From Volutella citrinella (taxonomy: Eukaryota > Ascomycota > Sordariomycetes > Hypocreales > Nectriaceae): a stretch of 64,000 bases of DNA. This document shows, in pieces, positions 1 through 64,000 of this stretch; positions within the stretch are counted from its first letter, which is position 1; every line of letters begins with the position of its first letter. The notes beneath the pieces are model-generated. The model was not told the origin of the DNA, made no database searches, and saw nothing but the letters and a program-made list of their open reading frames with translations. The stretch spans positions 1 to 64,000 of the forward strand of contig JAWZSP010000016.1 of NCBI GenBank assembly GCA_034401135.1, read 5' to 3'. A program made the position numbers and the translations under genes.

Positions 1-250
1 AAAATTCTTTATATTTGCTTTAGTTTACTTATTATTAGATTTAGAAATTTTAGTGATTTACCCTTATGGTATGAGCGTATACGATAATGGTATATATGGA
101 TTAATTGTTGTACTTATATTTATAGGTATAATTACCGCCGGGTTTGTATTTGAACTAGGTAAAGGGGCATTAAAAATTGATAGTAGACAATCTAGTAATT
201 ATTTTTACAAATCAAAAAAATTTATTAATATGTTCAGTGAACATAAATAA
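1..250 (+). CDS. nad3: NADH dehydrogenase subunit 3, C-terminal part (cut by window start)
   Basis: This is the last 82 codons of nad3, with codon phase starting at base 2 and a TAA at 248-250. The protein is a small membrane subunit of complex I in the inner mitochondrial membrane. The visible part carries the conserved LLLDLEIL segment of the family. The 5' end is missing only because the window opens inside the gene; the intact copy is at 37480-37893. Confidence 0.95.
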   Translation, partial: KFFIFALVYLLLDLEILVIYPYGMSVYDNGIYGLIVVLIFIGIITAGFVFELGKGALKIDSRQSSNYFYKSKKFINMFSEHK

Positions 251-466
251 TTTATAATTAAATCAACAGATTACTTAGAGTAAATCGTTAGGAAATATGT
301 ACTATATACATATTGGTCCGCTAAATCTAGCATTAACATAATTCGTGAATTTTATATTCTAACCCCAGTTTGTCTCATTAAGCAAGATATATAGACTGGT
401 CAGTAACAGGGAGTTAATCATTCATTATTGAAAAAATGTAAGTTCCCAATTCAGCTTTTTTTTTAA

Positions 467-700
<234 letters not shown>

Positions 701-1014
701 TTAATAAGTTACGTATTATATTTTGACTATTTATCTATTTGTATTTATATATTTTAGTTAAATATATGAACAAATTCTTACTATAGTTTATATAGTTTAT
801 CTTGATTTCACTACGATATTTTTATATTCTTAGATAAATAAAAAAAAATGTAAAAAAAAATAAAAGTACATATATTGAAAGCAGCTATATAGCTAATATT
901 ATGTACTTTTAGGTTTACGATCGTCACAATTCTATTATAATATTTATTAAACTAATTCTAACAGGAAAGCGTAGTAAATTTATAATTAGAAATTTTATTT
1001 CAAATTATATACAA
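701..1014 (+). other. Noncoding spacer atp9-cox2
   Basis: This A+T-rich spacer of 314 bp shows no ORF or tRNA. It has A-runs near 840-865 and no other structure I can support. Confidence 0.6.
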
Positions 1015-1779
1015 ATGAAAAATTTATTTAATACAATTTGTGCAAACTATGCACTTAATTTTGATGCACCTTTACCTTGAGGTATCTACTTCCAAGATAG
1101 TGCTACTCCACAAATGGAAGGATTAGTGGAACTTCATGATAATATTATGTATTATTTAGTGTTAATTTTATTCGCCGTAAGTTGAATATTATTTTCTATA
1201 ATAAGAAACTTTGCACACAATAAAACACAAATATCACATAAATACTTAAATCATGGAACTTTAATTGAATTAATATGAACTATAACACCAGCTGTTATAT
1301 TAATATTAATTGCTTTCCCTTCATTCAAATTATTATATTTAATGGATGAAGTTAATGACCCATCTATGACTATTTTAGCTGAAGGTCACCAATGATATTG
1401 AAGTTATCAATATCCAGATTTTATAGATTCTAACGAAGAATTTATAGAATTTGATTCTTATATTGTTCCAGATTCTGACTTAGAAGAAGGAGGATTAAGA
1501 ATGTTAGAAGTTGATAATAGAGTTATTGTACCTGAATTAACTCATATTAGATTTGTTATTACAGCAGGAGATGTTATACATTCTTTCGCTGTACCTTCTT
1601 TAGGTATAAAATGTGATGCTTACCCAGGTAGATTAAATCAAGTGTCAGTATTTATAAACAGAGAAGGAGTATTCTATGGACAATGTTCAGAAATATGTGG
1701 AATATTACACAGTTCAATGCCTATCGTTATCGAATCTGTAAATATTGATAAATTCGTTCATTGATTATATTCTGTTTAA
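1015..1779 (+). CDS. cox2: Cytochrome c oxidase subunit 2
   Basis: This 254-residue subunit of complex IV accepts electrons from cytochrome c through its binuclear CuA centre. The N-terminus contains the familiar NFDAPLPWG stretch, two membrane helices follow, and the rest is the intermembrane-space cupredoxin domain. CuA ligands are visible: His189, Cys224, Glu226 (backbone), Cys228, His232 and Met235 in the [13 protein letters not shown] motif. Tryptophans are all encoded by TGA, for example at 1762-1764 near the C-terminus, so a standard-code reading would wrongly truncate it. There is no intron. trnR(acg) and nad4L follow. Confidence 0.97.
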
Positions 1780-1917
1780 TCCATGGTATGCATCTAAATA
1801 TTAAATATATATTCAATACAAAATTGTTATGTATACTAATAAAGATTACCATACAAGCATGTGTAATTAAACTAGAATTAAGATAGAGTTATACGAAAAA
1901 TGGAATATGCTTTACTT

Positions 1918-1943
1918 GAAGTAGTTTAACGTTAAACTACTTC
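1918..1943. repeat. Perfect 26-bp palindrome in cox2-trnR spacer
   Basis: The left arm GAAGTAGTTTAAC (1918-1930) is followed with no loop by its exact reverse complement (1931-1943). A GCAAGC stretch follows directly. It could form a cruciform or RNA hairpin between cox2 and trnR. Confidence 0.85.
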
Positions 1944-1995
1944 GCAAGCTATATTTTTCAATAGCCTAAGTTATAATTTTATATATTATAGCTAA

Positions 1996-2066
1996 GGGAT
2001 ATTAGTTTAAAGGTAAAACACGATGTTACGGCCATCATAATTGTAGTTCAAATCTACAATATCTCT
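1996..2066 (+). tRNA. trnR(acg): tRNA-Arg (anticodon ACG)
   Basis: A cloverleaf folds with acceptor GGGATAT/ATATCTC, T-arm loop TTCAAAT and anticodon loop TTACGGC, giving ACG (CGN arginine codons). The outermost anticodon-stem pair is C-A. The position between cox2 and nad4L is the one known from related fungi. Confidence 0.9.
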
Positions 2067-2279
2067 AGTATAGTTAAACTATACTAATAAAAATCAGGAA
2101 ATTTTTTTTACTTATATACTATAAATTATATAATTCGCTTATAATAACTTGCAAATAATAAAACAACTTGCGCAATACGCAATGCGTAACGCGTAGCTGT
2201 AAAATGGGCCAAGTTTGTTTATAAGTAAATAAGAAGCCTGTATCGAATAATTAGAAGTTTTAGTAGCAAAGCTCGAATC

Positions 2280-2549
2280 ATGAATTTAACTTTAGTACTT
2301 TTTTTAATAGGAATCTTAGGGTTCGTATTTAATAGAAAAAATATTATATTAATGCTTATTTCTATAGAAATAATGCTATTATCTATTACATTCTTAATAT
2401 TGGTAAGTTCTGTTAATATCGATGATATTATCGGACAAACATATGCTATATATATTATAGTTGTTGCAGGAGCAGAATCTGCTATAGGTTTAGCTATTTT
2501 AGTAGCTTTTTATAGATTAAGAGGAAGTATTGCAATAGAATATAAATAA
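2280..2549 (+). CDS. nad4L: NADH dehydrogenase subunit 4L
   Basis: The 89-residue protein is a three-helix membrane subunit of complex I, in the family of bacterial NuoK. The segment [19 protein letters not shown] holds the conserved membrane glutamate of the third helix. It starts at the ATG at 2280 and its TAA shares its last A with the ATG of nad5 (TAATG, 2547-2551), a one-base overlap that is typical of this gene pair in ascomycetes and implies joint transcription and coupled translation. Confidence 0.96.
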
Positions 2550-4540
2550 TGTATTTAAGTATAATTATATTACCTTTATTAGGTTCAATAGTATCCGGTT
2601 TTTTTGGTAGAAAAGTCGGTGTAACAGGTAGTCGTATTTTAGGTTGTTTAAGTATATTAACAACTACAATATTGGCTATAGTTAGTTTTTTTGAAGTAGG
2701 ATTTAATAATAATCCTATTTCAATAAATTTATTTAAATGATTAGATAACGAATCATTTAATATGGTATGAAACTTTCAATTTGATAGTTTAACAGTTTCA
2801 ATGTTAATACCTGTATTAATAATTAGTTCTTTAGTTCATTTTTATTCAATAGGGTATATGAGTCATGATCCTCACAATCAAAGATTCTTCAGTTATTTAA
2901 GTTTATTTACTTTTATGATGATAATTTTAGTAACAGGTAATAATTACTTATTAATGTTTGTAGGATGAGAAGGTGTTGGAGTTTGTTCATATTTATTAGT
3001 TAGTTTCTGATTCACTAGAATAGCTGCTAATCAAAGTTCTCTGTCTGCTTTCTTAACTAATAGAGTTGGGGATGCTTTCTTAATGATAGGAATGTTTATT
3101 ATATTATGATCTTTAGGAAATTTAGATTATAGCGTAGTGTTTTCATTAGCTCCCTATATTAATGAAAATGTTATTACTATTATAGGTATATGTTTATTAA
3201 TAGGAGCTATGGCAAAAAGTTCTCAAGTAGGTTTACATATATGATTACCTATGGCTATGGAAGGACCTACACCTGTCTCTGCGTTAATACACGCAGCTAC
3301 AATGGTTACTGCTGGAGTATATTTATTAATACGTTCATCTCCGTTAATAGAATACAGTTCAACAGTATTATTAATATGTCTATGATTAGGTGCTATTACA
3401 ACTGTATTTAGTTCTCTTATAGGATTATTCCAACAAGATATTAAGAAAATTATTGCTTATTCTACTATGAGTCAACTAGGTATGATGGTGATAGCTATAG
3501 GTTTATCTTCTTATAATGTTGCTTTATTCCATTTAATAAATCACGCCTTCTATAAAGGATTATTATTCTTAGGGGCTGGGGCTGTAATACACGCAGTAGC
3601 AGATAATCAAGATTTAAGAAAATATGGTGGATTAATCTCATTCTTACCTTTAACTTATTCTGTTATATTAATAGCTAGTCTTAGCTTAGTAGCTTTCCCA
3701 TTTATGACAGGATTTTATAGTAAAGATTTTATATTAGAATCTGCATATGGTCAATATCATTTTAGTAGTATAAACGTTTATGTTATTGCTGTAATAGGTG
3801 CTATATTTACAACATTGTATTCTGTTAAAGTTATTTATTTAACTTTCTTGACTAGCCCTAATGGTCCTGTAAATTCATACAGAAATGCTCATGAAAGTGA
3901 TATATTTATTAGCTTACCTTTAGTAGTATTAGCTATTTTCTCTATATACTTTGGTTATATAACTAGAGATATATTTATAGGTTTAGGATCAGGATTCTTT
4001 ACAGATAATAGTATATTTATCCACCCTGTTCATGAAATAATGATTGATACAGAATTTGGTGTACCTACTATATTCAAATTAATACCGTTTATATTGACAG
4101 TTTCATTTTCAGCATTAGCTATTATATATTCAGAATTTATGCCTAATTTGGTATCTAATTTTAAATTGTCAAATTTAGGTTATTATATATATGGTTTTTT
4201 CAACCAACGTTTCTTAGTAGAATTCTTCTATAATAAATATATAGTTAATTCAGTATTAGAAATAGGAGGTCAAACTACAAAAGTTTTAGATAAAGGTAGT
4301 ATAGAATCAGTAGGTCCTTACGGGTTTGGTGTACTATTAACTAAATCAAGTAAGTTAATTTCTAGTTTAAGTAATGGAATTGTAACTAACTACGCCCTTT
4401 ATATATTAATTGGAGTTTGTTTCTACTTATCTATATTTACTTTTGTACCTGTAGTTTCAGATACAGTAAATTCTATTACAATATCATGTATTGCGATATT
4501 ATTACTTCTAAATGTAAATACAAATACTAAAAATAATTAA
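2549..4540 (+). CDS. nad5: NADH dehydrogenase subunit 5
   Basis: This 663-residue subunit is the largest antiporter-like membrane subunit of complex I (NuoL family) and takes part in proton pumping. The core motifs [18 protein letters not shown] and [20 protein letters not shown] are present, along with the long C-terminal amphipathic helix region. Nine or so TGA tryptophan codons interrupt a standard-code reading. It begins inside the nad4L stop codon and has no intron, although nad5 is a common intron host in relatives. Confidence 0.97.
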
Positions 4541-4931
4541 AGTAGAGTGGCCAGGGGGCTGGCTATCGAGGGAATATTATATAGTATATTACACTAATTT
4601 TAATATAATTAATATATTAAACTAAAAAAATATGCCATACATTGATAGTATAATTAAATCTGCAAGATTTAATCTAGTGAAGGCGAAGTGCGAAGCGTAG
4701 CTTCACGTATATTTTAAAATCTCATTAGCCCTAAGGGCTAGCTTATTTATTGTAAGCTATTTAGTTAAAATCTAAAATGAGATAAGATTATATTAATAGT
4801 ATTGTAAATTTTACAGTTTAAGCGCATGCGCTAATTTTAAATAATTATATGTATTTTAATTTTTGTCCATTTTATGTTTAAAAATCATGAATAAATATAT
4901 TTATATTATCCTTTTAAATAAAAATACCCAT
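4541..4931 (+). other. Noncoding spacer nad5-cob with GC-rich palindromes
   Basis: This 391-bp spacer holds several short inverted repeats that stand out from the A+T background: GTGAAG...CTTCAC around 4677-4706, TAGCCC-TAA-GGGCTA around 4728-4742, and the perfect palindrome AGCGCATGCGCT at about 4821-4832. No tRNA or convincing ORF is seen. The ATG at 4887 is in frame with cob and could extend it by 15 codons. Confidence 0.65.
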
Positions 4932-6098
4932 ATGAGAATATTTAAAAATCATCCTTTATTAAAATTAATGAATTCATATGTTGTTGACGCATCACAACCA
5001 AGTAACATTAATTATTTATGAAATTTCGGATCTTTATTATTAGTTTGTTTAATAATACAAATAGTTACAGGTGTAACTTTAGCTATGCATTATAACCCTT
5101 CTGTAGCAGAAGCCTTTAATTCTGTAGAACATATTATGCGTGATGTAAATAACGGGTGATTAGTTCGTTACTTACATAGTAATACTGCTTCAGCTTTCTT
5201 CTTCTTAGTTTACTTACACATGGGGAGAGGTATATACTATGCTTCTTACAGAGCTCCAAGATCATTAACATGAGTTTTAGGAGTAATAATCTTCTTAGTT
5301 ATGATTATAACAGGTTTCCTGGGTTATGTTCTTCCTTACGGGCAAATGTCATTATGAGGTGCTACTGTTATTACTAACCTTATAAGTGCTGTACCTTGAA
5401 TTGGACAAGATATAGTTGAATTTATTTGAGGAGGTTTCTCAGTTAATAATGCGACTTTAAACAGATTCTTTGCTTTACATTTCGTATTGCCTTTTGTATT
5501 AGTTGCATTAGTTTTAATGCATATCATAGCATTACATGATACAGCTGGATCAAGTAACCCATTAGGTGTACCAGTATATTATGACAGAGTACCTATGGCT
5601 CCTTATTTCTTATTTAAAGATTTAATCACTATATTTATCTTCTTCTTTGTTTTAGGTATCTTCGTATTCTTCTACCCTAATTTATTAGGTGATACAGATA
5701 ACTATATAATGGCTAACCCTATGCAAACTCCACCTGCTATAGTACCAGAATGATACTTATTACCTTTCTATGCTATTTTAAGATCTATTCCTAATAAATT
5801 ATTAGGAGTTGTAGCTATGGTGGCTGCTATTTTAATAATAATGGCTTTACCTTTAACAGATCTAGGTTCAACTAAAGGTTTACAATTCAGACCTTTAAGT
5901 AAAATAGCATTCTACGTATTCTTAGTGAATTTTTTAATGTTAATGCAATTAGGAGCTAAACATGTTGAAACTCCATTTATAGAATTAGGACAAATAAGTA
6001 CTGCTTTATATTTCGCACACTTCTTGGTTATATTACCTGGTATTAGTATATTAGAAAATACTCTAATAGATTTAGATTTAGAAAAAAAAGATATATAA
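4932..6098 (+). CDS. cob: Cytochrome b
   Basis: This 388-residue protein is the catalytic membrane core of complex III and carries both quinone sites and hemes bL and bH. Axial histidines are visible as two pairs spaced 14 residues apart: His82/His96 and His183/His197. The [16 protein letters not shown] segment (Qo-site PEWY motif) is intact. I chose the ATG at 4932 because [16 protein letters not shown] matches the usual fungal N-terminus; an in-frame ATG at 4887 would add [15 protein letters not shown]. The gene is uninterrupted, which is unusual because cob often carries several introns in relatives. Confidence 0.97.
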
Positions 6099-6313
6099 TA
6101 TCTATAAAGTTTATAGAACATATAATATAAAATATAAAGAATATGTGTTAGATAATAACGCGATCTAGCTTAGCTTAGTTCGGGTTTAATGCTTTATGCT
6201 TTGCATTTTGCATCCGCATATTTTGTTCCAAAATTAGAATGTTTTATAAAGACTACTATTATGTAGCTTGTGAAAATTAAGACAAAATCTCTTTGTATAA
6301 ATTTTCATTACTA

Positions 6314-6388
6314 AAGATTATGTATGTAAACGGTTTTACACGATGATTGCAGATCATTTGCTTGAGGTTCAATTCCTCCTTAATCTTA
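6314..6388 (+). tRNA. trnC(gca): tRNA-Cys (anticodon GCA)
   Basis: Acceptor AAGATTA/TAATCTT and anticodon loop TTGCAGA give GCA. It lies between cob and cox1, its standard position in this gene order. Confidence 0.88.
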
Positions 6389-7292
6389 ATAAACCTAACT
6401 TTATTTGATATAAGCTTATTAGTATAAAAGAAGTTTAATAAAACCTCTGGGCAGTATAAATTTATGGTACGTTATGGAACGCAAGCTTATCTTTAAGTGA
6501 GTTTATGCACCCTAAAGTTACCAATAAATTGCTGATCATTTACCTTAACTAATATTTGTGAATATAAATAAGTTTTTAATTAAATATAAATAATTTATAT
6601 AATTAGATAGGCTTAAATGTCCTATTATATGTAGTGAATAATATATTCCCGCCGGAGTCCCAAGTCCTACTATATAATTTAATGCTATGTGATATAATAC
6701 ACTATTAGCATCAAATTTAGCTTATGAAGGATATTTCATCCTAAAAAGCTAAATTAACTTAACAAAATTAGCTAGTTAAGGGAGAAGGAAATACATACCA
6801 TTTATCTAGCTAAATTTTTAGGTAGTAAACTATAAATGTTTAATTACAGAAGTCAAAGTATGACTATTTTTATTTAAAATAATATGACAGTACTGCAGAT
6901 ATGTATTATTTTTATTCATAATTCGTGGAATTTATTCCTAAGCTTATAAGCAGCTTACAGCTTATAGGTAAGATATTATATAAATAGGGGGTTAAATATT
7001 ATTTATAAAATATACATATGTTAATCTATGGATATTTATTATTTACCGTCTACCTCGATTTACTCATCTTACCTCCATATCGCCTAATATAAGAATCAGT
7101 ATTAAATTAATAGCTGGTATACTGAATTTAAGCAGTAGCATAGATTCGCTCTGTATACCAGATAACCCTAAATTATTATATGAGAATATCATTTAATAAA
7201 ATTACAATAAGAAATATATACTTATATAGTACTAAATTTTTTAAACTTTGTCTTTGGACAATACAGTTTCTAACCTTAACTTAAAATCTCAA
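6389..7292 (+). other. Long noncoding spacer trnC-cox1
   Basis: This is the longest spacer of the unit (904 bp) and is A+T-rich with scattered GC islands. An inverted repeat CTGGTATAC (7114-7122) / GTATACCAG (7153-7161) and repeated AGCTTATA segments around 6950-6980 are visible. I found no tRNA, no RNase P RNA signature and no convincing ORF. It probably carries the cox1 5' leader; an open in-frame stretch without ATG runs from 7245 into cox1. Confidence 0.6.
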
Positions 7293-8885
<1,593 letters not shown>

Positions 8886-9075
8886 TTTTTATATAATATA
8901 CTAAATAAATATTTATTTAGCTACTTAAATAGATCTTAATAAAAGTTCTATAATTCAGACGTAAGCCCGATAAAAATATAAAATATTATAGTTTAGCCTT
9001 CTCCCTTAAATTATGACAGTTTACCTCTATAGGTACAACCCTGATATATAATTATTGTTGAGTATCCTTATACTA

Positions 9076-9146
9076 GTCTCATTAGCTCAATGGTAGAGCA
9101 GAATACTTCTAATATTTAGATCCTAGTTCGAATCTGGGATGAGATA
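9076..9146 (+). tRNA. trnR(tct): tRNA-Arg (anticodon TCT)
   Basis: Acceptor GTCTCAT/ATGAGAT, D-arm GCTC...GAGC and anticodon loop CTTCTAA give TCT, which reads the AGA codons that dominate arginine usage here. It lies between cox1 and nad1 as in related genomes. Confidence 0.92.
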
Positions 9147-9621
9147 GCAAATAATATTTAGTCTATTAACAATGTTTTTGGCTACTTTTCTAAAACAGTC
9201 TTAATGTTTGATACTTTAATGGAAAAACCACTAAACTTACTTAGATTTGTTGTCATTGTTTTTCATGTAAAATCATATAGAAATTAAGAAAATTCTTAAT
9301 ACTATACTATAAATTGCGCCGTTAGTTCACTCTATATAAGTGCCGTAAGTCCGCTTCATCTTATACATATCTCCCAGAATACTTTGGTATTTGTGTTAGC
9401 TTCTAGCCGGTTCTCCGACATGGATACCTGTATGCTGTCATGTATGTACAATCATGCGTTAGCATAAGCTAAGATATGAAATTTTTTATAACCCTTAAGG
9501 ATTATAATTTTTTATTGGTATTGATGTACTATAATTAAGGCAATTAGTATATACATTAGTATATACATTAGTATACCATTAACAAGAATTGATTTAGGGG
9601 CGGGCCGTAGGCTCGCTCTAC
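9147..9621 (+). other. Noncoding spacer trnR-orf172
   Basis: This 475-bp spacer has a short tandem repeat of the 12-mer ATTAGTATATAC (two full copies plus a partial, 9543-9577) and a small GC-rich island around 9599-9619. No tRNA or gene is recognised. Confidence 0.6.
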
Positions 9622-9668
9622 ACATTAAAGTATTATTAATGTTATTAGATTGCATAGGGACTATATGT
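9622..9668 (+). repeat. 47-bp direct repeat, left copy (flanks orf172)
   Basis: This segment recurs at 10162-10208 with a single mismatch (A/G at its seventh base). The two copies lie 540 bp apart and bound orf172; this copy supplies the ORF's possible start codons. Confidence 0.92.
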
Positions 9669-10168
9669 ACATACATACCGATTATTCAAAAAAAAAATTA
9701 ATAGATTATACAATAACTACTATGATCTTATTAAAAACAATTTATAACTATTTGTGTTTAGATGCACCTAAACCTCATAAGTTTACTACTCTAAACTTAA
9801 AAAGCTCTTTAGCTGAAGTAACTGAAATTTCATCTAAAATTAGCGAATTATTACCTCAAATTACTGATTTTATTCATCAATTCAATACTCTTATTAACAC
9901 TAATAGTATTAGTGTTATAACAGACACAATTGGAAATATGGAAATCGAAGGTCCAGCTACTCTGTCTGACGCAGATTTAAATAAAATAGGTAAAAGAATA
10001 GGTATAATAGATCGTTTAATTACTGCTAGGGGTGAACAGATCAGTGATTTAATCCATAAAGGGTTAGAGCTTGAAGCAAAGTTAAAAAAAGAAGATCTTA
10101 ATTATACTTCTCAATTAGTTGAAAAAATTAATGAGTTTAAGAGATTAAAATTATCTTATAAACATTAG
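9650..10168 (+). CDS. Unknown accessory ORF, 172 aa, coiled-coil
   Basis: I do not recognise this gene. The open frame runs to TAG at 10166-10168; it could start at TTG 9650 or at the ATG at 9665 (five codons later), both within the left 47-bp repeat. After a short hydrophobic segment comes YLCLDAPKPHKF, which resembles the DAPxP N-terminal motif of Cox2. The rest is predicted to be helical with two heptad-like regions (about residues 48-80 and 113-170, Lys/Glu-rich at the end). There is no LAGLIDADG or GIY-YIG motif, so it is not an obvious homing endonuclease. The stop codon lies in the right repeat, so the repeats enclose the ORF exactly. Confidence 0.55.
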   Translation: MHRDYMYIHTDYSKKKLIDYTITTMILLKTIYNYLCLDAPKPHKFTTLNLKSSLAEVTEISSKISELLPQITDFIHQFNTLINTNSISVITDTIGNMEIEGPATLSDADLNKIGKRIGIIDRLITARGEQISDLIHKGLELEAKLKKEDLNYTSQLVEKINEFKRLKLSYKH

Positions 10169-10208
10169 AGTATTATTAATGTTATTAGATTGCATAGGGA
10201 CTATATGT
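10162..10208 (+). repeat. 47-bp direct repeat, right copy
   Basis: This is the partner of 9622-9668, with one mismatch. It overlaps the TAG stop of orf172. Confidence 0.92.
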
Positions 10209-10410
10209 GTGGACATTGGCTATATAATTTACTAGAGTCACTGCAAATATAATGTGAAAACTATGTAATATGCTATGTATCCCACGCCCTATTTGCAATA
10301 AATTCGGTTAGGTTTGTCATTCTATACATGTAGAGAAAGTCTTTCAGCCTTATAAGTTCTAGGAATGTAAGGCTTTTAATTGAGAATAATATTCTCAATA
10401 AAAAATCATC

Positions 10411-11520
10411 ATGAAATATTCAGCAACTATTATTTCTATAATAGAAACTATAGCATTAATGTTACCTGCTTTACTAGTAGTAGCATATGTTACAGTAGCC
10501 GAAAGAAAAACTATGGCCAGCATGCAAAGAAGATTAGGTCCTAATGCTGTTGGTTATTATGGTTTATTACAAGCATTTGCTGATGCTTTAAAATTAATAT
10601 TAAAAGAATTTGTTGCTCCTACACAAGCTAATTTAATATTATTCTTTTTAGGACCAGTTGTAACTTTAATGTTTGCATTATTAGGGTATGCTGTTATACC
10701 CTATGGTCCCGGTTTATCACTAGGAGATATGGAATTAGGTATATTATATATGTTAGCAGTTTCATCTTTAGCAACTTATGGTATACTACTTGCAGGATGA
10801 AGTGCTAATAGTAAATATGCTTTCTTAGGTTCTTTAAGAAGTACAGCCCAATTAATAGCTTATGAATTAGTATTAAGTTCAGTATTATTAATTATTATAA
10901 TGATAACTAATAGTTTAAATTTAAATATTAATGTTCAATTTCAAAAAATAGTGTGATTAGGTTTACCTCTATTTTGTATATTGATAATATTTTTCATAGG
11001 GTCTGTCGCTGAAACTAATAGAGCTCCTTTTGATTTAGCTGAGGCTGAATCTGAATTAGTTAGTGGATTTATGACAGAACACGCGGCTGTAGTATTCGTA
11101 TTCTTCTTCTTAGCTGAATACGGAAGTATAGTTTTAATGTGTATATTCACTAGTATATTATTTTTAGGAGGTTATTTATTACAATTTGACATTGTATACT
11201 GATTTGATTTATTAAATTATGCTTATGCATATATATTTGATATAAATTGAATAACATCTGCAGATTACTTTAAATTAAGAGGTATTCTTACTAGTTCAGC
11301 CGTAGATGGTTTATTCTATAGTTTAACTTTAGGTGTAAAAAGTTCTATAATGGTATTTATATTTATATGAGTTAGAGCATCATTCCCTAGAATACGTTTT
11401 GACCAATTAATGTCTTTCTGTTGAACTGTATTATTACCTATTTTATTCGCATTTATAATATTAATACCCTGTGTACTATATATATTTGGAATGTCAGTAG
11501 TAAATGTTAATATGTTCTAA
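10411..11520 (+). CDS. nad1: NADH dehydrogenase subunit 1
   Basis: This 369-residue membrane subunit of complex I (NuoH family) helps form the quinone-access channel. The signature [16 protein letters not shown] near the N-terminus and the acidic loop [20 protein letters not shown] are both present. Six TGA codons encode Trp. It has an ATG at 10411 and TAA at 11518-11520 and carries no intron. Confidence 0.97.
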
Positions 11521-11658
11521 AGTATTTTTATGTACTTAAAGTATATAAAAATCAATCTTACATATAAAATCTAAGTAGGGTTTTATTCCTCAGGAGATGA
11601 TATAAGTTAAAATAGAATACAGGCAGACAGATATGTCTGTATTTTTCTATTTTTTTAC

Positions 11659-11673
11659 GGTGGGTTGGGTGGG
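11659..11673 (+). other. G-rich run
   Basis: The run GGTGGGTTGGGTGGG contains three GGG tracts and one GG in DNA that is otherwise very A+T-rich. It could form a two-layer or imperfect G-quadruplex. Confidence 0.6.
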
Positions 11674-11732
11674 TAAAAGATAGCGATGGTATTTTCAATG
11701 CCATTGGTCAGGTAGGTTTTAATTTTTATATT

Positions 11733-11771
11733 GGTGTTTTTACATAAATAGGTAGTTCATGGCATTTTATA
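11733..11771 (-). repeat. 39-nt inverted arm (pairs with 14041-14079)
   Basis: Its reverse complement matches 14041-14079 with two mismatches. Both copies stand just upstream of the 150-bp direct element, so the flank has flipped relative to it. Confidence 0.85.
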
Positions 11772-11782
11772 CCATTATGACG

Positions 11783-11931
11783 AACAATACGGTATAGAGT
11801 AAAAAAGAGGAGTAGGTGGATTCCCTGCCCTTCTTAAAATCATTCATAATCTCTTAGGAGATTGAACATAGTAATATAAATATCATATATATTTATTTTG
11901 CCAATAATCCCTGATATCAAGAAATATACCC
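11783..11931 (+). repeat. 150-bp dispersed element, copy upstream of nad4
   Basis: It aligns at roughly 90% identity over its length with 14089-14238 and ends in a shared stretch through ATCAAGAAATATACCC. The conserved block GGAGTAGGTGGATTCCCTGC and a CTC..AGGAGATTG block suggest a folded RNA or a mobile-element remnant rather than a coding duplication. Confidence 0.85.
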
Positions 11932-12158
11932 GAGTAATTATAAATTACGGATTTTTTTTTGATTTTAAATTTATTAGTTAAGTTTTAAATGTAATTTTCC
12001 CCTCTCCATTATTTTTAATGGAGTTAATTACATTTAATTCCCCCCCCCTCATTATTGCAATACTCCATTATTAATCCCCCTCATTATTAATAATGGAATA
12101 TCAGCCGTGTGACGCATGTGCATAGGTGAAATCTAATTGAATTAATTAAAATAAAAAC

Positions 12159-13616
12159 ATGTTTTTATCTTCTTTAATAACAATTCCTGTAATAGGAACC
12201 CTTATTGTAGCCAGTTTAGATTCTTATAAAAAAGATTCTGAAATTTACGCTAAAACAATAGCATTGGCGGCTAGTGTGCTAAATTTAGTAGTTTCATTAG
12301 TAATGTTTGTATTATTTAATAATAGTACTAACCAATTCCAATATGTACAAGAACACTATAATGTACAATTATTTGATCTCTATTTAGGTGTGGATGGTAT
12401 ATCTATATATTTTATACTGTTAACTACTATAATCATGCCTATAGCTTTATTATCTAATTGAGATTCTATAAAAGAAAATTTAAAATCTTATCTTATAATA
12501 ATGTTATTATTAGAATCCTTATTATTAGTAGTTTTTATGGCTTTAGATATAATGCTGTTCTATATTTTTTTTGAAAGTATATTACCACCATTATTTATTT
12601 TAATAGGATTGTTTGGATCAGATAACAAAGTAAGTGCTAGTTATTATTTATTCTTATATACATTATGAGGTTCTTTATTCTTATTATTATCAATATTAAG
12701 TACATCTTCTATAATGGGTAGTACAGATTTTGATACATTGTTTAAACTTAATTTTGAATATACAACTCAAGTATTTTTATTTATAGGTATATTTATAGCA
12801 TTTGCTGTAAAAACTCCTACTATCTTCTTGAATAATTGATTATTAAAAGCTCACGTTGAATCTCCTTTAGGAGGAAGTATTGTATTAGCGGCCATAGTTT
12901 TAAAATTAAGTCTATATGGAATATTTAGATTAATATTACCAATATTACCTAAAGCTTCTTTAGATTATACATTCATAATCTTTACTATAGCAGTTATTAC
13001 TATAATATATGCAAGTTTCAGTACGTTAAGAACAACTGATGTAAAAGAACTTATAGCATATAGTTCAGTTTGTCATGCTTCAGTGTATTTAATTGGAGTT
13101 TTTAGTAACACTATGCAAGGATTAGAAGGAAGTATAATATTAGGATTAGCTCACGGATTTGTGTCTAGTGGTCTATTTATCTGTGCTGGAGGTATTTTAT
13201 ATGATAGAACTGGTACAAGATTAATATACTTCTATAGAGGAGTTACTCAATTGATGCCTATATTTGCTATATTGTTCTTTATATTATCTTTAGGTAATTG
13301 TGGAGCACCTTTAACTTTAAATTTTATAGGTGAATTCATGTCACTTTATAGTATAATAGAGAGATTACCTATCTTAGGTGCATTTGCTTGTTCTTCTGTA
13401 GTATTCTCTGCAGCATATACTATTTATTTATTTAATAGAATATCTTTTGGAGGTTCTTTCACAAGATTTATAGAAGAAAGTATTTATGATGTTAATAAAA
13501 GAGAGTTTATATTACTATTAGTATTAGTTTTATTTACTATTATCTTAGGTGTATACCCATCATTAATATTAAATGTATTAGATTATTCTATGAATAGTGT
13601 AATATATAGTGTATAA
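12159..13616 (+). CDS. nad4: NADH dehydrogenase subunit 4
   Basis: This 485-residue antiporter-like membrane subunit of complex I (NuoM family) takes part in proton pumping. Conserved features include the VDGISIYFILLTT helix, the FYIFFESILPPLFILIG segment with its membrane glutamate, and the KTPTIFLNNWLLKAHVESP loop. It has an ATG at 12159, TAA at 13614-13616, TGA for Trp and no intron. The mapped repeat element lies about 230 bp upstream of the start. Confidence 0.97.
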
Positions 13617-13648
13617 TAATAAAAATATTATACATATTTATATATAGT

Positions 13649-13672
13649 CAGGAGCATCTTACGATGCTCCTG
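13649..13672 (+). terminator. GC-rich hairpin after nad4
   Basis: A perfect 10-bp stem, CAGGAGCATC (13649-13658) and GATGCTCCTG (13663-13672), closes a TTAC loop. A second small inverted repeat (CTAGCC/GGCTAG) follows. It may act as a transcript-end or processing signal; that role is inferred only from place and shape. Confidence 0.55.
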
Positions 13673-13777
13673 GCTAGCCTGTATTGGGCTAGGATCGTAG
13701 TCGGGTCTTAAAAAATAGACTACTTAACACTACGTTTTAGGCCATATGCACGTATATTTTTACTCTAAATATTATAA

Positions 13778-13924
13778 ATGCCACAATTAGTGCCTTTTTA
13801 TTATATGAATGAAGTAATTTTTGCTTTCGCAGTCATAGTTTTTGTCTTATACATTTTATCTAAATACATTTTACCTAGAATAGTACGTCTATTCTTATCT
13901 CGTATGTTTATTAGTAAAATATAA
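13778..13924 (+). CDS. atp8: ATP synthase subunit 8
   Basis: This gene is too short for usual ORF filters: 48 residues from ATG 13778 to TAA 13922-13924. It begins with the family's MPQLVPFYYMNE motif, followed by one hydrophobic helix and a basic C-terminus (PRIVRLFLSRMFISKI). The protein is part of the peripheral stalk of ATP synthase. It sits between nad4 and atp6, as in related fungi, and is probably co-transcribed with atp6. Confidence 0.96.
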   Translation: MPQLVPFYYMNEVIFAFAVIVFVLYILSKYILPRIVRLFLSRMFISKI

Positions 13925-14040
13925 TACAAATTAGATTGTGGATAGTAAAGCTATCTTCGTTAAAATCGGATAGATAGCAACAAATTGAATAGATAGAGCT
14001 ATCGTCTTTTATGATATAAAAGTATTCAAGTTTATAGCGG

Positions 14041-14079
14041 TATAAAATGTCATGAACTACCTATTTATGTAAAAGCACC
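14041..14079 (+). repeat. 39-nt inverted arm, second copy
   Basis: It is the reverse complement of 11733-11771 with two mismatches. Confidence 0.85.
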
Positions 14080-14088
14080 GTTATAACC

Positions 14089-14238
14089 AACAATACGATT
14101 TTAGGGTAAAAAGGAGGAGTAGGTGGATTCCCTGCCCTTCTTAAAATCATACATAATCTCCCAGGAGATTGAACATAGTAATATAAATACTAATAATATT
14201 TATTTTGCCAATAATTCCTGATATCAAGAAATATACCC
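14089..14238 (+). repeat. 150-bp dispersed element, copy upstream of atp6
   Basis: It is the direct-repeat partner of 11783-11931, about 2.3 kb away, ending 91 bp before atp6. Confidence 0.85.
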
Positions 14239-14329
14239 ATATTATTATAATTAATCTATTATACTCTAAAACCATAGGATGTAATAGAGGAATTACTAAA
14301 AATAATATAATTTAATTCATAAAAAAAAT

Positions 14330-15106
14330 ATGAAAAATAATTTCTTTACAGAAATTATAAGTCCCTTAGATCAGTTTGAAATAAGAGACGTATTACACTT
14401 AGAAATTTTAAGTGGTAATTTCCACTTATCATTAACAAATATAGGATTATATTTAACTATAGGTGCTTTAATTATATTAACTTTAAGTATAGTTTCTACT
14501 AACTATAACAAATTAGTAAGTAATAATTGATCTATAGCTCAAGAATCTTTATATGTTACTATTCATAACATAGTAACAAATCAAATAAATGCTAGAAATG
14601 GTCAAATTTATTTCCCATTTATTTATACTTTATTTGTATTTATATTAATAAATAATTTAATAGGTATGGTTCCTTATAGTTTCGCATCAACAAGTCATTT
14701 TGCATTAACATTTGCTCTTAGTTTTACAATAGTATTAGGTGCTACAATTTTAGGATTCCAAAAACATGGATTAAAATTCTTTTCTTTATTAGTACCAGCT
14801 GGTTGCCCATTAGCTCTTTTACCTTTATTAGTTACTATAGAATTAATTTCATACTTAGCTAGAAATGTTTCATTAGGTTTAAGATTAGCCGCTAATATTA
14901 CAGCCGGTCATATGTTATTAAGTATATTAAGTGGGTTTGTTTATAATATAATGAACTCAGGATTTATATTCTTTGTTTTAGGTTTAATACCATTAGTATT
15001 TATTATCGCTTTTTCAGGATTAGAATTAGCAATAGCCTTTATTCAAGCTCAAGTATTTGTAGTTTTAGCCTCTTCATATATAAAAGATGGTTTAGATTTA
15101 CATTAA
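14330..15106 (+). CDS. atp6: ATP synthase subunit a (subunit 6)
   Basis: This 258-residue membrane subunit forms the proton half-channels next to the c-ring. The essential arginine is Arg185 in SLGLRLAANITAGHML, and the late helix GLELAIAFIQAQVFVVLASSY is conserved. An N-terminal segment of about ten residues before SPLDQFEIRD is probably cleaved on assembly in fungi (family knowledge). It has an ATG at 14330 and TAA at 15104-15106, and one TGA-coded Trp at about residue 67. No intron. Confidence 0.97.
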
Positions 15107-15659
15107 TTAAATATACAAAAGTTACTATATTCACTGCTATAGTGATAAATAGATTCTTGAAGAAAACTTTTATGGTACATAAAGTATATTATACTTTATA
15201 AATTAAAAATATTAATAAAATTGTTTGATTAATATAGTAATCATAAGAGAAAAGCGAAATATCCGCATATAATGGATATATAAGAACCAGAGGAATATAT
15301 ATACTAGTTATATTGTAACATATAATTATAAATATATAGGTAAACGAAGGAAAGTTATGTAAACAATAGTGCAAATCCCCTTCAACAAGGGAATTAGGTA
15401 AAATATATGGTCTTTTATATACAGAAAATAGTATAGAATTATTTATATAATTCACATAAAAAAAGCGGACAATTGCTCAGATTGTAGAAAAGTATTTTTA
15501 GTAATTTTCACGGTAAATAGCTTATAGTTTATCTATATATATAATTTAACATATATGTTTATAGGATAGCTAGTATAAAGGATGCGAAAGAACATCCCCT
15601 CAAAAACATCACTGATTAATACTTAGATCAGTTAGTGATATAAATTATATTATATCAAA
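15107..15659 (+). other. Noncoding spacer atp6-rns
   Basis: This 553-bp spacer is A+T-rich, with an inverted repeat TCACTGCTATAGTGA near 15130-15144 and short hairpins around 15385-15400. No tRNA or ORF on the + strand is supportable. Part of it is presumably the rns precursor leader. Confidence 0.55.
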
Positions 15660-17145
15660 AAGTATAAAAATAGTTGAGTTTGGTGATGGCTCTGATTGAA
15701 TGCTGTCCAAGTGCTTGACACATGCTAATCGTACGTTTTAATTAAAAAACTCGTAATTTAATTAAAAAGTGGTGTACAGGTGAGTATAATGATATTCTTT
15801 GCCGGCCTTAAAGTGAAGGTAAATCCTTCATAATAAATAAAGGAAACATGCTAAATATAGCAACATCTAGTTTCTGCTTTAAGAGGATAATAAATATCTT
15901 CGGGATAGGTAGTAGTTAAGGTGATGACTTAACTAGCCTTAAACTCTCGTAGTCGAATCTGAAAGGTTGATCGACCACATTGGGTCTGAAAAAACCCCAA
16001 TGCAAGTTAGTACAGCAGTGAGGAATCTTGGTCAATGGCCTAACGGCTGAACTGGCAACTTGGAGAAGTGGCAAGTTTTATAGTTATAATAAATATGATT
16101 ATAAAATTATATTAGAATTGAATAAAGCTTTGTTTATATATTGATAATGACAGTATATATATCGTGTCTTGACTAATTACGTGCCAGCAGTCGCGGTAAT
16201 ACGTAAGAGACTAGTGTTATTCATCTTAATTAGGTTTAAAGGGTACCCAAACGGTCAATATAGCTTCTAGAATGTTAGTACTTGACTAGAGTTTTATGTA
16301 AGAAGGCAGTACTTGAGGAGGAGAGATGAAATTTCGTGATACCAAAGGGACTCTGTAAAGGCGAAGGCAGCCCTTTATGTAAAAACTGACGTTGAAGGAC
16401 GAAGGCACAGAGAACAAACAGGATTAGATACCCTAATAGTCTTTGCAGTAAATGATGAATGCCATAGGTCAGATAGTAAATTTGGTCTATAAATGAAAGT
16501 GTAAGCATTTCACCTCAAGAGTAATGTGGCAACGCAGGAACTGAAATCACTAGACCGTTTCTGACACCAGTAGTGAAGTATGTTGTTTAATTCGATAATC
16601 CACGAAAAACCTTACCACAATTTGAATATATTACAGGAGTTGCACGGCTGTTTCCAGTTAATGTTGTGAAACTGTGGTTTCCATGAAATTAACGTAATCC
16701 CTCGCTTTATTTTTTTTTTTACGATAACGCATTTGATCTTGGATATTTAGGTCGAGAAAGGGGACAAAGACAAGTCATCATGGCCTTGATATTGTGGGCT
16801 ATAGACGTGCCACATATTCCTAGACAAAGAGATGCGAAAATGCGAATTTGAGCTAACCTCAAAAAATAGGATATAAATTTTAAGGATTGTAGTCTGAAAT
16901 TCGACTACATGAATAAGTAATTACTAGTAATCGTGAATCACCATGTCACGGTGAATATACCTTGGATTGGTACTAACCACTCGTCACATGCTGAAAGGAG
17001 CATGCGCAATAAGTTTGCTTTTTCAGTAATAAGTAAGAAAAACAAATAGATTTTTTCTTTTATTGGAAATCTTCGTATGCGTGGCTCTAATTAGTGTTAA
17101 GTCGAAATACGGTTCGTGTAGTGGAAGTTGCACGGGATTAATTAA
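15660..17145 (+). rRNA. rns: Small-subunit ribosomal RNA
   Basis: Universal landmarks identify the mitochondrial SSU rRNA: GAGTTTGGTGATGGCTCTGA near 15676 (5' domain), the 530 loop GTGCCAGCAGTCGCGGTAAT near 16183, ACAGGATTAGATACCCTA near 16418, and a 3' end with AAGTCGAAATACGGTTCGTG near 17099. The ends are estimated from the conserved 5' and 3' blocks and may be off by 20-40 bases. It has no intron. A run of ten T near 16711 lies in a variable region. Confidence 0.93.
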
Positions 17146-17186
17146 TATTAACAATTAAATATATAATATAATATTATATTATATAA

Positions 17187-17270
17187 AGGAGGGTTCCTTT
17201 ATTGGTAAGAAGGGTTGAGCTGTAAACTCAATAGCACAAGCTTTTAAGAGTTCGAATCTCTTGTCTCCTA
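17187..17270 (+). tRNA. trnY(gta): tRNA-Tyr (anticodon GTA)
   Basis: The anticodon stem TTGAG/CTCAA encloses CTGTAAA (GTA). It has a long variable arm and T-arm AAGAG/CTCTT. The last acceptor pair is mismatched. It is the first of the YDSN cluster after rns and abuts trnD. Confidence 0.85.
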
Positions 17271-17343
17271 GAATTAGTAACTTAATAGGTAAAGGACTTC
17301 CCTGTCACGGAAGTAGATGTCGGTTCGATGCTGATCTAATTCG
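17271..17343 (+). tRNA. trnD(gtc): tRNA-Asp (anticodon GTC)
   Basis: Acceptor GAATTAG/CTAATTC and anticodon arm CTTCC-CTGTCAC-GGAAG give GTC. It starts at the base following trnY. Confidence 0.92.
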
Positions 17344-17551
17344 TCTAAATAGACTAGAAGTTCGTCCTATATTTTATAAATATATATATTTATAGCTTAG
17401 TCTAAACTGTGTATTGCATATATAGCTAATTAACAAAACACTATGTCAATAGTGTAGCCCGATATGGGTTAAGCATGCGCATCGCGCTACATACCTACAT
17501 TATATAATGTTTGCTATTTGTTAGTATAGCTTATTTAATATTATAAGCTTA

Positions 17552-17632
17552 GGAAAAGTTTCCATTGGTAGGGTAAGACAATTGCTATTTGTTATGTTTT
17601 TACATTTAGGTGTTCAATTCACCTCTTTTCCG
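17552..17632 (+). tRNA. trnS(gct): tRNA-Ser (anticodon GCT)
   Basis: Acceptor GGAAAAG/CTTTTCC, anticodon loop TTGCTAT (GCT, AGY codons) and a long variable arm are seen. Confidence 0.88.
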
Positions 17633-17720
17633 TTTTAGTTGGGTATATTGCAATTTTATATTTACGTATACTTTGCTATACTTTAAGAGCTTAGGCTTTT
17701 TAATTATACTATATATTTTA

Positions 17721-17791
17721 GCTTCTATAGCTCAACGGTAGAGCATGATACTGTTAATATTATGATAGATGTTCGATTCATCTTAGAGGCT
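17721..17791 (+). tRNA. trnN(gtt): tRNA-Asn (anticodon GTT)
   Basis: Acceptor GCTTCTA/TAGAGGC, D-arm GCTC/GAGC and anticodon loop CTGTTAA give GTT. cox3 begins 47 bp later. Confidence 0.92.
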
Positions 17792-17838
17792 TTTAATTTG
17801 TGTATTAAACTGAAAAATTAGTATATATACATATTTAT

Positions 17839-18648
17839 ATGACAAACTTAGTTAGAAGTAACTTTCAAGATCATCCTTTCCATTTAGTTTCACCTTCTCC
17901 ATGACCATTTTATGCAAGTATAGCTTGTTTTAATGTAACAGTAAATGGAGCATTATCTATGCACTCATTTAGTAATAGTTACATAGTGTTCTTTATAGCA
18001 CTTTTTACATTAGCATGTACATTCTTTTTCTGATTTAGAGATATAATAGCAGAAGGTACATTTTTAGGTAATCATACTTTAGCTGTACAAAAAGGATTAA
18101 ACTTAGGTGTTATTTTATTCATTGTATCAGAAGGTTTATTTTTTGTAGCTATATTCTGAGCATTCTTTCACAGTGCATTAACACCTACTGTTGAATTAGG
18201 AGCTCAATGACCTCCTATGGGTATAGAACCCATAAATCCTTTCGAGTTACCATTACTTAACACTGTATTATTATTATCTAGTGGTGCGACTGTTACTTAC
18301 GGACACCATGCTTTAATAAAAGGTGATAGAAAAGGAGCATTATACGGTACTTTCTTTACAGTAATATTAGCTATGATATTTACTTTCTTCCAAGGAGTTG
18401 AATATAGCGTTTCTTCATTCACTATTAGTGACGGTGTATTCGGTACATGTTTCTTCTTTGGTACTGGATTCCACGGAATCCACGTTATTGTAGGTACAAT
18501 ATTCTTAGCTATACCTTTATGAAGAATATACGCATACCATCTTACAGATCACCACCATGTAGGTTATGAAGCTGGTATATTATACTGACATTTTGTTGAT
18601 GTAGTATGATTATTCTTATACGTTTCTATGTATTATTGAGGTTCTTAA
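17839..18648 (+). CDS. cox3: Cytochrome c oxidase subunit 3
   Basis: This 269-residue, seven-helix subunit of complex IV stabilises the catalytic core. It starts with [23 protein letters not shown], carries the [20 protein letters not shown] segment and ends with [19 protein letters not shown], all typical for the family. It has an ATG at 17839 and TAA at 18646-18648. All Trp are TGA. No intron is present. It lies between the tRNA clusters YDSN and G, in the expected order. Confidence 0.97.
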
Positions 18649-18720
18649 TATAGGATCTATCCTCTAGAAGAGTATTATTTTATCAATATTTATTGATAAT
18701 AGCTATCAAAGATAGCTATA

Positions 18721-18791
18721 GCGGTTATAGGTTAATGGTAGACTCGTCGATTTCCACTCGATATGTGTCAGTTCAAATCTGACTAACCGTA
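18721..18791 (+). tRNA. trnG(tcc): tRNA-Gly (anticodon TCC)
   Basis: Acceptor GCGGTTA/TAACCGT and anticodon arm GTCGA-TTTCCAC-TCGAT give TCC. Confidence 0.9.
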
Positions 18792-18856
18792 TTTCTTAAA
18801 ATATTCAAAGGAACTACCCTAAAATAGGGAAAAATAAAAAAAAAAGAATCGAAAAA

Positions 18857-19510
18857 TTATTAACAGTACATGAAATTTTTACGAGTGGTTATACTCCAGG
18901 AGCATTAGATATTATTAGTATAATGGCATTATTATGTGGTATAGCTATAATAGTAAATAAAAACCCTATTGTATCTATAATATTTTTAATAGGACTATTT
19001 GCTAGTATATCTGTTTATTTAATATTATTAGGTTTAACTTTTATAGGATTATCTTATTTAATCGTATATATAGGAGCGGTATCTATATTATTCCTATTTA
19101 TTTTAATGTTAATTAATATTAGAACTAGTGAATTACAAAGTAATAATCAAAATAGTATATCTTTAGGATTGTTCATTACTATTCTTACGAATTTTACTTT
19201 ATTTCAAGGGTTACCTTATTACATGGCTATATTAAATAATTATAGTAATAAATTAAATACAATTTTATATTATTTACCTTGAAACAAATATAGTGATATA
19301 ATAAATTATATAGGTAAAAATACCAATATAAACAATGTACATGTAATGTTCGTTTCAAGTAATAATTGAGATGGTAATATTGCAGAAACAGGACATATTG
19401 TAACACTAGGTAATATATTATATACTAGCCATAACATGTGAATTTTCATGGCTAGTTTTATATTGTTATTGGCTATGGTAGGTGCAATTATTATAACTAT
19501 AAAAAGATAA
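18857..19510 (+). CDS. nad6: NADH dehydrogenase subunit 6 (non-ATG start likely)
   Basis: This membrane subunit of complex I (NuoJ family) ends with TAA at 19508-19510. The first in-frame ATG (18923) would give 195 aa but would discard EIFTSGYTPGALDIISI, which looks like a genuine Nad6 N-terminus. Upstream of it the frame is open back to 18800 without any ATG, so initiation at a TTA (18857 or 18860), ATC (18848) or ATA (18824) codon is likely; I place it at 18857, giving 217 aa, the usual size. The conserved helix GLSYLIVYIGAVSILFLFIL is present. An out-of-frame ATG at 18870 leads to an early stop. Confidence 0.88.
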
Positions 19511-19620
19511 CTATATGAAATAAACTGATTTTATTCAATATAATTTATATATAACTTATATTGAATGAGTTCCAACACAAAGCGCAAGACTATTCGAGTC
19601 GTCTTTGTGAATTAATTAAA

Positions 19621-19692
19621 GGAAAATTAGCTCAACGGTAGAGCGATTGTTTTACACACAATAGGTTGAAGGTTCAAATCCTTCATTTTTCA
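19621..19692 (+). tRNA. trnV(tac): tRNA-Val (anticodon TAC)
   Basis: Acceptor GGAAAAT/ATTTTTC and anticodon arm ATTGT-TTTACAC-ACAAT give TAC. Confidence 0.9.
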
Positions 19693-19896
19693 GGCACGAT
19701 GTGCAAGGTACGTTACAGATGAGCGACCGTTTTCAATGAAAATATAATGCATCCTTTTATAATATATAAAAATAAATACAAAAATGAAAATCAGTTTAAT
19801 AATAAACATAAAAGTTAAAATATTTAGTCTACACTTAACTATAGACACTAAGTAAATAACTAAATGAAAAATTAGATATATTTAATATATTTAAAA

Positions 19897-19968
19897 GATT
19901 CCTTAACTTAATCGGTAAAGTGTATTTTTGATAAGAATATTATCAGTGTTCGATTCACTGAGGAATTA
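19897..19968 (+). tRNA. trnI(gat): tRNA-Ile (anticodon GAT)
   Basis: Acceptor GATTCCT/AGGAATT and anticodon arm TATTT-TTGATAA-GAATA give GAT (AUU and AUC). AUA, which is very common here, needs another tRNA. Confidence 0.9.
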
Positions 19969-19969
19969 A

Positions 19970-20059
19970 AGAGAATTGGCCGAGTGGTTTAAGGCGGTAA
20001 GCTTGAGTCTTATTAGGTTACATTAAATAGCCACATCCGTTCAAATCGGATATTCTCTG
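19970..20059 (+). tRNA. trnS(tga): tRNA-Ser (anticodon TGA)
   Basis: Acceptor AGAGAAT/ATTCTCT, anticodon arm GTAAG-CTTGAGT-CTTAT (TGA, UCN codons) and a long variable arm are seen. It is directly followed by trnW. Confidence 0.9.
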
Positions 20060-20131
20060 AAGAGTATAGTTTAATTGGCAAAATAGGAAGCTTCAACCTT
20101 CAAATTCTTGGTTCGAGTCCAAGTACTCTTG
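20060..20131 (+). tRNA. trnW(tca): tRNA-Trp (anticodon TCA)
   Basis: Acceptor AAGAGTA/TACTCTT and anticodon loop CTTCAAC give TCA. It reads UGA as well as UGG, which directly supports translation table 4. Confidence 0.94.
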
Positions 20132-20218
20132 ATAAAATATAAAACATTAAAATAATATATAAACGGAGGGGGTGTCAACAAACTCAAACCAGATCATTTT
20201 TCTGTAAAAATTACAAAT

Positions 20219-20291
20219 CGGATTAGGGCCGGCGTGGGTAGGCACTTCGTTTGGGTCGAAGACTAGTTATGTTCGAATCATAATAATCCGA
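20219..20291 (+). tRNA. trnP(tgg): tRNA-Pro (anticodon TGG)
   Basis: Acceptor CGGATTA/TAATCCG and anticodon arm CTTCG-TTTGGGT-CGAAG give TGG. Confidence 0.93.
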
Positions 20292-20405
20292 TATTTAGAA
20301 CATTTAGAAATAAATAAATAATTATTGATTGAAAATATGTATAAATAAATCAATAATATTTGATTATAAATATAAAAATAAATCAAAGATATTTTATTAA
20401 AAAGG

Positions 20406-20467
20406 TTTAAAGGGCGCAAGTTCTAAAACAAAAAAAGAAAATAAAAAAAGAAAAATGAATATTTAAA
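20406..20467 (+). repeat. About 62-bp dispersed direct repeat, copy upstream of rnl
   Basis: The segment beginning TTTAAAGGGCGCAAG and running through A-rich sequence to AAAAATGAATATTT is closely similar to 23393-23458, which leads into the rps3 start codon. Confidence 0.75.
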
Positions 20468-22906
20468 AGAGTATTATCGTGAGTTATGCTTATTATTAAT
20501 AATAAGCGTGCTCGCTCAATACCATAACATACTTAAAAATAGAGCATCTTATAGGTGTTTTTAGGGGGTGGTGTAGATATATTCCTATTAAAATAATTGA
20601 TATATAACTTGTAACTTATTTATAATAATAAGGTCAGACTTATTGTAATAAATACAAGTATATAAAGAAATTATTATGGAATTTAAGCTATGTATTAAAG
20701 AGAATAATTTATATAGATGAATAAACATATTTATAAATATATCAACTCTAAGAGAAATTGTGTAATAAACGAAGTGAATTGAAATATCTTAGTAACTTTA
20801 GGAAAAGAAATCAAAAGAGATTCTATGATTAGCGTGAGCTAAAGTAGAAAAGTCTAAAAAGTAAAATGGTTGATAAACTGTTTAAAGTAAATGGGGAACC
20901 TTCCTCAAAGACTAAATATAATATATAAGCGATAGTGGAAAGTACCGTGAGGGAACCAAAAGAAAAATAGTGATTTTATAAGCAGTTCGGAAAAATAATC
21001 AAGTTAGAACGTACCTTTTGCATAATGGGTCACCAAGTTAACATTAGACGCGAGATTAAGCGTAGTTAAACCGAGCGTTAAAATAACGTAAAGTGTCTGA
21101 AGTTAGACCCGAAGCCCGGTGATTTTACCACAATCAGGATTATAAAAGTCCGAACGGAATATTGTAGCATAAATATCCGAAGAATTGTGGTAGGTGTAGT
21201 GAAAGACAATACTGACCGGGATAGCTGGTTTTCGGCGAAACCTATAATAGTAGGCAATTTAAGTATAATATCTTAGCAGGTACAGAATTTAATCTCAGAC
21301 AAGACATAAACGTATGTTTTATTTTGTACAAATTGGGGGGTCATGAAGACTTTATCAGTGAGTATGTAGACTCGGAATGGCAAAGATATATCTTAAATCA
21401 TCAGACATAGAATGATAAGGTTGTATGTCAAAAGGGAAACAGCCCAGAACAAGAGTTAAGGTTCCTAAATTATTAGTTGAGTGAAATTAAGAAGGTTTTT
21501 ATTAAAGTCGACAAGGAGATAGGCTTAGAAGCAGCCATAATTTTATGACCTCGTAACAGAGCGCTTGTTAAGTTTTAAAAGCATCGAAAATTTACCGGAT
21601 CTAAACAATATACCGAAACCTTGTCCATAATAATTTATAATATATATTATATTATAATTAAATGGGGTAGCCGAACGTTGAGTTGAATTATGATTTTTAT
21701 TTTTTAAATAAAATGATATAATATGAGTACAGGCATTGTAAAAAGATGCTCTGTTCACTCTCTTAAATTTAACTCAAGTGAGAATGGTGACATGAGTAAC
21801 TAAAAGAAAATTTTCCACCTTAAGCTTATGGATGTAATTAAGTAACGGCCTCTAAGTTTATATAATCTAAAGATTTAAACGATGAGATAACCTTTATTAC
21901 TAAGGACGACATTTACAGTGATAAATGTACTGGAAAAATAGTAATATATTTGTGATTTTGTATTCTACAAGATCATGAATGAAAAGTAACCGTACCTAGA
22001 ATCTGAAACAAGTAAGCTAGTAGAGTATACGAAGGTGTAAATGAGCTAACAATCATAAAGGAACTCGGCAAAATGACTACCGTAACTTCGGGATAAGGAG
22101 AGCTCATTATTCCTGGTTAATATCAGGTAAAGAGGAAGAAGCATGAAATAGTGTTGTACGACTGTTTAATTAAAACACAGCACTCTGCTGAAAGATTAAA
22201 AATCTAAGTATAGAGTGTGATGTCTGCCCGGTGCCGGCTGGTTAACAGATATAATTGAATATACTAATATTTGATGTAGACGGAAACCCCGGTTAAAGGC
22301 GGCCTTAACGTGAGGGTCCTAAGGTAGCGAAATGCCTTGGCCGTTAAATGCGGTCTTGCATGAATGATGTAACGATACAACAGCTGTCTCTATGATTGAC
22401 TCAGTGAAATTGGAATAGCTGTGCAGATACAGTTTACCTCTAGTTAGACGAGAAGACCCTATGCAGCTTTACTGTCACTAATTATAGAGTATGATAAACA
22501 ATTTTCAGATTATAAGGTAATTGATTAAATAACAATGAGAAACCTTTATTTTTTTTTCATATGAATGAATTGATTTAGGATATTTATATAGTAAATCAAC
22601 CTAGTTCAGCTTATTTTGAAGGCATAGTTTGTAAAATTTTTTTACTTATTATGTTGTAAATAAGTACCCTTTGGTAAGGAACTATCGCTAGGGGACAGTT
22701 TATGTGGGGCACAGACCCTGTAAAGAGTAAACAGGAGTGTCTAATAATTTAATTATTTTGTTTGCGATTTAAAATAGTACAACTATTTTTAATCATATAT
22801 AATTGATTCTATGTACATTCTGAGCGTATTGCTCTGTTTGTATCTAGAATTAAGTTTAGGTAGGATTTTCACTATATAGAAATTAGAGATAATTTAAAAT
22901 ATTACG

Positions 22907-22922
22907 AAGAGTGCAAGCTCTT
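22907..22922 (+). repeat. Small hairpin element (AAGAG-TGCAAG-CTCTT)
   Basis: This is a perfect 5-bp stem with a TGCAAG loop, in a variable part of rnl exon 1. A closely related hairpin lies inside rps3 at 23929-23944, and degenerate GGGCGCAAGYTCT forms occur near 20411 and 23400. Confidence 0.65.
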
Positions 22923-23392
22923 TTTCTAATATTTTTTTAACTATTATACAAATGGTTATGTTTGAAATATCTAAAAAGCTCAACGGCTAAATCTTGCCTT
23001 ACTGTTTGATTATCTACAAATCTTACAGTTGCGTAAGCAGGGCATAGGATCACAAGATGCAATAAGGAAAGATCTTGGATTATTGGAAAAGCTACGCTAG
23101 GGATGTTTGTCCTTTAATATTCTATTTTGAGAGCGCAAAAAGCGGGAAGCATTAAGCTATCTATACAAAATAGAATAATTAAGAATATATTGGGTTAATT
23201 TCAAAAATTACTAAATTATGTTTTATTTAGTAAATTTGAAGCGAATTTTATCTTAGCATAATATAAATATTGAGAGCATTTTAGAGTTGCTACTCTGCTT
23301 TATTTAAGATAAAAACGTTCAACGACTATAAGGTGAGTTATATGCAATAAACAATAATCCTTTTTAACACCCAACATTTTTATTAATATATG

Positions 23393-23458
23393 TTTAAAAG
23401 GGCGCAAGCTCTAAAATAAAAAAAGAATAAAAACGAAAAATGAAAATTTTTAATAATA
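23393..23458 (+). repeat. About 62-bp dispersed direct repeat, copy leading into rps3
   Basis: This is the partner of 20406-20467. Its A-rich end includes the ATG of rps3 (23440). Confidence 0.75.
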
Positions 23459-24831
23459 ATTTACGAAGCGGAAGCTCAAATTCTAAAACAGTAATACTAA
23501 AAGAAAGATTTAATGATACAGGAAGAATGAGATATTTTCCTTCATTTTCTAAAGAATGAACAAATACTATTTATTCATTTAATAAAAATACATTAAAAAA
23601 TATTCCAGCTAATAATATAAATATTAATAAAATAATTCAAGGTTACTTTAATTTATATTTTAAAAATAATAAATTTACAGATTCTAAATTTGTATTACTT
23701 AAAAGAAGACGTAATTTTTTAAGAAGAATCTATATAAGTAATGCTGAAATAAAACATACTAATAGTAAAGCTATAATAACTTTATACGCTGTAAATAGAG
23801 AAAAAAATGTTTTAAAAAACAAATATTTACATATTAAAAATAAATTAAGTAATAAATTAATAGCTAAACGTTATTTTTTATTATATAAAGAAAATATACA
23901 AAAAATTTATAATATATTAAATAGTAATGAGAGTGCAAGCTCTCGCTTGGGATTAATTAATCCTATTTTTATAAATGATATAATAAGAAAAAGAAAATTT
24001 ATAAAGTATAAATTACAATATTTAAATAATTTTATAAAACTAAAAAATCTTTACTTAAAAAAAGTTTGAGCCATTATTCTTAAAAAATATGCTCAAAAAT
24101 ATCTTGTATTATTAAGAAAATATGATTTATTATATTCTCTTAATCAGCATAAATTTAATAAATTAGTATTTTTACCATTATTAAGTAATATTCTTAATAA
24201 AATTATGAGTTTACGCCATAAAAAAATAGAATACAACATAATTAATTTAAAATCTATTACTTATAATACAGATCTTTTTACTAATGCTTTAGCATTAAAA
24301 TTAAGAAAAAGAAAAAGAATAAATTATATAAAATCTATGTTTAGTATATTAAACAGAGCATACTTGCCTGTAATAAATACTATTAGAGAAAGATCAATGT
24401 TCAACGGGAAAACGGATGTTTTCATTAATAAACATAAAGACTTAAAAATAATTTCTAATTTAGTAAAAAGTTCTAATTCTAACAATAATTTCAGTGAATT
24501 ATTGAATACTACATATACAAATACATGTAGTAAAGAAGCATTTTCTAATTCTACTGAAATTCATAATAAAATATTCAACTCGATTGGATACAAAAATATG
24601 GGAGGAATTAGATTAGAAATAAAAGGTAGATTGACTAAACGTTACAGAGCGGATAGATCAATTTATTCTCTAAAATGAAAAGGTGGATTAAAAAATATAG
24701 ATTCTTCATTTAGAGGTTTAAGTTCAGTATTATTTAGAGGTAATTCTAAATCAAATGTAACTTATTCTATAGCTAAATCAAAACGTCGTATAGGAGCCTT
24801 TGCAGTAAAAGGGTGAATAAGCGGTAAATAA
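23440..24831 (+). CDS. rps3: Ribosomal protein S3, intron-encoded
   Basis: This 463-residue protein of the mitochondrial small ribosomal subunit is encoded within the rnl intron. It is highly basic and Asn/Lys/Ile-rich, as usual for fungal mitochondrial S3. The conserved C-terminal half is recognisable: NMGGIRLEIKGRLTKRYRADR followed by the SKSNVTYSIAKSKRRIGAFAVKGW ending, split by TGA Trp codons. The ATG at 23440 gives MKIFNNNLRSGSS and no better start lies upstream. A hairpin GAGAG-TGCAAG-CTCTC at 23929-23944 encodes ESASS in a poorly conserved loop and looks like an inserted element. Confidence 0.93.
23929..23944 (+). repeat. Small hairpin element inside rps3 (GAGAG-TGCAAG-CTCTC)
   Basis: It shares the TGCAAG loop and stem pattern of 22907-22922. 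It keeps the rps3 frame open. Confidence 0.65.
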
Positions 24832-25565
24832 AAATAAAGGAGTGTATAATATAAATTATATTCGCTCTTAAATATATATATAATAAAAATGAAGACATAG
24901 TCTGAACCATTTCGAAAGAAATGGAAATAAATAACCTTAGTTCAATAAATGACTAACGGTTATATATATGATAACACATAGAACAGGCTAATTTGCGCAA
25001 GAGTGTACAAAATGAGTGCGCGGTTTGGCACCTCGATGTCGGCTTAACTTATCCTCATGGATGCAGGAACTATGTAGGGTGCGACTGTTCGTCGATTAAA
25101 AAGTTACATGAGCTGGGTTAAATACGTCGTGAGACAGTATGGTTTCTATCTTCTAGGGGGAATTAGAATATAATAAGAACTAACTTTTGTACGAAAGGAA
25201 CAGGAAGAATTTAACTTGTAAAAGGGTTAAATAATAGTTACTAATCTATGGTTTACCTGTTGTCTATATGCCCAAATATTAAATATATATAATTTTATAT
25301 ATATCTTGTACTTTATGTACATAGGGATGTTTCTCTCACTAAGATAAATATATAGTATAGGCACGGCAGGAAAGCTAAGTTGGTTAAGGATAAGTGCTGA
25401 AAGCATATAGGCACGAAGCTTATCTTAAGATATTTCTTAAATATGCGTAAAATATTATTACGAATTATTATAGGCTCTATCCGTACGAATCTTGAGATTT
25501 TTAAGAATAGAGTACTAATTTCATAAATAACTATTTATAAATATATCTTATCTTTAACAAGAATT

Positions 25566-25636
25566 GCCTGATTAGCATAAAAGTAATGCAATTGTTTTGT
25601 AATCAATAGAAGTAAGCGCGATACTTACATTGGGCT
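25566..25636 (+). tRNA. trnT(tgt): tRNA-Thr (anticodon TGT)
   Basis: Acceptor GCCTGAT/ATTGGGC, D-arm GCAT/ATGC and anticodon loop TTTGTAA give TGT. The T-arm GTAAG-CGCGATA-CTTAC has a loop lacking the usual TTC, and the innermost anticodon-stem pair is U-U. Confidence 0.83.
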
Positions 25637-25641
25637 TTATA

Positions 25642-25663
25642 GTGCATGCATACATGCATGCAC
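25642..25663. repeat. 22-nt palindrome after trnT
   Basis: The arms GTGCATGCAT and ATGCATGCAC are exact reverse complements around AC. Confidence 0.85.
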
Positions 25664-25758
25664 GTCAGGATAATTAGATTATCCATTTAATTACCTAATT
25701 TAATATAGAATTAGGCAGACTATAATTTAGCATTTAATTTGTTTGTATATTACCCTAA

Positions 25759-25830
25759 GGATTAGTAGTCAAGTGGTAAGACATAGCTCTTTCAATGCTA
25801 CCATCGTAGGTTCGAATCCTATCTAGTCTA
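25759..25830 (+). tRNA. trnE(ttc): tRNA-Glu (anticodon TTC)
   Basis: Acceptor GGATTAG/CTAGTCT and anticodon loop CTTTCAA give TTC. T-arm GTAGG-TTCGAAT-CCTAT. Confidence 0.88.
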
Positions 25831-25831
25831 A

Positions 25832-25902
25832 GCGGATTAGTGTAATAGATAACACGTTCGGCTCATGTCCGAAAAAGTATTGGTGCAAGTCCTTTATCCG
25901 CG
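25832..25902 (+). tRNA. trnM(cat): tRNA-Met (anticodon CAT), first of three CAT tRNAs
   Basis: The anticodon arm TTCGG-CTCATGT-CCGAA is perfect and gives CAT. The acceptor GCGGATT/TATCCGC has a T-T at its base, and the T-arm ATTGG/CCTTT has two mismatches, so this is the weakest cloverleaf of the set. Confidence 0.8.
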
Positions 25903-25977
25903 TAGGGCTATAACTTAATCGGTAAAGTGTACTGCTCATAACAGTAATTATAAGTGTTCAAGTCACTTTAGCCCTAG
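25903..25977 (+). tRNA. trnM(cat): tRNA-Met (anticodon CAT), second of three CAT tRNAs
   Basis: Acceptor TAGGGCT/AGCCCTA and anticodon arm TACTG-CTCATAA-CAGTA give CAT. It starts at the base following the previous tRNA. Confidence 0.88.
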
Positions 25978-25978
25978 A

Positions 25979-26060
25979 ATCCGAGTGGTGGAATCGGTAG
26001 ACACGTCGAACTTAAGCTTCGATGCTTCAAAGCATGAAGGTTCAAATCCTTCCTCGGATA
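25979..26060 (+). tRNA. trnL(taa): tRNA-Leu (anticodon TAA)
   Basis: Acceptor ATCCGAG/CTCGGAT, anticodon arm TCGAA-CTTAAGC-TTCGA (TAA, UUR codons) and a long variable arm are seen. It lies 107 bp upstream of orfA. Confidence 0.93.
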
Positions 26061-26167
26061 TATCTATGTTTATAGGGGTATAACATAGATAGTAACTTAA
26101 CTAATAAAAATTAAACGAAATAAATTCTTAAAATTTACTAAAAATTACTTAAATTTAAACATTTACA

Positions 26168-29100
26168 ATGTTATTATTTTTAATTATATTCTACAATAGA
26201 GTAGTGTATTATACACTATATTGTAGTAATGTATATGTCTTGCCCAGGCATATACCCGGCATACACTGGGCCAATTTTTATAATATAAAAATTGTAAAAA
26301 ATATAGGTATTATATTTATTCATTTATTAAAATTAATACCGTGTGTATCATACATAGTGTTATGTTATGTTATAACCAAAGAAATAACAATTAACTATTG
26401 CATGATAGAAAATATAAATGATATACTATACCCTTTATTAAAAGGAGGAATAATAAAAATGAAACTTATCAATGGGACAAGTTACCTTTATCCATTAAAG
26501 TTAAAGTATTTCAATGGATGAATACATATAAATGTATTTATTTTAATGTATTTATGTATAATAATACCTATATTATTCATTATAAATAATATAATAGCAT
26601 GTATATTATACATATTAGCTTTTATTTTAATAAAAGCTATTTATACAAATTTTTGAAATAAACATATAGGGTTTTTATTGCATAAGTGACAAAATAGAAA
26701 TAAAAAGCAAGGACAATTTAAGCTATATATAGATTGAATCCGTAAAAATTATAAGTATTTACTTATAAAATTCATTCAAATATGAATTATTAGTTTTACC
26801 ATCGTCTCTTTAAATAGAAACGTTGTAAAATTTTTATTTGGGGTGCAAACTGATAACTTAATATCTTCTTTATTAATAGTGATTCTGGCTTTACCTGTAT
26901 CATTATTAATAATTAACATACTGGTGAAGAAATTAAAGAACGAAAAATTAATTCTTAATGATTTTTATATATTTAATGAATTTATTATAGAAAGAGTTAA
27001 CTTATATAGAATATTATATCTTATTTCTATAACAATTATCTATAAAAAGTATTACATATATTGAATTACTACAATAAGTATAATTATACCTATCATTATT
27101 ATGATATTAACATTATTATTTATACATTGAATAGTACAAAAAAAGGTATGAAAATATTGTAATTCTAAATGAACAAACTTCAATCTCTCGTTAAGTAAAC
27201 ATAATAAAATTGTAGAATATAACTCCCGTAAATTAAGTTTAAATTTGGAATCCCAATCGGATTCCTTTACCGTGGCAATATCTTCTATCATTGGGGTAGG
27301 AGGTGTATTTCAAAAAGCTTGTAATGATGGTTTAATAGATTTTTATAATGGAAACAAGGGACCTGGCTGAAAAAAAATTCATTTTTCTAATCCAGGTAAA
27401 TATTATTCCAATGGTACTGTAAATATACTCCATAAACCGCAGAATTATGTGCAAACAACTGAATATGATTCTATAATTGCAAAACATGAAGCTTATATAA
27501 ATAAATCACCTATACTTAAGATAACACATAGACAAAAAAAGGCTATAGATTGAGTAGTTGTTCCCCATAGTTATTTCAGTAATGAAACAGTTTATGGGTC
27601 AGTAGTACGAGTAAAAAAACATAATTTTTTTATAATTAATATTATTAGAAAAGATTGGGATGCTTGTGTATTTATGCCTTCATATTATTTACCCTTAGAC
27701 CGGTCTAATGGTTCTCAGGTAAAAATTGATGAAGTTCAAAATTTCTTTGTAAGAAAATATAATATAATGCTCCCTATCCAAAAAACCGCAAAGGAAAAAC
27801 CACGTACAGGTTTTATTGTGTTTACTCAAGCAGAATCTATTAACACAGGAGGGCCAAGCTCTGGTTTATTTAGACATTGAAGACCTTTCTTGGGTTACGT
27901 AGATACGGAATTTCTAGTAAAAAGACCAAATGTAAAAGATTATTATCATTTAGATAAGTTATCACACCTAAGAGTCAAAGGTTATAACAACCAGGAAATA
28001 ATTATGAAGTTAAAAACATATATAGCTAAATATTTAACTTTATCATCACTGAATGATAGAATTATATATGAATGTAAAGTTGACCTAGATTATACAAAGA
28101 TGTTGTATTACTTTTTACTTAAAGGTCAAAAATGCAATAAGGATAAATATTTTTGATTTCAAGAAGGTAAATGAGAGAATATATGTAAAAGAGAAAAAGA
28201 ACTAAACGAATTGTTTAAAAGGGAAGGAGCATCACCAACTTGGATTGAAAAAGCAATCCAAGAATCCAAAGAGAAACAAGAGGCAAAAGATAAAAAAGTA
28301 GAATTACAAAGAAAACAAAAGCTAGAAGAAATAAAAAAACTAGAGGCAAAAGATAGATCTGATAATCAGCTTGATATAGAACTTGTATCTTATGATCTAC
28401 TAGTTGAAGATATGAAAAATTTTAGGTTAACGGTCAAAAAACATGACTATAATAATAATTCTGCGAGCTCAAGGGCAGATGATCTTGTTTTAAGTCTTCG
28501 TCGTAGCTATCCTAAAGATTATTCAATATGAAATCATGAATTAGACTATTGTTTTTATTTACGTACAGCTAGGACAGGTTTAATAGAAGGTTTCAAAGGT
28601 AAAGGTCAAAAATTAGGAAATTGAGATGAAATTATGTACGTTCCATTATCTGAATCTCGAACCAATCTATGAAATACTATATACAAAAAGTATCAAAATG
28701 GAGGGGTGCATGCTAAGGAGAATATAAAGAGCGTATATTCTATTTGCATAACTAGATTGACTTTTGAATTTTTAGAGTTTAGATCATTTAGTGATGTAAA
28801 TTTATATGTGAATGATGATTCAGCTAAAGGTACTGAAGTTTATAGTATTATAGATACTCATAATCAAAATCTTAAGACTGTGTTAGAAACACCTCAGGGA
28901 AATCAAGAGATTCAATTACCTAAAGATAATTATAATTTTTTTAACGATATTGATGAATATTCTATAAGAAAAGTTATGGATCTTTTATACAGATGTCCAG
29001 ATAAGGATCTGTATTATCATTCAAATTTCTTAAATGAATTTTGAGATGATAAGGTAAAACTGTCCTATGAGAAAAAATTTAATAAATTTGCTAGTAAATT

Positions 29101-29824
29101 TATGGTTAAAAAATTACTGGATCAGCATATTGCTGAAGTAGTAGAGGCAAAAAAACCAAAGGTTTTCCCCTGAGGTAAAGTAACTGAAGAGGATATAACT
29201 GCATATTTTGACGCTAAAAGTACTATACGTAATATATGGACAACATCAGGAGGACTTAATCCTATAGATCCGTTAGACCAGGAAGTATTACGATCGAAAG
29301 CACGTGAAAATATTCAGCACAACAAAGTAGTGGCCCATAATCAAGCTACAGGTGTAACCCAAAAATACTCACCTCGTCCATCGAATGCCTATAAAAGAAG
29401 TGTAAAATTGAGAGTATGTGAAGCAGCTTACGAATCTAGAAAAAAATTAGATAAATCTAAAGCTGCGGTAGCAGCTAAAGAGGTTGAAATAGCCAAGGAA
29501 AAAGTTGAAAAAAGAGTAGCTGCTCCATTAGAAGCTAATTTAACTAAAACTTTAGAATTGGATAAAGAGAACACTAGTACCGACCAGTGAGCAGTTTCAG
29601 AAGACGTAGGTTTAAATCTAGATCTCTCTCCAATATTGGATGATATTTACGTTGAACCTAATACAGAGGAGGCGCAAACTCACTCTGAGGAATTTAGTTC
29701 TGTTCTTTTGGGAAGAATGGAGGAGGAAAATTGATTTGGCCTTCCTTCGCGTGCATATCAAGATTTTATGTATGCACCTGGAACTGATACTATAGAAGAC
29801 GAGGATATATATTCGGCAAATTAG
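26168..29824 (+). CDS. orfA: 1218-aa membrane protein of unknown function
   Basis: Read with TGA=Trp, one uninterrupted frame runs from ATG 26168 to TAG 29822-29824. I do not recognise the family. Residues 1-330 hold about six to eight hydrophobic segments, with the NEFIIERVNL motif at 270-279. A hydrophobic Gly/Val stretch (FTVAISSIIGVGGVF) comes next, then a soluble domain containing FTQ (about 555) and W571-R-P. Residues about 670-735 and 1075-1136 are Lys/Glu/Ala-rich likely coiled coils; YSIID is at 892-896, and the tail is acidic. orfB and orfC share the membrane part, the TQ...WRP domain and the Y-x-I-I-D motif. Trp is coded by both TGA and TGG (27656, 28241, 29237), unlike core genes. 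It starts 107 bp after trnL and ends about 215 bp before trnA. Confidence 0.75.
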
Positions 29825-30039
29825 GTATAAAATCTCTCTCCGATGGAGGGCAAGCATACTATTGTATGAATTTTATATTTGGTATAATGAATAATAATAT
29901 TTAGAAAAGCTTCTCGTTTAGAAATTAGTGGGTATATATGCTATTAGCATAGCTAAGCTAACGCTTTAAATTTTTAATTAATTATTTTACAGTATAGTAT
30001 AAAATAATATATATAAGTACATCGTATACTTATATATTA

Positions 30040-30110
30040 GGGGATGTAGTTTAATGGTAGAACTCCAACTTTGCAAGTTGGCTATCTTGGTTCGATTCCA
30101 AGTATCTCCA
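30040..30110 (+). tRNA. trnA(tgc): tRNA-Ala (anticodon TGC)
   Basis: Acceptor GGGGATG/TATCTCC and anticodon arm CCAAC-TTTGCAA-GTTGG give TGC. Confidence 0.93.
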
Positions 30111-30113
30111 AAC

Positions 30114-30186
30114 GCTCAGGTAACTCAATTGGTAGAGTGAAGCATTGAAGCTGCTTCTGTTGTAAGTTCGAGTCTTACCCTGGGCA
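30114..30186 (+). tRNA. trnF(gaa): tRNA-Phe (anticodon GAA)
   Basis: Acceptor GCTCAGG/CCTGGGC and anticodon arm AAGCA-TTGAAGC-TGCTT give GAA. It is 62 bp upstream of orfB. Confidence 0.93.
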
Positions 30187-30248
30187 CGGGTAATCCTAAT
30201 CCCGCCAGCGTAAGCTAAAAAATTTAGAAGATATATAAACATAAACAC

Positions 30249-32380
30249 ATGACAAGACACACATTTAATAATAAAAATAGTCTATTTACTAGACCCAATT
30301 GAATAATAATTGTAAATATAATTATTACTCTCTTAATTTTAAGTTTGCTATTTATAGCAAACGATTCTTTGGTAATAAAATTATTTTCTTTATGAGATAA
30401 TGAATTATCAAGAATTATTTATATCAACAAAGTAAATTGTGTTGAATATTTTCAATACCAGGGAAAAATATAGGTATAAATATATTTACGTTTTTGGTAT
30501 TAGTATTTAATTTCGAAATGATTATCATAAAGCTATGTATATTATTATGTCAAAATTTTAATATAATTTTGTTAATATTATTAAGTTTATGGTTTTCGAC
30601 AGCTCTTACTAAAAACTTTTGAGCTAAGCATATTTTAAAATCTAATGCAGATCTTATTTCTAAATTCTTTTATGTATTAGAAAATAAAAAATATACTTTT
30701 ATATTAGTAAGTATTGCTATTACAATATTCATTGTTTTTATTAGCAGACTAATAAGTAGAAGTGCAGTATGTTTTTTATTAGGAGGGGTAAACCCTTCTT
30801 TGGATATATTATCTTATAGTTTAATGATATTACTGTCTTGACCTTTATTATGATATATGGCTAATATTATACAAAAGTGACTAGGAATAGGGCAGAAGGG
30901 GAAATCTACGTATTCCAAACAACGACTAACGGATGTAGATTTTGAATTTTGTAATCCCTATGTAGTAGAAAAAGTAAATTTATATGCAATAAGTTTGAAT
31001 TTAATAATAAATTATTTAATAACTATTAATTTGTATTGATCAAGTATATTTATATGTATAATAATATGTATTTCTTATCTTCTAATAAAGTATGGAAACG
31101 ATATATTTATGTATTGTATATATATAAATCCAGCAAATATTATGTTATTTTCGAGTGGTGCCACTTGAGAGGGGCTTTTAGCGATAGCTGCAGTTTTATC
31201 TACCGGTTTAGCAGAAACTGATTGATCGACGGTTGGTACTAACAGTATTGTCTACCGTAATCACCACGAGGAATTCATTAATGGTACTTGAAATTGATAT
31301 TCAGGACACGGAAGTAGAATAAGACCAGGTAGAGCGTTCAGAGAATATAATAAAGACGAGAGCTTACGTAACTTACGTTCTCAAACACGTCAACTCCTTA
31401 ATGATAATGGGGTACATTTACCTTATATTCAATATAAGTATAATACATCTTTTTCTGCACCAAAATTTCAAGGTTTCAGCTTAAATTCTTACATAACCCA
31501 TGATTCTAATACCTTAATTATGTTTATAAGGAGTTATCAGGACAATAGTGTAAAATATGTACCAAGTTTCTTTAATGATCCTGGTTTGAAAAATGTTGAT
31601 AGGGACCTAAGAGAAAAATTTGGAATATTTACACTTGATCCCCATAAATATTCTTCTTTAATATTATTTACTCAAGAACATAAAATAGAGGATTCTCCTT
31701 TTGTTAGGGTTTGAAGACCGCTCTCTTATTCACACATGCCTTTTAGGGATAGACAAAAAAATAATTATTTTCATTTAGGCATAGACACAACTAGAAGCGA
31801 GACTTCAATGGCTGGTACTATTCCTAGAATTGAATATGCAAAAACTTTACTTGCCTCAAAGTTAGATGATTATCATAAATGACAATATGTAAATGCCATA
31901 ATAGAAGAATTCGTAGTATATTATGTATGACTAGCTAAGAAAAATAATGACGGTCGTTTCGACGTAAACCTATCTACAGGATATACTGAGGGCTGGCTAA
32001 AAGATATCTATATAAATTACCATGATTGAGGATGAAGTCGTAAGTTACTAACTCATAACAAGAATCATAATTTGAGATTGTATAAAAAAGATTTGGTAGC
32101 TCAACCTGGGTTTTGAGAGGTTACTGACAGGATTTTTGTGGGTAATGTTGACAAATTAGATTTTGAGGCTCATGAGCTGATCAATGAAGATACAGGGAAA
32201 GAATTATATAGTATAATTGATACCCGTAACACCCTTAGATGAGAAAAAATATCTGATGGGGAAAACAAAGAATTTGTTTTATATAAAGATTCTTATAATA
32301 TTTTTAATGATGAAGATAATACTTCAATAATCCAAATTATAGGTAATCACTTTAATTGCACAAAGAAAGAATTTGATTAA
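30249..32380 (+). CDS. orfB: about 710-aa membrane protein of unknown function, one -1 frame change
   Basis: The reading frame starts at ATG 30249 and codes 73 residues with a membrane helix (WIIIVNIIITLLILSLLFIA). It then meets TAG at 30471-30473. The long remainder (30467-32380, TAA at 32378) is in the -1 frame, and the two join exactly at G-GGA-AAA (30461-30467), a canonical -1 slippery heptamer. Both parts are supported by the same layout in orfC. Further membrane helices, NPYVVEKVNL at about 236-245, a Gly/Ala-rich segment (LLAIAAVLSTGLA), FTQ followed by W489-R-P-L-S-Y, and Y654-S-I-I-D are shared with orfA and orfC. Alternatives are a one-base deletion in the A5 run (error or mutation). 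A TGG Trp codon occurs at 30590. Confidence 0.65.
30461..30467 (+). promoter_or_regulatory. Possible -1 ribosomal slippery heptamer in orfB
   Basis: G-GGA-AAA is in the correct phase relative to the upstream frame, is followed six bases later by the zero-frame stop TAG, and a -1 slip leads straight into the 637-residue downstream frame. I see no strong stem directly downstream. Confidence 0.4.
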
Positions 32381-32470
32381 TCCTAAACCAGTTAATAATA
32401 ATTAAATTTTTATATATTACTTAATATTTATCTTTAAGTATAAAGTAGAAATAATAATAATTTCTACAAA

Positions 32471-32543
32471 GGAACTTTAGTATAATGGTGAATGCATATG
32501 ACTTTTAATCATCAAAATGTAGGTTCGAATCCTGCAAGTTCTA
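32471..32543 (+). tRNA. trnK(ttt): tRNA-Lys (anticodon TTT)
   Basis: Acceptor GGAACTT/AAGTTCT, T-arm GTAGG-TTCGAAT-CCTGC and anticodon loop CTTTTAA give TTT. It separates orfB from orfC by 90 and 47 bp. Confidence 0.9.
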
Positions 32544-32590
32544 AGTCTATTCACTCTAAAAGTGGTAGACCATCCAAAAATAACTATACT

Positions 32591-34855
32591 ATGAAAAAAA
32601 TTTTAATTACTTTATGAAAAAATATAGAAAATATAATTATGGCTTTGATTAGAAATTTTACAGGTTTAAACCATAGAGAGGTTTTAAGCCTATATTCTTT
32701 CAATAATAAATTTAAAATTTATAAATCATATAAATGGTTTAACTTAAAGAGATATAAACAATTAATTGAATGAACAATTAAAATAATATTGTTTATCTCT
32801 TTCTTTAGTATAATTTCTATATATATAGAAATCGAAATACCACCTAACCTAGAACAACATAAAAATATGTTGTCTTTGGATTTTAGGGATTCAATTATAG
32901 AAACACTAGGAACTATAAAAGCATCAAATTCCGTACGTGTTCTAACTTTCATATTAATATATGGAAATTTACTAAGTATAAATATGGGAATAATATTTAT
33001 AAAATTCTTTATACAGAATACCTGCTTATTTATTTTATTATTTTTAAGCTGAAATTTCATAATAACATTTATGGACCAATTTATACAAAAGCATGTAAAC
33101 ATAACTAAATTTATTAGTCAATTTTTACATAAGTTTCCTTTTGATTGAGTATATTCCAATTCAGGCATATCTTTTCTAAAAGTAAAAAGTATTATTATGA
33201 ATATTCTATTTATAATGTTTATTTATCTATTTATAAGAATGATTTTATACAATGTAGGTAGTTTTTTATTAAATAATCCAGATGTTCATGATTATACTGC
33301 CTGTGGTTTAATAATGTTATTATTTTTACCTTTATCTTTATACTTGTTTAATATATTAACCAAACTTTTAAAAAAAAAGAAGTTAATGGATGAAGATTAT
33401 TTATTCCATAATGAATTTGTAGTAAAAGGAGTAAACCTCTGTACAATATCTATTATTATAATTATAAATTTATTAAAAAATTATAATTTATTATTTTTTA
33501 GTATATGCGTGTTAATTTTATTGGTTTTTATGTATCTTCTAACGGAAGAAAAAATGCAATATTTTTGAATTTCTTATATAAATAGTAACAAGTTTATTCA
33601 GTCTACACTACAGGCAAAATTACCCTTTATGGATTTCGTATACACAGCCGCTAGTTTATGTGGAGCAATAGCGTTAATGGATCCCCCTAGTATTAATCTT
33701 GACGAAATGGTGACGGGATATAGAAAAACAACTACTATTAGTGGTTGTGAAAATATTTATGATTATGGGGATAGAATAAATATTCAAAAATCATTTATAA
33801 ATGATAATGATTTTATTAAATTGCAAAAAACAACACTTCATCACCTAAATACCGGACAGAGAGGGGGAATTCCTGATTATAACCATATGTCAATGTTTAA
33901 AAGCGATAAATTCATAGGGTATACCCTTAAGCCTTATGGGTGTAATATTAAGAAACCCGTGATTATGGTTATAAAAGATATTAATTCTAGCACTCTAAAA
34001 TATTCTCCTAGTTTATTTAAAGATAATTTTGCAAAAGTTAGTGCAGATCTTAAAAATAAATATGGAATATTTATAGAGAATTCATCAAAATATAGATCTT
34101 TGATATTATTAACTCAACGAATAGATATTGGAGATTCTTGTGCTAAGATTTGAAGACCTCTTTCTTATTACCATAGCCCTTCTACTCTTGAAAAATTTGT
34201 GTGAGATCGTGCCCTTAATATGGTTGTAGATCAGGAGCCTCCTGAAAATACTTATATAAGATATGGAGATTTTGAAATAAAAAGTCGTGTATTATATGAA
34301 TGTAGGAATGTAACTGCTAAAGTTATAGCGAAAACAGACCCTCAAGATATAAGAGGCTTTAATCAAGCAGCTAAAATGCTTTGTCGTTATAAGATGTTAG
34401 AATTATTTAATAAACCCGGTTTAGATCCAAAGAGTACTTTCGTGGAGAGCTATAATAAAAATTGCATGGTAGGATACATAAACTACCCAAATAAAAAAAT
34501 TTATGTAAATTTTGAGTATCTTGATCCAAGTTCGGAAAAATTCGACTATCAGCATAATAAGTTAGATATGGCTAGAGAAACTTTAGTTGAAAAAGTAAGC
34601 CAAGAAAGGGGCAACTCTTCAATAATTTATTTATTTAATGTGGATAAAACCGCATTTTCAATGCATACCATTGAATCGAGAGATAATAAATTATATAATA
34701 TAATTGATGAATCTAATTTCCTTGATCTTAATCTAAATAACATACATATTATTAATAAAAGTAGTTACTATGTCCATGGTGAAAGAGATGTTATTTCAAT
34801 ATTTAAATTATTAAATAAATTTGAATCACAAAGTGAACTTAATAAAAAAAAATAA
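32591..34855 (+). CDS. orfC: 754-aa membrane protein of unknown function
   Basis: With TGA=Trp one frame runs from ATG 32591 to TAA 34853-34855. It is the cleanest member of the three-ORF family. A basic N-terminal segment of about 65 residues is followed by several membrane helices (about residues 66-85, 115-160, 200-225, 235-255 and 284-310). NEFVVKGVNL is at 274-283, VYTAASLCGAIALM precedes the soluble domain, and KYGIF...LILLTQ leads into W521-R-P-L-S-Y. The C-terminus contains Y702-N-I-I-D and ends KKK. Function is unknown; the membrane layout suggests the inner membrane. It uses a TGG Trp codon at 32735 as well as TGA. It begins 47 bp after trnK. Confidence 0.75.
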
Positions 34856-35316
34856 TTTATTCATTAATCTTCCAGCGATTTTATTAAAGCTTTTTAAGGG
34901 GGGTATGTTTTAATAGGTAGATTAACCAGCTTTTTTACAAAAACCTTTGTAAAAAAATAAACAATGTCTATTAATATACCAAATAATCCATATTTATTAA
35001 AAAGTTTACTTAGATCTAATAGAAATATTCATTAATTGTTTTTAATTAAAAAATAGTGCTAAAAATATATTACATTTTTAATTATTCACAGACTTTATTT
35101 TTTTTTGTATAATCTTTTATCCATGTATAGGTAGGAATTATTTTCAGTTAGTTTTAATATAACGTAAAACTAATTTTAAGGGCTGAGTGTACATAGAAAA
35201 CTTTTCTATTAAATATAGGTTCTAACCAAGGAAGTTCTATAAAACTATGATTAATTATAAATAATTTAAAAAACTTAATTCAATAGAAATTTAAGTAAAA
35301 AATTATGTATAATTAA
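34856..35316 (+). other. Noncoding spacer orfC-trnL(tag)
   Basis: This 461-bp A+T-rich spacer contains one perfect hairpin (34931-34956) and a 23-codon mini-ORF starting at ATG 34964 (MSINIPNNPYLLKSL...) that I cannot support as a gene. It may be decayed remnant of the accessory ORF region. Confidence 0.55.
34931..34956 (+). terminator. Perfect 11-bp hairpin downstream of orfC
   Basis: TTTTTTACAAA (34931-34941) pairs with TTTGTAAAAAA (34946-34956) around AACC. It is placed 75 bp after the orfC stop, fitting a 3'-end or RNA-stability element. Confidence 0.5.
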
Positions 35317-35398
35317 GCAGGTATGCTGAAATTGGCAAACAGGGCCGCCTTAGGAGCGGTTGGCGAAAGCCTTACAAGTTCAAGTCTTGTTACCTGTA
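35317..35398 (+). tRNA. trnL(tag): tRNA-Leu (anticodon TAG)
   Basis: Acceptor GCAGGTA/TACCTGT, anticodon arm GCCGC-CTTAGGA-GCGGT (TAG, CUN codons) and a long variable arm are seen. Confidence 0.92.
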
Positions 35399-35465
35399 GA
35401 GATAACTCAATTTAGTTATCTTTTATAAAATATTGAAAATAGAAAAATGAAAAACCAGTATTTAA

Positions 35466-35537
35466 TCTCGGATCGACTAATGGGTAGGTCACGGATTTTT
35501 GATGTCTACAGTGAGTGTTCGAATCACTCTCCGAGAA
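35466..35537 (+). tRNA. trnQ(ttg): tRNA-Gln (anticodon TTG)
   Basis: Acceptor TCTCGGA/TCCGAGA and anticodon loop TTTTGAT give TTG; T-arm GAGTG-TTCGAAT-CACTC. Confidence 0.88.
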
Positions 35538-35561
35538 TAGATATACAGTCTAAACTAAAAA

Positions 35562-35635
35562 GGTAAATGTAGTTCAATCGGTGGAACGACTACTTGTGGC
35601 GTAGTATGCTCTCAGTTCAAGTCTGAGCTTTTACC
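35562..35635 (+). tRNA. trnH(gtg): tRNA-His (anticodon GTG)
   Basis: Anticodon arm ACTAC-TTGTGGC-GTAGT gives GTG. The extra 5' G opposite C73, the hallmark of tRNA-His, is encoded. Confidence 0.9.
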
Positions 35636-35670
35636 CTCAGAGTTAATACTCTTAAATTTTTATTGAATTT

Positions 35671-35741
35671 GCCTAGGTAGTTTAAAGGTAAAACCCCAAT
35701 TTCATGCATTGGCGATGAGAATTCGATTTTCTCCCAAGGCT
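35671..35741 (+). tRNA. trnM(cat): tRNA-Met (anticodon CAT), third CAT tRNA
   Basis: Acceptor GCCTAGG/CCAAGGC (one A-A), anticodon arm CCAAT-TTCATGC-ATTGG give CAT. It is 40 bp upstream of nad2. Confidence 0.88.
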
Positions 35742-35781
35742 GGTATTACATGTAAATATGTAATACTTTTTAATCAAAGCC

Positions 35782-37479
35782 ATGATTATACTTTCTATAT
35801 TATCTCTCTTATTAAGCAACGCCGTCACCCATAGACGAGATATATCAATACTATTTAATAGAATAGCGATATTAATTTTAACCTATTGTATCTTATTGGA
35901 TATTTCTTCTTTATCTATAATTAGTAAAGGAGTAGGTTTACATGGTGGTTTATTATTTATTAATAATATCACACAAATATTTCATATTTTCATATTTTCA
36001 ATTAGTATATTAATACTTCAATTGACTAGTTTTTATCCTAGAAAAGTCTGAGTTTCAGAACATTCATCTTTAAAAGATTTATTGTTACATAGATTTGTTT
36101 ATTACAATACTAAAATAATAAATAAAATGGGAGAACATTTAAAAATTATAGAATATCCTTTAATTATTTTATTTATTATAACTGGAGCAGTATTATTAAT
36201 GTCAACTAATGATTTAATATCCGTATTTCTTTCTATAGAATTACAGAGTTACGGTTTATATATATTAAGTACTATTTATAGAAATTCTGAATTATCAACT
36301 ACAGGTGGATTAATTTACTTTTTATTAGGGGGATTAAGTTCATGTTTCATTTTATTAGGAACTGCTTTATTATATGCTAATTCAGGTACAACTAGCTTAG
36401 ATGGTTTATATATTATTACTAGTATAAGTGATGTTAGCGCGTCACAAGCTATCAGTACAAATTTTTGATATTCTCCTTATTATATAAATCTATCTCTAGT
36501 TTTATTTAGTATAGGGTTCTTATTTAAAGTAAGTGCTGCACCATTTCATTTCTGATCACCTGATGTTTATGATGCTATTCCTACTATAGTAACAACATTT
36601 GTAGCAATAATTGCAAAAATATCTATATTTATTTTATTATTACATTTAGTATATTATACTAACAATAGTTTTTCAATACAAGCTAATGGAGGTACAAGTT
36701 GAACATTTATTTTATTAATTAGTTCAATATTCTCATTAATTATAGGAACTGTAGTAGGTTTGACTCAATTTAGAATAAAAAGATTATTTGCTTATAGTAC
36801 TATATCACATGTAGGATTCTTACTTTTAGCTTTAAGTATATCTAGTGTTGAATCAACTCAAGCTTTTATGTTTTACTTAACACAGTATTCTATCAGTAAC
36901 TTAAATGCATTTATGATATTAATAGCTATAGGATTCTCTTTATATTGCTATGTTAGTGAAAATAAAGAACATGAAGAATTAGTAGATAAAACTAATTCAC
37001 CAATACAATTAGTTAGTCAATTAAAAGGTTATTTCTATATAAATCCAATATTGGCTATAAGTTTAGCTATTACTATTTTCTCATTTGCAGGAGTACCACC
37101 TTTAGTAGGATTCTTTGGTAAACAAATGGTATTAAGTGCAGCTTTAGATAAAGGCTTAATATTCTTATCACTAGTTGCAATATTAACTAGTGTTATAGGA
37201 GGTATATATTATTTAGGTATAGTAAAAGAAATATTCTTCAGCTTACCTGAATATAAAATAAATCCTTTATTAGAGAATTTAGAATTAAAAGCTAATGTTT
37301 TAGACAATAACAGTAAATTAGTAAGAAAACTTAATTTTAACTATAAAAATATAACTATATCAAGTCCAATTTCTTTTGTTATTTCTACAATAACACTTGT
37401 TATATTATTATTTTTATTTATGAACAAAGAATGACTAAGCATGGGTACCATATTGGTACAAATTCTATTTAATAATTAA
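35782..37479 (+). CDS. nad2: NADH dehydrogenase subunit 2
   Basis: This 565-residue antiporter-like membrane subunit of complex I (NuoN family) takes part in proton pumping. The N-terminus [20 protein letters not shown] is typical of fungal Nad2, and the conserved [20 protein letters not shown] loop and [15 protein letters not shown] helix are present. It ends TAA at 37477-37479 and the ATG of nad3 follows with no gap. No intron is present. Trp residues are TGA-coded. Confidence 0.97.
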
Positions 37480-37893
37480 ATGAGTGGTATGACTTTTCTT
37501 TTTGTATTTGTAACTATTATTGCAATACTTTTTCTAGTACTTAATTTTGTACTTGCTCCCCATAACCCTTATCAAGAAAAATATAGTATATTTGAATGTG
37601 GTTTTCATAGTTTCTTGGGGCAAAATAGAACTCAATTCGGTGTAAAATTCTTTATATTTGCTTTAGTTTACTTATTATTAGATTTAGAAATTTTAGTGAT
37701 TTACCCTTATGGTATGAGCGTATACGATAATGGTATATATGGATTAATTGTTGTACTTATATTTATAGGTATAATTACCGCCGGGTTTGTATTTGAACTA
37801 GGTAAAGGGGCATTAAAAATTGATAGTAGACAATCTAGTAATTATTTTTACAAATCAAAAAAATTTATTAATATGTTCAGTGAACATAAATAA
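37480..37893 (+). CDS. nad3: NADH dehydrogenase subunit 3 (intact copy)
   Basis: This is the complete 137-residue gene spanning the unit junction. It carries the YECG-like loop as YSIFECGFHSF, with the cysteine whose exposure marks the deactive state of complex I in other organisms, and the LLLDLEIL helix. Start ATG 37480 touches the nad2 stop. The last 250 bases are the copy of the partial gene at the window start. Confidence 0.97.
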   Translation: MSGMTFLFVFVTIIAILFLVLNFVLAPHNPYQEKYSIFECGFHSFLGQNRTQFGVKFFIFALVYLLLDLEILVIYPYGMSVYDNGIYGLIVVLIFIGIITAGFVFELGKGALKIDSRQSSNYFYKSKKFINMFSEHK

Positions 37894-38109
37894 TTTATAA
37901 TTAAATCAACAGATTACTTAGAGTAAATCGTTAGGAAATATGTACTATATACATATTGGTCCGCTAAATCTAGCATTAACATAATTCGTGAATTTTATAT
38001 TCTAACCCCAGTTTGTCTCATTAAGCAAGATATATAGACTGGTCAGTAACAGGGAGTTAATCATTCATTATTGAAAAAATGTAAGTTCCCAATTCAGCTT
38101 TTTTTTTAA

Positions 38110-38343
<234 letters not shown>

Positions 38344-38657
38344 TTAATAAGTTACGTATTATATTTTGACTATTTATCTATTTGTATTTATATATTTTAG
38401 TTAAATATATGAACAAATTCTTACTATAGTTTATATAGTTTATCTTGATTTCACTACGATATTTTTATATTCTTAGATAAATAAAAAAAAATGTAAAAAA
38501 AAATAAAAGTACATATATTGAAAGCAGCTATATAGCTAATATTATGTACTTTTAGGTTTACGATCGTCACAATTCTATTATAATATTTATTAAACTAATT
38601 CTAACAGGAAAGCGTAGTAAATTTATAATTAGAAATTTTATTTCAAATTATATACAA

Positions 38658-39422
38658 ATGAAAAATTTATTTAATACAATTTGTGCAAACTATGCACTTA
38701 ATTTTGATGCACCTTTACCTTGAGGTATCTACTTCCAAGATAGTGCTACTCCACAAATGGAAGGATTAGTGGAACTTCATGATAATATTATGTATTATTT
38801 AGTGTTAATTTTATTCGCCGTAAGTTGAATATTATTTTCTATAATAAGAAACTTTGCACACAATAAAACACAAATATCACATAAATACTTAAATCATGGA
38901 ACTTTAATTGAATTAATATGAACTATAACACCAGCTGTTATATTAATATTAATTGCTTTCCCTTCATTCAAATTATTATATTTAATGGATGAAGTTAATG
39001 ACCCATCTATGACTATTTTAGCTGAAGGTCACCAATGATATTGAAGTTATCAATATCCAGATTTTATAGATTCTAACGAAGAATTTATAGAATTTGATTC
39101 TTATATTGTTCCAGATTCTGACTTAGAAGAAGGAGGATTAAGAATGTTAGAAGTTGATAATAGAGTTATTGTACCTGAATTAACTCATATTAGATTTGTT
39201 ATTACAGCAGGAGATGTTATACATTCTTTCGCTGTACCTTCTTTAGGTATAAAATGTGATGCTTACCCAGGTAGATTAAATCAAGTGTCAGTATTTATAA
39301 ACAGAGAAGGAGTATTCTATGGACAATGTTCAGAAATATGTGGAATATTACACAGTTCAATGCCTATCGTTATCGAATCTGTAAATATTGATAAATTCGT
39401 TCATTGATTATATTCTGTTTAA
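38658..39422 (+). CDS. cox2: Cytochrome c oxidase subunit 2, second pass
   Basis: This duplicates 1015-1779; the CuA motif and TGA Trp codons are unchanged. Confidence 0.95.
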
Positions 39423-39638
39423 TCCATGGTATGCATCTAAATATTAAATATATATTCAATACAAAATTGTTATGTATACTAATAAAGATTACCATACAAG
39501 CATGTGTAATTAAACTAGAATTAAGATAGAGTTATACGAAAAATGGAATATGCTTTACTTGAAGTAGTTTAACGTTAAACTACTTCGCAAGCTATATTTT
39601 TCAATAGCCTAAGTTATAATTTTATATATTATAGCTAA

Positions 39639-39709
39639 GGGATATTAGTTTAAAGGTAAAACACGATGTTACGGCCATCATAATTGTAGTTCAAATCTAC
39701 AATATCTCT
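39639..39709 (+). tRNA. trnR(acg): tRNA-Arg (ACG), second pass
   Basis: Copy of 1996-2066. Confidence 0.9.
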
Positions 39710-39922
39710 AGTATAGTTAAACTATACTAATAAAAATCAGGAAATTTTTTTTACTTATATACTATAAATTATATAATTCGCTTATAATAACTTGCAAATA
39801 ATAAAACAACTTGCGCAATACGCAATGCGTAACGCGTAGCTGTAAAATGGGCCAAGTTTGTTTATAAGTAAATAAGAAGCCTGTATCGAATAATTAGAAG
39901 TTTTAGTAGCAAAGCTCGAATC

Positions 39923-40192
39923 ATGAATTTAACTTTAGTACTTTTTTTAATAGGAATCTTAGGGTTCGTATTTAATAGAAAAAATATTATATTAATGCTT
40001 ATTTCTATAGAAATAATGCTATTATCTATTACATTCTTAATATTGGTAAGTTCTGTTAATATCGATGATATTATCGGACAAACATATGCTATATATATTA
40101 TAGTTGTTGCAGGAGCAGAATCTGCTATAGGTTTAGCTATTTTAGTAGCTTTTTATAGATTAAGAGGAAGTATTGCAATAGAATATAAATAA
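39923..40192 (+). CDS. nad4L: NADH dehydrogenase subunit 4L, second pass
   Basis: Copy of 2280-2549, with the same one-base overlap with nad5. Confidence 0.95.
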
Positions 40193-42183
40193 TGTATTTA
40201 AGTATAATTATATTACCTTTATTAGGTTCAATAGTATCCGGTTTTTTTGGTAGAAAAGTCGGTGTAACAGGTAGTCGTATTTTAGGTTGTTTAAGTATAT
40301 TAACAACTACAATATTGGCTATAGTTAGTTTTTTTGAAGTAGGATTTAATAATAATCCTATTTCAATAAATTTATTTAAATGATTAGATAACGAATCATT
40401 TAATATGGTATGAAACTTTCAATTTGATAGTTTAACAGTTTCAATGTTAATACCTGTATTAATAATTAGTTCTTTAGTTCATTTTTATTCAATAGGGTAT
40501 ATGAGTCATGATCCTCACAATCAAAGATTCTTCAGTTATTTAAGTTTATTTACTTTTATGATGATAATTTTAGTAACAGGTAATAATTACTTATTAATGT
40601 TTGTAGGATGAGAAGGTGTTGGAGTTTGTTCATATTTATTAGTTAGTTTCTGATTCACTAGAATAGCTGCTAATCAAAGTTCTCTGTCTGCTTTCTTAAC
40701 TAATAGAGTTGGGGATGCTTTCTTAATGATAGGAATGTTTATTATATTATGATCTTTAGGAAATTTAGATTATAGCGTAGTGTTTTCATTAGCTCCCTAT
40801 ATTAATGAAAATGTTATTACTATTATAGGTATATGTTTATTAATAGGAGCTATGGCAAAAAGTTCTCAAGTAGGTTTACATATATGATTACCTATGGCTA
40901 TGGAAGGACCTACACCTGTCTCTGCGTTAATACACGCAGCTACAATGGTTACTGCTGGAGTATATTTATTAATACGTTCATCTCCGTTAATAGAATACAG
41001 TTCAACAGTATTATTAATATGTCTATGATTAGGTGCTATTACAACTGTATTTAGTTCTCTTATAGGATTATTCCAACAAGATATTAAGAAAATTATTGCT
41101 TATTCTACTATGAGTCAACTAGGTATGATGGTGATAGCTATAGGTTTATCTTCTTATAATGTTGCTTTATTCCATTTAATAAATCACGCCTTCTATAAAG
41201 GATTATTATTCTTAGGGGCTGGGGCTGTAATACACGCAGTAGCAGATAATCAAGATTTAAGAAAATATGGTGGATTAATCTCATTCTTACCTTTAACTTA
41301 TTCTGTTATATTAATAGCTAGTCTTAGCTTAGTAGCTTTCCCATTTATGACAGGATTTTATAGTAAAGATTTTATATTAGAATCTGCATATGGTCAATAT
41401 CATTTTAGTAGTATAAACGTTTATGTTATTGCTGTAATAGGTGCTATATTTACAACATTGTATTCTGTTAAAGTTATTTATTTAACTTTCTTGACTAGCC
41501 CTAATGGTCCTGTAAATTCATACAGAAATGCTCATGAAAGTGATATATTTATTAGCTTACCTTTAGTAGTATTAGCTATTTTCTCTATATACTTTGGTTA
41601 TATAACTAGAGATATATTTATAGGTTTAGGATCAGGATTCTTTACAGATAATAGTATATTTATCCACCCTGTTCATGAAATAATGATTGATACAGAATTT
41701 GGTGTACCTACTATATTCAAATTAATACCGTTTATATTGACAGTTTCATTTTCAGCATTAGCTATTATATATTCAGAATTTATGCCTAATTTGGTATCTA
41801 ATTTTAAATTGTCAAATTTAGGTTATTATATATATGGTTTTTTCAACCAACGTTTCTTAGTAGAATTCTTCTATAATAAATATATAGTTAATTCAGTATT
41901 AGAAATAGGAGGTCAAACTACAAAAGTTTTAGATAAAGGTAGTATAGAATCAGTAGGTCCTTACGGGTTTGGTGTACTATTAACTAAATCAAGTAAGTTA
42001 ATTTCTAGTTTAAGTAATGGAATTGTAACTAACTACGCCCTTTATATATTAATTGGAGTTTGTTTCTACTTATCTATATTTACTTTTGTACCTGTAGTTT
42101 CAGATACAGTAAATTCTATTACAATATCATGTATTGCGATATTATTACTTCTAAATGTAAATACAAATACTAAAAATAATTAA
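40192..42183 (+). CDS. nad5: NADH dehydrogenase subunit 5, second pass
   Basis: Copy of 2549-4540, 663 residues with TGA=Trp. Confidence 0.95.
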
Positions 42184-42574
42184 AGTAGAGTGGCCAGGGG
42201 GCTGGCTATCGAGGGAATATTATATAGTATATTACACTAATTTTAATATAATTAATATATTAAACTAAAAAAATATGCCATACATTGATAGTATAATTAA
42301 ATCTGCAAGATTTAATCTAGTGAAGGCGAAGTGCGAAGCGTAGCTTCACGTATATTTTAAAATCTCATTAGCCCTAAGGGCTAGCTTATTTATTGTAAGC
42401 TATTTAGTTAAAATCTAAAATGAGATAAGATTATATTAATAGTATTGTAAATTTTACAGTTTAAGCGCATGCGCTAATTTTAAATAATTATATGTATTTT
42501 AATTTTTGTCCATTTTATGTTTAAAAATCATGAATAAATATATTTATATTATCCTTTTAAATAAAAATACCCAT

Positions 42575-43741
42575 ATGAGAATATTTAAAAATCATCCTTT
42601 ATTAAAATTAATGAATTCATATGTTGTTGACGCATCACAACCAAGTAACATTAATTATTTATGAAATTTCGGATCTTTATTATTAGTTTGTTTAATAATA
42701 CAAATAGTTACAGGTGTAACTTTAGCTATGCATTATAACCCTTCTGTAGCAGAAGCCTTTAATTCTGTAGAACATATTATGCGTGATGTAAATAACGGGT
42801 GATTAGTTCGTTACTTACATAGTAATACTGCTTCAGCTTTCTTCTTCTTAGTTTACTTACACATGGGGAGAGGTATATACTATGCTTCTTACAGAGCTCC
42901 AAGATCATTAACATGAGTTTTAGGAGTAATAATCTTCTTAGTTATGATTATAACAGGTTTCCTGGGTTATGTTCTTCCTTACGGGCAAATGTCATTATGA
43001 GGTGCTACTGTTATTACTAACCTTATAAGTGCTGTACCTTGAATTGGACAAGATATAGTTGAATTTATTTGAGGAGGTTTCTCAGTTAATAATGCGACTT
43101 TAAACAGATTCTTTGCTTTACATTTCGTATTGCCTTTTGTATTAGTTGCATTAGTTTTAATGCATATCATAGCATTACATGATACAGCTGGATCAAGTAA
43201 CCCATTAGGTGTACCAGTATATTATGACAGAGTACCTATGGCTCCTTATTTCTTATTTAAAGATTTAATCACTATATTTATCTTCTTCTTTGTTTTAGGT
43301 ATCTTCGTATTCTTCTACCCTAATTTATTAGGTGATACAGATAACTATATAATGGCTAACCCTATGCAAACTCCACCTGCTATAGTACCAGAATGATACT
43401 TATTACCTTTCTATGCTATTTTAAGATCTATTCCTAATAAATTATTAGGAGTTGTAGCTATGGTGGCTGCTATTTTAATAATAATGGCTTTACCTTTAAC
43501 AGATCTAGGTTCAACTAAAGGTTTACAATTCAGACCTTTAAGTAAAATAGCATTCTACGTATTCTTAGTGAATTTTTTAATGTTAATGCAATTAGGAGCT
43601 AAACATGTTGAAACTCCATTTATAGAATTAGGACAAATAAGTACTGCTTTATATTTCGCACACTTCTTGGTTATATTACCTGGTATTAGTATATTAGAAA
43701 ATACTCTAATAGATTTAGATTTAGAAAAAAAAGATATATAA
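42575..43741 (+). CDS. cob: Cytochrome b, second pass
   Basis: Copy of 4932-6098; heme-ligand histidines unchanged. Confidence 0.95.
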
Positions 43742-43956
43742 TATCTATAAAGTTTATAGAACATATAATATAAAATATAAAGAATATGTGTTAGATAATA
43801 ACGCGATCTAGCTTAGCTTAGTTCGGGTTTAATGCTTTATGCTTTGCATTTTGCATCCGCATATTTTGTTCCAAAATTAGAATGTTTTATAAAGACTACT
43901 ATTATGTAGCTTGTGAAAATTAAGACAAAATCTCTTTGTATAAATTTTCATTACTA

Positions 43957-44031
43957 AAGATTATGTATGTAAACGGTTTTACACGATGATTGCAGATCAT
44001 TTGCTTGAGGTTCAATTCCTCCTTAATCTTA
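43957..44031 (+). tRNA. trnC(gca): tRNA-Cys (GCA), second pass
   Basis: Copy of 6314-6388. Confidence 0.88.
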
Positions 44032-44935
44032 ATAAACCTAACTTTATTTGATATAAGCTTATTAGTATAAAAGAAGTTTAATAAAACCTCTGGGCAGTAT
44101 AAATTTATGGTACGTTATGGAACGCAAGCTTATCTTTAAGTGAGTTTATGCACCCTAAAGTTACCAATAAATTGCTGATCATTTACCTTAACTAATATTT
44201 GTGAATATAAATAAGTTTTTAATTAAATATAAATAATTTATATAATTAGATAGGCTTAAATGTCCTATTATATGTAGTGAATAATATATTCCCGCCGGAG
44301 TCCCAAGTCCTACTATATAATTTAATGCTATGTGATATAATACACTATTAGCATCAAATTTAGCTTATGAAGGATATTTCATCCTAAAAAGCTAAATTAA
44401 CTTAACAAAATTAGCTAGTTAAGGGAGAAGGAAATACATACCATTTATCTAGCTAAATTTTTAGGTAGTAAACTATAAATGTTTAATTACAGAAGTCAAA
44501 GTATGACTATTTTTATTTAAAATAATATGACAGTACTGCAGATATGTATTATTTTTATTCATAATTCGTGGAATTTATTCCTAAGCTTATAAGCAGCTTA
44601 CAGCTTATAGGTAAGATATTATATAAATAGGGGGTTAAATATTATTTATAAAATATACATATGTTAATCTATGGATATTTATTATTTACCGTCTACCTCG
44701 ATTTACTCATCTTACCTCCATATCGCCTAATATAAGAATCAGTATTAAATTAATAGCTGGTATACTGAATTTAAGCAGTAGCATAGATTCGCTCTGTATA
44801 CCAGATAACCCTAAATTATTATATGAGAATATCATTTAATAAAATTACAATAAGAAATATATACTTATATAGTACTAAATTTTTTAAACTTTGTCTTTGG
44901 ACAATACAGTTTCTAACCTTAACTTAAAATCTCAA

Positions 44936-46528
<1,593 letters not shown>

Positions 46529-46718
46529 TTTTTATATAATATACTAAATAAATATTTATTTAGCTACTTAAATAGATCTTAATAAAAGTTCTATAATTCA
46601 GACGTAAGCCCGATAAAAATATAAAATATTATAGTTTAGCCTTCTCCCTTAAATTATGACAGTTTACCTCTATAGGTACAACCCTGATATATAATTATTG
46701 TTGAGTATCCTTATACTA

Positions 46719-46789
46719 GTCTCATTAGCTCAATGGTAGAGCAGAATACTTCTAATATTTAGATCCTAGTTCGAATCTGGGATGAGATA
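46719..46789 (+). tRNA. trnR(tct): tRNA-Arg (TCT), second pass
   Basis: Copy of 9076-9146. Confidence 0.92.
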
Positions 46790-47292
46790 GCAAATAATAT
46801 TTAGTCTATTAACAATGTTTTTGGCTACTTTTCTAAAACAGTCTTAATGTTTGATACTTTAATGGAAAAACCACTAAACTTACTTAGATTTGTTGTCATT
46901 GTTTTTCATGTAAAATCATATAGAAATTAAGAAAATTCTTAATACTATACTATAAATTGCGCCGTTAGTTCACTCTATATAAGTGCCGTAAGTCCGCTTC
47001 ATCTTATACATATCTCCCAGAATACTTTGGTATTTGTGTTAGCTTCTAGCCGGTTCTCCGACATGGATACCTGTATGCTGTCATGTATGTACAATCATGC
47101 GTTAGCATAAGCTAAGATATGAAATTTTTTATAACCCTTAAGGATTATAATTTTTTATTGGTATTGATGTACTATAATTAAGGCAATTAGTATATACATT
47201 AGTATATACATTAGTATACCATTAACAAGAATTGATTTAGGGGCGGGCCGTAGGCTCGCTCTACACATTAAAGTATTATTAATGTTATTAGA

Positions 47293-47811
47293 TTGCATAG
47301 GGACTATATGTACATACATACCGATTATTCAAAAAAAAAATTAATAGATTATACAATAACTACTATGATCTTATTAAAAACAATTTATAACTATTTGTGT
47401 TTAGATGCACCTAAACCTCATAAGTTTACTACTCTAAACTTAAAAAGCTCTTTAGCTGAAGTAACTGAAATTTCATCTAAAATTAGCGAATTATTACCTC
47501 AAATTACTGATTTTATTCATCAATTCAATACTCTTATTAACACTAATAGTATTAGTGTTATAACAGACACAATTGGAAATATGGAAATCGAAGGTCCAGC
47601 TACTCTGTCTGACGCAGATTTAAATAAAATAGGTAAAAGAATAGGTATAATAGATCGTTTAATTACTGCTAGGGGTGAACAGATCAGTGATTTAATCCAT
47701 AAAGGGTTAGAGCTTGAAGCAAAGTTAAAAAAAGAAGATCTTAATTATACTTCTCAATTAGTTGAAAAAATTAATGAGTTTAAGAGATTAAAATTATCTT
47801 ATAAACATTAG
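47293..47811 (+). CDS. Unknown ORF of 172 aa, second pass
   Basis: Copy of 9650-10168. The 47-bp direct repeats reappear at 47265-47311 and 47805-47851. Confidence 0.55.
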   Translation: MHRDYMYIHTDYSKKKLIDYTITTMILLKTIYNYLCLDAPKPHKFTTLNLKSSLAEVTEISSKISELLPQITDFIHQFNTLINTNSISVITDTIGNMEIEGPATLSDADLNKIGKRIGIIDRLITARGEQISDLIHKGLELEAKLKKEDLNYTSQLVEKINEFKRLKLSYKH

Positions 47812-48053
47812 AGTATTATTAATGTTATTAGATTGCATAGGGACTATATGTGTGGACATTGGCTATATAATTTACTAGAGTCACTGCAAATATAATGTGA
47901 AAACTATGTAATATGCTATGTATCCCACGCCCTATTTGCAATAAATTCGGTTAGGTTTGTCATTCTATACATGTAGAGAAAGTCTTTCAGCCTTATAAGT
48001 TCTAGGAATGTAAGGCTTTTAATTGAGAATAATATTCTCAATAAAAAATCATC

Positions 48054-49163
48054 ATGAAATATTCAGCAACTATTATTTCTATAATAGAAACTATAGCATT
48101 AATGTTACCTGCTTTACTAGTAGTAGCATATGTTACAGTAGCCGAAAGAAAAACTATGGCCAGCATGCAAAGAAGATTAGGTCCTAATGCTGTTGGTTAT
48201 TATGGTTTATTACAAGCATTTGCTGATGCTTTAAAATTAATATTAAAAGAATTTGTTGCTCCTACACAAGCTAATTTAATATTATTCTTTTTAGGACCAG
48301 TTGTAACTTTAATGTTTGCATTATTAGGGTATGCTGTTATACCCTATGGTCCCGGTTTATCACTAGGAGATATGGAATTAGGTATATTATATATGTTAGC
48401 AGTTTCATCTTTAGCAACTTATGGTATACTACTTGCAGGATGAAGTGCTAATAGTAAATATGCTTTCTTAGGTTCTTTAAGAAGTACAGCCCAATTAATA
48501 GCTTATGAATTAGTATTAAGTTCAGTATTATTAATTATTATAATGATAACTAATAGTTTAAATTTAAATATTAATGTTCAATTTCAAAAAATAGTGTGAT
48601 TAGGTTTACCTCTATTTTGTATATTGATAATATTTTTCATAGGGTCTGTCGCTGAAACTAATAGAGCTCCTTTTGATTTAGCTGAGGCTGAATCTGAATT
48701 AGTTAGTGGATTTATGACAGAACACGCGGCTGTAGTATTCGTATTCTTCTTCTTAGCTGAATACGGAAGTATAGTTTTAATGTGTATATTCACTAGTATA
48801 TTATTTTTAGGAGGTTATTTATTACAATTTGACATTGTATACTGATTTGATTTATTAAATTATGCTTATGCATATATATTTGATATAAATTGAATAACAT
48901 CTGCAGATTACTTTAAATTAAGAGGTATTCTTACTAGTTCAGCCGTAGATGGTTTATTCTATAGTTTAACTTTAGGTGTAAAAAGTTCTATAATGGTATT
49001 TATATTTATATGAGTTAGAGCATCATTCCCTAGAATACGTTTTGACCAATTAATGTCTTTCTGTTGAACTGTATTATTACCTATTTTATTCGCATTTATA
49101 ATATTAATACCCTGTGTACTATATATATTTGGAATGTCAGTAGTAAATGTTAATATGTTCTAA
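48054..49163 (+). CDS. nad1: NADH dehydrogenase subunit 1, second pass
   Basis: Copy of 10411-11520. Confidence 0.95.
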
Positions 49164-49425
49164 AGTATTTTTATGTACTTAAAGTATATAAAAATCAATC
49201 TTACATATAAAATCTAAGTAGGGTTTTATTCCTCAGGAGATGATATAAGTTAAAATAGAATACAGGCAGACAGATATGTCTGTATTTTTCTATTTTTTTA
49301 CGGTGGGTTGGGTGGGTAAAAGATAGCGATGGTATTTTCAATGCCATTGGTCAGGTAGGTTTTAATTTTTATATTGGTGTTTTTACATAAATAGGTAGTT
49401 CATGGCATTTTATACCATTATGACG

Positions 49426-49574
49426 AACAATACGGTATAGAGTAAAAAAGAGGAGTAGGTGGATTCCCTGCCCTTCTTAAAATCATTCATAATCTCTTAG
49501 GAGATTGAACATAGTAATATAAATATCATATATATTTATTTTGCCAATAATCCCTGATATCAAGAAATATACCC
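49426..49574 (+). repeat. 150-bp dispersed element upstream of nad4, second pass
   Basis: Copy of 11783-11931; its inverted arm is at 49376-49414. Confidence 0.85.
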
Positions 49575-49801
49575 GAGTAATTATAAATTACGGATTTTTT
49601 TTTGATTTTAAATTTATTAGTTAAGTTTTAAATGTAATTTTCCCCTCTCCATTATTTTTAATGGAGTTAATTACATTTAATTCCCCCCCCCTCATTATTG
49701 CAATACTCCATTATTAATCCCCCTCATTATTAATAATGGAATATCAGCCGTGTGACGCATGTGCATAGGTGAAATCTAATTGAATTAATTAAAATAAAAA
49801 C

Positions 49802-51259
49802 ATGTTTTTATCTTCTTTAATAACAATTCCTGTAATAGGAACCCTTATTGTAGCCAGTTTAGATTCTTATAAAAAAGATTCTGAAATTTACGCTAAAACA
49901 ATAGCATTGGCGGCTAGTGTGCTAAATTTAGTAGTTTCATTAGTAATGTTTGTATTATTTAATAATAGTACTAACCAATTCCAATATGTACAAGAACACT
50001 ATAATGTACAATTATTTGATCTCTATTTAGGTGTGGATGGTATATCTATATATTTTATACTGTTAACTACTATAATCATGCCTATAGCTTTATTATCTAA
50101 TTGAGATTCTATAAAAGAAAATTTAAAATCTTATCTTATAATAATGTTATTATTAGAATCCTTATTATTAGTAGTTTTTATGGCTTTAGATATAATGCTG
50201 TTCTATATTTTTTTTGAAAGTATATTACCACCATTATTTATTTTAATAGGATTGTTTGGATCAGATAACAAAGTAAGTGCTAGTTATTATTTATTCTTAT
50301 ATACATTATGAGGTTCTTTATTCTTATTATTATCAATATTAAGTACATCTTCTATAATGGGTAGTACAGATTTTGATACATTGTTTAAACTTAATTTTGA
50401 ATATACAACTCAAGTATTTTTATTTATAGGTATATTTATAGCATTTGCTGTAAAAACTCCTACTATCTTCTTGAATAATTGATTATTAAAAGCTCACGTT
50501 GAATCTCCTTTAGGAGGAAGTATTGTATTAGCGGCCATAGTTTTAAAATTAAGTCTATATGGAATATTTAGATTAATATTACCAATATTACCTAAAGCTT
50601 CTTTAGATTATACATTCATAATCTTTACTATAGCAGTTATTACTATAATATATGCAAGTTTCAGTACGTTAAGAACAACTGATGTAAAAGAACTTATAGC
50701 ATATAGTTCAGTTTGTCATGCTTCAGTGTATTTAATTGGAGTTTTTAGTAACACTATGCAAGGATTAGAAGGAAGTATAATATTAGGATTAGCTCACGGA
50801 TTTGTGTCTAGTGGTCTATTTATCTGTGCTGGAGGTATTTTATATGATAGAACTGGTACAAGATTAATATACTTCTATAGAGGAGTTACTCAATTGATGC
50901 CTATATTTGCTATATTGTTCTTTATATTATCTTTAGGTAATTGTGGAGCACCTTTAACTTTAAATTTTATAGGTGAATTCATGTCACTTTATAGTATAAT
51001 AGAGAGATTACCTATCTTAGGTGCATTTGCTTGTTCTTCTGTAGTATTCTCTGCAGCATATACTATTTATTTATTTAATAGAATATCTTTTGGAGGTTCT
51101 TTCACAAGATTTATAGAAGAAAGTATTTATGATGTTAATAAAAGAGAGTTTATATTACTATTAGTATTAGTTTTATTTACTATTATCTTAGGTGTATACC
51201 CATCATTAATATTAAATGTATTAGATTATTCTATGAATAGTGTAATATATAGTGTATAA
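49802..51259 (+). CDS. nad4: NADH dehydrogenase subunit 4, second pass
   Basis: Copy of 12159-13616. The GC-rich hairpin follows at 51292-51315. Confidence 0.95.
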
Positions 51260-51420
51260 TAATAAAAATATTATACATATTTATATATAGTCAGGAGCAT
51301 CTTACGATGCTCCTGGCTAGCCTGTATTGGGCTAGGATCGTAGTCGGGTCTTAAAAAATAGACTACTTAACACTACGTTTTAGGCCATATGCACGTATAT
51401 TTTTACTCTAAATATTATAA

Positions 51421-51567
51421 ATGCCACAATTAGTGCCTTTTTATTATATGAATGAAGTAATTTTTGCTTTCGCAGTCATAGTTTTTGTCTTATACATTTT
51501 ATCTAAATACATTTTACCTAGAATAGTACGTCTATTCTTATCTCGTATGTTTATTAGTAAAATATAA
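51421..51567 (+). CDS. atp8: ATP synthase subunit 8, second pass
   Basis: Copy of 13778-13924, 48 residues. Confidence 0.94.
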   Translation: MPQLVPFYYMNEVIFAFAVIVFVLYILSKYILPRIVRLFLSRMFISKI

Positions 51568-51731
51568 TACAAATTAGATTGTGGATAGTAAAGCTATCTT
51601 CGTTAAAATCGGATAGATAGCAACAAATTGAATAGATAGAGCTATCGTCTTTTATGATATAAAAGTATTCAAGTTTATAGCGGTATAAAATGTCATGAAC
51701 TACCTATTTATGTAAAAGCACCGTTATAACC

Positions 51732-51881
51732 AACAATACGATTTTAGGGTAAAAAGGAGGAGTAGGTGGATTCCCTGCCCTTCTTAAAATCATACATAAT
51801 CTCCCAGGAGATTGAACATAGTAATATAAATACTAATAATATTTATTTTGCCAATAATTCCTGATATCAAGAAATATACCC
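51732..51881 (+). repeat. 150-bp dispersed element upstream of atp6, second pass
   Basis: Copy of 14089-14238; its arm is at 51684-51722. Confidence 0.85.
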
Positions 51882-51972
51882 ATATTATTATAATTAATCT
51901 ATTATACTCTAAAACCATAGGATGTAATAGAGGAATTACTAAAAATAATATAATTTAATTCATAAAAAAAAT

Positions 51973-52749
51973 ATGAAAAATAATTTCTTTACAGAAATTA
52001 TAAGTCCCTTAGATCAGTTTGAAATAAGAGACGTATTACACTTAGAAATTTTAAGTGGTAATTTCCACTTATCATTAACAAATATAGGATTATATTTAAC
52101 TATAGGTGCTTTAATTATATTAACTTTAAGTATAGTTTCTACTAACTATAACAAATTAGTAAGTAATAATTGATCTATAGCTCAAGAATCTTTATATGTT
52201 ACTATTCATAACATAGTAACAAATCAAATAAATGCTAGAAATGGTCAAATTTATTTCCCATTTATTTATACTTTATTTGTATTTATATTAATAAATAATT
52301 TAATAGGTATGGTTCCTTATAGTTTCGCATCAACAAGTCATTTTGCATTAACATTTGCTCTTAGTTTTACAATAGTATTAGGTGCTACAATTTTAGGATT
52401 CCAAAAACATGGATTAAAATTCTTTTCTTTATTAGTACCAGCTGGTTGCCCATTAGCTCTTTTACCTTTATTAGTTACTATAGAATTAATTTCATACTTA
52501 GCTAGAAATGTTTCATTAGGTTTAAGATTAGCCGCTAATATTACAGCCGGTCATATGTTATTAAGTATATTAAGTGGGTTTGTTTATAATATAATGAACT
52601 CAGGATTTATATTCTTTGTTTTAGGTTTAATACCATTAGTATTTATTATCGCTTTTTCAGGATTAGAATTAGCAATAGCCTTTATTCAAGCTCAAGTATT
52701 TGTAGTTTTAGCCTCTTCATATATAAAAGATGGTTTAGATTTACATTAA
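51973..52749 (+). CDS. atp6: ATP synthase subunit a, second pass
   Basis: Copy of 14330-15106. Confidence 0.95.
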
Positions 52750-53302
52750 TTAAATATACAAAAGTTACTATATTCACTGCTATAGTGATAAATAGATTCT
52801 TGAAGAAAACTTTTATGGTACATAAAGTATATTATACTTTATAAATTAAAAATATTAATAAAATTGTTTGATTAATATAGTAATCATAAGAGAAAAGCGA
52901 AATATCCGCATATAATGGATATATAAGAACCAGAGGAATATATATACTAGTTATATTGTAACATATAATTATAAATATATAGGTAAACGAAGGAAAGTTA
53001 TGTAAACAATAGTGCAAATCCCCTTCAACAAGGGAATTAGGTAAAATATATGGTCTTTTATATACAGAAAATAGTATAGAATTATTTATATAATTCACAT
53101 AAAAAAAGCGGACAATTGCTCAGATTGTAGAAAAGTATTTTTAGTAATTTTCACGGTAAATAGCTTATAGTTTATCTATATATATAATTTAACATATATG
53201 TTTATAGGATAGCTAGTATAAAGGATGCGAAAGAACATCCCCTCAAAAACATCACTGATTAATACTTAGATCAGTTAGTGATATAAATTATATTATATCA
53301 AA

Positions 53303-54788
53303 AAGTATAAAAATAGTTGAGTTTGGTGATGGCTCTGATTGAATGCTGTCCAAGTGCTTGACACATGCTAATCGTACGTTTTAATTAAAAAACTCGTAAT
53401 TTAATTAAAAAGTGGTGTACAGGTGAGTATAATGATATTCTTTGCCGGCCTTAAAGTGAAGGTAAATCCTTCATAATAAATAAAGGAAACATGCTAAATA
53501 TAGCAACATCTAGTTTCTGCTTTAAGAGGATAATAAATATCTTCGGGATAGGTAGTAGTTAAGGTGATGACTTAACTAGCCTTAAACTCTCGTAGTCGAA
53601 TCTGAAAGGTTGATCGACCACATTGGGTCTGAAAAAACCCCAATGCAAGTTAGTACAGCAGTGAGGAATCTTGGTCAATGGCCTAACGGCTGAACTGGCA
53701 ACTTGGAGAAGTGGCAAGTTTTATAGTTATAATAAATATGATTATAAAATTATATTAGAATTGAATAAAGCTTTGTTTATATATTGATAATGACAGTATA
53801 TATATCGTGTCTTGACTAATTACGTGCCAGCAGTCGCGGTAATACGTAAGAGACTAGTGTTATTCATCTTAATTAGGTTTAAAGGGTACCCAAACGGTCA
53901 ATATAGCTTCTAGAATGTTAGTACTTGACTAGAGTTTTATGTAAGAAGGCAGTACTTGAGGAGGAGAGATGAAATTTCGTGATACCAAAGGGACTCTGTA
54001 AAGGCGAAGGCAGCCCTTTATGTAAAAACTGACGTTGAAGGACGAAGGCACAGAGAACAAACAGGATTAGATACCCTAATAGTCTTTGCAGTAAATGATG
54101 AATGCCATAGGTCAGATAGTAAATTTGGTCTATAAATGAAAGTGTAAGCATTTCACCTCAAGAGTAATGTGGCAACGCAGGAACTGAAATCACTAGACCG
54201 TTTCTGACACCAGTAGTGAAGTATGTTGTTTAATTCGATAATCCACGAAAAACCTTACCACAATTTGAATATATTACAGGAGTTGCACGGCTGTTTCCAG
54301 TTAATGTTGTGAAACTGTGGTTTCCATGAAATTAACGTAATCCCTCGCTTTATTTTTTTTTTTACGATAACGCATTTGATCTTGGATATTTAGGTCGAGA
54401 AAGGGGACAAAGACAAGTCATCATGGCCTTGATATTGTGGGCTATAGACGTGCCACATATTCCTAGACAAAGAGATGCGAAAATGCGAATTTGAGCTAAC
54501 CTCAAAAAATAGGATATAAATTTTAAGGATTGTAGTCTGAAATTCGACTACATGAATAAGTAATTACTAGTAATCGTGAATCACCATGTCACGGTGAATA
54601 TACCTTGGATTGGTACTAACCACTCGTCACATGCTGAAAGGAGCATGCGCAATAAGTTTGCTTTTTCAGTAATAAGTAAGAAAAACAAATAGATTTTTTC
54701 TTTTATTGGAAATCTTCGTATGCGTGGCTCTAATTAGTGTTAAGTCGAAATACGGTTCGTGTAGTGGAAGTTGCACGGGATTAATTAA
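53303..54788 (+). rRNA. rns: Small-subunit rRNA, second pass
   Basis: Copy of 15660-17145, ends equally approximate. Confidence 0.93.
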
Positions 54789-54829
54789 TATTAACAATTA
54801 AATATATAATATAATATTATATTATATAA

Positions 54830-54913
54830 AGGAGGGTTCCTTTATTGGTAAGAAGGGTTGAGCTGTAAACTCAATAGCACAAGCTTTTAAGAGTTCGAAT
54901 CTCTTGTCTCCTA
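54830..54913 (+). tRNA. trnY(gta): tRNA-Tyr (GTA), second pass
   Basis: Copy of 17187-17270. Confidence 0.85.
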
Positions 54914-54986
54914 GAATTAGTAACTTAATAGGTAAAGGACTTCCCTGTCACGGAAGTAGATGTCGGTTCGATGCTGATCTAATTCG
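54914..54986 (+). tRNA. trnD(gtc): tRNA-Asp (GTC), second pass
   Basis: Copy of 17271-17343. Confidence 0.92.
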
Positions 54987-55194
54987 TCTAAATAGACTAG
55001 AAGTTCGTCCTATATTTTATAAATATATATATTTATAGCTTAGTCTAAACTGTGTATTGCATATATAGCTAATTAACAAAACACTATGTCAATAGTGTAG
55101 CCCGATATGGGTTAAGCATGCGCATCGCGCTACATACCTACATTATATAATGTTTGCTATTTGTTAGTATAGCTTATTTAATATTATAAGCTTA

Positions 55195-55275
55195 GGAAAA
55201 GTTTCCATTGGTAGGGTAAGACAATTGCTATTTGTTATGTTTTTACATTTAGGTGTTCAATTCACCTCTTTTCCG
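55195..55275 (+). tRNA. trnS(gct): tRNA-Ser (GCT), second pass
   Basis: Copy of 17552-17632. Confidence 0.88.
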
Positions 55276-55363
55276 TTTTAGTTGGGTATATTGCAATTTT
55301 ATATTTACGTATACTTTGCTATACTTTAAGAGCTTAGGCTTTTTAATTATACTATATATTTTA

Positions 55364-55434
55364 GCTTCTATAGCTCAACGGTAGAGCATGATACTGTTAA
55401 TATTATGATAGATGTTCGATTCATCTTAGAGGCT
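55364..55434 (+). tRNA. trnN(gtt): tRNA-Asn (GTT), second pass
   Basis: Copy of 17721-17791. Confidence 0.92.
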
Positions 55435-55481
55435 TTTAATTTGTGTATTAAACTGAAAAATTAGTATATATACATATTTAT

Positions 55482-56291
55482 ATGACAAACTTAGTTAGAA
55501 GTAACTTTCAAGATCATCCTTTCCATTTAGTTTCACCTTCTCCATGACCATTTTATGCAAGTATAGCTTGTTTTAATGTAACAGTAAATGGAGCATTATC
55601 TATGCACTCATTTAGTAATAGTTACATAGTGTTCTTTATAGCACTTTTTACATTAGCATGTACATTCTTTTTCTGATTTAGAGATATAATAGCAGAAGGT
55701 ACATTTTTAGGTAATCATACTTTAGCTGTACAAAAAGGATTAAACTTAGGTGTTATTTTATTCATTGTATCAGAAGGTTTATTTTTTGTAGCTATATTCT
55801 GAGCATTCTTTCACAGTGCATTAACACCTACTGTTGAATTAGGAGCTCAATGACCTCCTATGGGTATAGAACCCATAAATCCTTTCGAGTTACCATTACT
55901 TAACACTGTATTATTATTATCTAGTGGTGCGACTGTTACTTACGGACACCATGCTTTAATAAAAGGTGATAGAAAAGGAGCATTATACGGTACTTTCTTT
56001 ACAGTAATATTAGCTATGATATTTACTTTCTTCCAAGGAGTTGAATATAGCGTTTCTTCATTCACTATTAGTGACGGTGTATTCGGTACATGTTTCTTCT
56101 TTGGTACTGGATTCCACGGAATCCACGTTATTGTAGGTACAATATTCTTAGCTATACCTTTATGAAGAATATACGCATACCATCTTACAGATCACCACCA
56201 TGTAGGTTATGAAGCTGGTATATTATACTGACATTTTGTTGATGTAGTATGATTATTCTTATACGTTTCTATGTATTATTGAGGTTCTTAA
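55482..56291 (+). CDS. cox3: Cytochrome c oxidase subunit 3, second pass
   Basis: Copy of 17839-18648. Confidence 0.95.
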
Positions 56292-56363
56292 TATAGGATC
56301 TATCCTCTAGAAGAGTATTATTTTATCAATATTTATTGATAATAGCTATCAAAGATAGCTATA

Positions 56364-56434
56364 GCGGTTATAGGTTAATGGTAGACTCGTCGATTTCCAC
56401 TCGATATGTGTCAGTTCAAATCTGACTAACCGTA
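56364..56434 (+). tRNA. trnG(tcc): tRNA-Gly (TCC), second pass
   Basis: Copy of 18721-18791. Confidence 0.9.
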
Positions 56435-56499
56435 TTTCTTAAAATATTCAAAGGAACTACCCTAAAATAGGGAAAAATAAAAAAAAAAGAATCGAAAAA

Positions 56500-57153
56500 T
56501 TATTAACAGTACATGAAATTTTTACGAGTGGTTATACTCCAGGAGCATTAGATATTATTAGTATAATGGCATTATTATGTGGTATAGCTATAATAGTAAA
56601 TAAAAACCCTATTGTATCTATAATATTTTTAATAGGACTATTTGCTAGTATATCTGTTTATTTAATATTATTAGGTTTAACTTTTATAGGATTATCTTAT
56701 TTAATCGTATATATAGGAGCGGTATCTATATTATTCCTATTTATTTTAATGTTAATTAATATTAGAACTAGTGAATTACAAAGTAATAATCAAAATAGTA
56801 TATCTTTAGGATTGTTCATTACTATTCTTACGAATTTTACTTTATTTCAAGGGTTACCTTATTACATGGCTATATTAAATAATTATAGTAATAAATTAAA
56901 TACAATTTTATATTATTTACCTTGAAACAAATATAGTGATATAATAAATTATATAGGTAAAAATACCAATATAAACAATGTACATGTAATGTTCGTTTCA
57001 AGTAATAATTGAGATGGTAATATTGCAGAAACAGGACATATTGTAACACTAGGTAATATATTATATACTAGCCATAACATGTGAATTTTCATGGCTAGTT
57101 TTATATTGTTATTGGCTATGGTAGGTGCAATTATTATAACTATAAAAAGATAA
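56500..57153 (+). CDS. nad6: NADH dehydrogenase subunit 6, second pass
   Basis: Copy of 18857-19510, with the same missing ATG at the conserved N-terminus (first in-frame ATG at 56566). Confidence 0.87.
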
Positions 57154-57263
57154 CTATATGAAATAAACTGATTTTATTCAATATAATTTATATATAACTT
57201 ATATTGAATGAGTTCCAACACAAAGCGCAAGACTATTCGAGTCGTCTTTGTGAATTAATTAAA

Positions 57264-57335
57264 GGAAAATTAGCTCAACGGTAGAGCGATTGTTTTACAC
57301 ACAATAGGTTGAAGGTTCAAATCCTTCATTTTTCA
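57264..57335 (+). tRNA. trnV(tac): tRNA-Val (TAC), second pass
   Basis: Copy of 19621-19692. Confidence 0.9.
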
Positions 57336-57539
57336 GGCACGATGTGCAAGGTACGTTACAGATGAGCGACCGTTTTCAATGAAAATATAATGCATCCTTT
57401 TATAATATATAAAAATAAATACAAAAATGAAAATCAGTTTAATAATAAACATAAAAGTTAAAATATTTAGTCTACACTTAACTATAGACACTAAGTAAAT
57501 AACTAAATGAAAAATTAGATATATTTAATATATTTAAAA

Positions 57540-57611
57540 GATTCCTTAACTTAATCGGTAAAGTGTATTTTTGATAAGAATATTATCAGTGTTCGATTCA
57601 CTGAGGAATTA
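57540..57611 (+). tRNA. trnI(gat): tRNA-Ile (GAT), second pass
   Basis: Copy of 19897-19968. Confidence 0.9.
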
Positions 57612-57612
57612 A

Positions 57613-57702
57613 AGAGAATTGGCCGAGTGGTTTAAGGCGGTAAGCTTGAGTCTTATTAGGTTACATTAAATAGCCACATCCGTTCAAATCGGATATTCTC
57701 TG
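57613..57702 (+). tRNA. trnS(tga): tRNA-Ser (TGA), second pass
   Basis: Copy of 19970-20059. Confidence 0.9.
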
Positions 57703-57774
57703 AAGAGTATAGTTTAATTGGCAAAATAGGAAGCTTCAACCTTCAAATTCTTGGTTCGAGTCCAAGTACTCTTG
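57703..57774 (+). tRNA. trnW(tca): tRNA-Trp (TCA), second pass
   Basis: Copy of 20060-20131. Confidence 0.94.
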
Positions 57775-57861
57775 ATAAAATATAAAACATTAAAATAATA
57801 TATAAACGGAGGGGGTGTCAACAAACTCAAACCAGATCATTTTTCTGTAAAAATTACAAAT

Positions 57862-57934
57862 CGGATTAGGGCCGGCGTGGGTAGGCACTTCGTTTGGGTC
57901 GAAGACTAGTTATGTTCGAATCATAATAATCCGA
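57862..57934 (+). tRNA. trnP(tgg): tRNA-Pro (TGG), second pass
   Basis: Copy of 20219-20291. Confidence 0.93.
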
Positions 57935-60747
57935 TATTTAGAACATTTAGAAATAAATAAATAATTATTGATTGAAAATATGTATAAATAAATCAATAAT
58001 ATTTGATTATAAATATAAAAATAAATCAAAGATATTTTATTAAAAAGGTTTAAAGGGCGCAAGTTCTAAAACAAAAAAAGAAAATAAAAAAAGAAAAATG
58101 AATATTTAAAAGAGTATTATCGTGAGTTATGCTTATTATTAATAATAAGCGTGCTCGCTCAATACCATAACATACTTAAAAATAGAGCATCTTATAGGTG
58201 TTTTTAGGGGGTGGTGTAGATATATTCCTATTAAAATAATTGATATATAACTTGTAACTTATTTATAATAATAAGGTCAGACTTATTGTAATAAATACAA
58301 GTATATAAAGAAATTATTATGGAATTTAAGCTATGTATTAAAGAGAATAATTTATATAGATGAATAAACATATTTATAAATATATCAACTCTAAGAGAAA
58401 TTGTGTAATAAACGAAGTGAATTGAAATATCTTAGTAACTTTAGGAAAAGAAATCAAAAGAGATTCTATGATTAGCGTGAGCTAAAGTAGAAAAGTCTAA
58501 AAAGTAAAATGGTTGATAAACTGTTTAAAGTAAATGGGGAACCTTCCTCAAAGACTAAATATAATATATAAGCGATAGTGGAAAGTACCGTGAGGGAACC
58601 AAAAGAAAAATAGTGATTTTATAAGCAGTTCGGAAAAATAATCAAGTTAGAACGTACCTTTTGCATAATGGGTCACCAAGTTAACATTAGACGCGAGATT
58701 AAGCGTAGTTAAACCGAGCGTTAAAATAACGTAAAGTGTCTGAAGTTAGACCCGAAGCCCGGTGATTTTACCACAATCAGGATTATAAAAGTCCGAACGG
58801 AATATTGTAGCATAAATATCCGAAGAATTGTGGTAGGTGTAGTGAAAGACAATACTGACCGGGATAGCTGGTTTTCGGCGAAACCTATAATAGTAGGCAA
58901 TTTAAGTATAATATCTTAGCAGGTACAGAATTTAATCTCAGACAAGACATAAACGTATGTTTTATTTTGTACAAATTGGGGGGTCATGAAGACTTTATCA
59001 GTGAGTATGTAGACTCGGAATGGCAAAGATATATCTTAAATCATCAGACATAGAATGATAAGGTTGTATGTCAAAAGGGAAACAGCCCAGAACAAGAGTT
59101 AAGGTTCCTAAATTATTAGTTGAGTGAAATTAAGAAGGTTTTTATTAAAGTCGACAAGGAGATAGGCTTAGAAGCAGCCATAATTTTATGACCTCGTAAC
59201 AGAGCGCTTGTTAAGTTTTAAAAGCATCGAAAATTTACCGGATCTAAACAATATACCGAAACCTTGTCCATAATAATTTATAATATATATTATATTATAA
59301 TTAAATGGGGTAGCCGAACGTTGAGTTGAATTATGATTTTTATTTTTTAAATAAAATGATATAATATGAGTACAGGCATTGTAAAAAGATGCTCTGTTCA
59401 CTCTCTTAAATTTAACTCAAGTGAGAATGGTGACATGAGTAACTAAAAGAAAATTTTCCACCTTAAGCTTATGGATGTAATTAAGTAACGGCCTCTAAGT
59501 TTATATAATCTAAAGATTTAAACGATGAGATAACCTTTATTACTAAGGACGACATTTACAGTGATAAATGTACTGGAAAAATAGTAATATATTTGTGATT
59601 TTGTATTCTACAAGATCATGAATGAAAAGTAACCGTACCTAGAATCTGAAACAAGTAAGCTAGTAGAGTATACGAAGGTGTAAATGAGCTAACAATCATA
59701 AAGGAACTCGGCAAAATGACTACCGTAACTTCGGGATAAGGAGAGCTCATTATTCCTGGTTAATATCAGGTAAAGAGGAAGAAGCATGAAATAGTGTTGT
59801 ACGACTGTTTAATTAAAACACAGCACTCTGCTGAAAGATTAAAAATCTAAGTATAGAGTGTGATGTCTGCCCGGTGCCGGCTGGTTAACAGATATAATTG
59901 AATATACTAATATTTGATGTAGACGGAAACCCCGGTTAAAGGCGGCCTTAACGTGAGGGTCCTAAGGTAGCGAAATGCCTTGGCCGTTAAATGCGGTCTT
60001 GCATGAATGATGTAACGATACAACAGCTGTCTCTATGATTGACTCAGTGAAATTGGAATAGCTGTGCAGATACAGTTTACCTCTAGTTAGACGAGAAGAC
60101 CCTATGCAGCTTTACTGTCACTAATTATAGAGTATGATAAACAATTTTCAGATTATAAGGTAATTGATTAAATAACAATGAGAAACCTTTATTTTTTTTT
60201 CATATGAATGAATTGATTTAGGATATTTATATAGTAAATCAACCTAGTTCAGCTTATTTTGAAGGCATAGTTTGTAAAATTTTTTTACTTATTATGTTGT
60301 AAATAAGTACCCTTTGGTAAGGAACTATCGCTAGGGGACAGTTTATGTGGGGCACAGACCCTGTAAAGAGTAAACAGGAGTGTCTAATAATTTAATTATT
60401 TTGTTTGCGATTTAAAATAGTACAACTATTTTTAATCATATATAATTGATTCTATGTACATTCTGAGCGTATTGCTCTGTTTGTATCTAGAATTAAGTTT
60501 AGGTAGGATTTTCACTATATAGAAATTAGAGATAATTTAAAATATTACGAAGAGTGCAAGCTCTTTTTCTAATATTTTTTTAACTATTATACAAATGGTT
60601 ATGTTTGAAATATCTAAAAAGCTCAACGGCTAAATCTTGCCTTACTGTTTGATTATCTACAAATCTTACAGTTGCGTAAGCAGGGCATAGGATCACAAGA
60701 TGCAATAAGGAAAGATCTTGGATTATTGGAAAAGCTACGCTAGGGAT

Positions 60748-62624
60748 GTTTGTCCTTTAATATTCTATTTTGAGAGCGCAAAAAGCGGGAAGCATTAAGC
60801 TATCTATACAAAATAGAATAATTAAGAATATATTGGGTTAATTTCAAAAATTACTAAATTATGTTTTATTTAGTAAATTTGAAGCGAATTTTATCTTAGC
60901 ATAATATAAATATTGAGAGCATTTTAGAGTTGCTACTCTGCTTTATTTAAGATAAAAACGTTCAACGACTATAAGGTGAGTTATATGCAATAAACAATAA
61001 TCCTTTTTAACACCCAACATTTTTATTAATATATGTTTAAAAGGGCGCAAGCTCTAAAATAAAAAAAGAATAAAAACGAAAAATGAAAATTTTTAATAAT
61101 AATTTACGAAGCGGAAGCTCAAATTCTAAAACAGTAATACTAAAAGAAAGATTTAATGATACAGGAAGAATGAGATATTTTCCTTCATTTTCTAAAGAAT
61201 GAACAAATACTATTTATTCATTTAATAAAAATACATTAAAAAATATTCCAGCTAATAATATAAATATTAATAAAATAATTCAAGGTTACTTTAATTTATA
61301 TTTTAAAAATAATAAATTTACAGATTCTAAATTTGTATTACTTAAAAGAAGACGTAATTTTTTAAGAAGAATCTATATAAGTAATGCTGAAATAAAACAT
61401 ACTAATAGTAAAGCTATAATAACTTTATACGCTGTAAATAGAGAAAAAAATGTTTTAAAAAACAAATATTTACATATTAAAAATAAATTAAGTAATAAAT
61501 TAATAGCTAAACGTTATTTTTTATTATATAAAGAAAATATACAAAAAATTTATAATATATTAAATAGTAATGAGAGTGCAAGCTCTCGCTTGGGATTAAT
61601 TAATCCTATTTTTATAAATGATATAATAAGAAAAAGAAAATTTATAAAGTATAAATTACAATATTTAAATAATTTTATAAAACTAAAAAATCTTTACTTA
61701 AAAAAAGTTTGAGCCATTATTCTTAAAAAATATGCTCAAAAATATCTTGTATTATTAAGAAAATATGATTTATTATATTCTCTTAATCAGCATAAATTTA
61801 ATAAATTAGTATTTTTACCATTATTAAGTAATATTCTTAATAAAATTATGAGTTTACGCCATAAAAAAATAGAATACAACATAATTAATTTAAAATCTAT
61901 TACTTATAATACAGATCTTTTTACTAATGCTTTAGCATTAAAATTAAGAAAAAGAAAAAGAATAAATTATATAAAATCTATGTTTAGTATATTAAACAGA
62001 GCATACTTGCCTGTAATAAATACTATTAGAGAAAGATCAATGTTCAACGGGAAAACGGATGTTTTCATTAATAAACATAAAGACTTAAAAATAATTTCTA
62101 ATTTAGTAAAAAGTTCTAATTCTAACAATAATTTCAGTGAATTATTGAATACTACATATACAAATACATGTAGTAAAGAAGCATTTTCTAATTCTACTGA
62201 AATTCATAATAAAATATTCAACTCGATTGGATACAAAAATATGGGAGGAATTAGATTAGAAATAAAAGGTAGATTGACTAAACGTTACAGAGCGGATAGA
62301 TCAATTTATTCTCTAAAATGAAAAGGTGGATTAAAAAATATAGATTCTTCATTTAGAGGTTTAAGTTCAGTATTATTTAGAGGTAATTCTAAATCAAATG
62401 TAACTTATTCTATAGCTAAATCAAAACGTCGTATAGGAGCCTTTGCAGTAAAAGGGTGAATAAGCGGTAAATAAAAATAAAGGAGTGTATAATATAAATT
62501 ATATTCGCTCTTAAATATATATATAATAAAAATGAAGACATAGTCTGAACCATTTCGAAAGAAATGGAAATAAATAACCTTAGTTCAATAAATGACTAAC
62601 GGTTATATATATGATAACACATAG
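60748..62624 (+). other. Group IA intron in rnl, second pass
   Basis: Copy of 23105-24981. Confidence 0.92.
61083..62474 (+). CDS. rps3: Ribosomal protein S3, second pass
   Basis: Copy of 23440-24831. Confidence 0.92.
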
Positions 62625-63208
62625 AACAGGCTAATTTGCGCAAGAGTGTACAAAATGAGTGCGCGGTTTGGCACCTCGATGTCGGCTTAACTTATCCTCA
62701 TGGATGCAGGAACTATGTAGGGTGCGACTGTTCGTCGATTAAAAAGTTACATGAGCTGGGTTAAATACGTCGTGAGACAGTATGGTTTCTATCTTCTAGG
62801 GGGAATTAGAATATAATAAGAACTAACTTTTGTACGAAAGGAACAGGAAGAATTTAACTTGTAAAAGGGTTAAATAATAGTTACTAATCTATGGTTTACC
62901 TGTTGTCTATATGCCCAAATATTAAATATATATAATTTTATATATATCTTGTACTTTATGTACATAGGGATGTTTCTCTCACTAAGATAAATATATAGTA
63001 TAGGCACGGCAGGAAAGCTAAGTTGGTTAAGGATAAGTGCTGAAAGCATATAGGCACGAAGCTTATCTTAAGATATTTCTTAAATATGCGTAAAATATTA
63101 TTACGAATTATTATAGGCTCTATCCGTACGAATCTTGAGATTTTTAAGAATAGAGTACTAATTTCATAAATAACTATTTATAAATATATCTTATCTTTAA
63201 CAAGAATT

Positions 63209-63279
63209 GCCTGATTAGCATAAAAGTAATGCAATTGTTTTGTAATCAATAGAAGTAAGCGCGATACTTACATTGGGCT
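63209..63279 (+). tRNA. trnT(tgt): tRNA-Thr (TGT), second pass
   Basis: Copy of 25566-25636. Confidence 0.83.
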
Positions 63280-63401
63280 TTATAGTGCATGCATACATGC
63301 ATGCACGTCAGGATAATTAGATTATCCATTTAATTACCTAATTTAATATAGAATTAGGCAGACTATAATTTAGCATTTAATTTGTTTGTATATTACCCTA
63401 A

Positions 63402-63473
63402 GGATTAGTAGTCAAGTGGTAAGACATAGCTCTTTCAATGCTACCATCGTAGGTTCGAATCCTATCTAGTCTA
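63402..63473 (+). tRNA. trnE(ttc): tRNA-Glu (TTC), second pass
   Basis: Copy of 25759-25830. Confidence 0.88.
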
Positions 63474-63474
63474 A

Positions 63475-63545
63475 GCGGATTAGTGTAATAGATAACACGT
63501 TCGGCTCATGTCCGAAAAAGTATTGGTGCAAGTCCTTTATCCGCG
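63475..63545 (+). tRNA. trnM(cat): tRNA-Met (CAT), second pass
   Basis: Copy of 25832-25902. Confidence 0.8.
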
Positions 63546-63620
63546 TAGGGCTATAACTTAATCGGTAAAGTGTACTGCTCATAACAGTAATTATAAGTGT
63601 TCAAGTCACTTTAGCCCTAG
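63546..63620 (+). tRNA. trnM(cat): tRNA-Met (CAT), second pass
   Basis: Copy of 25903-25977. Confidence 0.88.
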
Positions 63621-63621
63621 A

Positions 63622-63703
63622 ATCCGAGTGGTGGAATCGGTAGACACGTCGAACTTAAGCTTCGATGCTTCAAAGCATGAAGGTTCAAATCCTTCCTCGG
63701 ATA
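63622..63703 (+). tRNA. trnL(taa): tRNA-Leu (TAA), second pass
   Basis: Copy of 25979-26060. Confidence 0.93.
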
Positions 63704-63810
63704 TATCTATGTTTATAGGGGTATAACATAGATAGTAACTTAACTAATAAAAATTAAACGAAATAAATTCTTAAAATTTACTAAAAATTACTTAAATTTA
63801 AACATTTACA

Positions 63811-64000
63811 ATGTTATTATTTTTAATTATATTCTACAATAGAGTAGTGTATTATACACTATATTGTAGTAATGTATATGTCTTGCCCAGGCATATACCC
63901 GGCATACACTGGGCCAATTTTTATAATATAAAAATTGTAAAAAATATAGGTATTATATTTATTCATTTATTAAAATTAATACCGTGTGTATCATACATAG
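63811..64000 (+). CDS. orfA, N-terminal fragment cut by window end
   Basis: These are the first 63 codons of orfA (copy of 26168-26357), truncated only by the end of the window. Confidence 0.72.
   Translation, partial: MLLFLIIFYNRVVYYTLYCSNVYVLPRHIPGIHWANFYNIKIVKNIGIIFIHLLKLIPCVSYI

What the first reader, a model, noticed from the sequence alone, without database searches (positions are those of the whole stretch)
26168..34855. Three giant, tandem, diverged paralogous membrane ORFs of unknown function
Seen: with TGA=Trp, 8.7 kb (23% of the genome) resolves into orfA, orfB and orfC. All three carry a multi-span membrane N-terminus, an N-[EP]-[FY]-[IV]-[IV]-x-x-VNL motif at residues 270/236/274, a Gly/Ala-rich hydrophobic segment, a T-Q...W-R-P motif (W at 571/489/521) and a Y-[NS]-I-I-D motif (892/654/702). 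They resemble no respiratory, ribosomal, plasmid polymerase or homing-endonuclease family I know. Open frames of 750-1200 codons in such A+T-rich DNA argue for selection. Known: Fusarium mitogenomes hold a large uORF of unknown function in the same rnl-nad2 interval; this may be a split, multiplied relative. Inference: a lineage-specific inner-membrane protein family.
Basis: partly seen in the sequence, partly recalled or inferred. Interest (0 to 1): 0.88.

Follow-up and report, generated by a model that had tools for sequence, protein, structure and literature searches.

The report
Three related giant mitochondrial membrane proteins
A fungal mitochondrial genome carries three related, unusually large genes for probable membrane proteins of unknown function that have relatives in other sequenced samples; half of one of them differs strongly from its counterpart in a mitochondrion where the other two are almost the same, which makes an old puzzle about such genes in Fusarium more testable.

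Summary
The window is a fungal mitochondrial genome (37,643 bp, assembled as a dimer). Between rnl and nad2 lie three long reading frames, A (1218 codons), B and C (about 754). They are not chance: 300 Markov copies of the region gave at most 191 stop-free codons. They are one family: B and C share 27% identity over 669 positions (E 4e-31), and A joins them through B, also in the soluble part alone. A near-identical relative and more distant ones (A: 36%; B: 41%, two proteins) keep the frames open, so selection has kept these proteins. B is frame-broken near its start here; the relative has it whole. No convincing match in Pfam, NCBIfam, PHROGs, PADLOC or PDB sequences; both structure models failed. 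A sits exactly where Fusarium keeps its LV-uORF, but sequence kinship could not be tested. New: in a relative 99.4% alike in A and B, the soluble half of C is only about 64% identical (gaps counted), its membrane half 96%. Best reading: accessory inner-membrane proteins with a fast-changing soluble domain, perhaps acting in mitochondrial transmission or competition (mechanism inferred). The split-and-multiplied LV-uORF idea remains open.

The parts
26168..29824 (+). ORF A, 1218 codons (table 4): 6 hydrophobic spans up to residue 323, soluble part with T-Q...W-R-P (W571) and Y-S-I-I-D (Y892), tail ending EDEDIYSAN
   Evidence: relatives P0003 (1211/1218 identical) and P0004 (36%, 81% of query); the second copy starts at 63811
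30249..30473 (+). N-terminal piece of ORF B in another reading phase (74 codons, one hydrophobic span); its first 60 residues match the N-terminus of the intact relative P0006
30401..32380 (+). ORF B main open frame, 659 codons, first ATG only at codon 40; W-R-P and Y-S-I-I-D motifs
   Evidence: 645/649 identical to P0006; 41% to P0007 and P0008
32591..34855 (+). ORF C, 754 codons from the likely start (open frame reaches back to 32492, inside trnK); membrane part to about residue 364 of the 787-residue frame, soluble part strongly divergent in a close relative
25979..26060 (+). trnL(taa), left neighbour of A (the LV-uORF position of Fusarium)
30040..30110 (+). trnA(tgc), right neighbour of A
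30114..30187 (+). trnF(gaa), between A and B
32471..32543 (+). trnK(ttt), between B and C
35317..35398 (+). trnL(tag), right neighbour of C

Best explanation
A, B and C are an old family of mitochondrially encoded proteins with a multi-span membrane N-terminus and a large soluble C-terminal part. Shown: long open frames, common descent, relatives with open frames, fast and uneven change. Inferred: they are made, sit in the inner membrane, and are accessory rather than part of respiration. Most likely mechanism (inferred, about 0.3 on its own): the membrane part anchors the protein while the soluble part meets a variable partner, so that the family takes part in competition, compatibility or transmission between mitochondria or mitochondrial genomes that meet after hyphal fusion. 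This would explain selection to stay open together with fast protein change, the sharp divergence inside C, and the optional presence of large ORFs in this interval in Fusarium.
For: Frames far beyond chance. Paralogy: B-C E 3.6e-31, A-B 5e-8; profile comparison of the A family with the B/C family: probability 98.7%, E 5e-16, A residues 145-580; soluble parts alone: the A profile finds B_rel (P0006) at E 1e-7, the B profile finds C at 6e-31 and A at 2e-7, above all 200 shuffled controls. Open-frame relatives P0003-P0008. 40 invariant columns among 7 family rows. Five or six hydrophobic spans in full-length members. C versus P0005: change point at residue 374, 96% before and 64% after, 0 of 1000 permutations as strong; soluble/membrane divergence ratio 8.6 against 1.5, 1.5 and 1.3 in three other family pairs; Fisher P 7e-5 against the P0007/P0008 pair. 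A 1211/1218 and B 645/649 in proteins from a contig of the same length. Literature passages: the Fusarium LV region comes in variants that differ between strains, and some variants lack the LV-uORF (PMC5604515, PMC11633160); variant 2 moved between species (PMC7285627).
Against: No transcript, protein or phenotype data. Both AlphaFold models are unusable (mean pLDDT 38 and 36), so no fold supports any role. B is frame-broken here, which fits loss of function in at least one member. dN/dS above 1 for the A tail rests on a decayed nuclear copy and is also what drift in an unconstrained tail would give. The A profile does not lift C or its relative above shuffled controls in the soluble part, and A-C profile comparison there has 3% probability. 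That P0003, P0005 and P0006 lie on one contig is inferred from the same source and contig length (20160). In Fusarium the variant that carries the LV-uORF (variant 1) follows the core mitogenome (R 0.988, PMC7285627), and an experiment with paired F. oxysporum strains saw no exchange of mitochondria (PMC11633160): neither favours the proposed role.
Confidence: 0.45

Rival explanations
1. Cargo left by integrated mitochondrial mobile elements (linear plasmid or similar) that spread into tRNA gaps of this interval and multiplied; the proteins served the element, not the fungus.
For: Three family members in three tRNA gaps; tryptophan TGG occurs in A, B and C (4, 2, 1) but in 0 of 63 Trp codons of ten core genes plus rps3; Ilyonectria has an ORF called DNA polymerase B in the same interval (PMC8837645, passages); decayed nuclear copies of the A tail in circularly permuted order.
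Against: No significant match to a polymerase, endonuclease or other plasmid domain; no terminal inverted repeats around the ORFs among the 25 longest of 37 pairs shown, only scattered pairs such as 32616-32655/35767-35806; A, B and C types already distinct before P0004 and P0007/8 branched off (unrooted tree, inference); codon usage correlates 0.91-0.93 with core genes.
Confidence: 0.25
2. An accessory protein of ordinary mitochondrial work (assembly, membrane insertion, ribosome anchoring) that evolves fast because constraint is low.
For: Multi-span anchor plus charged soluble part; open frames kept over long divergence.
Against: No convincing match to any known factor; LV-uORF is missing from some F. 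oxysporum variants (PMC5604515, PMC11633160), if that gene is comparable; the sudden divergence inside C is not expected.
Confidence: 0.18
3. Non-functional open frames that drift, as proposed for the F. oxysporum LV-uORF.
For: B frame break; dN/dS 1.38/1.58 and no deficit of non-synonymous change in the A tail; PMC5604515 argues loss of function in F. oxysporum; PMC7214670 reports 21 of 34 LV-uORF SNPs non-synonymous and PMC6304159 all five.
Against: Relatives at 36-44% amino-acid identity with frames of 675-947 codons and conserved motifs would hardly survive drift; longest chance frame 191 codons. For Fusarium, PMC7214670 saw no nonsense change and no indel in the LV-uORF between two species, and PMC5604515 says that Al-Reedy et al. 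found purifying selection.
Confidence: 0.1

Closest known systems
Fusarium LV-uORF (large variable region ORF between rnl and nad2)
   Same: A lies in the same gap, trnL(taa)-trnA(tgc); very large frame of unknown function, no known domain (PMC5604515 passages; PMC7218506)
   Different: 1218 aa against 1931-2572 aa for long forms; here three paralogous ORFs in three gaps; sequence kinship untested
Free-standing ORFs of the Ilyonectria destructans mitogenome (rnl-nad2 interval)
   Same: Thirteen intergenic ORFs among the same tRNAs, ten without assigned function (PMC8837645 passages and table)
   Different: There 106-522 aa apart from ORF1210, which is called DNA polymerase B; A, B and C show no polymerase match; kinship untested
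Physarum mF plasmid and mtDNA SURFs
   Same: Unassigned mitochondrial ORFs, several with membrane spans; strains with the mF plasmid are reported to fuse mitochondria and recombine mtDNA (PMC10048350 passages)
   Different: Linear plasmid with terminal repeats and polymerases; no sequence comparison made here

Membership tests
One family A-B-C | Significant sequence similarity, also outside the membrane part | tested here: met
   (A to C only by way of B)
[quoted passage not shown]
   A only; PMC5604515 passage
Fusarium LV-uORF | Length about 1900-2600 aa | tested here: not met
   A 1218 aa; lengths from PMC7218506, which also reports eroded forms of 916 aa and less than 740 aa
Fusarium LV-uORF | Sequence similarity to LV-uORF proteins | not testable with these tools
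   no Fusarium LV-uORF in reach; searches returned only unnamed records (in 25 and 34 only the best 7992 and 7995 candidates were scored, so absence says little)
Fusarium LV-uORF | G+C above that of core genes | tested here: inconclusive
   worked out: A and B about 28%, C 25%; ten core genes about 22-33%; intergenic sample 27%
Linear mitochondrial plasmid | DNA polymerase B or phage-type RNA polymerase gene | tested here: not met
   no such Pfam hit at E up to 1; other genes of the window not scanned
Linear mitochondrial plasmid | Terminal inverted repeats | tested here: not met
   region 25500-36000, arms of 22 nt or more, 25 of 37 pairs shown
Homing endonuclease genes | LAGLIDADG or GIY-YIG domain | tested here: not met
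Respiratory or ribosomal proteins | Match to a curated family | tested here: not met

The most novel reading that the evidence does not exclude
A mitochondrially encoded recognition or conflict system: paralogous membrane anchors carrying exchangeable soluble specificity domains, of which C swaps or diversifies its soluble half between mitochondria that are nearly identical in A and B, deciding which mitochondrial genome survives or recombines after cells fuse.
Probability: 0.12. Interest if true: 0.92.

Novelty: new variant of a known kind. Interest (0 to 1): 0.6.

Why it matters
Whether the giant ORF in the rnl-nad2 interval of Fusarium is a gene or not is disputed in print (PMC5604515, PMC7214670). 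Here three paralogues with open-frame relatives give conserved columns, a domain layout (membrane anchor, soluble blocks with W-[RK]-P and Y-x-I-I-D) and a hypervariable half, so the question can be tested with a profile instead of single orphan sequences. If the soluble half of C really is exchanged between close mitochondria, it would be a candidate for mitochondrial recognition or competition in fungi.

Tried and rejected
Wrong step: I translated B in the wrong phase, so its A-B and B-C results are void; one search replaces them. A programmed -1 frameshift for B (in-frame heptamer GGGAAAA at 30461-30467) was considered and set aside: the intact relative P0006 changes phase upstream of it. 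The similarity of the B N-terminal piece to C was not significant (146 of 1000 shuffles as good); its place in B rests on P0006 and P0008. Repeat-induced mutation as cause of the nuclear copies' divergence: no excess of C-to-T and G-to-A changes. Weak hits not believed: IQGAP1 in PDB (E 0.004, B/C profile; gone with the wider profile), DUF7442 in one of three A-family members (E 0.005), Nucleos_tra2_N, PI-PLC-Y, DUF5065 and PPTA (0.035-0.13), PHROG 4804 in a hydrophobic stretch of P0004 and five further PHROGs (0.02-0.6). NCBIfam, PHROGs and PADLOC were run on six proteins (P0001, P0002, P0004, P0005, P0006, P0008). No relatives in viral contigs (4 scans: P0004, C, the B family, P0008), genome contigs (2 scans: A and B families), plasmids (A and P0006) or phages (P0006). 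Structure models of C (787 aa) and of A residues 361-959 had mean pLDDT 38 and 36, so no fold search was run. Paper searches; in their listings and in the passages read of 11 opened papers I saw no description of three paralogous ORFs of this kind, but subscription papers (Al-Reedy 2012, known to me only through citations) are not held. The species was not identified.
Full report
What the window is. The 64-kb window repeats with a period of 37,643 bases (26,357 of 26,357 overlapping bases identical). It is part of contig C16 (75,286 bases, two units head to tail) of a 45.1-Mb, 26-contig assembly; contig C26 (37,643) is a single unit. Both rRNA genes, 22 tRNA genes by ARAGORN in the first unit plus one seen only by Rfam at 25566-25636, and the standard protein genes in the order nad2-nad3-atp9-cox2-nad4L-nad5-cob-cox1-nad1-nad4-atp8-atp6-rns-cox3-nad6-rnl (gene names by my reading of the translations) make it a filamentous ascomycete mitogenome. 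The order fits Nectriaceae; the tRNA series E-M-M-L-A-F-K-L-Q-H-M, with the Rfam-only tRNA in front of it, matches that printed for Ilyonectria (TEMMLAFKDLQHM) except for the extra D (PMC8837645, passages). The species is not known.

The observation. A (26168-29824) and C (32492-34855) are open as stated; C probably starts at 32591 because its first codons overlap trnK. B is not a single frame here: the main frame opens at 30401 and the N-terminal piece lies in another phase at 30249-30473. All three units in the assembly (C16 twice, C26) agree there, and so does a mitochondrial piece at the end of contig C10, which has its only difference elsewhere, so a simple consensus error is less likely, though reads were not seen. 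A relative's protein, P0006, is whole (710 aa; 645 of 649 aligned residues identical to the main frame; its first 60 residues read the same as the N-terminal piece).

Not chance. In 300 order-2 Markov copies of the region the longest stop-free run in six frames was 191 codons (mean of the maxima 112); A, B and C have 1218, 659 and 787. Third-position G+C (0.19-0.20) is at the upper edge of the ten core genes counted (0.11-0.19), synonymous codon usage correlates 0.91-0.93 with them pooled, but TGG for tryptophan occurs only in A, B and C (4 of 25, 2 of 20, 1 of 8; 0 of 63 in ten core genes plus rps3; nad3, nad4L, atp8 and atp9 not counted).

One family. BLASTP: B-C 27.5% over 669 positions, E 3.6e-31; A-B 39.7% over 68 (residues 881-948 of A), E 5e-8, and 26% over 196, E 2e-6; A-C E 1e-3 in the membrane part. 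Profile comparison of A-family and B/C-family alignments: 98.7%, E 5e-16. Because membrane segments can mislead, the soluble parts were tested alone: the A profile finds P0006 at 1.1e-7, P0008 at 0.002 and P0007 at 0.012 (best of 200 shuffled controls 0.033) but not C or P0005 above the shuffles; the B profile finds C at 5.9e-31, A at 2e-7 and P0004 at 4e-4 (best shuffle 0.069); A to C by hhalign is 3%.

Relatives. Three searches of a 5.8-billion-protein set (all allowed; two of them scored only the best-ranked 7992 and 7995 candidates) gave: for A, P0003 (1211/1218) and P0004 (36% over 81%, E 9e-137, begins without Met, same tail end EDIYSA); for B plus C as a profile, P0005 (79% to C); for B, P0006, P0007 and P0008 (the last two 41% over 97%). 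An unrooted tree separates the A type (A, P0003, P0004) from B and C (support 1.0), B with P0007/P0008 (0.999) from C with P0005 (1.0); so the three types are probably older than these branchings. Frames of 675-947 codons kept at 36-44% identity speak for selection on the protein.

No known kind by sequence. Nothing convincing in Pfam, NCBIfam, PHROGs, PADLOC or PDB sequences (weak hits are listed under Tried and rejected). Two AlphaFold models were too poor to use. Hydropathy gives 5-6 spans in the seven full-length members, all but one of them within the first 240-350 residues, and a soluble remainder.

The surprising part. Between our mitogenome and the relative, A differs at 7 of 1218 residues and B at 4 of 649, but C at 152 of 779 aligned positions (gaps left out). 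The difference is not even: best change point at residue 374, 95.7% identity before, 63.7% after (gaps counted), reached by 0 of 1000 permutations. With the cut at 364 the membrane part differs at 14 of 362 and the soluble part at 138 of 417. The ratio of soluble to membrane divergence is 8.6, against 1.5 (P0007/P0008), 1.5 (P0006/P0008) and 1.3 (A/P0004, where little membrane part is held); it is 0.5 for A/P0003 with only 7 differences. The membrane part of C also changes more than A or B. Exchange of the soluble half with a divergent allele, strong diversifying selection, or a chimeric contig could each explain this; without DNA I cannot decide. P0007 and P0008 show the same pattern of variable stretches (around residues 257-370 and 494-576 of P0007) in milder form.

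Nuclear copies. Two nuclear pieces match the 3' end of A: C10:322103-323002 and C5:653990-654424. They are 98.7% identical to each other over 549 bases but 27-28% from the mitochondrial A in the main pieces. dN/dS (NG86, stop codons left out) is 1.38 and 1.58; synonymous codon changes are 18 against 22.4 expected (P 0.18) and 9 against 15.8 (P 0.03); stops are fewer than expected (4 against 8.7, P 0.05; 1 against 5.8, P 0.015). Where A and the nuclear copy differ, P0004 agrees with A 15 times, with the nuclear copy 13 times and with neither 82 times (C10 copy; C5: 11, 6, 64). So the A tail shows no purifying selection and seems to have changed about as fast as the copy; the two copies are not independent. 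Apart from two contig ends, nine other nuclear pieces of mtDNA were listed, 38-114 bases long (the lists are lower bounds).

Comparison with the known. [quoted passage not shown] for purifying selection, and itself argues it is non-functional in F. oxysporum. PMC7218506, PMC7214670 and PMC6304159 (passages) report variable frames, eroded in F. tricinctum, with many non-synonymous SNPs but no nonsense change between F. asiaticum and F. graminearum. PMC11633160 (passages) and PMC7285627 (passages and one section) report exchange of region variants between strains and species, mainly variants 2 and 3; variant 1, the one with the LV-uORF, follows the core in the F. fujikuroi complex. PMC6110257 (passages) states that two other Nectriaceae lack the F. 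graminearum large ORFs. A occupies the same gap; membership is otherwise untested. I therefore file A-C as a new variant of 'large unknown ORFs of the rnl-nad2 region', not as LV-uORF members.

Mechanism. Committed view: accessory inner-membrane proteins with a matrix or intermembrane domain that meets a changing partner, most plausibly in competition, compatibility or transmission of mitochondria after fusion of hyphae. Shown: family, open frames, membrane-type N-terminus, fast and uneven change. Inferred: expression, location, partner and role.

Noticed in passing
window 1-64000; G000 C16 and C26: The mitogenome is assembled both as a 75,286-base dimer and as a 37,643-base monomer; the only difference among the three units is A/T at 36727 in nad2.
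   Followed up: partly
L038:1-883 (G000 C10 left end): 883 bases of mtDNA (29852-30733, one 1-base difference) are joined directly to telomere repeats at the end of a nuclear contig, outside the telomere; probably a chimeric read end.
   Followed up: partly
G000 C7:20-1276: A second nuclear contig end carries mtDNA (window 14001-15257, 99%); whether it also lies beyond a telomere was not checked.
   Followed up: no
L022:4104-5003 and L023:4005-4532: Nuclear copies of the A tail stand in circularly permuted order in C10 (window 29774-29862, then 28962-29771), as if taken from a circle or tandem repeat of about 0.9 kb; the C5 piece is a near-identical duplicate of part of it.
   Followed up: partly
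9650-10168: A 172-codon free-standing ORF before nad1; PMC7285627 mentions an orf151 of unknown function in its Fusarium mitogenomes, possibly the same kind (kinship not tested).
   Followed up: no
32616-32655 and 35767-35806: A 40-base inverted repeat (88%) links the start of ORF C with the start of nad2.
   Followed up: no
20060-20131: ARAGORN calls a tRNA-SeC(tca); with TGA read as tryptophan this is trnW (naming by general knowledge).
   Followed up: no
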